Source: Micromonospora chersina (lineage in GTDB: Bacteria > Actinomycetota > Actinomycetes > Mycobacteriales > Micromonosporaceae). Taken from it: a DNA stretch of 64,000 bases. Positions within the stretch are counted from its first letter, which is position 1. Every line of letters starts with the position of its first letter. Where the stretch lies: the NCBI RefSeq assembly GCF_900091475.1, contig NZ_FMIB01000002.1, forward strand, positions 3,472,001 through 3,536,000, written 5' to 3'. Shown one piece after another: positions 1-64,000 of this stretch. The position numbers and the translations under genes were made by a program. Below the pieces are notes generated by a model. It was not told the DNA's origin and made no database searches. It saw only the letters and a list, made by a program, of their open reading frames with translations.

Positions 1-1329
1 GACGAGGTGATGGCCTTCGCCGTCGACCACGGGCTGCCGGTCGCCATCAAGGCGGCGTTCGGCGGCGGCGGGCGCGGCCTCAAGGTGGCCCGCACCATGG
101 AGGAGATCCCGCACCTGTTCGAGTCGGCCACCCGCGAGGCGGTCGCCGCGTTCGGCCGGGGCGAGTGCTTCGTCGAGCGCTACCTGGACAAGCCCCGCCA
201 CGTCGAGGCGCAGGTGCTGGCCGACCAGCACGGCAACGTCATCGTGGTGGGCACCCGGGACTGCTCGCTCCAGCGCCGGCACCAGAAGCTGGTCGAGGAG
301 GCCCCGGCGCCGTTCCTCACCGAGGCCCAGCGCCGGCAGATCCACGACAGCGCCAAGGCGATCTGCCGGGAGGCCGGCTACCACGGCGCCGGCACCGTGG
401 AATACCTGGTCGGCGCGGACGGCACCATCTCCTTCCTGGAGGTCAACACCCGGCTCCAGGTCGAGCACCCGGTCACCGAGGAGACCTCCGGCATCGACCT
501 GGTCCGCGAGCAGTTCCGCATCGCCGACGGTGAGAAGCTGCGGTTCACCGAGGACCCGGCCCCGCGCGGGCACTCGATCGAGTTCCGGATCAACGGCGAG
601 GACCCGGGCCGCAACTTCCTGCCCGCCCCGGGCACCATCACCGCGCTGCGGCTGCCCACCGGGCCGGGCGTGCGGGTGGACACGGGCGTCGCGGCCGGCG
701 ACGTGATCGGCGGCAACTTCGACTCGCTGCTGGCCAAGGTGATCATCAGTGGGGAGACCCGCACCGAGGCGCTGGAGCGGGCGCGCCGCGCGCTGGACGA
801 GATGGTCGTCGAGGGCATGGCGACGGCGCTGCCCTTCCACCGCCTGGTGGTGCGCGACGAGGCGTTCACCGCCGAGCCGTTCACCGTGCACACCCGGTGG
901 ATCGAGACCGAGTGGGACAACACCGTCCCGGCCTTCACCGCCGCCGGCGCCGCCGAGGGCCCGGCCGAGCGCGAGACCGTCGTGGTCGAGGTGGGCGGCA
1001 AGCGGCTGGAGGTCACCCTCCCGGCCGGCCTCGGCGCGGGTACGGCGGCAGCCGCGCCCGCCGCGAAGAAGCCGGCCCGCCGGGGCGGCGGCGCCAAGGC
1101 CGGCGCGGCGGCCGGCGGCGACACGCTCGCCTCGCCCATGCAGGGCACCATCGTCAAGATCGCCGTGGCGGACGGGGACACCGTCGCCGAGGGCGACCTC
1201 GTGGTGGTCCTGGAGGCCATGAAGATGGAGCAGCCCCTGCACGCCCACAAGGCCGGCACGGTGAGCGGCCTGTCGGCGGAGGTCGGTGCCGTGATCACGG
1301 CCGGCGCGGCGATCTGCACCATCGCCTGA
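1..1329 (+). CDS. Acyl-CoA carboxylase alpha subunit (biotin carboxylase + BCCP), 5' truncated
   Basis: The C-terminal roughly 442 residues of a fused biotin carboxylase and biotin carboxyl carrier protein; the start lies left of the window. It carboxylates a carrier-bound biotin using ATP and bicarbonate and serves acetyl/propionyl-CoA carboxylase, so it feeds fatty-acid and methylmalonyl-CoA supply. Visible landmarks are the ATP-grasp glycine-rich segment (GGGGRGLK), the biotin carboxylase motif [14 protein letters not shown], an Ala/Lys/Gly-rich linker around visible residue 345-370, and a biotinyl domain with EAMKMEQP, whose central Lys would be biotinylated. Family length is about 590 residues, so about a quarter is missing. 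The carboxyltransferase beta subunit is not in the window. Which acyl-CoA it serves cannot be read from this part. Confidence 0.95.
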
Positions 1330-2850
<1,521 letters not shown>

Positions 2851-2857
2851 TCCCGGG

Positions 2858-2886
2858 GGCCGGGTCCCGCGCCGAGGGGCCCGGCC
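2858..2886. terminator. Bidirectional stem-loop between guaB1 and tetR
   Basis: GGCCGGGTCCC at 2858-2868 pairs with GGGGCCCGGCC at 2876-2886 (11 pairs, one G-U) around a 7-base loop. It lies between the convergent stops of guaB1 (2850) and the TetR gene (2888). No U-tract, as is common in high-GC actinomycetes. Confidence 0.6.
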
Positions 2887-2887
2887 G

Positions 2888-3436
2888 TCAGGGGAAGAGC
2901 CCGCTGATCACGGTGCGGGCGGCGGCCTCCGGGTCGGGGCCGACCCGGGGCGGCAGAGCGCCGGAGAGCCAGAGCGTCGCGAAGCCGTGCACGATCGACC
3001 ACGCCGCCAGCGCGTCGACGTCCGGCCCCCGGCCGGTGCGCCGGGACACGCCGGTGCGCAGCAGTTCGCCGGCGCGGGTCCGGGCGGCCACCACCTCGGG
3101 ATCGTCGGCCCGGTAGAGGTCGGGGCGGAACATCACCTCGAAGTGGGCCCGGTGCCGGACCGCGAACCCCACGTACGCCACCCCGGTGTCGATCAGATCG
3201 TCGCCGGCGTTCGCCAGGGCGTCGGCCAGCAGCGTGAAGCCCTGAGCGGCGAGCGCGGTGAGCAGCCCCGCCTTGTCGCCGAAGTGGTGGGCGGGGGCGG
3301 CGTGCGAGACGCCGGCCCGGCGGGCCAGGTCGCGGAGGCTCAGCGCGGCCGGGCCGGACTCGGCCATCACCTCCACCGCCGCGTCGAGCAGGGCGCGGCG
3401 GAGGTCCCCGTGGTGGTACGGGCGGGACTGGGTCAT
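2888..3436 (-). CDS. TetR-family transcriptional regulator
   Basis: A 182-residue TetR-type repressor. The N-terminal helix-turn-helix is clear (RRALLDAAVEVMAESG, then LSLRDLARRAGVSHAAPAHHF) and is followed by a divergent ligand-binding domain of the TetR C-terminal type. ATG at 3436 is preferred; an in-frame GTG at 3445 is possible. A TAGAGT -10-like hexamer at 3449-3444 lies 7 bases before the ATG, suggesting a leaderless mRNA. The divergent neighbour is a DoxX-like membrane protein, and two identical palindromes fill the gap between them, so the protein probably represses itself and that gene. The inducer is unknown. Confidence 0.88.
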   Translation of the reverse strand: MTQSRPYHHGDLRRALLDAAVEVMAESGPAALSLRDLARRAGVSHAAPAHHFGDKAGLLTALAAQGFTLLADALANAGDDLIDTGVAYVGFAVRHRAHFEVMFRPDLYRADDPEVVAARTRAGELLRTGVSRRTGRGPDVDALAAWSIVHGFATLWLSGALPPRVGPDPEAAARTVISGLFP

Positions 3437-3448
3437 GCACACCACTCT

Positions 3449-3502
3449 AACTTGTCATTGACAAGATGGCTCTTCGCGGCGCAATCTTGTCAATGACAAG
3501 TT
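3449..3502. promoter_or_regulatory. Twin TetR operators in divergent promoter region
   Basis: Two 15-bp palindromes, CTTGTCATTGACAAG (3451-3465) and CTTGTCAATGACAAG (3486-3500). With flanks they form perfect inverted copies of a 19-mer, AACTTGTCATTGACAAGAT (3449-3467) and its reverse complement (3484-3502). Centres are 35 bp apart. Each carries a TTGACA hexamer on one strand, so the sites probably overlap -35 elements in both directions. Directly seen; assignment to the adjacent TetR protein is inference from position. Confidence 0.85.
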
Positions 3503-3524
3503 GATCCCCTCGGAAGGCGTACCC

Positions 3525-3965
3525 ATGGCACCTCTGATCGCCCTCATCGCCGGCACCGCCGCGGCCCGGCTCGCCGGCCTGCTCGGCGTCGACGCCCTCG
3601 ACGGCTGGCACTCCGCCCTGCGGATCGGCCTGGCCCTGATGTTCGTGCTGACCGGCTCGGCCCACTTCCTGTCCCGCCGCGCCGACCTGATCGCCATGGT
3701 GCCGCCACGGCTGCCCCGGCCCGACCTGCTGGTCACGCTGACCGGGGTCCTCGAACTGGCCGGCGCGCTCGGGCTGCTCCTGCCGGCCACCGCGCGGGCC
3801 GCGGCCGCCGGCCTGGCGCTGCTCATGCTGGCCATGTTCCCGGCCAACGTCTCGGCCGCGCGTCGCGGGCTCACCCTCGCCGGGCGCCCGGTCACCCCGG
3901 TCGGCGTCCGGACGGCCCTCCAGGTGGTCTTCGTCGCCGCCGCCCTGGCCGTGGTGTTCGGCTGA
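3525..3965 (+). CDS. DoxX-family membrane protein
   Basis: A 146-residue small integral membrane protein with about four hydrophobic helices and the DoxX-like signature region GLALMFVLTGSAHFLSRRADLIAMVPPRLPRPDLLVTLTGVLELAGALGLL, of which the LTGSAHF and ELAGA parts are diagnostic. The family includes members linked to thiosulfate oxidation and redox or thiol stress, but most have no assigned activity. ATG at 3525 is chosen over the upstream TTG at 3501, which lies inside the operator; GGAAGG at 3512-3517 is the likely ribosome binding site. It is divergent from the TetR gene and probably under its control. Confidence 0.85.
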   Translation: MAPLIALIAGTAAARLAGLLGVDALDGWHSALRIGLALMFVLTGSAHFLSRRADLIAMVPPRLPRPDLLVTLTGVLELAGALGLLLPATARAAAAGLALLMLAMFPANVSAARRGLTLAGRPVTPVGVRTALQVVFVAAALAVVFG

Positions 3966-3978
3966 CCGCGAAAATAGT

Positions 3979-4014
3979 TTGGGGCCTTACCGTTCGGGGG
4001 CTAACGTAACGCCC
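3979..4014 (+). promoter_or_regulatory. Putative leaderless promoter of marR-ABC exporter operon
   Basis: TTGGGG at 3979-3984, a 17-base spacer, and TAACGT at 4002-4007, seven bases before the GTG at 4015. An imperfect dyad TTACCGTT / AACGTAA overlaps the spacer and -10, fitting autorepression by the MarR protein. Inference from pattern only. Confidence 0.5.
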
Positions 4015-4542
4015 GTGAACATGGGACCGCTCGTCCGCTTCCCCGACGTGCTCCAGCAGGCGCCGCTCGGCCGGCTCATCTCCATCGCCGGACACGTCGT
4101 CGAGCAGCGCTGGGGCCGCTACCTCGCCGAACACCACGGGCTCACCTCCGCCGGCATGCGGGTGCTGCTCGTCCTGCTGCGGGCCGGCGACAGCACCCAC
4201 CGGGAGATGGCGGAGCGGTGCTTCGTCCGGCCCGCCACCCTCACCGGCATCGTCGACACCCTGGAGCGGGACGGCTTCGTCGCCCGCCGCCGGGACCCGG
4301 CCGACCGGCGCAGCGTCCAGCTCAGCCTCACCGACAAGGGCCGGGAGCACGCGCTCGCCATCATCGACCTGATCCACAGCAATCGGCCGCTGACCTCGGT
4401 CGACGCGGACCCGGCGAAGCAGGCGGTCATCCGCGAGTTCCTCACCGAAATCATCACGAGCATGTCCGATGGGGACCTTCGCCGGTTGAACCCGGACAGC
4501 GAGTCCGACACCGAGAACCCATCGGGGAGCCGTCCGTGCTGA
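4015..4542 (+). CDS. MarR-family transcriptional regulator of the adjacent ABC exporter
   Basis: A 175-residue winged-helix MarR protein. The core runs from [20 protein letters not shown] to the wing [19 protein letters not shown], which holds the family's D-R-R-S-V motif. GTG at 4015 is preferred because a -10-like hexamer sits 7 bases upstream; ATG at 4021 is the alternative. The stop overlaps the GTG start of the first ABC half-transporter by 7 bases (4536-4542), so translation is coupled. This arrangement is typical of drug-responsive repressors that control a heterodimeric exporter. Confidence 0.88.
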
Positions 4543-6269
4543 TCCGCCTGCTCCGTACCCACCTGCGCCCGTACCGGCGGTTGCTGGCCGCGGTGGTGGC
4601 CTTCCAGTTCGTCGGCACGATGGCATCGCTCTACCTGCCGAGCCTCAACGCCGACATCATCGACCGCGGCGTGGCCGTCGGCGACACCGACCAGATCCTG
4701 CGTACGGGCGGCTGGATGCTGCTCGTCAGCCTGCTCCAGATCGCCTGCTCGATCGTCGCCGTCTACCTCGGCGCGAAGACGGCCATGGGCTTCGGCCGGG
4801 ATGTCCGGGCCGGCATCTTCGCGCACGTCAACCGCTTCTCCGCCCGCGAGGTGGCCCGGTTCGGGGCGCCCTCGCTGATCACCCGGAACACCAACGACGT
4901 GCAGCAGGTGCAGATGCTCGTGCTCATGAGCTGCACCATGCTGGTCGCCGCGCCGATCATGAGCGTCGGCGGCGTGGTCATGGCGCTCCAGGAGGACGTC
5001 GGGCTCTCCTGGCTCATGCTGGTCTGCGTGCCGGTCCTGGCCGTCGCGCTGGGCCTCATCACCCGGCGGATGGTCCCGGGCTTCCGGCTCATGCAGACCC
5101 GGATCGACACGGTCAACCGGGTGCTGCGCGAGCAGATCAGCGGAATCCGGGTGGTCCGGGCCTTCGTCCGCGAGCCCTACGAGACCGAGCGGTTCCGGGT
5201 GGCGAACACGGACCTGACCGCGACCGCGCTGCGGATCGGCCGCCTCCAGGCGCTGATCTTCCCGGTGGTGATGCTGGTGCTCAACGTCTCCAGCGTCGCG
5301 GTGCTCTGGTTCGGCGCGGAGCGGGTCGACTCCGGCCAGATCCAGGTCGGCGCGCTCACCGCCTTCCTGCAGTACCTGATGCAGATCCTGATGGCGGTCA
5401 TGATGGCCACCTTCATGCTGATGATGGTGCCGCGCGCGGCCGTCTGCTCCGAGCGGATCGTCGAGGTGCTGGACACCGACTCGTCGGTGGTGCCGCCGGT
5501 CGAGCCGATGATCGCGATGACCCGGCGCGCGGAGCTGGAGTTCCGCCGCGTCTCCTTCCAGTACCCGGGCGCGAGCGCCCCGGTGCTGCACGACATCTCG
5601 TTCCGGGCCAGCCCCGGCCGGACCACGGCGATCATCGGGTCCACCGGCGCCGGCAAGACCACCCTGCTCACCCTGATCCCCCGGCTGGTCGACCCCACCG
5701 CCGGCGCCGTGCTTGTCGACGGGGTGGACGTACGGCTGCTGGAGCAGGACGAGGTGTGGCGCCGGATCGGGCTGGTGCCGCAGCGGCCGTACCTGTTCAC
5801 CGGCACCGTCGCCAGCAACCTCCGGTACGGCAACCCGGACGCGACCGACGCCGAACTCTGGGCGGCGCTGGAGATCGCGCAGGCCCGCGACTTCGTCGCG
5901 GAGATGCCGGGCGGGCTGGAGGCGCCCATCGCGCAGGGCGGCACGAACGTCTCCGGCGGCCAGCGGCAACGGCTCGCCATCGCCCGCGCGCTGGTCCGCC
6001 AGCCGGAGATCTACCTCTTCGACGACTCCTTCTCCGCGCTCGACCTCGGCACGGACGCCCGGCTGCGGGCCGCGCTGAAACCGGTCACCGCGGACGCGGT
6101 GGTGGTGATCGTGGCCCAACGGGTCTCCACGATCGTCGACGCCGATCAGATCATCGTGCTCGAGGACGGGGGCGTCGTCGGGATGGGACGACACGAGGAC
6201 CTGCTGGTGACCTGCCCGACGTACGCCGAGATCGTGGCGTCCCAGCAGACGGCGGAGGTGACCGCATGA
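4536..6269 (+). CDS. ABC exporter half-transporter, degenerate-site subunit
   Basis: A 577-residue type IV ABC half-transporter with an N-terminal six-helix membrane domain and a C-terminal nucleotide-binding domain. Walker [10 protein letters not shown] is near residue 368 and the signature NVSGGQRQR is canonical near 470. Walker B reads LFDDS, so the catalytic Glu is replaced by Asp, and the H-loop His is replaced by Gln (VAQRVSTI). These changes mark the degenerate half of a heterodimeric exporter; the second gene supplies the complementary half. GTG start at 4536 with GGGGAG at 4524-4529. The substrate is unknown, and a hydrophobic drug or lipid is likely from the family. Confidence 0.92.
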
Positions 6270-8377
6270 CCGCCGTACCCGGACAGAAGCCCGGCCCCGG
6301 TCCGAAGGCCGACGGGCAGGCGCCGCAGCGGCTGCCCGCGGCGGCCGCCGCACGGCGCGGCGGGGGCCCGCCGTGGATGGGCGCCGCCATGCCGGCGGAG
6401 AAGTCGATGAACTTCGGGCCGTCCGCCCGCCGGCTGCTCGGCCGCCTGCGGCCGCACCGGTTCTCCCTGACCGCGATCATCACCCTGGCGGTGGCAAGCG
6501 TCGGGGCGAGCGTGATCGGCCCGAAGATCCTCGGGCACGCCACCGACATCATCTTCGCCGGGGTGATCGGCCGGCAGATCCCCGCCGGCACCACCCCGGA
6601 GCAGGCGGTCGCCGCGGCCCGGGCCGCCGGCAACGACAACTTCGCCGACATGCTGGCCCGGATGGACGTGGTGCCCGGGGCGGGCATCGACTTCACGGCG
6701 CTGGGCCGCACCCTCACCCTGGCGCTCGCGCTGTACCTGGGCGCCAGCCTGCTCATGTGGTGGCAGGGCTGGCTGCTCAACGGGGTGGTGCAGCGCACCG
6801 TGCTTCGGCTGCGCGCCGACGTGGAGGACAAGCTCAACCGGCTGCCGCTGCCCTACTTCGACAAGCAGCCCCGGGGTGAGCTGCTCAGCCGGGTCACCAA
6901 CGACATCGACAACATCTCGCAGACCCTGTCGCAGACCCTCAGCCAACTGCTCAGCGCACTGCTCACCGTTGTCGGCGTGCTGGCCATGATGTTCTGGATC
7001 TCGCCGCTGCTGGCCCTGGTCGCCCTGGTGGCGGTGCCGCTGTCGGTGGTCGTCACCCAGCAGATCGCGAAGCGCTCGCAGCGCCGGTTCATCGCCCAGT
7101 GGCGGCACACCGGCGAGCTGAACGGCCTCATCGAGGAGACCTACACCGGCCACGAGCTGGTAAAGGTCTTCGGCCGGCAGCGCGAGGCGCAGGCCGCCTT
7201 CGCGGCCAAGAACGAGGAGCTGTTCCAAGCCAGCTTCGCCGCCCAGTTCATCTCCGGGATCATCATGCCGGCGATGATGTTCGTGGGGAACCTCAGCTAC
7301 GTCGCGATCGCCGTGGTCGGCGGGCTGCGGGTGGCCTCCGGCACGATGAGCCTCGGCGACGTGCAGGCGTTCATCCAGTACTCGCGGCAGTTCACGCAGC
7401 CGCTGACCCAGATCGCCTCGATGGCCAACCTGCTCCAGTCCGGGGTGGCCTCGGCCGAGCGGGTCTTCGAGGTCCTCGACGCCGAGGAGCAGGTCGCGGA
7501 CCGGCCCGCGCCCCCCAAGGTCACCGGCCGGGTCGAGTTCGAGCACGTCTCCTTCCGCTACGACCCGGACAAGCCGCTGATCGACGACCTCTCGCTGGTG
7601 GCCGAGCCCGGGCACACCGTGGCCATCGTCGGCCCGACCGGCGCCGGCAAGACCACCCTGGTCAACCTGATCATGCGGTTCTACGAGCTGGACGCCGGCC
7701 GGATCACCCTGGACGGGGTGGACATCAGGTCGATGAAGCGGGCCGAGCTGCGCGGCCGGATCGGCATGGTGCTCCAGGACACCTGGCTCTTCGGCGGCAC
7801 CATCCGGGACAACATCGCGTACGGGCGGCCGACCGCCACCGAGGAGGAGATCCTGACCGCGGCCCGGGCCACCTTCGTGGACCGGTTCGTGCGCAGCCTC
7901 CCCGACGGCTACGACACCGTGATCGACGAGGAGGGCAGCAACGTCAGCGCCGGCGAGAAGCAGCTCATCACCATCGCCCGGGCGTTCCTCGCCGAGCCGT
8001 CGCTGCTGATCCTCGACGAGGCCACCAGCTCCGTCGACACCCGCACCGAGGTGCTGCTCCAGCGGGCCATGGCGGCGCTGCGCAGCGACCGGACCAGCTT
8101 CGTCATCGCGCACCGGCTCTCCACCATCCGCGACGCCGACCTGATCCTCATGATGGACGAGGGCCGGATCGTCGAGCAGGGCACGCACGACGAGCTGGTC
8201 GCGGCGAACGGCCCGTACGCCGAGCTCTACCGGTCGCAGTTCACCGGCGCGGCCGTCGACGAGGAGGCCGCCGCGCCGCTGCCGGCCGGCGGACCGCCCG
8301 GGAGGCCGGGCGGGCCGCCCGGACGCCCCGGCGGCGGGCCGCCCGGGAAGCCGGCGGCCGCGCCGGCCGGACGCTGA
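6266..8377 (+). CDS. ABC exporter half-transporter, catalytic-site subunit
   Basis: A 703-residue partner of the preceding gene; the start ATG (6266) overlaps its stop as ATGA. A Pro/Gly/Ala-rich cytosolic N-terminus of about 50 residues precedes six membrane helices, with an extracytoplasmic insertion around residues 100-140. Walker [10 protein letters not shown] near 454, Walker [11 protein letters not shown] with intact Glu near 582, and H-loop AHRLSTI are canonical. The signature is altered to NVSAGEKQL instead of LSGGQ. Combined with the first subunit, this gives one good and one degenerate ATP site. A Gly/Pro-rich C-terminal tail follows the ATPase domain. It converges with the threonyl-tRNA synthetase gene. 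Confidence 0.92.
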
Positions 8378-8423
8378 CATGGACGCCACGAGCGGCGGCC
8401 CGGCCGGAGCGGCGCGCCGCCGG

Positions 8424-9641
8424 TCAGGCCGGCGGGAGCAGGTCGGCCGAGCGGGCCGCCACCACGGCGCCGACCAGCCCCAGCGCGTCGGCCGCGGGCA
8501 TCGGGTCGAGCCCGCGCCCGTCGCGCAGCCGCAGGGCGACCGACCCGTCGGCGGCCTCCCGGCGGCCGATCACCCCGACGTACGGCACCTTCCGGCGGGC
8601 CGCGTCGCGGATCCGGGCGCCCAGCGAGCCGGCCAGGTCGACCTCGGCCCGCAACCCGGCCGCCTCGGCCCGGCGGGCCAGCGCCACGGCCGCGTCGGCC
8701 TGGCCGTCGTCGACCGGGAGCAGCACCAGCTGCACCGGGGCGTACCAGGCCGGGAAGGCGCCGGCGTGCACCTCGATGAGGTACGCGAAGAGCCGCTCCA
8801 TGCTGCCCACCAGGCTCCGGTGCACCATGACCGGCCGCTTCCGGCGCCCGTCCGCGTCGGTGTACGACAGGTCGAACCGCTCCGGCTTGTCGAAGTCGAG
8901 CTGGACGGTGGAGATGGTCGACTCCCGGCCGGCCGCGTCCACGATCTGGATGTCGATCTTCGGGCCGTAGAAGGCGGCCTCGCCCGGCCCTTCCTCGTAG
9001 TCCACCCCGTCGAGCGCCGCGCGGAGCAGCTCCTCGGCCCGCGCCCAGTCGGCGTCGTCGCCGACGTACTTCTCCCCCGGCCCGCGCATCGACAACCGGA
9101 ACCCGGCCGGGCGGACGCCGAGCGCCGCGTGCGCCTCGCGGATCAGCCGGAGGATCTCGCGTACCTCGTCGCCGACCTGCTCCAGCGCGCAGAAGTTGTG
9201 CGCGTCGTTCAGCGAGATGGCGCGGACCCGCGACAGTCCGCCGAGCACCCCGGAGCGCTCCGCCCGGTACATCCCGCCGATCTCCGCGACCCGCAGCGGC
9301 AGCTCCCGGTAGGAGCGGCCGCGGGCGCGGAACACCAACGCGTGGTGCGGGCAGAGCGCGGGGCGCAGCACGAACTCGTCGTCGGCGCTCAGCCGCATCG
9401 GCGGGAACATGTCGCCGGCGAAGTAGCCGACGTGGCCGGACAGCTCGAACAGCTCCCGTTTGCCCAGCGGCGGCGAGTAGACGTGCCGGTAGCCGGCGCG
9501 GCGCTCCAACTCCCGCACGTACTCCTCGACGGCGTGCCGGGCGGCGGCGCCGGCCGGCAGCCAGATCGGCAGCCCGGCGCCCGCGAGGGGGTCCGAGACG
9601 AACAGCTCCAGGTCCCGGCCGAGCCTGCGGTGGTCGATCAT
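8424..9641 (-). CDS. thrS: Short threonyl-tRNA synthetase lacking the N-terminal editing region
   Basis: A 405-residue class II synthetase that joins threonine to tRNA-Thr. It has only the catalytic and anticodon-binding domains; usual bacterial ThrRS is about 640-690 residues with TGS and editing domains in front. The three zinc ligands appear retained: Cys in RPALCPHH, His in NDAHNFC, and His in RPVMVHRSLVGSMER. Motif 2 lies in GGMYRAERSGVLGGLSRVR. The C-terminal alpha/beta domain (from about PVQLVLLPV) is intact. ATG at 9641 has AAGGAGAG a few bases upstream, so the longer in-frame extension to 9761 is not coding; it overlaps the attenuator leader. It is probably a second, regulated ThrRS; serine proofreading would have to come from elsewhere. 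Confidence 0.9.
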   Translation of the reverse strand: MIDHRRLGRDLELFVSDPLAGAGLPIWLPAGAAARHAVEEYVRELERRAGYRHVYSPPLGKRELFELSGHVGYFAGDMFPPMRLSADDEFVLRPALCPHHALVFRARGRSYRELPLRVAEIGGMYRAERSGVLGGLSRVRAISLNDAHNFCALEQVGDEVREILRLIREAHAALGVRPAGFRLSMRGPGEKYVGDDADWARAEELLRAALDGVDYEEGPGEAAFYGPKIDIQIVDAAGRESTISTVQLDFDKPERFDLSYTDADGRRKRPVMVHRSLVGSMERLFAYLIEVHAGAFPAWYAPVQLVLLPVDDGQADAAVALARRAEAAGLRAEVDLAGSLGARIRDAARRKVPYVGVIGRREAADGSVALRLRDGRGLDPMPAADALGLVGAVVAARSADLLPPA

Positions 9642-9681
9642 GTCGCTCTCCTTGATCGGGTACGACCCGGAGGCGAGCTGG

Positions 9682-9792
9682 CCCGGAACGCCGCGAGGCC
9701 CCGGAGCGGATCGCCCCGGGGCCTCGTCGACGAAAACGTCAGTGCGGCGCGCCGGGAACACCCGGCGTCGTGGTCCTCACCGCGCTGCGCAT
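9682..9792 (-). promoter_or_regulatory. Putative threonine attenuator leader of thrS
   Basis: Between the leader peptide and thrS the minus-strand RNA can form alternative stems. Stem A is CGCCGGG-TGTT-CCCGGCG (9750-9767), directly after the Thr codons. Stem C is GAGGCCCCGG / CCGGGGCCTC (9716-9725 with 9695-9704, 11-base loop). A long-range stem pairs CCCGGCGCGCCGC (9744-9756) with GCGGCGTTCCGGG (9682-9694), 12 of 13 positions counting one G-U, and encloses stem C. Stem A and the long-range stem share bases, so only one can form. No T-box consensus was seen. Seen directly; the regulatory role is inference. Confidence 0.65.
9739..9792 (-). CDS. Thr-rich leader peptide of thrS (17 residues)
   Basis: A short open frame on the thrS strand, ATG at 9792, stop TGA at 9741-9739, encoding MRSAVRTTTPGVPGAPH. 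It holds three consecutive Thr codons (ACC ACG ACG, 9774-9766) about 125 bases upstream of a threonyl-tRNA synthetase and just before competing RNA stems. Ribosome stalling at these codons when charged tRNA-Thr is scarce is the classic attenuation logic. No clear ribosome binding site precedes the ATG; in-frame GTGs at 9828 and 9846 would give longer versions. Confidence 0.6.
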   Translation of the reverse strand: MRSAVRTTTPGVPGAPH

Positions 9793-9866
9793 GCGGCGAC
9801 GGTACGCGCGGCGGCGCGGCTGGTGCACCTGGATTCCGCGACGCACCCGGCGGTGGTGCGGTAGGA

Positions 9867-9901
9867 GCGGGTCGCCGGCACGGGACCTGCCGGCGACCCG
9901 C
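9867..9901. terminator. Perfect 14-bp stem-loop upstream of thrS leader
   Basis: GCGGGTCGCCGGCA (9867-9880) and TGCCGGCGACCCGC (9888-9901) pair perfectly around a 7-base loop. It lies between the thrS leader and the divergent dedA gene. It could be a terminator on either strand or the 5' end of the leader RNA. The rest of the gap, 9902-10155, shows no gene and no promoter I can support. Confidence 0.45.
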
Positions 9902-10155
9902 GGCGGCCCGTCCGTCGGGAACGGGGGACCCGACGTCTCCGGAGCCGCGCGCCGACAACGGTACGCCGCCGATCGTCGATCCGCCGCCCGCCCCCGCGGC
10001 CGGCGGCGCCTCCGCGGCTCGTCACATTCGGCGCCGCTGCGTCGTTGTACACCAGTGGCCTGCCGGTGTCGCCGGTCACCGCCGGGCAGGGCCGATCACG
10101 GTGACGCGGGACACGCCGTCAGGCTCGGTGCTGTCGAACGGGGAACTCCGGCGAG

Positions 10156-10797
10156 GTGGCGGTCGTGGCCGAACTCATCTCTGACGTCGCGTCGCCCACG
10201 TGGGCGTACGCGGTGCTGCTCACCCTGCTGGTCGCCGACGCCTTCGTGCCGGTGGTGCCGACCCAGGTCGTCATGATCACCAGCGGGGCACTGACCGTCT
10301 ACGGCGGGCTCAACCTGCCGCTGACCATCGCGGTCGGCGCGCTCGGCGTGTTCGCGGGCGACCTCGCCTGCTACGTGCTGGGCCGCACCGCGCCCACCCG
10401 CCGCGAGCCGCGACACGGGACGCCGGGACGGGCCCGCCGGGCCGCCGCCCGGGTCACCCGTGGCCTGCGCGAACCCGGGCCACTGGTGATCCTGCTCTGC
10501 CGGTTCGTGCCCGGCGGCCGGATGGCGGCCTGCTTCTCGGCCGGGCGCAGCCGCTACCCGTACCGCCTCTTCATCCTGTACGAGGCCGCCGCGGCCGTCT
10601 GCTGGGCCGCGTACGGGACGCTCGTCGGCCACCTCGGCGGAGCGGCGCTGACCGAGTCGGCGTGGCGGCTGCTGCTGATCGGCGGCACGGCGGCGGCCGG
10701 GTTCGCGGCGGCAGGCTGGGCCATGACGGCGATCAGCGCCCGCCACGCCCACTCGGAGGCCGAGGCAACGGTCGAGGAACCGACGATCGCCTCCTGA
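10156..10797 (+). CDS. DedA-family membrane protein
   Basis: A 213-residue DedA/SNARE-associated (PF09335-type) membrane protein. Family features seen are the re-entrant hydrophobic VADAFVPVVPTQVVMITSG segment, the G-x-FAGDLACYVLGR motif near residue 75 and the R-F-V-P-G-G-R motif near residue 115, followed by further membrane helices. The family is linked to undecaprenyl phosphate or phospholipid scrambling and membrane homeostasis; the specific job here is unknown. GTG start at 10156. Somewhat short loop between the two halves, rich in Arg. Stands alone, divergent from thrS. Confidence 0.8.
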   Translation: MAVVAELISDVASPTWAYAVLLTLLVADAFVPVVPTQVVMITSGALTVYGGLNLPLTIAVGALGVFAGDLACYVLGRTAPTRREPRHGTPGRARRAAARVTRGLREPGPLVILLCRFVPGGRMAACFSAGRSRYPYRLFILYEAAAAVCWAAYGTLVGHLGGAALTESAWRLLLIGGTAAAGFAAAGWAMTAISARHAHSEAEATVEEPTIAS

Positions 10798-10883
10798 GGC
10801 ACGGCCTGTAGGGGGCGACCCCGGGATCGAAGTGGGTGGTGGTCCCCGATCCGTTTCGGGCGGTTCCGGCGACAGGCTGAGGC

Positions 10884-11552
10884 ATGCCTGGAACCCGGAA
10901 CAGCGGCCTGCTGGCCCTCGGCGGGATCGCCCTGGCGGCGGTGCTCGCCGTCCTCGGTCACCTCGAGGTGAGCGACGACCTGAATCCCTGGTCGCTGACC
11001 GTCAGCGACTTCGCCGTCTCGGACCGGGGCGGCGTCATCGACACGGCCATAGCGGTGCTGGCGGCGGCGACCGTCGTACTCCTGCCGGCGCTGCGGCGGG
11101 CCGGCGCGGGCCGGCTCGCGGGAACGCTGCTGGTGGCCTGGTCCGCGGGCCTGCTGGCGGCCGCGGTGGTGCCCACCAACGAGCCGGGGCTCCCCATGGA
11201 CACCGCCGCCTACCTGCACCGGTACGCCTCGGTGGTGGCCTTCCTGGCGCTGCCGGTCGCCGGCTGGCTGCTCGCCCGGCCGCTCGGCGGGCGGGCCGCC
11301 GGCTGGCTGCGCGGGCTCGCCCTGACCAGCCTGCTGCTGGCCGCGGTGATGGTCTGGTCGGCCTACCCGGGCGACCGGCTGCTGATCGGCCTCGCCGAAC
11401 GCGTGCTCATCCTCGCCGAGGTCGCCCTGCTCGCGGTGGTCGCGGCCACGCTGGCCGGACGCCGCCTCGGCGGCGTGGCGGTGCCCCGGGGGTGGGAACA
11501 CCGCCAGCTCGCCGAGGTGGCGCGCGAGGTCACTCCAGCTCGTGGAGCATGA
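10884..11552 (+). CDS. DUF998-type membrane protein
   Basis: A 222-residue integral membrane protein with about six hydrophobic helices, matching the DUF998 pattern: an N-terminal helix, a polar loop with SLTVSDFAVSDRGGVID, then helices and the conserved H-R-Y-A-S segment near residue 110. No function is established for the family. ATG at 10884. Its 3' end overlaps the 3' end of the convergent lpdA-like gene by 23 bases (11530-11552). Confidence 0.75.
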   Translation: MPGTRNSGLLALGGIALAAVLAVLGHLEVSDDLNPWSLTVSDFAVSDRGGVIDTAIAVLAAATVVLLPALRRAGAGRLAGTLLVAWSAGLLAAAVVPTNEPGLPMDTAAYLHRYASVVAFLALPVAGWLLARPLGGRAAGWLRGLALTSLLLAAVMVWSAYPGDRLLIGLAERVLILAEVALLAVVAATLAGRRLGGVAVPRGWEHRQLAEVAREVTPARGA

Positions 11553-12933
11553 GCTGGCGGGCCGCCTCGGTGATCGAGCCGGACAGGCTCGGGTAGATGG
11601 TGATGGTCTGGGCCAGCTCGTTGACGGTGAGGTTGTTCTCCACCGCCATGGTGATCGGCAGGATCAGCTCGCTGGCCTTCGGCGCCACGACCACGCCGCC
11701 GATCACCTGCCCGCTGGCGGGCCGGCAGAAGAGCTTGACGAAGCCGTCGGCCAGGTCGGCCATCTTCGCCCGGGCGTTGCCGGAAAGCGGCAGCATCACC
11801 TGTCGGGCCGGGACCTTGCCGGCGTCGACCTCGTCCTGCGAGACGCCGACGGTGGCCAGCTCCGGGTCGGTGAAGACGTTCGCCGCGACGGTACGCAGCC
11901 GCAGCGGCCGGACGGCCTCGCCGAGCGCGTGCCACATGGCGATCCGGCCCTGCATGGCGGCGACGCTGGCCAGCGGCAGCACGCCGGTGCAGTCGCCGGC
12001 CGCGTAGATGCCGGGGACGTTGGTCCGGGACACCCGGTCGACCGTGACGTAGCCGCCCCGGGCCAGCTCGACGCCGTACTCGGCGAGGCCCAGGTCGGCG
12101 GTGTTGGGGATCGAGCCGACCGCGATCAGCGCGTGCGAACCGGCCACCACCCGGCCGTCGGAGAGCACCACCTCGACGCCGTCGCCGATCCGGCGGACCG
12201 CCTCGGCGCGGGAGTTGTTGAGGATGGTCATGCCCCGGTTGCGGAACACCCGCTCGATGGCCGAGGCGGCGTCGGCGTCCTCGTGCGGCATGACCCGGTC
12301 GCGGCTGGAGACCAGCGTGACCTCGACCCCCATGGCCAGGTACGCGCTGGCGAACTCGGCGCCGGTCACGCCGGAGCCGACCACGATCAGGTGCTCGGGC
12401 AGCTCCGGAAGGTCGTACACCTGGCGCCAGGTGAGGATGCGCTCGCCGTCGGGCAGGGCGGTGGGGAGCTGGCGCGGGGTGGCGCCGGTGGCGATCAGCA
12501 CTGTGGTGGCGGCGATCGAGTACTCCTCGCCCCCGTCGGCCGGCGCCACGATCACCCGGTGGGTGTGACCGAGGGTGTCCTCGCCGAGCCGGGCGGTGCC
12601 GGCGACGAACTCGACCCCGGCCTTGATCAGCTTGGCGTGGATGTCCGCGGACTGCGCCAGGGCGAGCCGCTTGACCCGCTCGTGCACCGCCGGGGCGTCG
12701 ACGGTGACCGCCTCCAGCCCGTCGGAGTGCACACCGAACTCCTCGGTGTCCCGGTAGCCGGTGACCACCTCGGAGCTGGCGATGAAGGTCTTCGACGGCA
12801 CGCAGTCGGAGAGGACGCAGGCGCCGCCGGCCCCCTCGGCCTCGACCACGGTGACATCGGCGTCCAGCTGGGCGGCGACGAGCGCCGCCTCGTACCCGGC
12901 CGGCCCCCCGCCGATGATCACGATCTGGCTCAC
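11530..12933 (-). CDS. lpdA: LpdA/Rv3303c-like NAD(P)H-quinone dehydrogenase (flavoprotein disulfide reductase family)
   Basis: A 467-residue two-dinucleotide-binding flavoprotein. FAD-binding GGGPAGYEAAL is at the N-terminus, a CxxxxC pair occurs as GGACVLSDCVPSK near residue 40, the NAD(P)H fold GSGVTGAEFASA lies mid-protein, and the second FAD motif is GIYAAGDCTG. The C-terminal dimer domain has TIYPSLSGS where dihydrolipoamide dehydrogenases have the catalytic HPT..E, so the acid-base dyad is missing. That fits the actinobacterial LpdA branch, reported as a quinone reductase, rather than a true lipoamide dehydrogenase. GTG at 12933 preceded by AAAGGATGG sets the start; frame upstream is not coding. 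Divergent from the GGCT gene. Confidence 0.85.
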   Translation of the reverse strand: MSQIVIIGGGPAGYEAALVAAQLDADVTVVEAEGAGGACVLSDCVPSKTFIASSEVVTGYRDTEEFGVHSDGLEAVTVDAPAVHERVKRLALAQSADIHAKLIKAGVEFVAGTARLGEDTLGHTHRVIVAPADGGEEYSIAATTVLIATGATPRQLPTALPDGERILTWRQVYDLPELPEHLIVVGSGVTGAEFASAYLAMGVEVTLVSSRDRVMPHEDADAASAIERVFRNRGMTILNNSRAEAVRRIGDGVEVVLSDGRVVAGSHALIAVGSIPNTADLGLAEYGVELARGGYVTVDRVSRTNVPGIYAAGDCTGVLPLASVAAMQGRIAMWHALGEAVRPLRLRTVAANVFTDPELATVGVSQDEVDAGKVPARQVMLPLSGNARAKMADLADGFVKLFCRPASGQVIGGVVVAPKASELILPITMAVENNLTVNELAQTITIYPSLSGSITEAARQLMLHELE

Positions 12934-13029
12934 AGGGCCATCCTTTCGTCCGCGATGCTCACAGTGACTTTCTTCTCCCCGTCGCGTTCGACACGCACCG
13001 TCGTATTCTCCCCCACCCGTCGGCCGGGC

Positions 13030-13042
13030 TATCGTCATCGCC
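13030..13042 (+). promoter_or_regulatory. Possible leaderless -10 for GGCT-like gene
   Basis: TATCGT at 13030-13035 sits seven bases before the GTG at 13043, the spacing expected if transcription begins at the start codon. No good -35 hexamer. Pattern-based. Confidence 0.35.
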
Positions 13043-13498
13043 GTGCGTCTCTACGCCGCTTACGGCTCGAACCTGGACCCCGCTCGCATGCGCGCCTACT
13101 GCCCGCATTCGCCGATGGTGGGCACCGGCTGGCTGGAGGGGTGGCGGCTCACCTTCGCGGGCGAGGACGTCATCGGCTGGGAGGGCTCGGTCAGCACCGT
13201 CGTCGAGTCGCCGGGCGACCGCGTCTTCGTGGCGCTCTACGACATCCACCCGTACGACGCGGCGCAGCTCGACGAGATCGAAGGCGTCACCTCGGGGACG
13301 TACCGGAAGCTGACCGTCCGCGTCTCGACGCTGGACGGGGACGTGACCGCCTGGGTCTACGTGTTCGACGGGTACGAGGGCGGCCTGCCGACGTCGTGGT
13401 ACCTGTCGGAGATCGCGAACGCGGCGGAGAAGGCGGGCGCGCCGGACGACTACGTCACCGAGCTGCGGTCCCGCCCCACCGGCACCGCGTCCGCGTAG
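13043..13498 (+). CDS. Gamma-glutamylcyclotransferase-like protein
   Basis: A 151-residue GGCT-fold protein. The substrate-loop motif YGSNLDPARM is at residues 7-16, and the family Glu is plausibly the one in AAQLDEIEGVTSG. Such proteins convert gamma-glutamyl amino acids or amines to 5-oxoproline; in actinomycetes that use mycothiol the natural substrate is unclear. GTG start at 13043 without a Shine-Dalgarno sequence, consistent with a leaderless message. Faces away from the lpdA-like gene. Confidence 0.82.
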   Translation: MRLYAAYGSNLDPARMRAYCPHSPMVGTGWLEGWRLTFAGEDVIGWEGSVSTVVESPGDRVFVALYDIHPYDAAQLDEIEGVTSGTYRKLTVRVSTLDGDVTAWVYVFDGYEGGLPTSWYLSEIANAAEKAGAPDDYVTELRSRPTGTASA

Positions 13499-13570
13499 CG
13501 CGTCTCCCACGTCTCCAGTCTGCTCCGGCGGGTCCTCCGGCCGGGCGTCGACCCCGCGGCGGGTCGCGTA

Positions 13571-14533
13571 TCACACACCCGCGGCGGGGACACTCCGCTC
13601 GTACATGTCGGTCCAGCGCGCGTCGGCCAGCCCGACGGAGCGGTAGAGGGTGACCGGCGCGGTCGGGTTGGCCAGGTCGACACCGAGGCCGGCCTCGGCC
13701 CGACCCTTCGCGGCGTAGACGGCGAAGGCCCGGCGCAGCAGCGCCGCACCCACCCCGCGCCGCCGGTACGCGGGCAGCACGGACAGCGTCCGCACCCAGC
13801 CCATGTCCTGGTCGAGGGCCTGGTCGGAGGACTGGAGCGCGCCGGCCGGCTCGCCGTCGACCTCGGCCACGAACCACTCGTCCCACACCTTGCCGTACGA
13901 CGGGAGCTGCTCGCGCCACTGGTCGAAGCCGACCGGCTCGTAGTCGGGGGTGTCCCGGAAGGCGGTGTCAAAGATCCGGTGGAACAGCCGCAGGTCGGAC
14001 TCGTCGTCGGCGCGCAGCAGCCGGACGGTCACCCCGGCTGGGGGCGCCGGCTCGGCGGGAAGGTCGGCCAGCGAGCGGGTCATCCGGATGTACCGCTTGA
14101 TCCGGGTGAAGCCGGCCTCGACCAGTTCCTCGGCCCAGCGGGTCTCCGGGGCGTAGACCCCGGTGCGGGCGGTGAGGGCGGGCAGGCCGCGTTCGGCGGC
14201 CCGCTCGGCGACCCGGTCGAGCAGCCGGGCCAGCAGCGGAGCGCGCAGGTCGGCGGCCCGGTCCGGGTCTACCAGGACGTCCACCCACTCCCGGCCCACG
14301 CCGGTGGGGTTGCTCAGGATGGACCAGGCCACGGCGGTGCCGTCCGGGTCGGTGACCAGCCAGGAGTCCCGGGCCATGTCGACGAAGGGCGCGGTCAGGG
14401 CGTCCCGCACGTCCTCCGCGTCGAAGTCGGGGTAGCCGACCGCGAAGGTGTCGGCGGCGTGCACCACCTTCAGGATCGCGGGCACGTCGTCGAGGGTGGG
14501 GCGGCGGGCGGTCCAACCGGCGGGAATCGTCAC
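13571..14533 (-). CDS. Double-domain GNAT acetyltransferase (MshD-like)
   Basis: A 320-residue protein with two tandem GNAT folds. The N-terminal copy (about 1-155) is degenerate; the C-terminal copy has the acetyl-CoA pyrophosphate loop YRRRGVGAALLRRAF and a LYRSVGL ending typical of the fold. The architecture resembles mycothiol synthase MshD, but the substrate cannot be assigned from motifs and many paralogues exist. GTG at 14533 chosen because the tandem domain begins right after it; the frame continuing upstream runs into the next gene and is non-coding. Confidence 0.8.
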   Translation of the reverse strand: MTIPAGWTARRPTLDDVPAILKVVHAADTFAVGYPDFDAEDVRDALTAPFVDMARDSWLVTDPDGTAVAWSILSNPTGVGREWVDVLVDPDRAADLRAPLLARLLDRVAERAAERGLPALTARTGVYAPETRWAEELVEAGFTRIKRYIRMTRSLADLPAEPAPPAGVTVRLLRADDESDLRLFHRIFDTAFRDTPDYEPVGFDQWREQLPSYGKVWDEWFVAEVDGEPAGALQSSDQALDQDMGWVRTLSVLPAYRRRGVGAALLRRAFAVYAAKGRAEAGLGVDLANPTAPVTLYRSVGLADARWTDMYERSVPAAGV

Positions 14534-14574
14534 GCGGCAGATAGTGGCAGCCGCCCTCGCGACGCGCTTCCCAT

Positions 14575-15315
14575 TTATCGGCCGCGGAGGCGCAGCCGCG
14601 CGACGGTGAGCAGGTTGAGCAGTTCCGCGCCCTCGCCGGGGCCGAGGGCCCGGAACGCCGGGGAGACCAGCCGGTCGGTCACCGCCTCGGCCCAGAGCCG
14701 CCGCCGCACCAGCGGGCCCACCGGCGGGTACGGCGGCGGCCAGCCGCACGCGGCGGCCCCGGCGTCCCCCTCCGGCCCGGCCAGCACCGCCTCCAGCGGT
14801 GTCATCCCGGAGGCCCGCACCGCCAGCAGGTACGCCCCGGCGAAGTGCTCGCGGAGCAGCAGCAGCGCGACGGCCGCCCGGGCGCCGGGCGCGGGATCGT
14901 CGACCGGCATGGCCCGCCAGGCGGCGAAGAGCGGCATCGCGCTGCCGTCCGCCGCGTCGACAGCCCGGCCCAGCAGCCCGGCGAGCCGGGACGTCTCCGG
15001 TGCGTCGCCCAGGGTGGCCACGCCCCACCGGCAGCACTCGGCCAGGTTCGCGGCGGCCACCTCCAGCGGCGGGACGGTCCGCACGGCGGCGTCCCAGCCG
15101 TCGGCGACCGCCTCCGGTGCGATGAAACCGAGCGCGGCGGCGACGGTCTCGGCGCGGACGTCGCCGAGGGCCCCGGCCCGGCCGGTGATGTAGAAGGCCC
15201 AGCCGGAGATGCCGAGCAGCCGGGCCCGGCGCAGCGTCGACGGGCAGCGGGAGAATGCCTCCCCGAGCTCCAGCACCAGCGGCTTGCTGGCGGCGGCGAC
15301 CTGCTCCGGGGTCAT
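14575..15315 (-). CDS. SCO6745-family protein
   Basis: A 246-residue mostly helical protein recognisable as the actinobacterial SCO6745 family from the conserved layout: LGISGWAFYITGRAGALG near residue 40, FIAPEAVADGWDAA near 70, a mid-section with LREHFAGAYLLAVRASGMTPLEA, and a C-terminal WAEAVTDRL region. No biochemical role is known. ATG at 15315; an in-frame GTG at 15324 is possible. It lies between the GNAT gene and the coiled-coil gene on the same strand with short gaps. Confidence 0.72.
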   Translation of the reverse strand: MTPEQVAAASKPLVLELGEAFSRCPSTLRRARLLGISGWAFYITGRAGALGDVRAETVAAALGFIAPEAVADGWDAAVRTVPPLEVAAANLAECCRWGVATLGDAPETSRLAGLLGRAVDAADGSAMPLFAAWRAMPVDDPAPGARAAVALLLLREHFAGAYLLAVRASGMTPLEAVLAGPEGDAGAAACGWPPPYPPVGPLVRRRLWAEAVTDRLVSPAFRALGPGEGAELLNLLTVARLRLRGR

Positions 15316-15358
15316 CGGCGGCACCCCACCGTCCGTCCACCGTGGTCATCCATCACGG

Positions 15359-16300
15359 TCAGTCTGCCCCGTGACCACCCTCCGCGGCATCCCCCTCTTC
15401 GGCGTCGAGCGCCTCCAACGCGGCCTCGACCTCGCCGGTGCGCCGGCGCGCCGCGGTGAGCGACCGCTCCGCGCCCCGGCGGGCCAGCTTGGCCCGGCTC
15501 AGCTCCTGCTCGGCGACGGCCCGACGGCGTTCGAGTTCGGCGAGCTCGGTCTCGATCCGGTCCAGCGTCGCCCCGCCGTCCCGTTCGGCGTCGGCGGCCT
15601 CGGCCAGCTCCGCCTCGGCCCGCTCCTGCTCCTCGCGGGCCTTCGCCAGCTCTCGTTCCACGGCCCGGCGGCGCTTCGCCCGCTCGGCCCTCGCCGCCCG
15701 CTCGGCGGCGCGCTCGTCACGCGTCCGCCGGGCCTCGGCGCGCTCGGCCGCCCGGTCCGGTACGGCGGGTTCCTCCTCCCCACCGCCGGTGACCAGCCGC
15801 AGTTGCGGCCTGGGCACCTCGCCGAACCCGGCGTAGTGGGTGGCCCGGAGCAGCCGGCCGGCGCGGACCTGCTCGGCCACCTCGGTGTCGGAGAGTGCGG
15901 CGTTCAGCGTCGCCTCCACCTCGCCGAGCGGCAGCTTCCCGACCGGCGGGGCGCCCGGCTCGGTGGCGGCGAGCTTGCGTACCTCGGCGACCAGGGCGCC
16001 CACGACGGCCCGGCGTTGCGCGGACAGCTCGCGGAGCCGGCCGCCGCGCAGTTCCCGCTGGGCGGAGCGGAGGGACTCGGCGAGCTGCGCCAGGTCGGCG
16101 ACCAGCTCCGGGCGGCGGATGGCGAGGAGGTTGACCAGCCAGGCGGCGACGGTGGGCCGGCGCAGCTTGCCGATCTCCCGGGCGCCCTTCGGGTCGCCGG
16201 CCCGGCGTGCCTCGGCGACGGCGGCGTCCCGGGCCGCGACGAACCGGTCCGGCGGCGTCGCGTAGAGCCGCTGGACCAGGTCGGGGGGTGGACCGGCCAT
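15359..16300 (-). CDS. Hypothetical coiled-coil protein
   Basis: A 313-residue protein not recognised as a named family. Residues 1-150 are compact and helical with a conserved-looking GKLRRPTVAAWLVNLLA segment; residues 175-300 are an uninterrupted Arg/Glu/Ala heptad region predicted to form a long coiled coil; the acidic tail ends EEGDAAEGG. No signal peptide or membrane segment. Similar proteins of this layout are widespread in actinobacteria without assigned function. ATG start at 16300, 6 bases after the stop of the upstream MBL gene, so likely co-transcribed. Confidence 0.75.
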   Translation of the reverse strand: MAGPPPDLVQRLYATPPDRFVAARDAAVAEARRAGDPKGAREIGKLRRPTVAAWLVNLLAIRRPELVADLAQLAESLRSAQRELRGGRLRELSAQRRAVVGALVAEVRKLAATEPGAPPVGKLPLGEVEATLNAALSDTEVAEQVRAGRLLRATHYAGFGEVPRPQLRLVTGGGEEEPAVPDRAAERAEARRTRDERAAERAARAERAKRRRAVERELAKAREEQERAEAELAEAADAERDGGATLDRIETELAELERRRAVAEQELSRAKLARRGAERSLTAARRRTGEVEAALEALDAEEGDAAEGGHGAD

Positions 16301-16306
16301 GCGGGG

Positions 16307-16936
16307 TCAGGCGTCGATCCGGGTGCCCGGTTCCAGCCGCCGGTACTCGGTCTTCGACAGCGCGGTGTACTGGCGGTCGAGCACGCCGAAGCCCCTGTCG
16401 TTGAGCAGCCCGTCGTGCAGCGCGAAGGCCCGCCGCGGAGCGACCGCCCGGATGAAGTCGACGACCTCGGAGAACTTCGACCAGGGGGCGTGGATCGGGG
16501 CGAAGAGCGTGTCCACCTGGATGTCGTCGGGAACGACCAGCGAGTCGCCCGGGTGGTAGACGACGTCGTTGAACACGTAGCCCAGGTTCTGCACGACCGG
16601 GATGTCCGGGTGGATGACGGCGTGCTGGCCGCCGTACGCGCGGACCGCCACGCCGGCCGCGGTGAACGACTCGCCCGGCACGACCACGGTCAGCGCCTCG
16701 GCCGCGTCGCCCAGGGTGCCGGCGAGCGACGCGGGACCGTGCACGGGGACCGGCCGCCGGTCCAGCGCCCGGGTCAGCGCCTCGACGTTCACGTGGTCCG
16801 GATGCTCGTGGGTGATGAGCACCGCGTCCACCCCGTCCAGCGCCTCGGGTTCGCTGTAGACACCGGGGTCCACGACCAGCACTCCGCCGTCGTGCTCCAG
16901 CCGGACGCAGGAGTGGGTGTACTTGGTGACCTGCAT
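16307..16936 (-). CDS. MBL-fold metallohydrolase (UlaG-like)
   Basis: A 209-residue metallo-beta-lactamase-fold protein. The metal motif THEHPDH near residue 42 (HxHxDH) is complete, the later His and Asp ligands are plausible in GGQHAVIH and VVYHPGDSL, and the fold ends with a C-terminal His in FALHDG. This layout is that of the UlaG-like/L-ascorbate lactonase-related group, with many unassigned hydrolases. ATG at 16936 with GAGGAG just upstream. Same strand and close spacing to the coiled-coil gene. Confidence 0.85.
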   Translation of the reverse strand: MQVTKYTHSCVRLEHDGGVLVVDPGVYSEPEALDGVDAVLITHEHPDHVNVEALTRALDRRPVPVHGPASLAGTLGDAAEALTVVVPGESFTAAGVAVRAYGGQHAVIHPDIPVVQNLGYVFNDVVYHPGDSLVVPDDIQVDTLFAPIHAPWSKFSEVVDFIRAVAPRRAFALHDGLLNDRGFGVLDRQYTALSKTEYRRLEPGTRIDA

Positions 16937-17058
16937 CGTGACTCCTCGATTATCGAATCGTGACGTCCTCAGCGCAGTCTGCCGGAACCGGCGCGGTGTC
17001 GCGTCGCGTCCGACGTATCGGTCCCGTGGCGGGGCCGTCGGAGGATCGGAGCGGGGAC

Positions 17059-18027
17059 ATGAGGATACGGGACAGCCGGCGCCGGGGCCGGGCGCTCGCG
17101 GCGGCCGGGCTGCTGGTGGTGTTGGGCGTCGGGGCGTGCAGCGCGGGCAGCGACTCGGGCGGCGACAACGCGGGTTCGGCCGCCCAGCCGCAGGCGGTGG
17201 CGGGTGGGGCGGCGGACCGGGACCAGGCCGCGCCGGAGAAGGCGCAGTCCGGTGCGGGAGGCGCGGACCTGCGGGTCGACCAGCGGGCGATCATCTACAC
17301 CGGAACGCTCCAGGTGCGGGTGGACGACGTGGAGCGCGCGGCACGCGAGGCGAGCACGGCGGTGACGGCGGCGGGCGGTTTCGTCGGCGGCGACCAGCGC
17401 AACAGCGATTCCGCGGACGCCCGGGCCGAGCTAATCCTGCGGGTGCCGGCGGACCGGTTCACGAGCGTGCTGGAGGCGCTGGCGAAGCTCGGCAGGCAGG
17501 AACGGCGCGAGGTACGGACCGAGGACGTGACCGAGGAGACCGTCGACCTGGACGCCCGGATCGCCACCCAGCGCGCCCGGGTGGACAGCGCCCGCCGGCT
17601 GCTGGCCCGGGCCACCTCGATCAACGACCTGGTCACGCTGGAGAACGAGGTGGGCCGCCGGGAGGCGGACCTGGCCTCGCTGGAGGCGAAGAAGCGCCGG
17701 CTCGCCGACCTGACGGCGCTCTCCACCGTCACGGTGACCTTCGTCGGCCCGGAGGCCGCGGCCACCGAGGACGAGGAGGACCTCGGCTTCCTGACCGGGC
17801 TGCGGGGCGGCTGGTCGGCGTTCCTGGGCTCGCTGCGGGTGGCGCTCACCGTGCTGGGCGCGGTGCTGCCGTTCGCGCTGGCGATCGGCGTGCCGGTGGC
17901 GCTCGTGGTGGCCCTGGCGCGTCGCCGCGGGCGCCGTACGCCGCCGGCCGGTCCGGCGCAGCCGGAGCCGGCGGCTCCGGTGCCTAGCGGGCCGCCGCCA
18001 GTGCCCGCAGCGCGGTCTGGACCATGA
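17059..18027 (+). CDS. DUF4349 lipoprotein
   Basis: A 322-residue lipoprotein. A basic N-terminus (MRIRDSRRRGR) and hydrophobic core end in the lipobox LGVGAC near residue 24. A long periplasm-side domain follows with the DUF4349 pattern: IIYTGTLQVRVDDV, FVGGDQRNS, LRVPADRF, then a coiled-coil of about 60 residues. One transmembrane helix (about residues 265-290) and a basic, Pro-rich cytoplasmic tail follow. The role of the family is unknown. ATG at 17059 is chosen for the signal peptide and a GGAGCGGGG stretch upstream. Its last 44 bases overlap the convergent amidohydrolase gene. Confidence 0.85.
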   Translation: MRIRDSRRRGRALAAAGLLVVLGVGACSAGSDSGGDNAGSAAQPQAVAGGAADRDQAAPEKAQSGAGGADLRVDQRAIIYTGTLQVRVDDVERAAREASTAVTAAGGFVGGDQRNSDSADARAELILRVPADRFTSVLEALAKLGRQERREVRTEDVTEETVDLDARIATQRARVDSARRLLARATSINDLVTLENEVGRREADLASLEAKKRRLADLTALSTVTVTFVGPEAAATEDEEDLGFLTGLRGGWSAFLGSLRVALTVLGAVLPFALAIGVPVALVVALARRRGRRTPPAGPAQPEPAAPVPSGPPPVPAARSGP

Positions 18028-19243
18028 GGCGTACGCCCACCGGGATGGCGCGCTCGTCCACGTCGAACGAGGCCCGGTGCAGGTCCACGTTGGGCCCGTT
18101 CCGGCCGACGCCGAGGCGGGCGAGCGCGCCGGGCACGTGCTCCAGGTACCAGGAGAAGTCCTCGCCGCCCATGCTCTGCGGGGTCTCGGCGATGCCCTCC
18201 GGGCCGAGCGCGGCGGCGGTGGCGGCGGTGAGCACGCCGATGGCGCGGGCGTCGTTGGTGACCGGCGGCCGGCCGCGCAGGTATTCCAGGTCGACGGTGG
18301 CGCCGGTGGGGGCGAGGACGTCCCGCACCACCTGGGCCACGATCTTCGGCGCCTGGTCCCACGTGTCCCGGTCCATCACCCGCAGGGTGCCGGCGGCGCA
18401 GGCCTCGGAGGGGATGACGTTGTAGCGGGTGCCGGCCGAGGCGTGGCCGAACACCAGCAGCAGCCCGCTGTTGGCCGGCACCCGGCGACTGACCAGGGTC
18501 GGCACCTCGGTGACCAGCCGGCCGAGCGCGTCGACCAGGTCGACGGTCAGGTGCGGGCGGGCGGTGTGCCCGCCGGGGCCGGTGAGCCGCACGGTGACGT
18601 TGTCGGCGGCGGCGGTGATCGGGCCGACCCGCAGGCCGACCTTGCCGACCGGCAGGTTCGGGTCGCAGTGCACCGCGAAGATCTGCACGACGTCGTCCAG
18701 GCCGCCGGCCTCGATGACCTCCAGCGAGCCGCAGGGCAGGATCTCCTCGGCGGGCTGGAAGATGAGCCGCACCCGGCCGTCGAGCTGGCCGAGGTCGGCG
18801 AGCTGGGCGAGGAGCATGCCCACGCCGAGCATGACGCTCGTGTGCACGTCGTGCCCGCAGGCGTGGCAGACGCCGTCCACCGTGGACCGGTACGGCACGT
18901 CCTTCGGGTCGGTCAGCGGCAGCGCGTCGATGTCGGCGCGGAGCGCGATCACGGGACCGTCCGGGCGCCCGTCGATGTCGCAGATGACGCCGTTGCCCTT
19001 GGGCAGCAGGCGCGGGTTCAGCCCGGCGAGGGAGAGCTCCCGGTGGACCAGGGCGGCCGTCTCGAACTCCTCGCCGGAGAGCTCCGGGTGGGAGTGGATG
19101 TGACGGCGGGTCGCGATGAGGCCGGGTACCCGCAGCGCGAGCAGATGGTCGAGCTCGAATGGCAGGGGTTGGGACCCGGTCGGCGCCTCCGGCCAGGACG
19201 ATGCCAGCGGGCTGCCCGACGGCAGCGTCAACGCACTCGTCAC
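17984..19243 (-). CDS. M20D-family amidohydrolase
   Basis: A 419-residue zinc amidohydrolase of the AbgB/HipO/IAA-amino-acid hydrolase type. Metal-ligand motifs are HIHSHPELSGEE, the CHACGHDVHT motif with Cys and His ligands, the catalytic acidic pair in QPAEE, and HCDPNLPVG; the GGEDFSW motif near the C-terminus is typical. Substrates are N-acyl amino acids or amidated compounds. The domain starts soon after GTG 19243; a much stronger ribosome site (AGGAGG) precedes an in-frame ATG at 19429, which would add 62 residues with non-actinobacterial codon use, so that start is treated as an alternative only. Confidence 0.85.
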   Translation of the reverse strand: MTSALTLPSGSPLASSWPEAPTGSQPLPFELDHLLALRVPGLIATRRHIHSHPELSGEEFETAALVHRELSLAGLNPRLLPKGNGVICDIDGRPDGPVIALRADIDALPLTDPKDVPYRSTVDGVCHACGHDVHTSVMLGVGMLLAQLADLGQLDGRVRLIFQPAEEILPCGSLEVIEAGGLDDVVQIFAVHCDPNLPVGKVGLRVGPITAAADNVTVRLTGPGGHTARPHLTVDLVDALGRLVTEVPTLVSRRVPANSGLLLVFGHASAGTRYNVIPSEACAAGTLRVMDRDTWDQAPKIVAQVVRDVLAPTGATVDLEYLRGRPPVTNDARAIGVLTAATAAALGPEGIAETPQSMGGEDFSWYLEHVPGALARLGVGRNGPNVDLHRASFDVDERAIPVGVRLMVQTALRALAAAR

Positions 19244-19884
19244 GTCGAATTCTCGATCACTAGAGATGGATGGATCATCGGGGAGAACAGCAGACAGCCT
19301 AGACCTCCGGCGGTGACGCTGCGCAACATCTTTCGCGTAGCGGTCGGACCGCGCAGCGTCACGAATGCCCTGGTGGGAGGGCCCGAATATCTGCGGGACA
19401 GCAGGTAGATCGCGGTCGAACGCCGTCATCTGCCCCACACCTCCTACAACGCGTAACCGATTCATCGGTCACCAAATCCCCGGTCGTCGTTCCGAATTGT
19501 CGCATTAGTCGTGGCAATTAACTGCCGCTCGGACAATTCGCGACAACCGTCGGCTGTCGAGCGACTCCCGACGGTGACATGCCGGTCCCGAGTGCGACCG
19601 CACAGGCTGTCCGTCCGGTTCACCCCGACCGGGTTACCCGCATTCCCGATCCGCACACGCGCGCCGGCTCCGGCCACGCTGCCCGACGGACCCGGGAGCG
19701 GCGCCCGGGCGGCGGCGCCCGGGGAGGATCCGCACCGAGCCGTCACCGCCCCCGCCGCGTGCGGGGAGACCATCGACTGTACGCCGCCCCGCGCCGAACG
19801 CCCAGGTCAGCGCCGGGTCGGGAACGCGACGGCGGCCCGCGCCGGACACCACGCGGGTGCCGGCGGGGCCGCCGTCGGGTCGAC
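19244..19884. other. Intergenic region upstream of amidohydrolase
   Basis: No convincing gene in 641 bases. It holds a perfect 12-bp inverted repeat, GTGACGCTGCGC (19313-19324) and GCGCAGCGTCAC (19351-19362), in the amidohydrolase 5' leader. Around 19440-19620 is a stretch clearly lower in GC than the surroundings, the likely promoter zone. No good -35/-10 pair could be fixed. From 19640 to 19884, after the mutase stop, I see nothing. Confidence 0.5.
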
Positions 19885-21468
<1,584 letters not shown>

Positions 21469-21671
21469 TACCGGATGGTAGGACGCGGTCGCCGTTCGTT
21501 GGGTGAGGGATACCGCACACCGCGACGGCGGCATCGACCGGAGGTGAGTAGCTGGCCACATACCGTCGAGTAGGTAAACGTCCGCCGCGTCGGGTTTCGC
21601 ATCGGGCGTCGGAACCAGCAAGATAGGGGGGTTGTGTCCCAGCCCCCTCGATATCCCCCGGTGGCTTTTCT

Positions 21672-23708
21672 GTGACTCAGATCCCGACGTGGAGCGGCGG
21701 ACCGGCCAGTCCCCCCACTGGACGCGCAGCACCCGGCACCACCATCGGTGACCGCTACTCGCTGCGCTCGCCCGTGGGCAACGGCGGCATGGGCACGGTG
21801 TGGCGTGCCACAGACACCCTGCTGCGGCGCGACGTGGCGGTGAAGGAGGTCGTCCTCCCGCCGGGGCTCGCGCCCAGCGACCGCGACGCGATGTACGAAC
21901 GGACCCTCCGCGAGGCCCGCGCCGCCGCGGCGATCCAGCACCCCGCCGTCGTCCAGGTGTACGACGTGGTCACCGAGGGTGGCCGCCCGTGGATCGTCAT
22001 GGAGCTGCTGGACGCGCGCAGCCTGGCCGACATGGTGATCGAGGACGGGCCCGTCGCGCCCCGCGCCGTCGCCAAGATCGGCATCGCCCTGCTCGGCGCG
22101 CTGGAGGTGGCGCACGCCATCGGCGTGCTGCACCGCGACGTGAAGCCGGCGAACGTGCTCATCTGCTCCGACGGCCGGTGCGTGCTGACCGACTTCGGCG
22201 TGGCCCGGATGCCCACCGACGTGCAGCTCACCACGCCCGGCATGGTGCTCGGCTCGCCGCACTTCATCTCTCCCGAGCGGGCCATGGGCCAGGACTTCGG
22301 CCCGCCCAGCGACCTCTTCTCGCTCGGCGTGACGCTCTACACCGCGGTGGAGGGGCGTCCCCCGTTCGACAAGGGCGACCCCATCGAGACCATGCACGCG
22401 GTCGTCGAGGACCCGCCGGCCACCCCGCAGCGCAGCGGCCCGCTGACCCGGGTGCTGATGGGCCTGCTGGAGAAGGACCCGGCCCGCCGGCTGGACGTGC
22501 ACACCGCCCGGGGCATGCTCCGCGAGCTGCTCGCCGGCCCGCTGACCAGCACCGCCACCGCGGTCAACTCGGTGACCGACCCGTACGCCGTGGTGCCCGT
22601 GCAGCGGCCGTCGACGCCGCCGCCCGCCATCGAGCCGAAGCCGACCGGGCAGATCGGCGGCCCGGCGATGATCGCCCCCGGCGAGTCGCTCACCGACCGG
22701 CTCGCCGCCCTGCGTCGCGGCGAGCGTCCCGGCGCCACGCCGGCGGTGGGTGGCGCCGCGCTCGACGAGACCAGCGCCGACGCGCTGGCCGGCCCGCTGC
22801 ACACCCCGACCGGGGCGATGTCCGGGCCGAACGCGGCACCGGAGGCCACCCAGCGCATCTCGCCGGACGCCACCCAGCGGCTCGGCCACACCGCCGCGCC
22901 CGACGCCACCCAGCGGGTGCCCGCCGGGCGTCCGGACACCACCCAGCCGGTCTACGGCCGCGGCGCCGACACCACCCAGCCGGTGTACGGCGGCAACCAG
23001 TGGTCGGTGCCGGGCACCGGCCAGCCCTGGACGGCGGCCCCGGCCGGGCCGCCCACCGACGGCGGCACGCTCGGCCGCGCCAAGGGCGTCGGCGGCCAGC
23101 TCGTCGGCCGCGTGAAGGGCTGGCCGCGCAAGGTCCAGCTCGCCGTAGCCGGTGGGGTGGCCGTGCTGCTCCTGGTCAGCGTGATCGCGCTGACCAGCGG
23201 CGGCGACGACACGCCCCCGCCGATCGTGGGCGCGCTGCCCTCGTCGTCCGCGGAGGCCCCGCCCGTGGAGATGCAGGAGCAGTCCGTCAAGGGCATCACC
23301 CTCCAGGTGCCGAAGGGCTGGGACCGCAAGACCGGCGGCCTCTTCGTCGACTACGTCGACCCGAACACCGAGGGCCGCAAGGTCCGCATCCTCGCCGAGG
23401 ACTGGGGCGGGACCTCGGTCAGCTGGGCCGAGTTCGCCTCCCGCAACCTGCGGGACAAGAGCAAGTCGTGCGCCAAGCCCTACGAGCAGCTGGCTATGAG
23501 CGAGCCGACGTTGGCCGGCAAGCCGGCGGCGGAGTTCGAGTACACCTGCGGCGACGGCGAAGCGAAGCGGCACGGCATGTGGCGTGGCGTGGTGCAGAAC
23601 GGAAAGGTCTACTCGTTCTACCTGACCGCGAACGAGGCCGACTTCGCCGAGAGCAAGCCGATCTTCGAGGCGATGGCCCGCTCGTTCCAGCTCACCGGTA
23701 ACAACTGA
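21672..23708 (+). CDS. PknB-type membrane Ser/Thr protein kinase
   Basis: A 678-residue kinase. The catalytic domain (about 28-290) has a glycine loop NGGMGTVW, Lys in DVAVKEV, catalytic loop [10 protein letters not shown] and DFG in [10 protein letters not shown] linker of about 200 residues holds repeated Asp-Ala-Thr-Gln-Arg and Asp-Thr-Thr-Gln-Pro units (about 390-440). One transmembrane helix (about 487-507) leads to an external domain of about 150 residues with two Cys. No PASTA repeats, so it is not PknB itself. GTG start at 21672. Phosphorylation targets and the external signal are unknown. Confidence 0.92.
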
Positions 23709-23758
23709 AGTCGAGGCCGACGGCCGGTGGTGATCCGTCGCCGTGCTTTCATGAGGCA

Positions 23759-25423
23759 ATGGCGGCGGAAACCACTGACCTTGACGACCTTCGCGCCCGG
23801 GCCGAGCGCTGGCTCGACGACGACCCGGACCCGGCCGACCGCGACGAGCTGCGCGCCGTCCTCGCCGGGCTGCCGGGCAGCGCACCGGAGCTGGCCGACC
23901 GGTTCGCCGGCCCGCTGACCTTCGGCACCGCCGGGCTGCGCGGCCCGCTGCGGGCCGGCCCGAACGGGATGAACCTCGCGGTGGTCACCCAGGCCGCCGC
24001 CGGGCTGGTCGGTTGGCTCGCCGCACAGGGTGGCGAGGGCCCGCTGGTGATCGGGTACGACGCCCGGCGCGGCTCGCGGGCCTTCGCCGAGCGCACCGCC
24101 CAGGTGGCCACCGGCGCGGGCCGCCCGGCCCTGCTGCTGCCCCGCCCGCTGCCCACCCCGGTGCTGGCCTTCGCGGTGCGGCACCTCGGCGCGGTGGCCG
24201 GTGTGATGGTGACCGCCAGCCACAACCCGCCGCAGGACAACGGCTACAAGGTCTACCTGGGTGCGCAGCTCGGCGGTGAGCTGGGCGCGGGCGCGCAGAT
24301 CGTGCCGCCGGCCGACGCCGGCATCGAGGCCGCCATCCGGGCCGTCGGCCCCCTCGCCGCGGTACCGCTCGGCCCGCCCGGCCAGGTCCTCGGCGACGAC
24401 CTGGTCGCCGGCTACGTGGAGCGGGCCGCCGCGGTGGTCGACCCGGCCGGCCCGCGGGATTTGAAGGTGGCGTACACGCCGCTGCACGGTGTGGGCGCCG
24501 CGGTGCTGACCGCCGCGTTCGCCCGGGCCGGTTTCCCGACGCCCGGCGTGGTCCCCGAGCAGGCCGAGCCCGACCCGGCCTTCCCGACGGTCAGCTTCCC
24601 CAACCCGGAGGAGCCGGGCGCGGTGGACAAGCTGGTGGCGCTGGCCGGCAGCACCGGCGCGGACATCGCCATCGCCAACGACCCGGACGCGGACCGGTGC
24701 GCCGTGGCCGTGCCGGCGGACGGCACCTGGCGGATGCTGCGCGGGGACGAGGTGGGCGCGCTGCTCGCCGACCACCTCATGCGGCGCGGCGTGACCGGCC
24801 TCTACGCCACCACGATCGTCTCCTCGACCCTGCTCCGGGCCATGGCCGCGGCCCGGGGCGTGCCCTACGACGAGACGCTTACCGGGTTCAAGTGGATCGT
24901 CCGGGCCGGGGGCGGCCGGGAGCCGCTGGTCTTCGGCTACGAGGAGGCGCTCGGCTACTGCGTCGCGCCGGAGCACGTGCGGGACAAGGACGGCATCACC
25001 GCGGCGCTGACCGTTGCCGAGCTGGCCGCCGTCCTCAAGGCCGAGGGCCGGACGCTCACCGACCGGCTGGACGACCTGGCCGCCGAGTTCGGCGTGCACC
25101 ACACCGACCAGCTCTCCGTCCGGGTGGAGGACCTGCGGGTCATCGCGGACGGCATGGCCCGGATCCGCGCCGCCACCCCGACCGCGCTGCTCGGCCACCC
25201 GGTCACCGAGGTGTCCGACCTGCTCCCCGAGTCCGACGTGGTGATCCTGCGCACCGACGCCGCCCGGGTGGTGATCCGCCCCTCCGGCACCGAGCCGAAG
25301 CTCAAGGCGTACCTGGAGGTGGTGGAACCGGTGACCGACGGCGATGTCCCGTCGGCCCGCCGCCGCGCCCACGCCCTGGTGACGGAACTCCGGGGTGAGA
25401 TCGCCGCCGCCCTAGGCCTCTGA
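23759..25423 (+). CDS. Phospho-sugar mutase (phosphoglucomutase/phosphomannomutase family)
   Basis: A 554-residue alpha-D-phosphohexomutase. The phosphoserine loop is TASHNPPQDNGYKVY near residue 155, the metal loop is DPDADRCAV near residue 310, the sugar-binding loop is GYEEALGY near 390, and the phosphate-binding loop is RPSGTEPKLK near the end. The order matches the PMM/PGM group that also includes phosphopentomutases; a role with the nearby deoxynucleoside genes is possible but glucose/mannose phosphates are the default. ATG at 23759. Ends at a repeat-rich bidirectional terminator shared with the GPP34 gene. Confidence 0.9.
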   Translation: MAAETTDLDDLRARAERWLDDDPDPADRDELRAVLAGLPGSAPELADRFAGPLTFGTAGLRGPLRAGPNGMNLAVVTQAAAGLVGWLAAQGGEGPLVIGYDARRGSRAFAERTAQVATGAGRPALLLPRPLPTPVLAFAVRHLGAVAGVMVTASHNPPQDNGYKVYLGAQLGGELGAGAQIVPPADAGIEAAIRAVGPLAAVPLGPPGQVLGDDLVAGYVERAAAVVDPAGPRDLKVAYTPLHGVGAAVLTAAFARAGFPTPGVVPEQAEPDPAFPTVSFPNPEEPGAVDKLVALAGSTGADIAIANDPDADRCAVAVPADGTWRMLRGDEVGALLADHLMRRGVTGLYATTIVSSTLLRAMAAARGVPYDETLTGFKWIVRAGGGREPLVFGYEEALGYCVAPEHVRDKDGITAALTVAELAAVLKAEGRTLTDRLDDLAAEFGVHHTDQLSVRVEDLRVIADGMARIRAATPTALLGHPVTEVSDLLPESDVVILRTDAARVVIRPSGTEPKLKAYLEVVEPVTDGDVPSARRRAHALVTELRGEIAAALGL

Positions 25424-25432
25424 CCAGCCGTA

Positions 25433-25506
25433 AGCAGGGGCCCCTTCTTAACGCCGAGTGTTAAGAAGGGGCCCCTGCTCTACCGGAGGCGTTAAGAAGG
25501 GGCCCT
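25433..25506. repeat. Three-copy intergenic repeat acting as bidirectional terminator
   Basis: A perfect 20-bp inverted repeat, AGCAGGGGCCCCTTCTTAAC (25433-25452) and its complement (25460-25479), with a 7-base loop, followed by a third copy GTTAAGAAGGGGCCCT at 25491-25506. It fills the gap between two convergent genes. The stem can terminate both transcripts. I recall this sequence as a dispersed intergenic repeat of Micromonospora genomes; that part is memory, not shown here, and no other copy was seen in the window. Confidence 0.75.
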
Positions 25507-25509
25507 TCC

Positions 25510-26187
25510 TTAAGGGCGCTTGCCCAGGGCGGCGTCCACCGCTTCCGCCAGGGCGGCTATCACCAGGCTCACCGAGGGGCGGACGACGCTGTCGTCCAGG
25601 CTCACCGTGCCGGAGAAGCCGGCGCCGCTGGCGATCTCCTCCAGGCGCTTTCCCGCCTCGTCGGCCGCCGTGCCGGTCAGGCCCAGCGCCGGCTCCATCC
25701 GCAGCACCGCGACAAGGGTGGCGAGCGCGGCGGTCCGCTCGTCGGGGACCTGCCCGACGGTCAGCGCGTCGGCCAGCCGCTGCCGGATGTCGGCCTCCAC
25801 CGAGGCGTCCGCGACCGGGTAGCGGTGCACGTGGATGAAGCCCAGCTCCGTCTCGTCGACGTCCCGCACCACGCCCCGGCCGCAGAGGTCGCCGAGGATC
25901 CGGTCCCGCAGGCCGTGCCGCAGCCGCTGCACCCACGAGGACGGGGTGTGCGGTGTGTCGGCGGCGATCCGGGCGAGGACGTCGTCGGCGATCGGCTCGC
26001 CCGTCGGCGTCGGGTCGAGCACCGTGAGGTTCCCGTCGGCGTACGCGATCCGCCCGGCCAGGGCCAGCTCGACAAGCACCGCGGCGGCCATGCCGAGGTC
26101 CAGGCTGATCCGCGGCATGGTGGCCTTGCCGGTTTCGTCGTCATAAGCGAGGAGCAGCAGCTCTTCGGCGAGCGCAACACCAGTCAT
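25510..26187 (-). CDS. GOLPH3/VPS74 (GPP34) family protein
   Basis: A 225-residue helical protein of the GPP34 family. Diagnostic stretches are LAEELLLLAYDDETGK at the N-terminus, LDLGMAAAVLVELALAGRI, and the LRDRILGDLCGRGVVR segment. Eukaryotic members bind phosphatidylinositol 4-phosphate at Golgi membranes; bacterial members are common in actinomycetes and have no settled role. ATG at 26187 is chosen because the conserved domain starts there; an upstream in-frame start adds 10 residues. Convergent with the phosphohexomutase. Confidence 0.82.
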   Translation of the reverse strand: MTGVALAEELLLLAYDDETGKATMPRISLDLGMAAAVLVELALAGRIAYADGNLTVLDPTPTGEPIADDVLARIAADTPHTPSSWVQRLRHGLRDRILGDLCGRGVVRDVDETELGFIHVHRYPVADASVEADIRQRLADALTVGQVPDERTAALATLVAVLRMEPALGLTGTAADEAGKRLEEIASGAGFSGTVSLDDSVVRPSVSLVIAALAEAVDAALGKRP

Positions 26188-26249
26188 GGCCGCAGACGCT
26201 AGCGGGTACGCGCACACCGCGCACGGACTCGCCGGACGACGGATCCGGG

Positions 26250-26276
26250 CGGCCCGCCGGCGCTGCCGGCGGGCCG
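26250..26276 (-). terminator. Stem-loop downstream of upp
   Basis: CGGCCCGCCGGC (26250-26261) pairs with GCCGGCGGGCCG (26265-26276), 12 bp, with a 3-base loop, immediately after the upp stop at 26287. No U-tract. Confidence 0.6.
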
Positions 26277-26286
26277 GTCCACGGGG

Positions 26287-26919
26287 TCAGAAGCGGGGCA
26301 TGCCGCCGAACTGGCGGTCCCCGGCGTCGCCGAGGCCCGGGACGATGAACATCCGGTCGTTGAGGCCCTCGTCGATCGAGGCGGTGACCAGGCGCAACGG
26401 CAGCCCGGACCGCTCCAGCCGCTCGATGCCGGCCGGCGCGGCGAGCACGCAGAGCACCGTGATGTCGGTGCAGCCGCGGTCGGCGAGCAGCCGGCAGGAG
26501 TGCTCCAGCGAGCCGCCGGTGGCCAGCATCGGGTCGAGCACCAGCACCGGCAGGCCTCTCAGGTCCCGGGGCAGCGACTCCATGTACGCGCGCGGCTCGT
26601 ACGTCTCCTCGTCGCGGGCCAGGCCGACGAAGCCCATCGACGACTCGGGCAGGAGGCCGAGCGCGGCGTCGGCCATGCCGAGACCGGCCCGCAGCACCGG
26701 CACCAGCAGCGGCGGGTTCGCCAGCCGGGTGCCCTCGGTGGCGGTGACCGGGGTCTGGATCGAGTACTTCTCGACGGGGAACGAGCGCGCGGCCTCGTAC
26801 ACCAGCATGGTGGTGAGTTCGTGCAGCGCGGCCCGGAACGACGCGGAGTCGGTCCGGGCGTCCCGCATGGCGGTCAGCCGCGCCTGGGCGAGCGGGTGGT
26901 CAATGACGTGTACGTCCAC
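26287..26919 (-). CDS. upp: Uracil phosphoribosyltransferase
   Basis: A 210-residue type I phosphoribosyltransferase making UMP from uracil and PRPP. The PRPP-binding motif is [14 protein letters not shown] near residue 130, and the uracil-binding C-terminus [16 protein letters not shown] is characteristic. Length is normal (about 208-210). ATG at 26919. It faces away from deoC, so the pair may share a regulatory region, and it completes pyrimidine salvage together with deoA and cdd found elsewhere in the window. Confidence 0.95.
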
Positions 26920-27043
26920 GATCGCTCAACCTACCGGTCCCGGGGCGGGGACATCGCAGGTGCGGGCGGACCAGCGACGCCGCTCACGTGCGGGCGCCGC
27001 CGGCCGGGCCGGCGTGACCAAGATCACCCGACGCGCGGGTGCG

Positions 27044-27056
27044 TAGTATTCGGGGC
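27044..27056 (+). promoter_or_regulatory. Likely leaderless promoter -10 of deoC
   Basis: TAGTAT at 27044-27049 followed by seven bases and then the ATG of deoC at 27057, so the transcript probably begins at the start codon. No clear -35. The gap lacks a Shine-Dalgarno sequence. Confidence 0.5.
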
Positions 27057-28016
27057 ATGACGGCGACAGCGACGTCGGCCCGGTCGGAGCTCTCCGAGCT
27101 GGGACGATCCGAGACCGCTCTGCGGACCTTCCTGCACGGCCTGCCCGGCGTGGACCAGGTCGGCGCGGAGCAGCGGGCGGCACAGCTCGGCACCCGCTCC
27201 ATCAAGACCACCGCCAAGGCGGAGGCCATCGACCTGGCGATCCGGATGGTCGACCTGACCACCCTGGAAGGGGCCGACACCCCCGGCAAGGTGCGGGCGC
27301 TCGCCGCGAAGGCACTGCGCCCCGACCCGGCCGACCCGTCCTGCCCGCACGTCGGCGCGGTCTGCGTCTACCCGGCGATGGTCCCGTACGTGGCCGAGGT
27401 GCTGCGCGGGTCCGGCGTGCACCTGGCCAGCGTGGCGACCGCCTTCCCGTCCGGCCAGGCGCCGCTGGAGATCAAGCTCGCCGACACCCGGGCGGCCGTC
27501 GAGGCCGGCGCGGACGAGATCGACATGGTGATCAACCGGGGCGCCTTCCTGTCCGGCCGCTACAAGGAGGTCTACGACGAGATCGTGGCCACCAAGGAGG
27601 CCTGCGGGGACGCCCACCTCAAGGTGATCCTGGAGACCGGCGAGCTGGCCACCTACGACAACGTGCGCCGCGCCTCCTGGCTGGCCATGCTGGCCGGCGG
27701 CGACTTCATCAAGACCTCCACCGGCAAGGTCCCGGTCGCGGCCACCCCGCCGGTGACCCTCGTGATGCTGGAGGCGGTCCGCGACTTCCGCGCCGCCACC
27801 GGGCGGCAGGTCGGCGTGAAGCCGGCCGGCGGCATCAAGACCACCAAGGACGCGATCAAGTACCTGGTCATGGTCAACGAGACCGTCGGCCCCGACTGGC
27901 TGGACCCGGACTGGTTCCGGTTCGGCGCGTCGAGCCTCCTGAACGACCTGCTCATGCAGCGCACCAAGCTGACGACCGGCGTCTACGCCGGCCCCGACTA
28001 CTTCACCCTGGACTGA
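27057..28016 (+). CDS. deoC: Deoxyribose-phosphate aldolase
   Basis: A 319-residue class I aldolase that splits 2-deoxyribose 5-phosphate into glyceraldehyde 3-phosphate and acetaldehyde. The Schiff-base Lys lies in FIKTSTGK, with EIDMVINRG and KPAGGIKT further catalytic segments. The N-terminal 60 residues extend beyond the bacterial minimum of about 220, as in the longer DeoC class. ATG at 27057. It is followed within 5 bases by two aldehyde dehydrogenase genes, which suggests the acetaldehyde product is oxidised by a neighbouring enzyme. Confidence 0.94.
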   Translation: MTATATSARSELSELGRSETALRTFLHGLPGVDQVGAEQRAAQLGTRSIKTTAKAEAIDLAIRMVDLTTLEGADTPGKVRALAAKALRPDPADPSCPHVGAVCVYPAMVPYVAEVLRGSGVHLASVATAFPSGQAPLEIKLADTRAAVEAGADEIDMVINRGAFLSGRYKEVYDEIVATKEACGDAHLKVILETGELATYDNVRRASWLAMLAGGDFIKTSTGKVPVAATPPVTLVMLEAVRDFRAATGRQVGVKPAGGIKTTKDAIKYLVMVNETVGPDWLDPDWFRFGASSLLNDLLMQRTKLTTGVYAGPDYFTLD

Positions 28017-28021
28017 GCGCG

Positions 28022-29452
28022 ATGTTCGAATACGCACCCGCCCCCGAGTCGCGCTCGGTGGTGGACATCAAGCCCTCGTACGGGCTCTTCGTCGACGGCA
28101 AGTTCGTCGACCCGACCGACGGCGGCAGCTTCAAGTCGATCAACCCGGCCTCGGAGGAGGTGCTGGCCGAGATCGCCGAGGCCGGCAGCCAGGACGTCGA
28201 CCTCGCCGTCCGCGCCGCCCGCGAGGCGTACGAGAAGGTCTGGGGTCCGATGCCGGGCCGGGACCGGGCCAAGTACCTGTTCCGGATCGCCCGGATCATC
28301 CAGGAGCGCTCCCGCGAGCTGGCCGTGCTGGAGTCGCTGGACAACGGCAAGCCGATCAAGGAGTCGCGCGACGTCGACCTGCCCCTGGTCGCCGCCCACT
28401 TCTTCTACTACGCCGGCTGGGCGGACAAGCTGGAGCACGCCGGCTTCGGTCCGAACCCCCGGTCGCTCGGCGTGGCCGCACAGGTCATCCCGTGGAACTT
28501 CCCGCTGCTCATGCTGGCCTGGAAGATCGCGCCGGCACTGGCGGCCGGCAACACGGTCGTGCTCAAGCCGGCCGAGACCACCCCGCTGACCGCGCTGCTC
28601 TTCGCCGAGATCTGCCAGCAGGCCGACCTGCCGGCCGGCGTGGTCAACATCGTCACCGGCGCCGGCGAGACCGGCCGGGCGCTGGTCGAGCACCCGGGCG
28701 TGGACAAGGTCGCCTTCACCGGCTCCACCGAGGTGGGCAAGGCCATCGCCCGGGCCGTCGCCGGCACCCGCAAGAAGCTCACCCTGGAGCTGGGCGGCAA
28801 GGCCGCCAACATCGTCTTCGACGACGCCCCTGTCGACCAGGCCGTCGAGGGCATCGTCAACGGCATCTTCTTCAACCAGGGGCACGTCTGCTGCGCCGGC
28901 TCCCGGCTGCTGGTCCAGGAGTCGGTCGCCGACCGGGTGCTGGAGTCGCTGAAGCGCCGGATGGCGCAGCTCCGGGTCGGTGACCCGCTGGACAAGAACA
29001 CCGACATCGGCGCGATCAACTCGGCAGCGCAGCTGGCCCGGATCCGGGAGCTGTCGGAGGCCGGCGCCGCCGAGGGCGCCGAGCGCTGGTCGCCGCCGTG
29101 CGAGCTGCCGGACCGCGGCTTCTGGTTCGCGCCGACGATCTTCACCGGGGTCACCCAGGCGCACCGGATCGCCCGCGAGGAGATCTTCGGCCCGGTGCTG
29201 TCCGTGCTGACCTTCCGCACCCCGGCCGAGGCCGTGGAGAAGGCCAACAACACGCCGTACGGGCTGTCGGCCGGGATCTGGACCGACAAGGGCTCCCGGA
29301 TCCTGTGGATGGCCGACCGGCTGCGCGCCGGCGTGGTCTGGGCCAACACGTTCAACAAGTTCGACCCCACCTCGCCGTTCGGCGGCTACAAGGAGTCGGG
29401 CTACGGTCGCGAGGGCGGCCGGCACGGGCTGGAGGCGTACCTCAATGTCTGA
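28022..29452 (+). CDS. NAD(P)+-dependent aldehyde dehydrogenase
   Basis: A 476-residue ALDH-superfamily enzyme. NAD-binding GSTEVGK, catalytic Glu in LELGGKAANIV, and catalytic Cys in NQGHVCCAGSR are all present, and EIFGPVLSV and the ending SPFGGYKESGYGREGG are typical. ATG at 28022, 5 bases after the deoC stop. It plausibly oxidises the acetaldehyde released by DeoC to acetate; that substrate is inferred from position only. Overlaps the next gene by 8 bases. Confidence 0.9.
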   Translation: MFEYAPAPESRSVVDIKPSYGLFVDGKFVDPTDGGSFKSINPASEEVLAEIAEAGSQDVDLAVRAAREAYEKVWGPMPGRDRAKYLFRIARIIQERSRELAVLESLDNGKPIKESRDVDLPLVAAHFFYYAGWADKLEHAGFGPNPRSLGVAAQVIPWNFPLLMLAWKIAPALAAGNTVVLKPAETTPLTALLFAEICQQADLPAGVVNIVTGAGETGRALVEHPGVDKVAFTGSTEVGKAIARAVAGTRKKLTLELGGKAANIVFDDAPVDQAVEGIVNGIFFNQGHVCCAGSRLLVQESVADRVLESLKRRMAQLRVGDPLDKNTDIGAINSAAQLARIRELSEAGAAEGAERWSPPCELPDRGFWFAPTIFTGVTQAHRIAREEIFGPVLSVLTFRTPAEAVEKANNTPYGLSAGIWTDKGSRILWMADRLRAGVVWANTFNKFDPTSPFGGYKESGYGREGGRHGLEAYLNV

Positions 29453-30269
29453 GCGGGTCGCGGTACGCAAGACGTACAAGCTCTTCATCGGCGGGAAGTT
29501 CCCGCGCAGCGAGTCGGGACGGTCGTATCTCGTGCAGGACTCCAACGTGTCGCTGGCCTCCCGCAAGGACGCGCGGGACGCGGTGGTCGCCGCCCGGGCC
29601 GCCGTGAAGGGCTGGGCCGGGGCGACCGCGTACAACCGCGGTCAGATCCTCTACCGGGTCGCCGAGATGCTGGAGGGCCGGCGGGACCAGTTCGTCGCCC
29701 TCGGCGCCTCCGTCGACGAGGTCGACGCGGCCATCGACCGCTGGGTCTGGTACGCCGGCTGGGCCGACAAGCTCCCCCAGGTGTACGGCGGGGCGAACCC
29801 GGTGGCCGGGCCGTACTTCAACCTTTCCGCGCCGGAGCCGACCGGTGTGGTGGCCGTGGTGGCCCCGGAGTCGCCGGCGCTGCTCGGCCTGGTCAGCGTG
29901 ATCGCCCCGGCGATCGTCACGGGCAACACCGTGGTGGTGGCCGCCTCCCCGTCGGCGCCGCTCGCGGCGGTGACACTGGCCGAGGTGCTGGCCACCTCCG
30001 ACCTACCGGGCGGGGTGGTGAACATCCTCACCGGCCGGCTGTCGGAGACCGTGCCGACGCTGGCCGCGCACATGGACGTCAACGCCATCGACCTGACCGG
30101 CGTCGCCGACGCCGACCTGGCCGCCGAACTGGAGGTCAAGGCCGCGGAGAACCTGAAGCGGGTGCTCCGGCCGGCCCCGGCCGACCACGACTGGTCCGCC
30201 GACCCGGGCCTCGCCCGGATGACCACGCTCCTGGAGACCAAGACGGTCTGGCACCCGAAGGGCGTCTGA
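29445..30269 (+). CDS. Truncated aldehyde dehydrogenase-family protein lacking catalytic residues
   Basis: A 274-residue protein equal to the N-terminal, NAD-binding half of an ALDH (IGGKFPRSESGRSY, ALGASVDEVDAAIDRWVWYAGWADKL, then LLGLVSVIAPAIVTGNTVVV). Neither the ELGGK Glu nor any catalytic Cys is present, and the C-terminal half is missing without a visible frameshift; the frame is intact and stops cleanly before a terminator. Its ATG overlaps the preceding ALDH stop, so the pair is co-translated. It is likely a regulatory or structural partner of that enzyme rather than a decaying pseudogene, though decay cannot be excluded. Confidence 0.8.
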   Translation: MSERVAVRKTYKLFIGGKFPRSESGRSYLVQDSNVSLASRKDARDAVVAARAAVKGWAGATAYNRGQILYRVAEMLEGRRDQFVALGASVDEVDAAIDRWVWYAGWADKLPQVYGGANPVAGPYFNLSAPEPTGVVAVVAPESPALLGLVSVIAPAIVTGNTVVVAASPSAPLAAVTLAEVLATSDLPGGVVNILTGRLSETVPTLAAHMDVNAIDLTGVADADLAAELEVKAAENLKRVLRPAPADHDWSADPGLARMTTLLETKTVWHPKGV

Positions 30270-30283
30270 CCCAGCGCTCCCGC

Positions 30284-30321
30284 GCAGGAGTGGCCTCCGA
30301 TCCCCGGACGGCCACTCCTGC
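30284..30321 (+). terminator. Stem-loop after deoC-aldh operon
   Basis: GCAGGAGTGGCC (30284-30295) and GGCCACTCCTGC (30310-30321) form a perfect 12-bp stem with a 14-base loop, followed by CGTTTCC. Located 15 bases after the last stop of the deoC operon. Confidence 0.7.
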
Positions 30322-30385
30322 CGTTTCCGGGCCGGGCCGCCTCGCCCGGGCAGGTCGGGTGCGGGGTTGCCCTACCCTCCTGGGC

Positions 30386-31036
30386 GTGATCAACCCCTTC
30401 CCGGCGACCGAGAGCCGGGCCGCGCGTGCCGTGCTGAGCCTGCTGGCCCTCGCGGTCGCCACCGCCGGCACGGTCTGGCTGGTCGACCTCTCCGGCGCGG
30501 TGGCCGGGGCCCGGGCGGCGCAGCGGCACTGGCACCCGCAGGGCTACGCCCTGATCGTGTTCTTCCTGCTGGCCGTGCCGGTCGGCACTCTCCTGCACAC
30601 GCCGTCGGCCGCCGCCGCCGGACTGTCGGTCCGGCGGGCGTGGGCGACCGTCGGGCTGCTCCTGGGCTACGGGGTGCTGGTCGCCGCGGCGGCCTGGGTG
30701 GTCGCCCCGCTCGCCCCGGCCCACGTCGGCGGGGGCCGACACGACCCGTCCGGCCTGTACCCGGCCTGGCTCGTCTGCGTGCTGCTGTCCGTGGCGGTGC
30801 TCGCCTGCGCCGGCGGGCTCTTCGTCCGGCCCGCCCGGCGTGCGGATCCGCTCGACTTCCGGCCGCCCTCGGCCCGCGGCCGGGCCGCGTCGGCGGCCCG
30901 CTCCGACCGGGCCGCCGAGCCGCGCCGTCGGATCAGCGGGGCATTGTTCACCACGGCCGTCCTCGGCTGGGTGATCGGGACTCCGCTGCTGGTCCTGCTC
31001 CTGCTCAACGGGCTGGCCGGCTGGGCGGTCGGCTAG
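30386..31036 (+). CDS. Hypothetical membrane protein
   Basis: A 216-residue membrane protein with about four hydrophobic helices (near residues 15-35, 55-75, 90-110 and 195-213, with another around 130-145) and an Arg/Ala-rich cytoplasmic loop near 155-185. I do not recognise a family. GTG at 30386 is preferred: the frame before it overlaps the deoC operon terminator and is not coding. It lies between a terminator and the BlaI promoter, so is probably transcribed alone. Confidence 0.6.
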   Translation: MINPFPATESRAARAVLSLLALAVATAGTVWLVDLSGAVAGARAAQRHWHPQGYALIVFFLLAVPVGTLLHTPSAAAAGLSVRRAWATVGLLLGYGVLVAAAAWVVAPLAPAHVGGGRHDPSGLYPAWLVCVLLSVAVLACAGGLFVRPARRADPLDFRPPSARGRAASAARSDRAAEPRRRISGALFTTAVLGWVIGTPLLVLLLLNGLAGWAVG

Positions 31037-31058
31037 TCGACGCCGGCCTGCCGGGCCA

Positions 31059-31084
31059 CCTACTACGCGAGGTAGGATTACCTG
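31059..31084 (+). promoter_or_regulatory. blaI promoter with overlapping palindromes (leaderless)
   Basis: CCTACTACGCGAGGTAGG (31059-31076) contains CTAC-N5-GTAG, and GGTAGGATTACC (31071-31082) overlaps it. The -10 hexamer TAGGAT at 31073-31078 is followed by six bases and then the GTG at 31085, so transcription likely starts at the codon. Repressor binding there would block the promoter. BlaI-family proteins bind TAC/GTA dyads, so autoregulation is likely. Confidence 0.6.
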
Positions 31085-31543
31085 GTGACTCGGCTGGGTG
31101 ATCTCGAACGTGCGGTGATGGACGTGCTGTGGGACTCGGTGCCCGCCACGTCGGACGGCGTGACCGTGCGCGAGGTCGCCGACGCCCTCGACGGGCGTGA
31201 GCTGGCCTACACGACGGTGATGACAGTGCTCGACCGGCTCGCCGGCAAGGGCATGGTGCAGCGCGAGCGGGAGGGGCGGGCCTGGCGTTACCGGCCGGCC
31301 GCCACCCGGGAGGCGCACATCGCCCAGCTCATGCTCGACGCCCTCGACCTCGGCGGCAGCCGGGACGCCGCGCTGGTGCGCTTCGCCCGCTCGGTGACCG
31401 GCACCGAGGCGGAGGTGCTGCGCGCGGCGCTCGGCGCCGAGGCGGGCCTGGCCGGCTCCGGGCCGGCCGAGTCCGGGCTGACCGACCGGGTCGAGGACCC
31501 GCGGGCCGGCGGCCCGGCGCTCGACGAGGCGACGGACCGGTAG
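31085..31543 (+). CDS. BlaI/MecI/CopY-family transcriptional regulator
   Basis: A 152-residue BlaI-type repressor: winged helix in the first 80 residues (LGDLERAVMDVLWDS, AYTTVMTVLDRLAGKGMVQRE) and a helical dimerisation domain after it. In these systems a membrane protease releases the repressor by cleavage. Here the gene is followed by an M56 protease gene and then by cydABDC, so its target is probably cytochrome bd rather than a beta-lactamase. The C-terminal 30 residues are Gly/Ala-rich and probably disordered. GTG start with no Shine-Dalgarno sequence. Confidence 0.9.
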   Translation: MTRLGDLERAVMDVLWDSVPATSDGVTVREVADALDGRELAYTTVMTVLDRLAGKGMVQREREGRAWRYRPAATREAHIAQLMLDALDLGGSRDAALVRFARSVTGTEAEVLRAALGAEAGLAGSGPAESGLTDRVEDPRAGGPALDEATDR

Positions 31544-31553
31544 GGCGGCCGCC

Positions 31554-32459
31554 GTGGCGTACGCCCTGCACTTCGCCGCGACCATCCTGGCCTGCTGGCT
31601 GACCGCGCAGGTCCTCGCGACCGCGCGGTGGACCTGGCGGGCCCCGCGGGTGGCGATCGTCTGCTGGCAGGCCGTCGGGCTGGCGCTCGGCCTCTCCGCC
31701 ATGGGGCTGCCCATGGCGCTCGGCCTCGCCGCGTACGACCTGCCGACCGGGAGCGCGCTGCTGACGCTCGCCGACGACCTGGCCCACGGAACACTGCCGG
31801 GCGGGCTGGGCGCGCCGCACCTGGGCCTCGTCGGGGTCGGTTTCGGCATCGGCGCGGTGCTGCTGACCACGACGGTACGCAGCATCCACGGCACCGTACG
31901 CGCCCAGCGCCGGCACCGGGAGCTGCTCAGCCTGGTCGCCCGGCGGGACCCGACGGTGCCCGGGGCGCTGGTGCTCGACCACCCGAGCGCGGCCGCCTAC
32001 TGCCTGCCCGGGGTGAAGCCCCGCGTGGTGGTCAGCGCCGGCACGCTGAGCCTGCTCGACCGGGCCGAACTGGCGGCGGTGCTCACCCACGAGCGGGCGC
32101 ACGCGCAGGAGCGGCACGACCTCGTGCTGCTGCCGTTCACCGCGCTCTGCCGGGCGCTGCCCTGGTTCCGCTGGGTGCGGGACGCCCACGAGCGGGTGGC
32201 CCTGCTGGTCGAGATGCGCGCCGACGACAAGGCCCGCGAGCTGCACGCCGAGGAGCCCCTGGCCGGGGCGCTGCGCCGGTTCGCCGCCGCCGGGCACCGG
32301 GTGACCCCGGCCGGCACGCTCGGTCTCGGTGACCGCGACCTCGACGCGCGGGTGCAGCGGCTCATGGTCCCGGACCGGCCGCCGCGGGTGCTCGGCGCCA
32401 CCGCGCTCTCCGTCGCGACCCTGCTCGTCACCCTCCCGATCTCCCTCTTCCTGAGCTGA
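31554..32459 (+). CDS. M56-family membrane metallopeptidase (BlaR1-like)
   Basis: A 301-residue membrane protein with N-terminal helices, the zinc motif HERAH (HExxH variant) near residue 182, a downstream ligand region, and a final C-terminal helix. M56 proteases sense a signal and cleave the paired BlaI repressor. Unlike BlaR1 there is no C-terminal penicillin-binding domain, so the inducer is not a beta-lactam by sequence. GTG start 10 bases after the BlaI stop; same operon. Confidence 0.88.
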   Translation: MAYALHFAATILACWLTAQVLATARWTWRAPRVAIVCWQAVGLALGLSAMGLPMALGLAAYDLPTGSALLTLADDLAHGTLPGGLGAPHLGLVGVGFGIGAVLLTTTVRSIHGTVRAQRRHRELLSLVARRDPTVPGALVLDHPSAAAYCLPGVKPRVVVSAGTLSLLDRAELAAVLTHERAHAQERHDLVLLPFTALCRALPWFRWVRDAHERVALLVEMRADDKARELHAEEPLAGALRRFAAAGHRVTPAGTLGLGDRDLDARVQRLMVPDRPPRVLGATALSVATLLVTLPISLFLS

Positions 32460-32501
32460 CCCCGCCGGCGGCGGCACCCGCGCCGACGCCGGGACCGATA
32501 G

Positions 32502-32540
32502 GTAGCGAGGCTACGTGTAGTCTCGCTATGACAAGCGAGA
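32502..32540 (+). promoter_or_regulatory. cydA promoter with nested dyads
   Basis: Three dyads precede cydA: GTAGCGAGGCTAC (32502-32514, GTAG-N5-CTAC), CTACGTGTAG (32511-32520), and TCTCGCT-N6-AGCGAGA (32521-32540). Candidate -10 hexamers are TAGTCT (32518-32523) and TATGAC (32527-32532). The first dyad resembles one at the padR start. GGGAG at 32549-32553 is the ribosome site for ATG 32560. Sites seen directly; assignment to BlaI is inference. Confidence 0.55.
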
Positions 32541-32559
32541 CAACCCGTGGGAGTCGGCC

Positions 32560-33807
32560 ATGGATCCCCTGCTCATCGCCCGCCTGCAGTTCGCCACCAC
32601 CACGTCGATCCACTTCCTCTTCGTGGTGGTCACGCTCGGCCTGGTCACCCTGCTGGTCGGCCTCCAGACCGCCGGCTTCGTCACCGGCAAGCCCGTGTAC
32701 GAGCGGCTGACCCGCTTCTGGGGCCAGCTCTACGTGATCAACTACGTGCTCGGCATCGCCACGGGCATCGTGATGGAGTTCCAGTTCGGGCTGAACTGGA
32801 GCGGCCTGTCGCGCTACGTGGGCAACGTGTTCGGGGCGCCGCTGGCCATCGAGACGCTTGTCGCCTTCTTCCTGGAGTCCACGTTCCTCGGCATGTGGAT
32901 CTTCGGCTGGCACCGGCTGCGGCGCGGCGTCCACCTGGCCCTGCTCTGGGGCGTCGCGATCACCGCGTACGCCTCCGCGTTCTGGATCATGGTGGCCAAC
33001 GCCTGGCTCCAGCACCCGGTCGGCTACGAGGTCCGCGACGGCGTCGCCCACCTCACCGACTTCGGCGCGCTGCTCACCAACCCCACCTTCGGCTTCGCCT
33101 TCGGCCACGTGGTCTCGGCCGGCCTGGTCACCGGCGGGATCCTGATGGCCGCGGTCAGCGCCTGGCACCTGCTCCGGCGTACCCCCGACTTCCTGCTCTT
33201 CCGGAAGTCGCTGCGGCTCGGCCTGGTCACCGCGGCGCTCGCCGTGACCGCGCTCCAGGGCTTCGGCTTCGCGCAGTTCGGCCCGGTCGGGGAACTCCAG
33301 CCGACCAAGTTCGGCGGCGGGCCCGACCGCGACGCGCTGGTCGCCGAGTGGACGGCGCGGTTCGGCCCGGGCGACTACACCCCGCCCGTGCTGTCCAACG
33401 TCGGCCTCGGCTTCATGATCCTCATCGGCTTCACCCTGGGCTGCGTCTGGCTCCTGCTGCCGCTGCTCTGGCGGGACTGGATCATCCGGTGGAAGTTCCC
33501 GCTCTGGCTGGTGCTGCTCGGCGTGCCGCTGCCCTTCGTCGCGGTGCTCCTCGGCTGGATCGCCCGGGAGGTGGGCCGGCAGCCCTGGGTCGCGTACGGG
33601 CTGCTGCCGACCGGGCAGGCCGTCTCGCCGGTGAGCGCCGGGCTGATGCTCACCTCGCTGATCGCCTTCACGCTGCTGCTCGGCACCCTCGCCGTCACCA
33701 ACTGGGTGCTGCTGGCCCGGCACGCCGCCCGGGGCGCGCACGATCCCGCCCTCGGCCGGCCGCCCGCGCCGGACACCGACCACCACCCCGACCCCGTGTT
33801 CGCCTGA
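32560..33807 (+). CDS. cydA: Cytochrome bd quinol oxidase subunit I
   Basis: A 415-residue subunit that holds hemes b558, b595 and d and oxidises quinol to reduce oxygen to water. Candidate axial ligands are His in TTSIHFLF, His in FAFGHVVSAG and Met in NVGLGFMILIG. The Q-loop motif REVGRQPW is present. It is shorter than the Escherichia enzyme (about 520), consistent with the short Q-loop class. ATG at 32560. First gene of cydABDC, downstream of the BlaI-M56 pair; expected to be induced under low oxygen or respiratory inhibition. Confidence 0.95.
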   Translation: MDPLLIARLQFATTTSIHFLFVVVTLGLVTLLVGLQTAGFVTGKPVYERLTRFWGQLYVINYVLGIATGIVMEFQFGLNWSGLSRYVGNVFGAPLAIETLVAFFLESTFLGMWIFGWHRLRRGVHLALLWGVAITAYASAFWIMVANAWLQHPVGYEVRDGVAHLTDFGALLTNPTFGFAFGHVVSAGLVTGGILMAAVSAWHLLRRTPDFLLFRKSLRLGLVTAALAVTALQGFGFAQFGPVGELQPTKFGGGPDRDALVAEWTARFGPGDYTPPVLSNVGLGFMILIGFTLGCVWLLLPLLWRDWIIRWKFPLWLVLLGVPLPFVAVLLGWIAREVGRQPWVAYGLLPTGQAVSPVSAGLMLTSLIAFTLLLGTLAVTNWVLLARHAARGAHDPALGRPPAPDTDHHPDPVFA

Positions 33808-33818
33808 GGGAGCCCGCC

Positions 33819-34847
33819 GTGGAACTCGCCTGGTACGCCCTGCTCGGCCTCTTCTTCGCCGCCTACCTCGTGCTCGGCGGCTACGACTACGGCGTCGGGC
33901 TGCTGCTGGCCCGGGGCGCGACACCCGAGGCCCGCCGGGCCGCGCTGAACGCGGTCGGGCCGTTCTTCCTCGGCAACGAGGTCTGGCTGGTGGCGGCGGT
34001 AGGCATCCTGTTCGGGGCCTTCCCCACCCTGGAGGGTGAACTGCTCTCCGGCTGCTACCCGGCCGTGCTCGGCGCGCTGGCCGGGGTGGTGCTCGTGACG
34101 GCCGGGGTGCAGCTACGCAGCCGGCCGCGTTCCGCCGCCGCCCGGGCCGGCTGGGACCGGGTGGTGGTGGCCGGCAGCGTCCTCGCCGCGCTCGGCTGGG
34201 GCGCGCTGCTCGGCGCGCTGCTCCAGGGCGTGCCGCTGTCCGGCGACGGGCACGCGGCCGGGGTCGGCCACCTGCTCACCCCGTTCGTGGCCGCCGCCGC
34301 GCTGGCGCTGCTCGCGCTGGTCGCCGTGCACGGTGCGACCTTCCTCACGCTCCGGCTGCCGGCCGCCGACCTGCCGATAGTCGCCCGCCTGGCCCGCGGC
34401 CTGGTGCCGGTCGCGCTCACCGCGGTCGCCACCGCCACCGTCCTGGGCCTGCTCTCCGACCGGGTACGCGCCGCCGTGGCGCGCCCGGCGGTCGCCGTAC
34501 TCCTGCCGTTGGCGCTGGTGGCGGCGCTGCTCGCGGCCCGCGCGGCGCTGCGCCGGGGCCGGGCCGGCCTGGCCTTCGCGGCGACAAGCGTGGCGCTGGC
34601 CCTGCCGGTCCCGCTGGTCGGCGCGGCGCTCTGGCCCCGGGTGCTGGTCTCCACGGCCGACGCGGCAGGGCCGCAGCTGGCCGACCCGGCCGCGCTGACC
34701 GTGGCCGACGCGGCCGCCAGCGGGCCGACCCTGGCGCTGCTGGGCTGGCTGGCGCTGCCGCTCGTGCCGGCCCTACTAGGCTTTCAGGCGATGTGCTGGT
34801 GGGTGTTCCGGGGACGGACCGACGGCAGGGCACCGGTGTACTGGTGA
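33819..34847 (+). CDS. cydB: Cytochrome bd quinol oxidase subunit II
   Basis: A 342-residue partner of CydA with the family motifs LGGYDYGVGLL at the N-terminus, GPFFLGNEVWLV near residue 50, and LRLPAADL later, with about eight membrane helices. GTG at 33819, 11 bases after the cydA stop. The stop overlaps the GTG start of cydD. Confidence 0.93.
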   Translation: MELAWYALLGLFFAAYLVLGGYDYGVGLLLARGATPEARRAALNAVGPFFLGNEVWLVAAVGILFGAFPTLEGELLSGCYPAVLGALAGVVLVTAGVQLRSRPRSAAARAGWDRVVVAGSVLAALGWGALLGALLQGVPLSGDGHAAGVGHLLTPFVAAAALALLALVAVHGATFLTLRLPAADLPIVARLARGLVPVALTAVATATVLGLLSDRVRAAVARPAVAVLLPLALVAALLAARAALRRGRAGLAFAATSVALALPVPLVGAALWPRVLVSTADAAGPQLADPAALTVADAAASGPTLALLGWLALPLVPALLGFQAMCWWVFRGRTDGRAPVYW

Positions 34848-36520
34848 ACCGCCGCCCGTTCGACCCGCGTCTGCTGCGCCGGGTCCCCGCGGCCCGGCGC
34901 GACCTCGCCGTGCTCGCGGTTCTCGGCGGGCTGACCGCGCTGCTGGTGGTCGCGCAGGCGACCGCGCTGGCCACCCTGCTGGCCACCGCGATCGACGGGC
35001 GGCTGCACCGGCCGGCGCTGGCCGGTCTCCTGGCGGCCGTCGCCGCCCGGGCGCTGGTGAGCTGGGCGCAGGGCACGGTGGCGGCCCGGGCCGCGGCGAC
35101 GGTCAAGGCGGCGCTCCGCGCCGACCTGCTGCGCGCGGTCGGCCGGCACGGCCCCACCTGGGTCGCCGGCCGGCGCGCCGGGCAGCTCGCCACCCTCGCC
35201 GGGCGCGGGCTGGACGCGCTCGACCCCTACTTCACCGGCTATTTGCCGCAGCTCGTGCTGAGCGTGACCGTGCCGCTGGCCGTGCTGGCCCGGATCGTGC
35301 TCGCCGACTGGAGCTCGGCGCTGATCATCGCGCTGACCATCCCGCTCATCCCGATCTTCGGTGCGCTGCTCGGCTGGCAGGCGCAGGCCGCCACCGAGCG
35401 GCAGTGGCGGCGGCTGTCGCTGCTCGGCGGCCACTTCCTCGACATGGTGGCCGGGCTGCCCACGCTGCGCGCGTTCGGCCGGGCCCGGGCCCAGGTCGAC
35501 GTCGTACGCCGGATGGCCGACGGGCACCGCCAGGCCACCATGAGGACCCTGCGGATCGCCTTCCTGTCGGCGCTGGTCCTCGAACTGGTCGCCACCCTCT
35601 CGGTGGCGCTGGTCGCCGTACCGGTCGGCATCCGGCTGCTCGGTGGCGGGATCACGCTGTCCACCGCGCTGCTGGTGCTGCTGCTCACCCCGGAGGCCTA
35701 CCTGCCGCTGCGGGCGGCCGGCAGCCGGTTCCACGCCAGCATGGAGGGCCTGACCGCGCTGGACGAGGCGCTCACCCTCTCCGCGACCCCCGAGACGGCC
35801 GGCCCCGAAGGCGCCCGACCGGCGCCCGAGGGCCGGGGCGAGATCCGCTTCGAGGGCGTGACCGTCGCGTACGAGCGGACCACCGCGCTGCGGGACGTCA
35901 CGCTCACCATCCGCCCCGGCGAGCGGGTCGCCGTCATCGGGCCCAGCGGCGCGGGCAAGAGCACCCTGCTCCACCTGCTGCTCGGCTTCGTCACCCCGAC
36001 CGCCGGCCGGGTCACCGTCGACGGGGTGGACCTCGCCGGGGTCGACCTCGACGCGTGGCGGCGCGAGCTGGCCTGGGTGCCGCAGCGCGCCCACCTGTTC
36101 GCCGGCTCCCTCGCCGACAACATCCGCCTCGGCGCCCCCGACACCCCGGACGCCGCACTGGCCGGCGCGGTCACCGACGCCGCGCTGGACGAGGTGGTCG
36201 CCGCGCTGCCCGACGGGCTCGGCACCACGCTGGGCGAGCGCGGGCACGGCCTGTCCAGCGGGCAACGGCAGCGGGTCGCGCTGGCCCGGGCGTTCCTCCG
36301 GGACGCCCCGCTGGTGCTCCTCGACGAGCCCACCGCCCGGCTCGACAGCGCCAGCGAGGCGGTCGTGCTGGCGGCCACCCGGCGGCTGGTCGCCGGGCGT
36401 ACCGCCCTGCTGGTCGCGCACCGGCCCGCGCTGCTGGAGGACGCCGACCGCATCCTCCGCGTCGAGGACGGCCGGGTCACCGAGCTGAGCCGGGTGCCGG
36501 CCGGGAAGGTCACGCCATGA
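34844..36520 (+). CDS. cydD: ABC exporter subunit CydD
   Basis: A 558-residue ABC half-transporter needed for cytochrome bd assembly; the CydDC complex is linked to heme, or to thiol export, across the membrane. Six membrane helices precede the ATPase: Walker A GPSGAGKST near residue 366, signature GLSSGQRQR, Walker B LVLLDEPT, H-loop VAHRPALL. GTG at 34844 overlaps the cydB stop; the longer upstream frame lies inside cydB. Confidence 0.92.
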   Translation: MNRRPFDPRLLRRVPAARRDLAVLAVLGGLTALLVVAQATALATLLATAIDGRLHRPALAGLLAAVAARALVSWAQGTVAARAAATVKAALRADLLRAVGRHGPTWVAGRRAGQLATLAGRGLDALDPYFTGYLPQLVLSVTVPLAVLARIVLADWSSALIIALTIPLIPIFGALLGWQAQAATERQWRRLSLLGGHFLDMVAGLPTLRAFGRARAQVDVVRRMADGHRQATMRTLRIAFLSALVLELVATLSVALVAVPVGIRLLGGGITLSTALLVLLLTPEAYLPLRAAGSRFHASMEGLTALDEALTLSATPETAGPEGARPAPEGRGEIRFEGVTVAYERTTALRDVTLTIRPGERVAVIGPSGAGKSTLLHLLLGFVTPTAGRVTVDGVDLAGVDLDAWRRELAWVPQRAHLFAGSLADNIRLGAPDTPDAALAGAVTDAALDEVVAALPDGLGTTLGERGHGLSSGQRQRVALARAFLRDAPLVLLDEPTARLDSASEAVVLAATRRLVAGRTALLVAHRPALLEDADRILRVEDGRVTELSRVPAGKVTP

Positions 36521-38253
36521 CCGGGGGACCCGAGCGGGCCGTGCTGCGGCTGGCCCGCCCCTACCTGGGCCGCCTGCTCGGCGCCGGGCTGCTCGCGGCG
36601 GCCACCGAGTTCGCCGGGCTGGCCCTGATGGCCACCGCCACCTGGCTGCTCATGAGCGCCGCCGGCCGGCCGCCGCTGGACCGGCTGACCGTGGCGATCG
36701 TCGCGGTCCGGGCGCTCGCGGTCAGCCGCGGCGTGTTCCGCTACACCGAACGGCTCGCCGGGCACGACGCGGTGCTCCGCATGATCACCGACGTCCGGAC
36801 CCGGGTCTTCGCCACCCTGACCGCCCGGCGGGCCGCCCCGCGCACCGGTGACGCGCTGAGCCGGCTGGTCTCCGACGTGGAGGCGGTGCAGGACCTGCTG
36901 CTGCGCGTGGTGGTGCCCGGAGCGGCGGCCGCGCTCGTGAGCCTGCTCGCCATCGGCAGCGCCGCGCTGATCTCGCCCCCGGCCGCCGGCGTGCTCGCCG
37001 TCGGCCTGCTCGTGGCCGGGGTGGCGCTGCCCGTCCTGGCCGCCGGGCTGACCCGGCGCGCCGCCGACGAGGTGGCCCCGCTGCGTGGCGCGCTCGCGGC
37101 CGACGCAGTCGACCTGACCCACGGCGCCGCCGACCTGGCCGCCTTCGGTGCGACCGGCACGGCGCTCGCCGCCGCCGAGGCCCGGGGCGGCCGCCTGGCC
37201 CGGCTGGAGCGCCGGCTCGCCGCGACCGGTTTCGCGGTCGACGCCGCCGGGGTGCTGGTCGGCGGGCTCACCGCCGCCGCCGTGGTGGTCGTGGCGCTGC
37301 GCGCGGGTGTCGGCGGGGTGCTGGTCGGCGTCCTGGCGGTGGGCTCGCTGGCCACCGTCGAGGTCGCCCTCGCGCTGGTCGGTGCGGCCCGGCAGCGCAC
37401 CCAACTCCGCGCCGGCCTGGCCCGGGTGGCCGACCTGCTCACCGATGCCGGGGAGCCGGCGCGCACCGCCCCCGCCGAACCGGCGCCGGGCGGGCACGAC
37501 GTCCGGTTCGAGGACGTGACCGTCCGGTACCGGGAGGGGGCGGCGCCCGCCCTGGCCGCTGTCGACCTCGACCTGCCGGCCGGCCGCCGGGTGGCCGTCG
37601 TCGGGCCGAGCGGGGCCGGCAAGAGCACCCTGGCCGCCGTGCTCACCAACGCGGTACGCCCCGACGCCGGCCGGGTCACCGTCGACGGCGTGGACGTGTC
37701 CGAATTCCCAACCGAGGAGCTGCCCCGGGTGGTCGGCGGCCTGCTCGCCGAGGCGTACGTCTTCCACGCCACCGTGCGGGAGAACCTCCTGCTCGGCCGC
37801 CCCCGCGCCGACGAGGCGGAGCTGACCGCCGCCACCCGGGCGGCCGGCCTGCTCGACTGGGTGGTTGCCCAGCCGGAGGGCTGGAACACAGTGGTGGGCG
37901 AGCAGGGCGGGCAGCTCTCCGGCGGGCAGCGGCAGCGCCTCGCGCTGGCCCGGGCCCTGCTGGCCGCCCCGCCGGTGCTGGTGCTGGACGAGCCGACCGA
38001 GGGGCTCGACCCGGCGGCCGCCGACGCCGTGCTCGCCTCGGCGCTGGCCGCCACCCCGGCCGGGCACTCGGTGCTGCTCATCAGCCACCGGCTCAGCGGC
38101 CTCGCCGGGTTGGACGAGATCGTGGTGCTCGACGCGGGCCGGGTGGTGCAGCGCGGCCGGCACGAGGAGCTGGTGGCCCGCCCGGGTTGGTACCGGGAAC
38201 AGTGGCTGCTCCAGGAGGCGGCCGAGCGCGGCTACCTCGCTCTCGCCCCCTGA
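36517..38253 (+). CDS. cydC: ABC exporter subunit CydC
   Basis: A 578-residue partner of CydD, ATG at 36517 overlapping its stop (ATGA). Membrane domain, then Walker A GPSGAGKST near residue 362, signature QLSGGQRQR, Walker B VLVLDEPTEGLD, H-loop ISHRLSGL. Both ATP sites of the dimer look intact. Completes the cydABDC operon. Confidence 0.92.
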   Translation: MTGGPERAVLRLARPYLGRLLGAGLLAAATEFAGLALMATATWLLMSAAGRPPLDRLTVAIVAVRALAVSRGVFRYTERLAGHDAVLRMITDVRTRVFATLTARRAAPRTGDALSRLVSDVEAVQDLLLRVVVPGAAAALVSLLAIGSAALISPPAAGVLAVGLLVAGVALPVLAAGLTRRAADEVAPLRGALAADAVDLTHGAADLAAFGATGTALAAAEARGGRLARLERRLAATGFAVDAAGVLVGGLTAAAVVVVALRAGVGGVLVGVLAVGSLATVEVALALVGAARQRTQLRAGLARVADLLTDAGEPARTAPAEPAPGGHDVRFEDVTVRYREGAAPALAAVDLDLPAGRRVAVVGPSGAGKSTLAAVLTNAVRPDAGRVTVDGVDVSEFPTEELPRVVGGLLAEAYVFHATVRENLLLGRPRADEAELTAATRAAGLLDWVVAQPEGWNTVVGEQGGQLSGGQRQRLALARALLAAPPVLVLDEPTEGLDPAAADAVLASALAATPAGHSVLLISHRLSGLAGLDEIVVLDAGRVVQRGRHEELVARPGWYREQWLLQEAAERGYLALAP

Positions 38254-38310
38254 GCGCATTCCGGGGTTTTCCCCGACGCGGCCGGCCGCCCGTGGTGGCA
38301 GGGTGGTCCC

Positions 38311-39000
38311 ATGCGGGGGCACGAGGACATCCGCGTCGACGAGCGGCTGCGCGAGCTGGCCGGGCAGCTGCACGGGCCGGCCCGGCTCAAGGCGGACCTG
38401 CTGACCGAGGCGCGGCACGCGCTGGAGGACGCCGTCGAGGCGTACCGGGAGGGGGGCCTGCCGGCCGCGGAGGCGGAACGGCGGGCGGTGGCCGAGTTCG
38501 GCACCCCGGCCCAGCTCGCTCCCGGCTACCAGGCCGAGCTGGCCGCCGGGGCGCTGCGCGGGCTGGCGCTGCGGGCGCTGGCCGTGGCGGTGGTGCTGAT
38601 GGCCGGCGGCGACCTGACCTGGCGCGGGGCGAGCTGGACCGAGGGGCCGCGCCCGCCCGCGGCCTACCTGCTCCTCTCCTCCGCCGTCAACGGCGTCTGG
38701 GCGGTCGTCGCCGCGCTGGCGGTGGCCGGGCTGCTGCTCGGCCTGCTCGCCGCCCGGCACGCCACGACCCGGCTGTCCCGGCTGGCCCGGGCCGTGGGCT
38801 TCGGCCTGACCGGCGGGCTGGTGGTCGGCGCGGCGACCGGCGTGGCGCTGTTCGGCTGGTCGGTCCACCTCTGGGACGCGGCGCTGACCTGGCCCCCGAT
38901 GATCATCGGCGCGGTGGTGGTCGGCGCCGCGTGGTTCGCGCTGGCCCGGGCCGCCCGCTACTGGCTGCTGAGCAGCCGCGGCGCCCACGTCGCGGCCTGA
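38311..39000 (+). CDS. Permease-prefix domain membrane protein
   Basis: A 229-residue protein: an N-terminal helical permease-prefix (PadR partner) domain, including LTEARHALEDAVEAYREGG and the acidic AEFGTPAQLAPGYQAEL motif, followed by about four membrane helices. Such proteins are usually encoded beside PadR-type regulators; here a PadR gene is 120 bases downstream on the opposite strand. Role unknown. Its 3' end starts a set of tandem repeats. ATG at 38311. Confidence 0.75.
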   Translation: MRGHEDIRVDERLRELAGQLHGPARLKADLLTEARHALEDAVEAYREGGLPAAEAERRAVAEFGTPAQLAPGYQAELAAGALRGLALRALAVAVVLMAGGDLTWRGASWTEGPRPPAAYLLLSSAVNGVWAVVAALAVAGLLLGLLAARHATTRLSRLARAVGFGLTGGLVVGAATGVALFGWSVHLWDAALTWPPMIIGAVVVGAAWFALARAARYWLLSSRGAHVAA

Positions 39001-39068
39001 CCGACGCTCAGGTCGCGGCCTGACCGCGACACCCACGTCGCGGCCTGAATGCGACGCTCAAGCCGCGG
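38986..39068 (+). repeat. Imperfect 23-25 bp tandem repeats at gene 3' end
   Basis: Three units built on CA[C/G]GTCGCGGCCTGA start at 38986, 39009 and 39034, with a fourth partial copy (CAAGCCGCGG) at 39059. The first unit contains the permease-prefix gene stop codon, so the 3' end of the gene seems to have been duplicated in tandem. Confidence 0.7.
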
Positions 39069-39122
39069 ATCGCGGGCCGCCGAGCACGGATCGCGCGGCG
39101 CGGATCGCCGGCTGGCCACGGC

Positions 39123-39464
39123 TCAGGCCGGAGCCGTCGGCGGCTCGTCGGCGCCGAGGAAGCGGCCCACGGTGGCGCTGAACTCGCGCCACCCCGCGCG
39201 CTCCCCCGCGAGCGCCCGGCCGCCGGCCTCGGTGAGCTGGTAGGTGCGCCGCTCCCGGCCGTTGACGATGCTCCACTCGCTGGCCACGTAGCCGGCCCGC
39301 TCCAGGCGGCGCAGCGCCGGATAGATGGTGCCGGTCGGCAGGTCCAGGGTGCCGCCGCTGCGGGCCCGGAGCGCCTCGATGATCGCGTAGCCGTGCAGGG
39401 CGCCCTGCTCCAGCACCGCGAGCAGCAGCGCGTCCAGGTGTCCGTGCAGCGCCTGGGCCTTCAT
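39123..39464 (-). CDS. PadR-family transcriptional regulator
   Basis: A 113-residue winged-helix PadR protein (subfamily s1 size). Conserved elements: LHGHLDALLLAVLEQGALHGYAI, then LPTGTIYPALRRLERAGYV and the wing GRERRTYQLTEAGG. ATG at 39464 is used; no Shine-Dalgarno sequence, and a GTAG-N5-CTAC palindrome (39467-39479) lies immediately before the start, where it would cover the promoter or first codons. Likely autoregulatory and paired with the permease-prefix gene. Confidence 0.88.
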   Translation of the reverse strand: MKAQALHGHLDALLLAVLEQGALHGYAIIEALRARSGGTLDLPTGTIYPALRRLERAGYVASEWSIVNGRERRTYQLTEAGGRALAGERAGWREFSATVGRFLGADEPPTAPA

Positions 39465-39466
39465 GC

Positions 39467-39479
39467 GTAGCAAGACTAC
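39467..39479. promoter_or_regulatory. Palindromic operator at padR start
   Basis: GTAGCAAGACTAC on the plus strand. It matches the GTAGCGAGGCTAC dyad at 32502 upstream of cydA in 11 of 13 positions. PadR or BlaI binding is inference. Confidence 0.55.
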
Positions 39480-39611
39480 TTGTCCGCGGGTCGGGACGCC
39501 ACCGGGGTGCGGCTCCCGGCCACCCCGGGACGACCACTAGGGTATGTGCGCAGAGTCACTCGGCGGTCGAGCGTCGCCGGGTGGGCAACCCGAAAGCACA
39601 CGGAGGTCAGC

Positions 39612-40559
39612 GTGGCCCGCCAGTCGCCCCAACGGCCCGACGCCGACGAGCCCGAGCTCGACGACACCACCGCGTCGGCCGCAGCAGACGAGGACGAGGT
39701 CGACCGCCCGGCGGCGGACCGCGCGCTCTGGGACGAGCTGCGCATCGACCCGGTGGAGATCGCCCTGCCCGCCGGCACCGGCTTCACCCTGCGGGCCTAC
39801 CGGCCGGCGCGGGAGCTGACCCCGACCGACGTCGCCGAGCGCGACCAGGACGACCCCTTCCTGGCCCGCCGCCAGGTCGTCGAGACCGAGGACGACGAGG
39901 AGGTGGTGATCCTCGACGAGGAGTTCGCCGCCCTCTCCGCCGAGGAAGAGGACGAGGAAGAGGACGACGAGAAGCGGGCCGACCGGCGCGGGCGCGGCAA
40001 GACCGAGGCGGCCGAGGTCGCCGACGAGGACGAAGCCGACGAGGACGAGGACGAGGCGGACGCCGCCGGCGACGAGGAGGTGCCCGTCTTCCTCACCCAC
40101 CGCGGCAAGCTGCTGCTGTTCAAGACCCCGGAGTCGCTTGTCAGTTTCATCCGTTCCGGCGCGCCCAACGACCTGTCCCAACTGGACAGCTGGAATGAAC
40201 TGTCCGAACGGGTGGAACCGGCCGACATCGCCCCGTTGGACGAGGACACCTACGAGCTCGACCTGGTAGTGGAGAACCTCCGCGGCGGCCACGACGCGTG
40301 GGACCCCACGCTGTTGATCGAAGCCGGCGAGATCGCCCGTGACCTGGCGTACGCACTGCGCCTACCGGGCGTGCTCGACATGCTCTCGGCCGGCTCCAGC
40401 CTGGACGACCTGGACGAGGCGTTGCGCGCCTCTGTCAACGGCGGAATCGGTGGATTCATGGGTCGGCGCCGGCTCAAGAAAATCGGGGCACAAACCGCAA
40501 GTTTGGGTTGGCGCACCATTGTCGGCAAGATCTCTGCTGTTGTGGACTGGCGCGACTGA
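39612..40559 (+). CDS. Acidic hypothetical protein
   Basis: A 315-residue protein with a very acidic low-complexity middle (about residues 110-195, mostly Glu/Asp) between two compact regions; the C-terminal part has conserved-looking SLVSFIRSGAPNDLSQLDSW and VLDMLSAGSSLDDLDE. I do not recognise a function; similar actinobacterial proteins are often labelled DNA primase without evidence. GTG at 39612 is set by GGAGG at 39602-39606. It precedes the conservon-associated gene by 64 bases on the same strand and may be its operon partner. Confidence 0.75.
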   Translation: MARQSPQRPDADEPELDDTTASAAADEDEVDRPAADRALWDELRIDPVEIALPAGTGFTLRAYRPARELTPTDVAERDQDDPFLARRQVVETEDDEEVVILDEEFAALSAEEEDEEEDDEKRADRRGRGKTEAAEVADEDEADEDEDEADAAGDEEVPVFLTHRGKLLLFKTPESLVSFIRSGAPNDLSQLDSWNELSERVEPADIAPLDEDTYELDLVVENLRGGHDAWDPTLLIEAGEIARDLAYALRLPGVLDMLSAGSSLDDLDEALRASVNGGIGGFMGRRRLKKIGAQTASLGWRTIVGKISAVVDWRD

Positions 40560-40623
40560 CCCGGAGCGGGGAGCATCAGTCTCTGGCAGAGCAAGACCTG
40601 TGTCCCGGGAGGAGGACGACGCC

Positions 40624-42978
40624 GTGGCGCTCGTGCGCGTGTACTGCGGTCTGGCCTCGGCGGATCCGGCCGACCGGTCGGCTTCGGCCGGATCGGCGCT
40701 GACGTCCGCTGTGGTCGACGACGCAGGCCGTCTGCTGCATGTCTGCGAGATCGGTGACGACCCGGCTGGCTACGCCCAGCTTGTCGCGCTGCTCGTGGAG
40801 CGGTCGGGCGGGCCGAGCGGCGCGGCCATCGCGGCCGACAGCGACGACCACACGGTCACCTCGCTGCTCAGCGCGGCGGGCCGGCCACTGGCGATCGCGG
40901 ACGACGACTCGGTCGACGACTTCGCCGAGCGCTTCGCCGACGACGACTCGCTGGAGGAGATGCAGTCCCCGCCGGCCGAACGTCGGGCGGTCGGACTGGC
41001 CCGGGCGCTCCAGGCCGGCGCGCTCTCCGCGGTGACCCTCCCGGCGCCGCGCGACCTCGCCAACTACAAGCAGGTCCTCGCGGCGCACGCGGCACTGGCC
41101 AGCGGCCGGCACTCCGCCGCGGTCGCGCTGCGCGAGGTCCTCCGCGAGCTCTACCCGGCCGCGCTGCGCGCGTACCCCGACCCGGCCGAGCCGGTCTCCC
41201 TGGCCGTCCTCGACGCGCTGCCCGAGCCGGGCATGCTCACCGGCACCGTGACCCGGGGCCGCGAGGTCGCGGTCGCGGCGGACGCCGTCGCCGCGCACCT
41301 GGCCGCCGAGGGCGTGGCGGACGCCGACAGCATCAACGACGCGGTGACCGCGCTGCGGGTCGCCATCTCCGAGACGCCCCGGCGGGCCGCCGTCAACCGG
41401 GCGCTCACCGCCGCCGTCGCCGAGACCGTGCGGCAGGCGGTCGCCTCGGTGCGGGCCTGCGACGCCGGCTGCGACGCGCTGGTCGGCGCACTGAGCGCAC
41501 GGGTCACCACGCCCGCTCCGGCGCCCGGCCGCCGGGCCGCCGCCCGCCGCGGCGAGCAGGTCGAGGAGCTGGTCCCGTCGGCCGCCTCCGGTCTGCGCCC
41601 GGTGCGCCCGACCGAGCCCGAGCCGGCCCTGGAGCAGGCCGCCCGGCGCGGCCGCCCCGAGCCGGCCCCGGGACTGGTGGGTCGGCGCAGCCGCCCCGAG
41701 CCGGTCTCCGGTCCGGCCGCATCGGCCTCGCCCCGGCCGCTCGGTCCGCCACCGGTGGCCCCCGCGCCGGTCGCGCCGCCGCCCGTCGCTCCCGCCCCGG
41801 TCACCCCGGCCGCCAACCTGGGCCGGCCGACCTCCGCGCCGCCCGCCCGTCACGAGCCGACCGGCGCGCCACTGCCGTCCCGGGTGGACGGGCCGACCAA
41901 CCGGCCGATCTCCGCGCCGCCACCGCCGCCGCCCGGGATCACCCCGATCGCACCGGCGCAGCGCGGCGCCGTGCCGCCGGCCGAGGCGGGGGAACCGTTC
42001 CGTCCGACGCTGACCACCGCGGCCATCAACAAGGCCCGCGCCGAACGGCAGCGCACGGTCATCCCGCCGCGCCCCAAGACCAACCAGGAGCCGCCGACCG
42101 GTGGCTTCAGCGCCACCGACCTCACCATCCCGGTGCCGACGCCCCGCCCCGGCCAGGAGTCCGCGCCCCCGGGCTCCCGGGCCAACTGGCCGCTGGTCAA
42201 CACCGGCGAGGACCAGGACAACCGGGCCAAGGAAACGGCCTACCCGTACGGGCATGGTGTGGACGCACCGAGCGACCCGGGCCGGGTCACCCCGCCCTGG
42301 CTCGCGGACGACCTGCCGCAGGAGCCGCCGATGCTGCGGCTGGTGGAGCCTCCGCCGCTGGCCGACCGGGCGCTGCGCGACGAGCTGAACCCGCCGACCG
42401 ACCCCGGGCTGGACGCGCCGTCGCTGCGGCTGGTCGACCGGGCGGAAGCCAACCGGCCGAACCGTCCGGCGCCCCGCGCCGACATGCCCGCCCCGCTGGA
42501 GCGGCGGCCCGCGCCGAAGGAGCACCGGCCGCCGCCGGTGTCCGACGAGGGCGACGGCGACCTGCTGATCTTCGCGCAGGCGAAGTCCGCCTGGTTCGTC
42601 GGGCACGGCGACGAGGCCGACCTCGACTGGTCGACCACCGCGGACACCGGCTGGCAGGCGGCCGAGCAGGCGGCCCGCCCGTCGGTGGGCTCGGAGACCA
42701 AGGCCGGCCTGCCCAAGCGGGTCCCGCAGGCCAACCTGGTGCCCGGCTCGCCGCTGCGCGAGGAGCGTCCACTGCGGATCGTCCGGAACGCGGCCAGCCT
42801 CGCCGAGAACACCACCGGATACTTCCGGGGTTGGCGGCGCGGTCAGGAGATCGGTGGCTTCGCCGTCGGCGGCCGCCCCGGCCGGGAGGCGGCCGGCGGG
42901 TGGGACTTCAGCCGCGACACCGGTGACCGCGACGACGACCGGGAATACGAGTACCGCTCCGCCGGCTACCGGTCCTGA
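40624..42978 (+). CDS. Degenerate IS110-type transposase-like domain fused to conservon-kinase-type tail
   Basis: A 784-residue protein. Residues 1-290 follow the order of an IS110-family DEDD transposase N-terminus (VDDAGRLLHVCEIGDDPAGYAQLVALL, then LARALQAGALSAVTLP.PRDL, then LRELYPAALRAYPD), but the first catalytic Asp is replaced in CGLAS and the Glu site reads AADSDDH, so it is probably inactive. Residues 300-680 are Pro/Ala-rich and disordered. At 695-708 GLPKRVPQANLVPG is followed 26 residues later by RGWRRG, the same tail as the sensor kinase encoded at 45933-49634. No terminal repeats or C-terminal transposase domain, so not a mobile element. GTG with GGAGGAGG 9 bases upstream. Confidence 0.7.
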   Translation: MALVRVYCGLASADPADRSASAGSALTSAVVDDAGRLLHVCEIGDDPAGYAQLVALLVERSGGPSGAAIAADSDDHTVTSLLSAAGRPLAIADDDSVDDFAERFADDDSLEEMQSPPAERRAVGLARALQAGALSAVTLPAPRDLANYKQVLAAHAALASGRHSAAVALREVLRELYPAALRAYPDPAEPVSLAVLDALPEPGMLTGTVTRGREVAVAADAVAAHLAAEGVADADSINDAVTALRVAISETPRRAAVNRALTAAVAETVRQAVASVRACDAGCDALVGALSARVTTPAPAPGRRAAARRGEQVEELVPSAASGLRPVRPTEPEPALEQAARRGRPEPAPGLVGRRSRPEPVSGPAASASPRPLGPPPVAPAPVAPPPVAPAPVTPAANLGRPTSAPPARHEPTGAPLPSRVDGPTNRPISAPPPPPPGITPIAPAQRGAVPPAEAGEPFRPTLTTAAINKARAERQRTVIPPRPKTNQEPPTGGFSATDLTIPVPTPRPGQESAPPGSRANWPLVNTGEDQDNRAKETAYPYGHGVDAPSDPGRVTPPWLADDLPQEPPMLRLVEPPPLADRALRDELNPPTDPGLDAPSLRLVDRAEANRPNRPAPRADMPAPLERRPAPKEHRPPPVSDEGDGDLLIFAQAKSAWFVGHGDEADLDWSTTADTGWQAAEQAARPSVGSETKAGLPKRVPQANLVPGSPLREERPLRIVRNAASLAENTTGYFRGWRRGQEIGGFAVGGRPGREAAGGWDFSRDTGDRDDDREYEYRSAGYRS

Positions 42979-43114
42979 TCGGAGTCCCGTCCCTCCCCAC
43001 CTGCGTGTTCCTGCCCACACCCGGATAATTTGACGCCGGGTCCGGCCGGCCGGGAGCATACCCGGCGGACCAGCCGGCGGCGGGCGTTCGCCGGGGGTGG
43101 GAAAGGCGGCTCCA

Positions 43115-44338
43115 ATGGCGACACCGGCATTCGACTCCTCCCTGCTCACCCGGCGGGGCATCCTCGCCGCGGCGGCCGGCAGCCTGCTGCTCGCCGGTTG
43201 CGGGCAGCCGGGCGAGCGCCCGGACGACGAGTCCTCGGCCAGCAGCGCCCCCGGCAACCAGGACCTGGTCGTCGGCGCCAGCCTGGAACTGACCGGCCGT
43301 GGCGCCGCGCTCGGCGTGCCCCAGCAGCGGGCCCTGGAGATCAGGGCGGACGCGCTGAACAAGGTCGGCATCCCGGTCGGCAACCTGCGGCGCTCGGTCC
43401 GGCTGGAGATCCGGGACAACCGCAGCGATCCGCGGGAGGCGGCCCGGCAGGCCGCCGAGCTGACCCGCAAGGGCGCCCAGGTCCTGATCGGCGGCGCCCT
43501 GGCGGAGACCTCGACGGCGATCGCCGAGGTCGCCCAGAAGGTCAAGACGCCGTTCCTCTCGGTGGGCTTCGGGGACGGCATCGTGCTGCCGCTCGCCGCC
43601 CGCACCTTCACGTACAAGCTCACCCCGGACGCCGTCGACGTGGCCCGCCGCCTCGCGGACCTTGCCGCGTCGCAGCGGGTACGGCGGGTCGCCCTGCTGG
43701 CCGCCGACGGGCTGCACGGCGACGCCGGCGTACGGGCGGTGCGCAGCGCACTGCGCGACGCCGACGTGCACCTGGTCCGCACGGTCCGGCTGCCCGCCAC
43801 CGGGCAGAGCTTCGCCGGCGCCGCCCGGCGGATCGCCACAGTGGAGCCGGACGGGGTCATCGTCTGGGGCACCGCCCCGGATTCCGGCGTGGCGGCCCGG
43901 GAGCTGCGCCGCGCCGACTACACCGGACCGCTCTACTTCGACGCCGGCGCGGTGGCCGCGGACACGCTCGCCAACGCCAACGCGCGGGCGGTCGAGGGCG
44001 CGTACGCCGTGCACCCTGCCTGCCTGGGCACCTCCACCCTGACCGCGACCAGCACGACGGAGCTGGAGCGGCGGGACTTCAACTACCGCTACAACCAGCG
44101 GTACGGCAGCTCCAACGTCTCCGCCCCGTACGCGTCGGACGCGCTCCAGCTCGTCGCCGCGTCGGCCCGGATGGCGGCGAGCCTCGACCGTGGACGGTTG
44201 CGGGCGCTCCTCCAGACCCAGCTGGCCGAGGGCATCGCCGGCGCGTACGCCTTCACACCGAGCCGGCACGGCGGCATGGAGCCCGACTCGCTGGCCGTCT
44301 ACGTGGTCGCGCAGCGCGCCTGGCAGTTGTACGCCTGA
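43115..44338 (+). CDS. Solo ABC-type substrate-binding lipoprotein (periplasmic-binding fold I)
   Basis: A 407-residue exported protein. The N-terminus TRRGILAAAAGSLLLAGCG combines an RR motif and a lipobox, so Tat or Sec export and lipid anchoring at Cys are likely. The body is a type I binding fold like branched-chain amino acid receptors: LVVGASLELTGRGAALG, then KTPFLSVGFGDG, then VDVARRLADLAASQRVRRVAL. No permease or ATPase genes lie near, so it may act as a ligand sensor for the facing conservon rather than in transport. ATG at 43115. Confidence 0.82.
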   Translation: MATPAFDSSLLTRRGILAAAAGSLLLAGCGQPGERPDDESSASSAPGNQDLVVGASLELTGRGAALGVPQQRALEIRADALNKVGIPVGNLRRSVRLEIRDNRSDPREAARQAAELTRKGAQVLIGGALAETSTAIAEVAQKVKTPFLSVGFGDGIVLPLAARTFTYKLTPDAVDVARRLADLAASQRVRRVALLAADGLHGDAGVRAVRSALRDADVHLVRTVRLPATGQSFAGAARRIATVEPDGVIVWGTAPDSGVAARELRRADYTGPLYFDAGAVAADTLANANARAVEGAYAVHPACLGTSTLTATSTTELERRDFNYRYNQRYGSSNVSAPYASDALQLVAASARMAASLDRGRLRALLQTQLAEGIAGAYAFTPSRHGGMEPDSLAVYVVAQRAWQLYA

Positions 44339-44348
44339 CCGCCCGGGC

Positions 44349-44379
44349 CCGGTGACCGTCCCGGTGGGACGGTCACCGG
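44349..44379 (+). terminator. Stem-loop after the substrate-binding lipoprotein gene
   Basis: CCGGTGACCGTCCC (44349-44362) pairs perfectly with GGGACGGTCACCGG (44366-44379), 14 bp with a 3-base loop, 11 bases after the stop. Confidence 0.7.
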
Positions 44380-44413
44380 CCGGATGCGCAGCGTACCGAC
44401 CGGCGAACAGCGA

Positions 44414-44448
44414 GAAGCGCCCGGTGGCCAGGGGCCGCCGGGCGCTTC
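44414..44448 (-). terminator. Stem-loop after the conservon GTPase gene
   Basis: GAAGCGCCCGG (44414-44424) and CCGGGCGCTTC (44438-44448) pair over 11 bp with a 13-base loop, just past the GTPase stop at 44459. The two back-to-back terminators (with 44349-44379) isolate the convergent operons. Confidence 0.65.
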
Positions 44449-44458
44449 GTCACCTTGG

Positions 44459-45052
44459 TCAGGCGGGGGCGACGGCCCGCGAGCGCCGCATGGTGAGCAC
44501 GTACTCGACAAGCGAGATCAGCACGTGCTTCGTCGACTCCCGGTTGCGGGCGTCGCAGGCCACCACCGGCACGTCCGGGGAGATCGCGAGCGCGTCCCGG
44601 ACGTCCTGCGGGTCGTGGTACTGCATCCCGTCGAAGCAGTTGATGGCCACCAGGTACGGCAGCCGCCGGTGCTCGAAGAAGTCGATGGCGGCGAAGCAGT
44701 CGGCCAGTCGACGGGTGTCGACCAGCACCACGGCGCCGATCGCGCCCCGGACCAGTTCATCCCACATGAACCAGAACCGGGTCTGACCCGGCGTACCGAA
44801 CAGGTACAGGATCAGATCGCGGTCGATCGAGATACGACCGAAGTCCATCGCCACCGTGGTCGTCGTCTTGCCCGGCACCTGCCGGGTGTCGTCGACGCCC
44901 ACGCCGGCGGAGGTCATGATCGCCTCGGTGGTCAGCGGCGTGATCTCCGAGACCGAGCCGACCAGCGTCGTCTTGCCGACGCCGAATCCACCGGCGATAA
45001 CGATCTTCGCCGACGTCACGCGCCCGCTCGGGGCCGGCGGCCGGTGCGACAT
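44459..45052 (-). CDS. Conservon GTP-binding protein (CvnD-like)
   Basis: A 197-residue small GTPase of the CvnD/ATP-GTP-binding conservon class. P-loop GGFGVGKTT near residue 20, switch/G3 LFGTPGQTRF, and an NCFDG segment in the NKxD position are visible; the classic NKxD is replaced, as in this family. Fourth gene of a kinase-roadblock-DUF742-GTPase conservon, a G-protein-like module of actinomycetes. ATG at 45052 lies 1 base after the DUF742 stop; an upstream in-frame ATG at 45073 would overlap it. Confidence 0.88.
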   Translation of the reverse strand: MSHRPPAPSGRVTSAKIVIAGGFGVGKTTLVGSVSEITPLTTEAIMTSAGVGVDDTRQVPGKTTTTVAMDFGRISIDRDLILYLFGTPGQTRFWFMWDELVRGAIGAVVLVDTRRLADCFAAIDFFEHRRLPYLVAINCFDGMQYHDPQDVRDALAISPDVPVVACDARNRESTKHVLISLVEYVLTMRRSRAVAPA

Positions 45053-45053
45053 G

Positions 45054-45431
45054 TCAGAGCCTGCGAAGTCCACTCAGCACCCTCTCCAGCAGTTCAGTGC
45101 CCACCGCGTCGTCGGAGTCGTCCAAAATGGTCGGCTCGTGGACCGCGACCAGGCCGTCCGTCGCCATGTCGGCGATGAGCACCCGGGCCACGCCGAGCGG
45201 AAGCTGCATCCGCGCCGCGATCTCGGCGAGCGACTGCACGCGTCCGTCACACAGCGCGGCGATGTACTGGTGCTCACGGCCCTGGCCACCGTTGCCAGTG
45301 GCAACCGACCGGCCGCGCACCGTCGTCTCGACGAGCGCCTCCAGGGCGATCTCGAGCCGGGGGCGGGTACGACCGCGGGTCACGGCGTATGGACGGACCA
45401 ACGCTCCGGTCGGTTCGTCACGATCGACCAT
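45054..45431 (-). CDS. DUF742 conservon protein (CvnC-like)
   Basis: A 125-residue DUF742 protein: ALVRPYAVTRGRTRPRLEIALEALV near the N-terminus and a helix-turn-helix-like LAEIAARMQLPLGVARVLIADMA. It is the third conservon member and interacts with the GTPase/roadblock complex in this gene order. ATG at 45431 with AGGAGGTG upstream; GTG at 45443 possible. Confidence 0.85.
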   Translation of the reverse strand: MVDRDEPTGALVRPYAVTRGRTRPRLEIALEALVETTVRGRSVATGNGGQGREHQYIAALCDGRVQSLAEIAARMQLPLGVARVLIADMATDGLVAVHEPTILDDSDDAVGTELLERVLSGLRRL

Positions 45432-45531
45432 GTCGCCGCTCACCTCCTTCGTACCCGGCACCGGCTCGCCCCGGTGGTGTTCGTCCCTGTCGTAGTTGTT
45501 GCCGCTTCTGACCCACCGGTCAGCGCGTCGT

Positions 45532-45936
45532 TCAGCCCATCATCCCGACAGCCGTGCGCGGCTGCGGGGTCAGAGCGTCGCCCACCCGGTCGACGAGCAG
45601 GGCCATCTCGTAACCGACCTGCCCGACGTCGCAGCTGCGCGCGGCCAGCACGGCGAAGGACGAGCCGTCCGAGATGGACATCAGGAACAGGAAGCCGTTG
45701 TCCATCTCGACGACGGTCTGGAGCACCGCCCCGCCCTCGAAGCAGCGCGCCGCGCCCTGGGTCAGGCTGACCAGGCCGGACGCGATCGCCGCGAGCTGGT
45801 CCGCGCGGTCCCGCGGAAGGTCACGGGACGAAGCGAGGAGCAGGCCGTCGGCGGAGACCGCGACCGCGTGCGCCACACCGGGCACCCGGTCGGCGAAGTT
45901 GGCGAGCAGCCATCCGAGATCCTGCGTAGTTGTCAT
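45532..45936 (-). CDS. Roadblock/LC7-domain conservon protein (CvnB-like)
   Basis: A 134-residue Roadblock/LC7 protein covering the full domain: [43 protein letters not shown] core, and a conserved C-terminal helix. Such proteins act as GTPase regulators, here between the kinase and the GTPase. The ATG overlaps the kinase stop by 4 bases (45933-45936). Confidence 0.9.
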
Positions 45937-48900
45937 CCTTGTTGCTCCTTCTGCCCGCTCCCGGCCACTGGGCCTGAGCCAGACTGCGAGGACTGCTGCC
46001 CGCCCGGAGTCCCCTCCGGGCCGGTGGAGTTGCTGTCGGTCGGGTTGTTACGCCCCCGCTGCACGCCCCGATGGTAGGCCGAGAGCAGACCGCGTACGCC
46101 TTCCGGTGTGCGGCGCTGCACCGACGTGGACGGCTTCTCGATGCCACCCGGCACGAGCTGCGCCATCGGCTTCCGCTTCGGCAGGCCCTTCTGGGTGGTC
46201 TCCGCGACCGGGACCTCGGTGGCCGCCGAGGCGGCCCGCCAACCGTCGTCGGCCGCGGTCTGCCAACCGGGCTGCGGCGGGGCGGCGGGCTGCCGGGTGG
46301 GCAGCGCACCGGCGTAACCGGGACGGGTTCCCCCGTTCGCCGAGCCGTTGTCGTGCGGCGCTCCGCCGGCCGTCGGAGTGTGTGCCATCGGCGTGTTACC
46401 TGTCGTCCCGGGTGGTGTCTGCTGCACGGCCCGACCGGCGGCGTCGACCTTGGCGAACTGCTGGGTCGCGGCGCTGTTGGCCGCCGCGGCCGGTGCCGCG
46501 GCCGCCTCCTCGTTGGGCCCCGGCTTGCGCGTGCGGAACCAGGCCGATTCCAGCTCCCGGAAGATCGGCAGCTCCATCGTCTCGTCCGCGTACCGCTGGC
46601 GGTTGCCCGCCTGCTGCGGCGTGGTCGGCCGCGGCGCGGGGACCGGTGCCGGCGCGGGCGCGGTGACGGCCGGCGGCGTCTCCGGGCGGGTGACCCGGGG
46701 CAGCTCGGTCGTCATGTCGAGGCCGGCGGCGAGCCGCTCCGGAACCGCCGGGGCGGCGCCCTGGTCGGGCGTGGCGACCGGCGGCCAGACCGGCGGGGCG
46801 CCGACCTGCGGCGCGGGAGCCGGCGGAGCCGGACGCGGCGGCACCTGGGTCACCGGCGGCACCGGCGCGGGCGCGGCCGACACCGGCTGGCCGAAGGCCG
46901 GCACACCCGACACCGGGTAGCCCTGCGCGGGCGAGCCGGACACGGGGTAGCCCTGCGCGGGCGAGCCGGACACGGGGTAGCCCTGCGCGGGCGAGCCGGA
47001 GACGGGGTAGCCGGCGGACGGCGCCCCGGACACGGGGTAACCGGAGGACGGCGCACCCGACACGGGGTAGCCGGAGGCCGGCGAGCCGGACACGGGGTGG
47101 CCGGAGACCGGCACACCGGAGACCGGCGGCAGCGGCGGCGCCGACACCGGCGGGACCGGCGGAGCGGAGACCGGCGGCGGGTTGTACCCACGGGTCTCGG
47201 GGCTGCTCGGCAGCTGCCGCGGGATGGCCGGCTGCTGGCCGGTGGAGGCCGGGTCGGCCTCGGCCGGGGTGCGCCGCTGGGGCAGCGGGTCGATCTGCTG
47301 GCCGTTCGAGCTGCGCGGGGTGAAGCCGTCACCGCCGGCGAGAGGGCCGGCACCGGTCAGGTCGGACCAGGCCGGCATCGAGCGGCCGGCGCCGGCGTTG
47401 GCCGGGGTGCCGGAGCCGTTGCGCGGCGCCGGGTCGAAGGAACGCCCGCCCAGGGTGACCTGGTTGCCGGAGGCGCCGGGGTGCGGAGCCGGCGGCGGGG
47501 TGTGCGGGCCGTTGCCCAGCGCGGCAAGGGCGCCGAACGCCGGGGTGGGGCCACCCTGCTGCGGGCCCGCGCCGAACGCCGGAGCCAGGCCGCCCTGCTG
47601 CGGACCGGTGGCGGCCGGGAGGGCCGGCGCCGGCTGGCCGCGGCCGGCGAGGGCGCGCGGCACCAGGACCGAGGTGGGCAGCGTGACGTCGGCGACGGTG
47701 CCACGGTCGCCGCCGGGCCGCAGCTCGACCTTGACGCCGTGCCGGGAGGCCAGCCGGGCGACCACGACGAGGCCCATCATCCGGGAGACCGCCACGTCCA
47801 CCTGCGGCGGCGTGGCCAGCCGCTCGTTCAGCTCGCGGAGCTGCTCGTGGCTGATGCCGATGCCCCGGTCCTCCACGTAGAGGGAGGCGCGGTCACCCAC
47901 CCGCCGGGCCTCCACCATGACGTGCGAGTCCGGCGGGGAGAAGGCGGTGGCGTTGTCGAACAGCTCGGCGACCAGGTGCACGAGGTCGTTGACCGCGTGC
48001 GCGGCGACCTCGATGTCCCGGTCGATCACGCCGAACTCGATCCGGGTGTAGTGCTCGACCTCGGACTGGGCGGCGCGGAGCACGTCGATGAGGGCGGCCG
48101 GCTCGCGCTGCACGCGGGTGGAGTCCGCGCCGGCGAGGACCAGCAGGTTCTCGTCGTTGCGGCGCATCCGGGTGGCCAGGTGGTCGAGCTGGAACAGCTC
48201 GGCCAGCCGGTCCGGGTCCTCCTCGCCGCGCTCCAGCCGGTCGAGGTGGCCGATCAGCCGGTCGACCAGGATCTGCGACCGGCGGGCCAGGTTGACGAAC
48301 ATGGTCGCGACGGACGCCCGCAGGGCGGCCTGCTCGGCCGCGGTCCGGACGGCCTCCAGGTGGACCGCGTTGAACGCCTCGGTCACCTGGCCGAACTCGT
48401 CCTTGCTGCGGACCGGCAGCGGCTCGGCGATCTGGTTCGCCAGCTGCACCGGGGAGAGCTGCCCGGTGACCTGGGGGTCGCGCAGCCGGGCCACCGCCTG
48501 CGGCAGGCCGTACTGGGCCACCGAGAGGGCGCCCTGGCGCAGGTCACGCAGCGATCGGGCCATCGAGCGGGCCACCAGGTAGGCGAAGAGGATGGCCAGC
48601 AGCAGCATGCTGAGCAGCAGGCCGGTCTCCAGGAACACCTGGCGCTGGGTGTCCGACCGCAGCTCGTCGGCGTGGCGGACCACGTTGCCGTCCAGCCGCG
48701 TCTCCACCGTGCGGATCAGCTTCGCGTTGGCCACCATGGCCCCGTCCCACTGGTCCCGCGTGAAGGGCGGGCTGTCCAGCTTGCCGGAGATGTTGTTCCG
48801 GATGAGGCCGGTGTAGAGGTCCGCCTCGCGCTTGTCGGGGCCGGAGACGGTCTGGTCGAAGAACTCGGAGTCGGCCTGGTTGGCGACCGCCTTGAAGCTC

Positions 48901-49634
48901 TCCAACGCCTGCGTCCCGCCGGTCTCGCTGGCGGTGAACTGCTGGCGCAGGTTCTGGGTGAGGCTCTGCTGGGTGAGCGCCTGGTGGACGACCACCCGGC
49001 GCTGGGCCAGGTACTCCTTCTGCCGGGCGACCGCGGCCGCCGCGCGCATCTGGTCGCTCAGGTCGTTGTCGCCGGCGAGCTGGATGGCCGAGTCGCGGAT
49101 CGCCAGCAGGTCGCTGATCAGCGCCTCGTAGTTCGTCCGCGCCTCGTCGCCGGTGAACTTGCCGTTGTAGACCTGGCTGCGGGTGCCCGGCAGGTCGGCG
49201 AGCCCGTCGTCGACGTCCTTCAGCCTGGCCTCGAAGGTGCGGGGCAGGTCCTCGATCGTGCGCCGCTGGTCGGAGTAGGGGCCCTTCGCCTGGTCCACCC
49301 GCTGGTTGGCCCGGTTGTAGGCCTCCTGGTACTGCGCCCGCGTCTGCACTTCCTTCGCGGTGAGGAAGAGCACCGAGGTGACCCGCTCGTCCTGGAGCCG
49401 GTCCGCCAGATCGCCCGAGTAGGCGACCAGGTTCGCCAGGTCACCGGCCCGGTTGGCGTTGTTGAGCGTCTCCAGGTGGTCGACCAGACCGCTGGTGCCG
49501 ACCACGACTGTGGCGATCGTCGGCACGATCATGATCAGGCCGAGCTTGGACCAGATCGGCATGTCGCGGAGCCGGCTGGCCGGCCGGCTCAGACGCGACA
49601 GGAAGGAGCCCGCCGTCGTTGGCCGTTTGCTCAC
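45933..49634 (-). CDS. Conservon sensor histidine kinase with nitrate/nitrite-sensing domain (CvnA-like)
   Basis: A 1233-residue sensor kinase. Transmembrane helix about 27-50, an extracytoplasmic helical nitrate/nitrite-sensing type domain (about 55-335), second helix about 340-362, HAMP, a HisKA-like helix pair with [23 protein letters not shown], and an HATPase with [12 protein letters not shown], then EDRGIGIS. Residues 680-1150 are disordered, Pro/Gly/Ala-rich, and hold about eight decapeptide repeats (835-914). The tail carries [14 protein letters not shown] (1150-1163), also found in the 40624-42978 protein. First gene of the conservon, divergent from a uridine-kinase-like gene. Confidence 0.92.
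46891..47130 (-). repeat. 30-bp tandem repeats inside the conservon kinase gene
   Basis: Eight 30-bp units in frame, encoding a decapeptide of the form Gly-Tyr-Pro-Val-Ser-Gly-x-Pro-Ala-x. The three units at 46921-47010 are almost identical; outer ones diverge (46891-46920 and 47011-47130). Copy number is likely to vary among strains. No spacers, so not a CRISPR array. Confidence 0.85.
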
Positions 49635-49826
49635 GTCACCGCCCTCGCATTACCGCGTCCGGCGTGCCCTGTGGGCAACGCCGAGCGACCGACCCGGCGG
49701 GTCGGACCTCCGAGATTCCATCACGCCGCCCCCCAAAGAGAAAGCCCAGGTTGTCCCTCGCCGGAGGTGTGATGAGATGTTGATGCAATTTGATAGCAAT
49801 CCGTCTGGCCGGAGTCACTCAAGGTA

Positions 49827-50432
49827 ATGGAACACCCTCACCGCGTCGTCCTGCTCGCCGGACCCTCCGGCTCCGGAAAGTCATACATTGCCCATCGAAC
49901 CGGACTTCCTGTCCTCTGCCTGGACGACTTCTACAAGGACGGCGATGACCCTACGTTGCCGCGTCGGAACGGAGAGGTGGACTGGGAGTCCCCGCTGTCC
50001 TGGGACGCGGACACGGCGGTGGAAACAATCGCCCGACTGGCCCGGCACGGCAAGGCCGAAGTGCCGGTTTATGCGATCGGCGCGGACCGCCGGGTGGCCA
50101 CCCGGCCATTCGACGTCGACGGATCGCCACTTTTCGTCGCCGAAGGGATCTTCGCCGCCGAGATCGTCGAGGAGTGCCGCCGCCGGGGCCTGCTCGCCGG
50201 GGCGTACGCGCTGCGCCGCCCCCGTGGCGCGACCTTCGTCCGCCGGCTCGCCCGCGACCTGGCCGAGCAGCGCAAGGCGCCGCGGGTGCTGATCCGGCGC
50301 GGGGTGGCGCTGCTGCGCGCGGAGCCGGCGGTGCTGCGCCGGCAGACCGGGCTGGGCGCCGAGGCGGCCCGGGCCGGGCAGGTGCTGCGCCGGGTGGCCG
50401 CCCTGCTCGCCGGCCACCCGCGGCAGCCCTGA
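49827..50432 (+). CDS. Uridine kinase-like P-loop NTPase
   Basis: A 201-residue P-loop kinase-like protein: Walker A GPSGSGKSYIA near residue 12, an Asp in LCLDDFYKDGDD that fits the catalytic position, and GSPLFVAEGIFAAEIVEEC as the equivalent of the Walker B/substrate region. The family phosphorylates uridine or related small molecules; no evidence fixes the substrate. The C-terminal 60 residues are Arg-rich. ATG at 49827 with AAGG upstream. It converges on adenosine deaminase with no spacer. Confidence 0.75.
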   Translation: MEHPHRVVLLAGPSGSGKSYIAHRTGLPVLCLDDFYKDGDDPTLPRRNGEVDWESPLSWDADTAVETIARLARHGKAEVPVYAIGADRRVATRPFDVDGSPLFVAEGIFAAEIVEECRRRGLLAGAYALRRPRGATFVRRLARDLAEQRKAPRVLIRRGVALLRAEPAVLRRQTGLGAEAARAGQVLRRVAALLAGHPRQP

Positions 50433-51506
50433 TCAGCTGATCAGCTTGGCGTACGCCGGCTTGATCACCTCGTCGATGATCTTCAGTCGCTCGTCGAACG
50501 GGATGAAGGCGCTCTTCATCGCGTTGATGGTGAACCACTGGAGTTCCTTCCAGCCGTAGCCGAAGGCGTCCACCAGCAGGGCCATCTCCCGGGACATCGA
50601 GGTGCCGCTCATCAGCCGGTTGTCGGTGTTCACCGTCACCCGGAAGCGCAGGTCGCGCAGCAGCCCGATCGGGTGGTCGGCGATCGACGCGGCGGCCCCG
50701 GTCTGCACGTTCGAGGAGGGGCACAGCTCCAGCGGGATGCGCTTGTCCCGGACGTACGCGGCCAGCCGGCCGAGCACCGGCGGGTTCCCGGGCGTGATGT
50801 CGTCGACGATCCGGACGCCGTGGCCCAGCCGGTCCGCGCCGCACCACTGGATCGCCTGCCAGATCGACGGCAGCCCGAACGCCTCGCCGGCGTGGATCGT
50901 GAAGTGGAAGTTCTCCCGCTGGAGGTACTCGAAGGCGTCCAGGTGGCGGGTGGGCGGGAAACCCGCCTCGGCGCCGGCGATGTCGAAGCCGACCACCCCG
51001 GTGTCCCGGTGCCGCACGGCCAGCTCGGCGATCTCCTGCGACCGGGCCGCGTGCCGCATCGCGGTGAGCAGCGTGCCGACCCGGATGGGAGTGCCCGCCT
51101 CGGCGGCCAGGGCGCTGCCCTCCCGGAAGCCGGTGACCACCGCGTCGACCACCTCGTCCAGGGTCAGGTTCTGCTCCAGGTGCTGCTCGGGAGCGAACCT
51201 GACCTCGGCGTAGACCACCCCGTCGGCGGCCAGGTCGAGCGCGCACTCGCGGGCCACCCGGCGCAGCGCGGGCCCGGTCTGCATGACCGCCACGGTGTGC
51301 GCGAAGGTCTCCAGGTAGCGCTCCAGCGAACCGGAGTTGGCCGCCTCGGCGAACCACCGGCCCAGCGCCTCGGGGTCGGTGGTGGGCAGCTCGTGGCCCG
51401 CCTCGGCGGCCAGCTCGACGATCGTCGCGGGCCGCAGACCGCCGTCGAGGTGGTCGTGCAGCAGCGCCTTCGGGACCTTGACGATGTCCTCGTACGAGAT
51501 TGCCAT
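50433..51506 (-). CDS. add: Adenosine deaminase
   Basis: A 357-residue zinc deaminase converting adenosine to inosine. Zinc motif [11 protein letters not shown] near residue 17, catalytic HAGE in [11 protein letters not shown], and [11 protein letters not shown] near residue 290 (the Asp ligand). Length and order match actinobacterial add. ATG at 51506. It lies in the same window as cytidine deaminase, thymidine phosphorylase, deoC and upp, so nucleosides are probably handled broadly. Stop is adjacent to the convergent kinase-like gene. Confidence 0.95.
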
Positions 51507-51557
51507 GCACCGACCCTAGTCACCGGCGGCCGGGGCGCGGCACCGGACCGGGGCTGC

Positions 51558-52524
<967 letters not shown>

Positions 52525-52537
<13 letters not shown>

Positions 52538-53154
52538 GGCGTGGTCACTCCTGTCGTGGCGGGCCGGCCCGGGGCGGGCACGGCGAGTCGGGGGATGAGG
52601 AACTGGGCGAGCGGCCCGATGGAGAGCGCGTACAGCAGGGTGCCGGGGCCGACCGTCCCACCGAGCAGCCAGCCGACGGCGAGCACCGCCAGCTCGATCC
52701 CGGTGCGGACCCGGCCGACGGGCAGGCCGCGCGCGGCCAGGCCGGTCATCAGGCCGTCCCGGGGCCCGGGCCCGAGACGGGCGCCGAGGTAGAGACCGGT
52801 GGCGACCCCGTTGAGCAGGATGCCGAGGAGCAGCAGGCCGATCCGGGCGGGAAGCGCGGACGGCGGCGGCAGCACCGCGAGCACCGCGTCGAGCGCCAGG
52901 CCGACAAGCGCGACGTTGGCCACCGTCCCCACGCCCGGGCGCTGACGCAGCGGGAACCAGAGCAGCAGGACCAGCAGCGCCACGCAATTGACGATCCACC
53001 CGAGCGGCAGACCGGTCCGGGCGGCGAGGCCCTGGTGCAGCACGTCCCACGAGGAAAGGCCGAGATCCGCCCGGACCATCAGCGCCACGCTGGCGCCGAA
53101 GAGGGCCAGGCCGGCGAGGAGCCGTACCAGCCGTGCCGGCAATGTGGTTGACAT
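52525..53154 (-). CDS. YczE/YitT-type membrane protein
   Basis: A 209-residue membrane protein of the YczE/YyaS/YitT group: about five helices with DLGLSSWDVLHQGLA near residue 40 and GARLGPGPRDGLMTGLAARG near residue 120. Transport or regulatory role unknown. Its ATG (53154) lies inside one MarR palindrome, and the promoter appears to be -35 TTGACA (53190-53185), 17-base spacer, -10 TACGTT (53167-53162), so the mRNA is nearly leaderless. Confidence 0.8.
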
Positions 53155-53205
53155 GTCATCGAACGTAGGGCGAGGTTGGTGACATGTCAACAAGTAAGTT
53201 AGGCT
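53149..53205. promoter_or_regulatory. Twin MarR operators and divergent leaderless promoters
   Basis: Two TGACATGTCA palindromes at 53149-53158 and 53180-53189, 31 bp apart, with inverted flanks (GTTGACATGTCA-type). The YczE-side promoter (TTGACA at 53190-53185, TACGTT at 53167-53162) overlaps one site at its -35 and the other at its start codon. The marR-side -10 is TAGGCT (53200-53205), 6 bases before ATG 53212, with TTGGTG (53176-53181) as weak -35. Binding would block both genes. Confidence 0.78.
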
Positions 53206-53211
53206 CGGCAC

Positions 53212-53676
53212 ATGGACGCACCACGCTGGCTGGACGCGCGCGAGGCCCGGGCCTGGCGCGGCTACCGCCGCATGCGCCGCCTGCTCGACCTGGAGCTGGC
53301 CCGGGAGCTGATGCAGGACGCCGGCCTCTCCGAGCCGGACTACGACGTCCTCTCCGACCTGTCCGAGACGCCCGACCAGCGGCTGCGGCTCAGCGAGCTG
53401 GCCGACCGGATGCTCTGGTCACGCAGCCGGCTGTCCCACCACCTGGCCCGGATGCAGCAGCGCGGCCTGGTCACCCGGGAGGAGCACCCCTCGGACGGCC
53501 GCGGCTCCATCGTGGTGCTGACGCCGGCCGGCCGGGCCGCTATCGAGGCCGCCGCCCCCGGCCACGTCGCCGCGGTCCGCCGGCACCTCATCGACCTGCT
53601 TACCCCTGAGGAGATCGACGTGCTGGGCGCGCTGACCCAGCGGGTGGTCGACCGACTGTCCGCACCGAAGGGCTGA
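53212..53676 (+). CDS. MarR-family transcriptional regulator
   Basis: A 154-residue MarR protein: winged helix with DYDVLSDLSETPDQRLRLSELADRM, the recognition helix in WSRSRLSHHLARMQQRGLV, and wing EEHPSDGRGSIVVLTPAG. ATG at 53212 is leaderless by promoter spacing. It likely represses itself with the co-transcribed methyltransferase and the divergent YczE-FMN reductase-PPOX genes. Ligand unknown; the target set suggests a redox or antibiotic response. Confidence 0.9.
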   Translation: MDAPRWLDAREARAWRGYRRMRRLLDLELARELMQDAGLSEPDYDVLSDLSETPDQRLRLSELADRMLWSRSRLSHHLARMQQRGLVTREEHPSDGRGSIVVLTPAGRAAIEAAAPGHVAAVRRHLIDLLTPEEIDVLGALTQRVVDRLSAPKG

Positions 53677-53677
53677 C

Positions 53678-54589
53678 GTGGACGACCGCATCCTGGCCCG
53701 GCTGCGCTGCCCGGTGTGCGCCGAGCCGCTGGCGGAGACCACCGCCGGCACCGCCCGGGCGCTGCGCTGCCCGCGCCGGCACAGCTTCGACATCGCCCGC
53801 CAGGGGTACGTCAACCTGCTCGCCGGCCGCGCCCCGCACACCGGGGACAGCGCCGAGATGGTCGCCGCCCGCGCCGACTTCCTGGCCGCCGGCCACTATG
53901 CGCCGGTCGCCGCCGCCCTGGCCGCCGCCGCGGTCCGGGTGGCCGACCGGGTACGCGCCGTCGGGCCGCCGGCCCGCTTCGTCCCCGCCGACGTGCCGCC
54001 GGGCGACGCCGGCCCGTACCCCCTGGTGGTGGACGCCGGCGCCGGCACCGGCTGGTACCTCGCGGCGGTGCTGGCGGCGCTGCCGGACGCGGTCGGCCTG
54101 GCCCTCGACGTCGCCAAGCCGGCGCTGCGCCGGGCGGCCCGGGCCCACCCGCGGGCCGCCGCCGCGCTGGCCGACACCTGGCAGCGGCTGCCCCTGGCCG
54201 ACCGGTCCGCGGCCGTGCTGCTGAACGTCTTCGCGCCGCGCAACGGCGCCGAGTTCCACCGGGTGCTCGACCCGGCCGGCGCGCTGCTGGTGGTCACCCC
54301 GGCCGGCGACCATCTCGCCGAACTTGTCGCCGCGCTCGACCTGCTCCGGGTGGACCCGGCCAAGGCCGACCGGGTCGCCGGCAGCCTCAGCGGGCAGTTC
54401 ACCGAGGAGTCGGCCACCGAGCACCGGGCCCGGCTGGAGCTGAGCCGCACCGAGGTGGCCACCCTGGTCGGGATGGGCCCCAGCGCCTGGCACGCCGACC
54501 CGGGCCCGCTCGCCGAGCGGATCGCCGCGCTGCCCGAGCCGACGCCGGTCACCCTCGCCGTCCGGCTCGCCGTGCACCGGCCGCGCTGA
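53678..54589 (+). CDS. RlmA/TlrB-type 23S rRNA (guanine-N1) methyltransferase
   Basis: A 303-residue SAM methyltransferase with an N-terminal zinc ribbon, CPVC (near residue 11) and CPRRH (near residue 31), the hallmark of the RlmA family, then QGYVNLL and the SAM loop VVDAGAGTGWYLAAVL. Relatives methylate G745 or G748 of 23S rRNA, and TlrB gives tylosin resistance in producers; the position cannot be set by eye. GTG start 1 base after the marR stop, so coupled to that regulator. Confidence 0.85.
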   Translation: MDDRILARLRCPVCAEPLAETTAGTARALRCPRRHSFDIARQGYVNLLAGRAPHTGDSAEMVAARADFLAAGHYAPVAAALAAAAVRVADRVRAVGPPARFVPADVPPGDAGPYPLVVDAGAGTGWYLAAVLAALPDAVGLALDVAKPALRRAARAHPRAAAALADTWQRLPLADRSAAVLLNVFAPRNGAEFHRVLDPAGALLVVTPAGDHLAELVAALDLLRVDPAKADRVAGSLSGQFTEESATEHRARLELSRTEVATLVGMGPSAWHADPGPLAERIAALPEPTPVTLAVRLAVHRPR

Positions 54590-54599
54590 CCACCGCCGC

Positions 54600-55280
54600 T
54601 CAGGTGGAGAGGTCGACCTCTTCCCAGCCGGGGGGCTCGTCGTGGTACGGCCCGCGCAGCACCACGGCCCACTCCAACGCCCACCGGCGCTGCCCGATGG
54701 CGTTCGCGTCCACCAGCCCCGGCAGCGCCAGCCCGGCCTCCTCCGACTCCAGGTAGGCCCAGTCCAGGCAGTAGTGCAGGTCGAGCAGGGCGGCCGCGTC
54801 GGCGGGGTGCTGCGGTGCGGCCAGGATGCGGGCCCGCCACTGGCCGAAGGTCTCCCCCGCCACCAGGTTCGGCATCCGCTCGACCAGCCGCTCGTCCACC
54901 GGCACCGTCGGGTCCAGCTCCTTGGCCAGCCCGAGCACCCAGGCCAGCGAGAACAGCGCGTCGTGGTGCAGCACGAACGAGCGGTGGTCGCCCTTGCCGC
55001 CCATCACGAACTGCCACTCCGGCGGGGTCACCATCTCGACCAGGTGCGACTCCAGCAGCCAGCTCATCGCCGCCTGCGCGGGCATCCCGAAGCAGCGGGC
55101 CAGGATCACGTGCAGCACCGCGATGCGGGCCTCGATCTCCCGGGTGGGACGCAGTTCGATCTCGTCGCCCGGCTCCCACACCAGCGGAAACTGCGGGGGT
55201 GGCAGCGGGAGGCCCAGCCGCGACAGCTCGTCGAGGCTCGCCTCACGGACGGCCCGGGGGTCGGGGGCGGGTACGCGCAC
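54600..55280 (-). CDS. DUF4272-family protein
   Basis: A 226-residue soluble protein recognised by the DUF4272 order: REASLDELSRLGLPLPP, EIEARIAVLHVILARCFGM, LVWEPGDEIELRPTREIEAR and the late LDLHYCLDWAYLESE segment. No function is known. GTG start (55280). Converges with the rRNA methyltransferase, 10 bases between stops. Confidence 0.8.
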   Translation of the reverse strand: MRVPAPDPRAVREASLDELSRLGLPLPPPQFPLVWEPGDEIELRPTREIEARIAVLHVILARCFGMPAQAAMSWLLESHLVEMVTPPEWQFVMGGKGDHRSFVLHHDALFSLAWVLGLAKELDPTVPVDERLVERMPNLVAGETFGQWRARILAAPQHPADAAALLDLHYCLDWAYLESEEAGLALPGLVDANAIGQRRWALEWAVVLRGPYHDEPPGWEEVDLST

Positions 55281-55382
55281 GGCTCAGGTCCCTGTCTGCT
55301 CGCAACGGCTCATCGCCGGTCGGTCCCCCCTTGGCCTGCGAGGATAGCGGCTCGGTGGGCACCACACCATGACCGGAAAAGA

Positions 55383-56663
55383 TCAGCCGATCCGCTCGAT
55401 AACCAGCGGCGTCGCGGCGGGGGCGTCGGGCGCGATCCGCACCGCCCGCTCCGCCTCGGCCAGCGCTGCCGGGATCCGCTCGGCGTGCTCCGCGCGCAGC
55501 TCGTACAGGGTCTCGCCGACGCGTACCCGGTCGCCGGGGCGCTTGTGCAGCACCACGCCGGCCGGGATGCTCACCGGGTCCTCCTTGCGGGCCCGGCCGG
55601 CGCCCAGCCGCCAGGCGGCCACGCCCATGGCGTACGCGTCGATCGCGGCGACGTAGCCGTCGTCGGTCGCGGTGACCACCTCGACCTCGGGGGCCGTGGG
55701 CATCGGGGCGTCCGGGTCGCCGCCCTGCGCCCGGATCATCGTGCGCCAGGCGTCCATGGCCCGGCCGTCCCGCAGCGCCGCCTCGGGGTCGGCGTCGGGC
55801 AGGCCCGCCGCGGCCAGCATCTCCCGGGCCAGCGCCAGGGTCAGCTCCACCACGTCGGCCGGGCCGCCGCCGGCCAGCACCTCGACCGACTCGGTCACCT
55901 CGACCGCGTTGCCGATGGCCAGGCCGAGCGGGGTCGACATGTCGGTGAGCAGGGCGACCGTCCGCACCCCGTGCGCGCCGCCCAGCTCCACCATGGTCCG
56001 GGCCAGCTCGCGGGCGTCGTCGACGTTCTTCATGAAGGCGCCGGAGCCGACCTTCACGTCGAGCACCAGCGCCCCGGTCCCCTCGGCGATCTTCTTGCTC
56101 ATGATCGAGCTGGCGATCAGCGGGATGGCCTCGACGGTGCCGGTGACGTCGCGCAGCGCGTACAGCTTGCGGTCGGCCGGGGCCAGCCCGTCGCCGGCCG
56201 CGCAGATCACCGCGCCCACGTCGCGGAGCTGGGCGATGAACTCGTCGTTGGTCAGCGCGGCCCGCCAGCCGGGGATCGACTCCAGCTTGTCCAGGGTGCC
56301 GCCGGTGTGGCCGAGGCCCCGGCCGCTGAGCTGCGGCACCGCCGCGCCGCAGGCGGCGACCAGCGGGGTCAGCGGCAGGGTGATCTTGTCACCGACGCCG
56401 CCGGTCGAGTGCTTGTCCACTGTCGGCCGGGCCACCGGCGACAGGTCCAGGCGCTCGCCGCTGGCGATCATGGCGGCGGTCCACCGGGCGATCTCCGGCC
56501 CGGTCATGCCGCGCAGCAGGATCGCCATGGCCAGCGCCGACATCTGCTCGTCGGCGACCAGCCCCTTGGTGTACGCGTCGACGACCCAGTCGATCTGGCC
56601 GTCGCTCAGCACGCCACCGTCCCGCTTGGCCCGGATGACGTCAACCGCCGTGAATGCACTCAT
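55383..56663 (-). CDS. deoA: Thymidine/pyrimidine-nucleoside phosphorylase
   Basis: A 426-residue homodimeric phosphorylase cleaving thymidine or deoxyuridine to base and deoxyribose 1-phosphate. Signature DKHSTGGVGDKITLPL, phosphate/ribose loop SGRGLGHTGGTLDKLE, and KIAEGTGALVLDVKVGSGAFMK are diagnostic. ATG at 56663. Last gene of the nucleoside transporter cluster after cdd; deoC (27057-28016) can use the product after isomerisation, and upp reuses uracil. Confidence 0.95.
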   Translation of the reverse strand: MSAFTAVDVIRAKRDGGVLSDGQIDWVVDAYTKGLVADEQMSALAMAILLRGMTGPEIARWTAAMIASGERLDLSPVARPTVDKHSTGGVGDKITLPLTPLVAACGAAVPQLSGRGLGHTGGTLDKLESIPGWRAALTNDEFIAQLRDVGAVICAAGDGLAPADRKLYALRDVTGTVEAIPLIASSIMSKKIAEGTGALVLDVKVGSGAFMKNVDDARELARTMVELGGAHGVRTVALLTDMSTPLGLAIGNAVEVTESVEVLAGGGPADVVELTLALAREMLAAAGLPDADPEAALRDGRAMDAWRTMIRAQGGDPDAPMPTAPEVEVVTATDDGYVAAIDAYAMGVAAWRLGAGRARKEDPVSIPAGVVLHKRPGDRVRVGETLYELRAEHAERIPAALAEAERAVRIAPDAPAATPLVIERIG

Positions 56664-56704
56664 CAGATGATCTTTCCTCGTCGCTCAGGAACCGGTCCGG
56701 CCGC

Positions 56705-57412
56705 TCAGGCGGGGGACCAGCGGACCGGGATCTCCAGGGGCGGCTCGCCCTCGCCGGCCCAGAAGATGGTGCCCGACGCGTCCACCACGACGACGCGCGG
56801 CGTCCGGGCCAGCCCCCAGGTGATCGCCTCGGCCGGGTCGTCCCAGGTCGGGCCCTCCTCCAGCACGCCGGTCTCAGCGCCCTCGGTGTCCCCGGCCGAC
56901 CGCTCCCAGTACGCCGTCCAGACCTGCTGCCCGGCGGAGAGGTCGGGGTGCACGAAGACCGAGCCCCGGCCCCGCCAGGCGGCCAGCCGCTCCGGCACCA
57001 CGGGCACCGGCGTCTCCCCGGTCACCGCCTCCAGGTCCTCCACGCCGAACGCGTGCGGCAGCAACTCGGCCATGCGCAGCGGCCGGCCCTTCGTCTCGAT
57101 CAGGCAGTCCGGGCCACCGTTCTCCCACAGCAGCTGCCGGCACCGGCCGCACGGCATCAGCGGCTCACCCGTGGCGTCGACGCAGGACAGGGCCACGATC
57201 CGCCCGCCGCCGGTGGCGTGCAGCGAGGAGACCACCCCGCACTCGGCGCAGAGGACCACGCCGTACGCGGCGTTCTCCACGTTGCAGCCGACCACCACCC
57301 GGCCGTCGTCGACCAGGGCGGCCGCCCCGACGGGGAACTTCGAGTAGGGCGCGTACGCGTGCCGCATGACCTCGGTGGCGGCGGCCCGCAGCCGCTCCCA
57401 GTCGATCTCCAT
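56705..57412 (-). CDS. cdd: Cytidine deaminase with C-terminal extension
   Basis: A 235-residue protein. Residues 1-130 are a normal cytidine deaminase (YSKFPVGAAALVDDG, NVENAAYGVVLCAECGVVSS with the catalytic CAEC, and PCGRCRQLLWE with zinc Cys ligands). Standard bacterial Cdd ends near 130-140; the extra 100 residues read as a separate small domain (DLSAGQQVWTAYWERSAGD, PRVVVVDASGTIFWAGE) not recognised. Between deoA and the transporter genes; catalyses cytidine/deoxycytidine to uridine. ATG at 57412; earlier start possible at 57433. Confidence 0.88.
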   Translation of the reverse strand: MEIDWERLRAAATEVMRHAYAPYSKFPVGAAALVDDGRVVVGCNVENAAYGVVLCAECGVVSSLHATGGGRIVALSCVDATGEPLMPCGRCRQLLWENGGPDCLIETKGRPLRMAELLPHAFGVEDLEAVTGETPVPVVPERLAAWRGRGSVFVHPDLSAGQQVWTAYWERSAGDTEGAETGVLEEGPTWDDPAEAITWGLARTPRVVVVDASGTIFWAGEGEPPLEIPVRWSPA

Positions 57413-57471
57413 CACGACTCCCATTCTGCCCAATTCACGCCGATCGGTCGCGGTGGCGGCCGGAGACGACG

Positions 57472-57501
57472 GTGCCCGGCGGGTTCTCCCCCGCCGGGCA
57501 C
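57472..57501 (-). terminator. Stem-loop between transporter permease and cdd
   Basis: GTGCCCGGCGGG (57472-57483) pairs perfectly with CCCGCCGGGCAC (57490-57501), 12 bp with a 6-base loop. It separates the transporter operon from cdd-deoA, so read-through or a separate promoter is needed downstream. Confidence 0.65.
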
Positions 57502-57517
57502 GGTGTGTCGCGGGCGG

Positions 57518-58798
57518 TCAGCCCTTGATGTACGGCTTGCCGTCGGCGGCCGGCGCCCGGACCTTGCCGACCAGCCCGGCCACCGCCAGGATCGTCGCCA
57601 GGTAGGGGAGCATCGCGAGGAACTGGCTCGGGATGCTGCTGCCGATCGCCCCCAGGTAGGTGGCGAGCTGGTCGGCGAACCCGAAGAAGAGCGCCGCGAG
57701 CAGCGCGCCGGTCGGGCTCCACCGGCCGAAGATCAGCGCGGCCAGGGCGATGAAGCCCTTACCGCCGATCATGTTCTTGGTGAACGAGTAGAGCGCCAGG
57801 GTGTACGAGGCGCCACCCACGCCGGCCACCAGCCCGGCCATGAGCACGTTGCGGTAGCGCAGCCGCAGCACCTTCACGCCGAGCGTGTCGGCCGCCGTGG
57901 GGTGCTCACCCACGGACCGGGTCCGCAGGCCCCACCGGGTACGGAACAGCGCGATGTGGATGACCAGCACCAGCAGCAGCCCGAGGTAGAGGAAGATGTT
58001 GCCCCGGAACAGCGCCGGACCGATCAGCGGGATGTCCTTGAGCAGCGGGATCTCCCAGTTGCTGAACCGCGGCGCGCTGTTGTACTTCGTCGCGTCGGTC
58101 TGCATCAGCCGCTCGTAGAGGAAGCCGGTGACGCCGACCGCCAGCAGGTTGAGCACGATGCCCATGACCACCTGGTCGACCAGGTAGCGGATGGCGAAGA
58201 CGGCCAGCAGCAGGGAGATCAGCGCACCGCCGATGGCGGCGGCGACCAGGCCCACCCAGACGCTGCCGGAGATGCTGCCGAACAGCGCGCCGGAGAAGGC
58301 ACCCATCAGCAACTGGCCCTCGATCGCCACGTTCACCACGCCGGACCGCTCGCAGAGCACGCCGGCCAGCGCGCCGAAGATCAGCGGCAGGGCCAGGATG
58401 AACGTGCCCCGGATGACGTTGACGAGCGGCATGAAGTTGCGGCCCTCGGGGGCGGCGGACACCTGCCAGCACAGGAAGCTCAGCACGAAGGCGACCAGAC
58501 CGACCCCGAGCACCAGGGTGAACCAGCGCTTCGGCACCCCGGCGAGCAGGGCGGCACCGGCCGCGGCGGCGATGATCCCGAAGAGGATCGCGCCGATCGT
58601 GCCGTTGATCTCCAGGGCGGCGCCACCCTCGGTCTCGCTGAGCGTGAAGCGGGCCTGCTGGTCGGTGGCGAGCGCCCCGAACAGCACCGTGGCGAGCACG
58701 CCCAGCGCCAGCAGGACGGCCCCGGTCTTGCGGACGCGCGTCCAGAAGCCCTCGTCGACCGCGGTAACGGCGACCTCGGGGACAGCGGTGGTGGACAT
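57518..58798 (-). CDS. BMP-type nucleoside ABC transporter permease
   Basis: A 426-residue inner-membrane permease of the branched-chain amino acid/nucleoside class (YufQ/NupQ type): an N-terminal extra pair of helices, then VNVAIEGQLLMGAFSGALFG, VDQVVMGIVLNLLAVGVTGF, and a C-terminal transmembrane block. ATG at 58798. Its gene follows the other permease with a 2-base gap. Works with the ATPase and lipoprotein to import nucleosides. Confidence 0.88.
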   Translation of the reverse strand: MSTTAVPEVAVTAVDEGFWTRVRKTGAVLLALGVLATVLFGALATDQQARFTLSETEGGAALEINGTIGAILFGIIAAAAGAALLAGVPKRWFTLVLGVGLVAFVLSFLCWQVSAAPEGRNFMPLVNVIRGTFILALPLIFGALAGVLCERSGVVNVAIEGQLLMGAFSGALFGSISGSVWVGLVAAAIGGALISLLLAVFAIRYLVDQVVMGIVLNLLAVGVTGFLYERLMQTDATKYNSAPRFSNWEIPLLKDIPLIGPALFRGNIFLYLGLLLVLVIHIALFRTRWGLRTRSVGEHPTAADTLGVKVLRLRYRNVLMAGLVAGVGGASYTLALYSFTKNMIGGKGFIALAALIFGRWSPTGALLAALFFGFADQLATYLGAIGSSIPSQFLAMLPYLATILAVAGLVGKVRAPAADGKPYIKG

Positions 58799-58800
58799 GC

Positions 58801-60159
58801 TCACCAGCCCTTCGCGAGGCTCGTCTGCAGCCGGGCCGCGCGGGCCGCCCGGAGCTGGAAGATCGCCTTCACCAGGGCCGGCGCGGCGATGAAGATGACG
58901 ATGAGCGCCTGGAGCACGGTGACCAGCTCCAGCGAGATCCCGGAGTACGACTGCATCCGGTTGCCACCGGCCTGGAGCGCGCCGAACAGCAGCGCGGCCA
59001 GCAGAACGCCCCACGGCTTCACCCGCCCGAGCAGGGCGACCAGGATGCCGTCGAAGCCGATCTGCGCGATCACCAGCGGGGTCAGCGCGTTCGCCGTCGA
59101 GCCGAGCACCATGTTCGACCCGCCGAGACCGGCCAGCAGACCCGAGATCACCATGACCAGCACGTACGTCTTCGTGACGCTGATGCCGGCGGTCCGGGCG
59201 GCGTCCGGGTTCTCGCCCACCGCGCGCAGCTCGAAGCCGAGCGTCGAGCGGTTCAGCAGCCAGGCGATGAACCAGGTGGCCAGCACCGCGACCAGGATGC
59301 CGGCGTGCACCCGCAGGTTGTCGCCGAGCAGCCGGGGCAGCTGGGCGGAGGCGTCGACCGGCTTGCTGATCGCGTCCGACCGGTTCGGGTTCTGCACCCC
59401 GCTCTGGATGATGATCCAGGACAGGAAGTAGACCGCCACGTAGTTGAGCATGATCGTGTTGATCACCTCGTGGGCGCCGGTGCGCGCCTTGAGGATGCCC
59501 GGGACGAAGCCCCAGAGCGCGCCGCCCAGAGCGCCGGCGATCAGCGCGACGAGCAGGTGCACCCCGGGCGGCAGCGGCAGCGCGAAGCCGGCCACGGCGG
59601 ACAGGATGACGCCGATGGTCGCCTGGCCCTGGGCGCCGATGTTGAACAGGCCGCCACGGAAGGCGAGCGCGACCGCCAGGCCGGTGAAGACCAGCGGCGC
59701 GGTGTAGGTGAGCGTCTCCGAGATCGGGCCCATCGCGGCGGTGAAGCCGACCGCGTCCGGGTCGAAGATCGCGCCCTTGAACAGGTTGGCGTACGCCTCG
59801 CTCACCACGGTCCAGCTGGCGTTGAGCGCGTCGGCCGGACGGGCGGTGATGTAGCCGTAGGTGGCCAGCACCTCCGGGTCGGAGACGATGATCAGCACCG
59901 CGCCGACCAGCATGGCCAGCAGCACGGCCAGCACGGTCACGGTCACCGTGTTGGCCGCCCAGAGGTTGTCCAGGAAGAGCCGGCCCAGCGTGGGGCGGGG
60001 CCCCTCGGCCGCGGGCTGCTTCGTCGCGGTGGCGGGCACCGCCCGCTCGGTGTCGCCGGCGGGCGCGGACGGCGTCGCCCGGGCCTCGCTGCGCGCCTCC
60101 TGCGCCTCGGTCGCCGGCTCCTTGTCCGGGGAGCCCGACACCGGGTTCGGGTTGGTCAT
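58801..60159 (-). CDS. BMP-type nucleoside ABC transporter permease (NupP/YufP-like)
   Basis: A 452-residue membrane subunit with a 60-residue acidic, disordered N-terminus and about ten helices; conserved [22 protein letters not shown] and [21 protein letters not shown] segments mark the BMP-type nucleoside permease. ATG at 60159 overlaps the ATPase stop (ATGA). Confidence 0.88.
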
Positions 60160-61709
60160 GCCTCGTCCTCGTTGCCAGGGCGGTCAGCGGTCGTGGTGGC
60201 GGTGTCCGGCGTGATGCCGGCCATCAGCAGGCCGATCTCCTCGCGCGGGGTGTCCGGGCCGACCACGCCGATGACGCGGCCGCGGTACATCACCGCGATC
60301 CGGTCGGCCAGGCCGATCACCTCGTCCAGTTCGCTGGAGACCACCATGACGGCGGTGCCGATGTCCCGCTCGCGGATGACCCGGCTGTGGATGAACTCGA
60401 TCGAGCCGACGTCCACGCCCCGGGTGGGCTGTGCGGCGATGAACAGCTTCAGCGGCCGGGACAGCTCCCGGGCCACGATCACCTTCTGCTGGTTGCCGCC
60501 GGAGAGGGTGCCGACCGCCGCGTCCGCCGAGGAGGTGCGGATGTCGAACTGCTCGACCCGCTCCTTCGCCGACTTCGCGATGGCGTCCGGCTTGAGCGAG
60601 AGGCCCTTGCCGAAGGGCGGCCGGTCGTAGATGTCCAGCACCAGGTTCTCCGCGACGGAGAACTCCTTGACCAGGCCGTCGACGCTGCGGTCCTCCGGGA
60701 CGTACCCGACGCCGGCGCGGAGCACCTTCTTGGTCGACCAGCCGTGCACGGCCTGGCCGTCCAGGGTCACCGAGCCGGCGAGCACCGGGCGCAGCCCCAT
60801 GATCGCCTCGATCAGTTCGGTCTGCCCGTTGCCCTGCACGCCCGCGACGCCGAGCACCTCACCGGCATGCACGGTCAGGTCGACGCCGTCGACCGCGCGT
60901 ACCTGCCGGTCGTCGTCGACGACCAGGCCGGCGACCTCCAGGATCGGCTTGCCGGGCTGGGCCGGCTTCTTGTCCACGGTCAGCCGGACGCTGCGGCCCA
61001 CCATGAGCGCGGCCAGCTCGTCGCGGCTGGCGCTCGGCTCGGCGGTGCCGACCGTCTTCCCGCGCCGGATGACGGTGATCCGGTCGGCGATGGCCTTGAC
61101 CTCACCCAGCTTGTGGGTGATGAACACGATCGACTTGCCGGCCTCCTTGAGCGACCGCATGACCGTGAGCAGTTCCTCGGTCTCCTGCGGGGTCAGCACG
61201 GCGGTCGGCTCGTCGAGGATGAGCAGGTCGACGTCGCGGGTCAGCGCCTTGACGATCTCCACCCGCTGCTGGATGCCGACCGGCAGGTCCTCGATCACCG
61301 CGTCCGGGTCGACCCGGAGGTTGTACCGCTCGGAGACCTCGGCGACCTCGCGGCGGGCCCGCCGGCGGTCGAGGAAGCCGGTGAAGCCTCCCTTGACCTG
61401 TTCCGCGCCCAGCATCACGTTCTCGGCCACGGTGAAGACCGGCACCAGCATGAAGTGCTGGTGCACCATGCCGATCCCGGCGGCGATCGCGTCGGACGGG
61501 CCCTTCAGCTTCAGCGGCTTGCCGTCGACCAGGATCTCGCCCTCGTCGGGCTGGTAGAGCCCGTAGAGCACGTTCATCAGGGTCGACTTGCCGGCGCCGT
61601 TCTCGCCGAGCAGGGCGTGGATCTCTCCAGGCTCCACCGTCAGGTCGATGTGGTCGTTGGCGACCAGATCACCGAACCGCTTGGTGATGCCGCGCAGTTC
61701 GAGTCTCAG
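60156..61709 (-). CDS. BMP-type nucleoside ABC transporter ATPase (duplicated)
   Basis: A 517-residue protein with two ATPase domains. The first has Walker [12 protein letters not shown] and a signature with the key Gln-Gln-Arg in [11 protein letters not shown], Walker [12 protein letters not shown]; the second has [12 protein letters not shown] in place of Walker A, signature LSGGNQQKV and [12 protein letters not shown] in place of the canonical Walker B, so it is degenerate. Start is CTG at 61709 ([13 protein letters not shown]), 5 bases after AGGAGG (61720-61715); the first ATG/GTG-type codon, at 61637, would cut the conserved N-terminal strand. Confidence 0.85.
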
Positions 61710-61867
61710 CGCAACCTCCTGGAGTGCGAGCGATGGTGCAGCGTAGCGGCTACGCGCCGGCCACCGCGCCGGGTGGGGGTCAGTGGGGGATCAAGGTGAT
61801 CGGCCGCCCCGGCGTCGCGCGGGTCTTCCCCGCGTACGCCGAGGCGGCCGGTCGTCAAAGCTGGTGC

Positions 61868-61911
61868 CCGCCGGCCTCCGCTGCCGATGATCTCACCGCG
61901 GCGGCCGGCGG
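61868..61911 (-). promoter_or_regulatory. Stem-loop between lipoprotein and ATPase genes
   Basis: CCGCCGGCC (61868-61876) pairs with GGCCGGCGG (61903-61911), 9 bp, extended by CCGC/GCGG after one mismatch. Located directly after the lipoprotein stop; such stems often limit read-through so the binding protein is made in excess of the transporter. Confidence 0.5.
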
Positions 61912-61916
61912 AGCGG

Positions 61917-63005
61917 TCACTTGGTCGGCTGGGCCTTCGAGGTGACCGTGATGGTGCCGGCGGCGATGTCCGCCTTGATCTTGTCGACCTCGGCCTTCAG
62001 GTCAGCGGGGACCTTGCTGTCGAAGTCGTGGTACGGCGCGATCGAGACGCCGTTGTTGGCCAGGGTGCCGACGAAGCCGGGCTTGGCCTGGAGCTTCTCG
62101 CCGTTGGCGGCCTTCAGCACGGCGTCCTTGACGGCGTCCGGGATGTTCTTGACGACAGTGGTCAGGATCGCGGAGCAGTCCGGGGTGCTCTCGCAGCCGT
62201 CGACGTCCACCCAGACGACCGAGTACTTGCCACCCGAGGCCTTGGCCGCGGCGGTGGTGCCGAGGCCGGCGCCGCCGGCGACCGGCATGATGATGTCCGC
62301 GCCCTGGGCGACCAGCGCGTCGGAGACCTTCTTGCCCTCGTCCTGCTTGACGAAGTCGTTGGTGAAGGAGCCCTTCTGGGTGGCCTTGTCCCAGCCGATG
62401 ACCTGGACGGTCTTGCCCTTGGCCTTGTTGTAGTACGCCACGCCGTCGGCGAAGCCGTCCATGAAGATGGTGACCGGCGGGATCGGCAGACCGCCGTAGG
62501 TGCCGACCTTGCCGGACTTGCTCATCCCGGCGGCCAGGTAACCGGCCTGGAAGCCGGCCTGCGCGGTGTCGAACTGCATGGGGTAGATGTTGTCCACGCC
62601 CGGGTTCGCGTCCACGATGGCGAACTGCTGGTTCTTGTTCGCCTCGGCGGCCTTCTTGGTGGCGTCCGACATCAGGCCACCGACGGCCAGGATGAAGTCG
62701 CACTTCTGGTTGACGAACCCGGTCAGGTTGACCTCGTAGTCCGCCTCGGCCTTCGACTGGACGTTCTTGATGTCGATGTTGTCGTTCTCCTTCTTCGCCT
62801 CCTGAAGGCCCTTCCAGGCTGAGGTGTTGAAGGACTTGTCATCGATGCCGCCGACGTCGGTCACCATGCAGGCGCTGAACTTCTTGCCGCCGTTGCCGCC
62901 GGCGTTGTTGTCGTCCTTGGGGGCCTCACCACACGCGGCGGCGCCCAGCACGAGGCCACCCGCCACGATGGCGGAGGCGATCCGCATCCCACGCACAGAG
63001 CGCAA
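61917..63005 (-). CDS. BMP-family nucleoside-binding lipoprotein
   Basis: A 362-residue lipoprotein of the basic membrane protein (PnrA/BMP) family that captures nucleosides for the ABC transporter. Signal peptide with lipobox LVLGAAACG, then FSACMVTDVGGIDDKSFNTSAWKGLQEA, the family's hallmark, and later QFDTAQAGFQAGYLAAG. A TTG at 63005 is taken as start since AAGGAG lies 5 bases upstream; ATG at 62987 is possible. First gene of the nucleoside import cluster. Confidence 0.9.
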   Translation of the reverse strand: MRSVRGMRIASAIVAGGLVLGAAACGEAPKDDNNAGGNGGKKFSACMVTDVGGIDDKSFNTSAWKGLQEAKKENDNIDIKNVQSKAEADYEVNLTGFVNQKCDFILAVGGLMSDATKKAAEANKNQQFAIVDANPGVDNIYPMQFDTAQAGFQAGYLAAGMSKSGKVGTYGGLPIPPVTIFMDGFADGVAYYNKAKGKTVQVIGWDKATQKGSFTNDFVKQDEGKKVSDALVAQGADIIMPVAGGAGLGTTAAAKASGGKYSVVWVDVDGCESTPDCSAILTTVVKNIPDAVKDAVLKAANGEKLQAKPGFVGTLANNGVSIAPYHDFDSKVPADLKAEVDKIKADIAAGTITVTSKAQPTK

Positions 63006-63264
63006 GACGTCTCCTTCCCATTGCACACCGCGTCGTGCGCGGTGGCAGCCCTTGCGCCGGCCTGCGGTGTGCCGCCGGCGTCCCACGTTACGGACGGGAG
63101 CGTACGCCCGCGCCCACCCACCGGCCGACAATCGTGCACGACTGTTGAACGGTCGTTACCCCTACGTAACCCGCACGTGGGGCACATCACCTTTCGTGCC
63201 GAAGGCCCTCCGGAGAGGTGTCGCGAACGTCCGTTTCCCGGGGTCTTCCCACCGTGCCGGGAGG
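63006..63264. other. Intergenic upstream region of nucleoside transporter
   Basis: No gene seen. GTTAC (63155-63159) and GTAAC (63166-63170) form a small palindrome with a 6-base spacer, possibly a regulator site for the transporter operon, and TAACGT occurs on the minus strand near 63085. No reliable promoter pair found. Confidence 0.35.
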
Positions 63265-63606
63265 CTAACGCCAGAAGACCGCCACCGCCGCGTTGACCAG
63301 CGTCAACCCGATGATCGCCAGGAAGTGCCCGCGGTTCACGGACTCCCGCTTACGCGAGAAGAAGACCATGACAAAGATCAGCAGCGCGAGCACCAACTTG
63401 GTAACAAGCTTGGCCGGTGCCGGCTCGTCGCCGTCGCGCAGCGGGGCGGACAGACCGATTCCGGTCAGCAGCCCGATCACCGAGCCCCAGAGCATGGCCG
63501 CGTTGATCCGCAGCCGGCCGCTGACGAACTGGGCGATCGAACCGCCGAGCAGCAGCGCGAACCCGATCAGATGGACGTAGAGAAGGATCAGTCGAAGAGC
63601 TTCCAC
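63265..63606 (-). CDS. Hypothetical membrane protein
   Basis: A 113-residue protein with about four hydrophobic helices (near 5-25, 35-55, 60-80, 90-112) and short charged turns; no known family recognised. GTG at 63606 is preferred since GGGGAGG is 9 bases before it; an ATG at 63615 in frame is too close to that site. Confidence 0.65.
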   Translation of the reverse strand: MEALRLILLYVHLIGFALLLGGSIAQFVSGRLRINAAMLWGSVIGLLTGIGLSAPLRDGDEPAPAKLVTKLVLALLIFVMVFFSRKRESVNRGHFLAIIGLTLVNAAVAVFWR

Positions 63607-63663
63607 GCCGGCCATCCTCCCCCATCAACGACGCTTTGTAGTAGCCGGCCCGCCGAGGTGCCG

Positions 63664-64000
63664 TCATACCGTGACCTCGGCGGGCCGCCCGGCCGGCGTC
63701 GGGCTGCCCGCGCCGACCCGTGGGCTCCGGCTGCCGACGAGGACCAGGGCGAGGCCGACCAGCGCGTAGCCGGCCAGGACGGCCAGCGACCGGCCGGCGC
63801 CCGCCCCGTCGAAGAACGCGGCCGAGCGCAGCAGCGTGCCGCCCGCTCCGACGGGCAGGAACTGCCCCACCACACCCCAGGGCTGGGGCAGCAGTTCGGG
63901 CGCGGCGGCGACCGCGGAGAGCGGGTTGCCGACCAGGAAGACGAGCAGCGCGCCGAGCCCCAGCCCGGCCCGGCCGAGCAGCGCGCCGAGGCCCGCCACG
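63664..64000 (-). CDS. Partial membrane protein, N-terminus outside window
   Basis: The C-terminal about 111 residues of a membrane protein with hydrophobic helices LGLGALLVFLVGNPLSAVAAAPE and LAVLAGYALVGLALVLVG, ending in a polar tail. The start lies beyond base 64000. Family not recognised. Confidence 0.6.
   Translation of the reverse strand, partial: VAGLGALLGRAGLGLGALLVFLVGNPLSAVAAAPELLPQPWGVVGQFLPVGAGGTLLRSAAFFDGAGAGRSLAVLAGYALVGLALVLVGSRSPRVGAGSPTPAGRPAEVTV

Follow-up and report, generated by a model that had tools for sequence, protein, structure and literature searches.

The auxiliary short threonyl-tRNA synthetase (ThrRS) gene of Micromonospora chersina that lies on the minus strand of the DNA stretch analysed here (64,000 nucleotides, hereafter the window) is very probably preceded by a leaderless, ribosome-mediated attenuator. 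The switch is read from the anatomy of the locus, its conservation among relatives, the spacing of its parts and a promoter match. RNA polymerase would start at or beside the AUG of a short leader open reading frame (ORF) that carries a run of Thr codons. When Thr-tRNA is plentiful, the ribosome would reach the leader stop codon and cover region 2 of the transcript, the hairpin formed by regions 3 and 4 would fold, and transcription would end. When tRNA-Thr is uncharged, either from a shortage of threonine or from inhibition of the main ThrRS, the ribosome would wait on the Thr codons and mask region 1; region 2 would then pair with region 3, no terminator would form, and the short ThrRS would be made. 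A promoter of the WblC/WhiB7 type would add translation stress as an input to the same gene.

Locus anatomy and conservation of the leader

The leader ORF (9792-9739, on the minus strand like all features below unless stated otherwise) encodes the 17-residue peptide MRSAVRTTTPGVPGAPH and is predicted, from its sequence and conservation, to be leaderless. It holds three adjacent Thr codons, ACC ACG ACG (9774-9766), which are the proposed sensor, and ends at a TGA stop codon (9741-9739). A first hairpin, P1, starts within the last Thr codon, and the leader stop is followed by 12 nt, a 15-bp hairpin, the Shine-Dalgarno (SD) sequence AAGGAG (9653-9648) and the thrS start codon (ATG, 9641), which lies 97 nt past the leader stop. 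The initial annotation of this DNA had recognized the 17-residue leader with its three adjacent Thr codons and had placed thrS about 125 bases further on, a distance that holds when measured from the last Thr codon.

The downstream gene (9641-8424) had been called a ThrRS gene, and its product of 405 aa does score above the TIGR00418 cut-off (424.3 vs 383.65 bits), but it is an auxiliary (spare) short form: Pfam finds in it just the catalytic and the anticodon-binding domain, TGS and editing domains being absent, and a full-length ThrRS, 41% identical to the short one over the shared part, is encoded elsewhere in the same genome. By sequence, the closest solved structure is the ThrRS of entry 1nyq, which we take to be that of S. 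aureus.

The first set of related loci comprised the best 80 of 221 relatives from a genome-contig scan, which came from Micromonosporaceae together with six Streptomyces and one Kitasatospora. An even sample of the class (295 genomes) yielded 50 matches to the short ThrRS at 398 bits or more, spread over 5 of 39 families, and the next matches below them sat in long frames at no more than 366 bits; the 50 loci, the window included, were read as well, giving 130 loci. Another 40 Micromonosporaceae loci brought the total to 170, four of which are duplicates; the rest comprise 166 distinct leader regions, with 138 distinct peptides. All of these loci are related by descent, and the conservation counts are not independent trials. 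The short ThrRS is common but patchy in its occurrence: it was found in 82 of 121 Micromonosporaceae genomes and 28 of 38 genera (E 1e-115 or better), and the class sample contains two further genomes of the window's genus, of which one is without it.

Conservation of the Thr codons in relatives, which the initial annotation had named as support for its proposal, is complete: at 170/170 loci a short ORF with a Thr run precedes the short ThrRS gene, the run having at least two Thr codons in all 166 distinct leader regions. Across the 130 loci the run is three codons long in 125 and two in 5, and Pro follows it at 129 loci and Ser at the remaining one. The 138 distinct peptides have TTTP in common and little else, as illustrated by MHQQQQSTTTPGFPATFC and MLQVKATTTPVSPARSC, and the leader offers an example in which the Thr-Pro core and the RNA hairpin are kept and the remaining peptide, even the frame after TTTP, drifts. 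A fixed test, requiring TANNNT at 12-13 nt upstream of a start codon, an ORF of 8-45 codons and two Thr in a row, was passed by 39 of the 40 added Micromonosporaceae loci, and in the other one (L193) the layout is the same but the spacing is 14; scanning with this test brought up one extra ORF, in L174, without the rest of the layout. Upstream of full-length thrS, the fixed test gave 0/12 control stretches (11 genomes, both strands, with approximate gene starts), and the contrast with 170/170 loci lends strong support from conservation to the core of the earlier proposal, an attenuator with a Thr leader peptide ahead of a ThrRS gene.

The Thr runs are biased to ACG (439 of 493 codons in the 166 leader regions); in four ORFs of the window, ACC is ahead of ACG, 44 to 15. 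Given the ACG bias, the thing sensed may be a single tRNA-Thr. With model R1 run on the genome, the window copy scored 67.2 bits and the next place 29.3; the terminator arms are poorly aligned in the R1 alignment, so that weak R1 hits mean little. A second match to the Thr-codon and P1 pattern in the genome (L152, G000:C2:2514373-2514399) carries ACCACCACGTCGGGGGAGTGCCCGGCG.

Hairpins, alternative pairings and the step under control

The 7-bp stem first noted at 9750-9767 holds up as P1 (regions 1:2, CGCCGGG-TGTT-CCCGGCG, 9767-9750), which is seen both in the fold (-14.1 kcal/mol, z -4.7, 1/200 shuffles as good) and in the conservation of its pairs: 6/6 core pairs are present in 158 of the 166 regions and 5/6 in the other 8. 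P1 is nearly invariant, with paired changes seen as single cases, for example at L019, L040 and L175 and, for the inner pair, at L172 and L176, and because it hardly varies, covariation tests its pairing little. Its 3' arm starts 16-23 nt past the first Thr codon, and 3-17 nt separate the end of this arm from the stop, a spacing suited to masking whether the ribosome waits or terminates; the sizes of ribosome footprints underlie this argument.

The second hairpin had been described as a perfect 10-bp hairpin at 9695-9725. A hairpin is indeed there, but it is a 15-bp stem (regions 3:4, 9726-9694) that includes one G-U pair and closes on a loop of 3 nt, folding at -33.2 kcal/mol (z -6.3, 0/200 shuffles as good). 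Compensatory changes occur at several of its pairs in the 107 of 130 loci compared; one pair is G-C in 52 loci, A-T in 42, G-T in 4, T-A in 3 and C-G in 1, and is unpaired in 5. The 23 loci left out of this comparison include a subgroup of 14 in which the ungapped search found the inner 6 bp only, and at L132 a homologous second hairpin was not found. Compensatory changes, which the initial annotation had named as a check, are plain in the terminator-like hairpin and few in the nearly invariant first stem.

The tail of this hairpin is U-poor in the window: there is no U-run, and a simple terminator scan of the window finds no terminator. T content in the tail is 2.89 of 12 in the Micromonospora group vs 4.11 elsewhere (110/130 loci), and T-runs are present at some other loci, for example L077 and L198. 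The U-poor tail of the window's group would suit conditional Rho-dependent termination, in which early cessation of leader translation would expose RNA and the hairpin would only block or anchor the 3' end. We consider this very improbable, as the GC-rich 15-bp hairpin with its compensatory changes fits a terminator, and a ribosome stalled on the Thr codons would help Rho and reduce expression at threonine shortage, which is the wrong sense for a synthetase gene. For the attenuator we favour intrinsic rather than Rho-aided termination. At L084, L117, L121, L194 and L195, the tail just after the hairpin reads UCGUCG(U), which is complementary to ACG Thr codons. Complementarity of the Thr codons to the tail (UCGUCGU) over at least 6 letters in a row was seen at 10 of the 69 loci in the Micromonospora group and at 19 of the 61 others, and a pairing of this kind is a weak lead.

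The proposed antiterminator (regions 2:3, 9714-9757) would pair TCCCGG (9757-9752) with CCGGGG (9719-9714). The P1 3' arm is able to pair with the CCGGG[GC] motif of the next hairpin, and this motif occurs at most 45 nt past the leader stop in 129/130 loci, vs a frequency of 0.195 in shuffles. In the window, the 2:3 fold has an energy of -21.9 kcal/mol (z -1.85); over the 130 loci, the 2:3 energy is below the 5% shuffle level in only 8%, with a mean of -17.7 vs -15.7. Since these energies are not clearly better than in shuffles, the antiterminator is a structure that we infer.

The initial annotation had instead drawn attention to a long-range stem (9744-9756 with 9682-9694), and its 12 of 13 pairs are there in the window, where 0/50 shuffles are as good and the stem is within the minimum-energy fold; the complete leader (9800-9642) folds with a z of -4.48. 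As the alternative structure of the switch, this stem is nevertheless the least plausible of the readings weighed here. It is conserved only in part of the Micromonospora group, at least 11 pairs being possible in 25 of 69 loci there and in 2 of 61 others (27/130 in all), and the mean of the others is at shuffle level (7.89 vs 7.83 pairs). The terminator, moreover, lies inside this stem and would be left intact by it rather than opened. Pairing of region 2 with the terminator 5' arm appears, from the sequences, the likelier candidate.

Translational attenuation, in which the leader ribosome would govern access to the thrS SD and not termination, could explain the T-poor tail in the Micromonospora group and the predicted pairing of the SD there, which exceeds that of shuffles (0.91 vs 0.63; higher in 61/68 loci). 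Outside this group, predicted SD pairing equals shuffles (0.67 vs 0.67; higher in 24/54 loci, with 8/130 loci left out of the comparison as a whole), and no consensus fold of the SD region was found in 23 representatives, which makes translational attenuation an unlikely account of the element. Translational control is allowed in the window's clade by the predicted pairing of the SD, and sequestration of the SD might possibly act as a second control layer, in the Micromonospora group only, beside the transcriptional attenuator that we prefer. The initial annotation had seen no T-box, and in agreement with this, a search of the window against Rfam gave no family at gathering score, T-box included; six loci had no match to the T-box models even at E values as high as 1.

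Predicted transcription start and promoter

The -10 box TACCGT (9799-9804) stands 12 nt before the leader start codon in the window, and TANNNT is found at -12 to -14 from a leader start codon in 166/166 distinct regions. When the leader start was chosen blind to the promoter, the motif was at -12 or -13 in 122/130 loci, with other offsets at no more than 2 loci each; the remaining 8 fit once an in-frame start further downstream is taken, which was selected with knowledge of the promoter. From this position of the -10 box relative to the leader start, the leader is predicted to be leaderless, with transcription starting at or beside its AUG. The predicted start thus lies upstream of 9739, the position downstream of which a start would, according to the initial annotation, speak against the attenuator.

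The promoter common to the loci is GAAATC-CGG-GTGCG, mostly 18 nt upstream of the -10 box. WblC-activated promoters of S. coelicolor have been described as GAAAWY, 3 nt, TKGMNN, 16-19 nt and TANNNT (PMC7157823). The window promoter, with GGAATC (9837-9832), 3 nt (CAG), a -35-like GTGCAC (9828-9823), 18 nt and TACCGT, matches 5 of the 6 letters of GAAAWY and 3 of the 4 of TKGM in this S. coelicolor consensus. GAAAWY is matched in 5 or 6 letters at 96/130 loci, compared with ~1% of shuffles (both at the best of four spacings); at 16/130 loci three letters or fewer are matched, a point against the favoured reading. The genome encodes a WhiB7-type protein (L151) with EPWGVWGG and RGRP, the meaning of the EPW and RGRP motifs in such proteins being taken from PMC10727445. 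A second input from WblC/WhiB7, conveying general translation stress, is probable, and the promoter match suggests WblC control in this genus. Divergent from the attenuator promoter, on the plus strand (10156-10797), lies a gene for a VTT-domain (PF09335, DedA-like) membrane protein.

Related actinomycete systems and the spare synthetase

In S. coelicolor, ribosome-mediated attenuation reportedly controls an auxiliary TrpRS that is resistant to indolmycin (Vecchione and Sello 2010, cited in PMC4787780). This system resembles the present one in having a spare synthetase gene under a leader-peptide attenuator, but concerns Trp and not Thr, with resistance reportedly shown for the TrpRS alone. 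A 2005 survey described Streptomyces attenuators before trpS and leuS, which likewise combine a leader peptide, an antiterminator and a terminator upstream of synthetase genes, and for threonine operons it reported no conserved structure (PMC1262725).

Control of an actinomycete ThrRS by a Thr leader was initially taken to be unusual; it is less so, as thrL-thrS of S. lividans was reported in 2021 (PMC8079986). That reannotation of strain TK24 lists thrL, with the leader MKRVRPFLETTPGFVPAR, before thrS, and the system resembles the window's, for which a leaderless leader is predicted, in being reported as leaderless from RNA-seq and in having one hairpin and no U-rich run; its termination was called unclear by the authors. 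Unlike the window, it has two Thr and belongs to another species, and its thrS (SLIV_19410) may be the short form; the available thrL section of the report is without comparative analysis, alternative pairing or a link to WblC. The second ThrRS gene of S. coelicolor, thrS2, presumably also the short form, is WblC-activated with the same promoter consensus, but in the available text no leader or attenuator is mentioned for it (PMC7157823). The element is well supported and its type was already known, a Thr leader (thrL) before thrS having been published for S. lividans and WblC targeting of thrS2 for S. coelicolor, and what is added here is breadth, geometry and the promoter link; among the matches listed, literature titles and abstracts did not describe the element in Micromonosporaceae or its tie to WblC.

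The element joins the Thr leader of S. lividans, thrS2 of the WblC regulon and the spare synthetases of actinomycetes into one conserved, testable module, and it points to a shortage of charged tRNA-Thr as the likely circumstance in which the widespread short ThrRS genes are used. More tentatively, and as one possibility among others, it could form a two-input bypass circuit in several actinomycete families, in which WblC/WhiB7 would open the promoter under translation stress and the leaderless, mainly ACG-tuned leader would release the editing-less ThrRS only at uncharged tRNA-Thr, and the cell would thereby survive natural compounds that inhibit its main ThrRS, with Ser misincorporation as the cost.

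Resistance to inhibitors on the part of the short enzyme was considered through residues of the borrelidin pocket at positions from PMC4389257, with E. coli and human numbering by our own mapping, and the lack of a clear contrast between short and full-length forms neither supports nor disproves it. The position of human H391 is Tyr in both the window's short ThrRS and the full-length ThrRS of the genome; that of E. coli L489 is Lys in the short and Gln in the full-length enzyme, and in the short family (n=170) it is Gln in 81, Lys in 76 and Leu in 3, with 10 unread. The core of the Thr leaders, TTTPG, recurs in the published "methionine" leader metL of S. lividans, MSTTSDRTPATEATTTPGARCMCRRMCAF (PMC8079986, Table 4).
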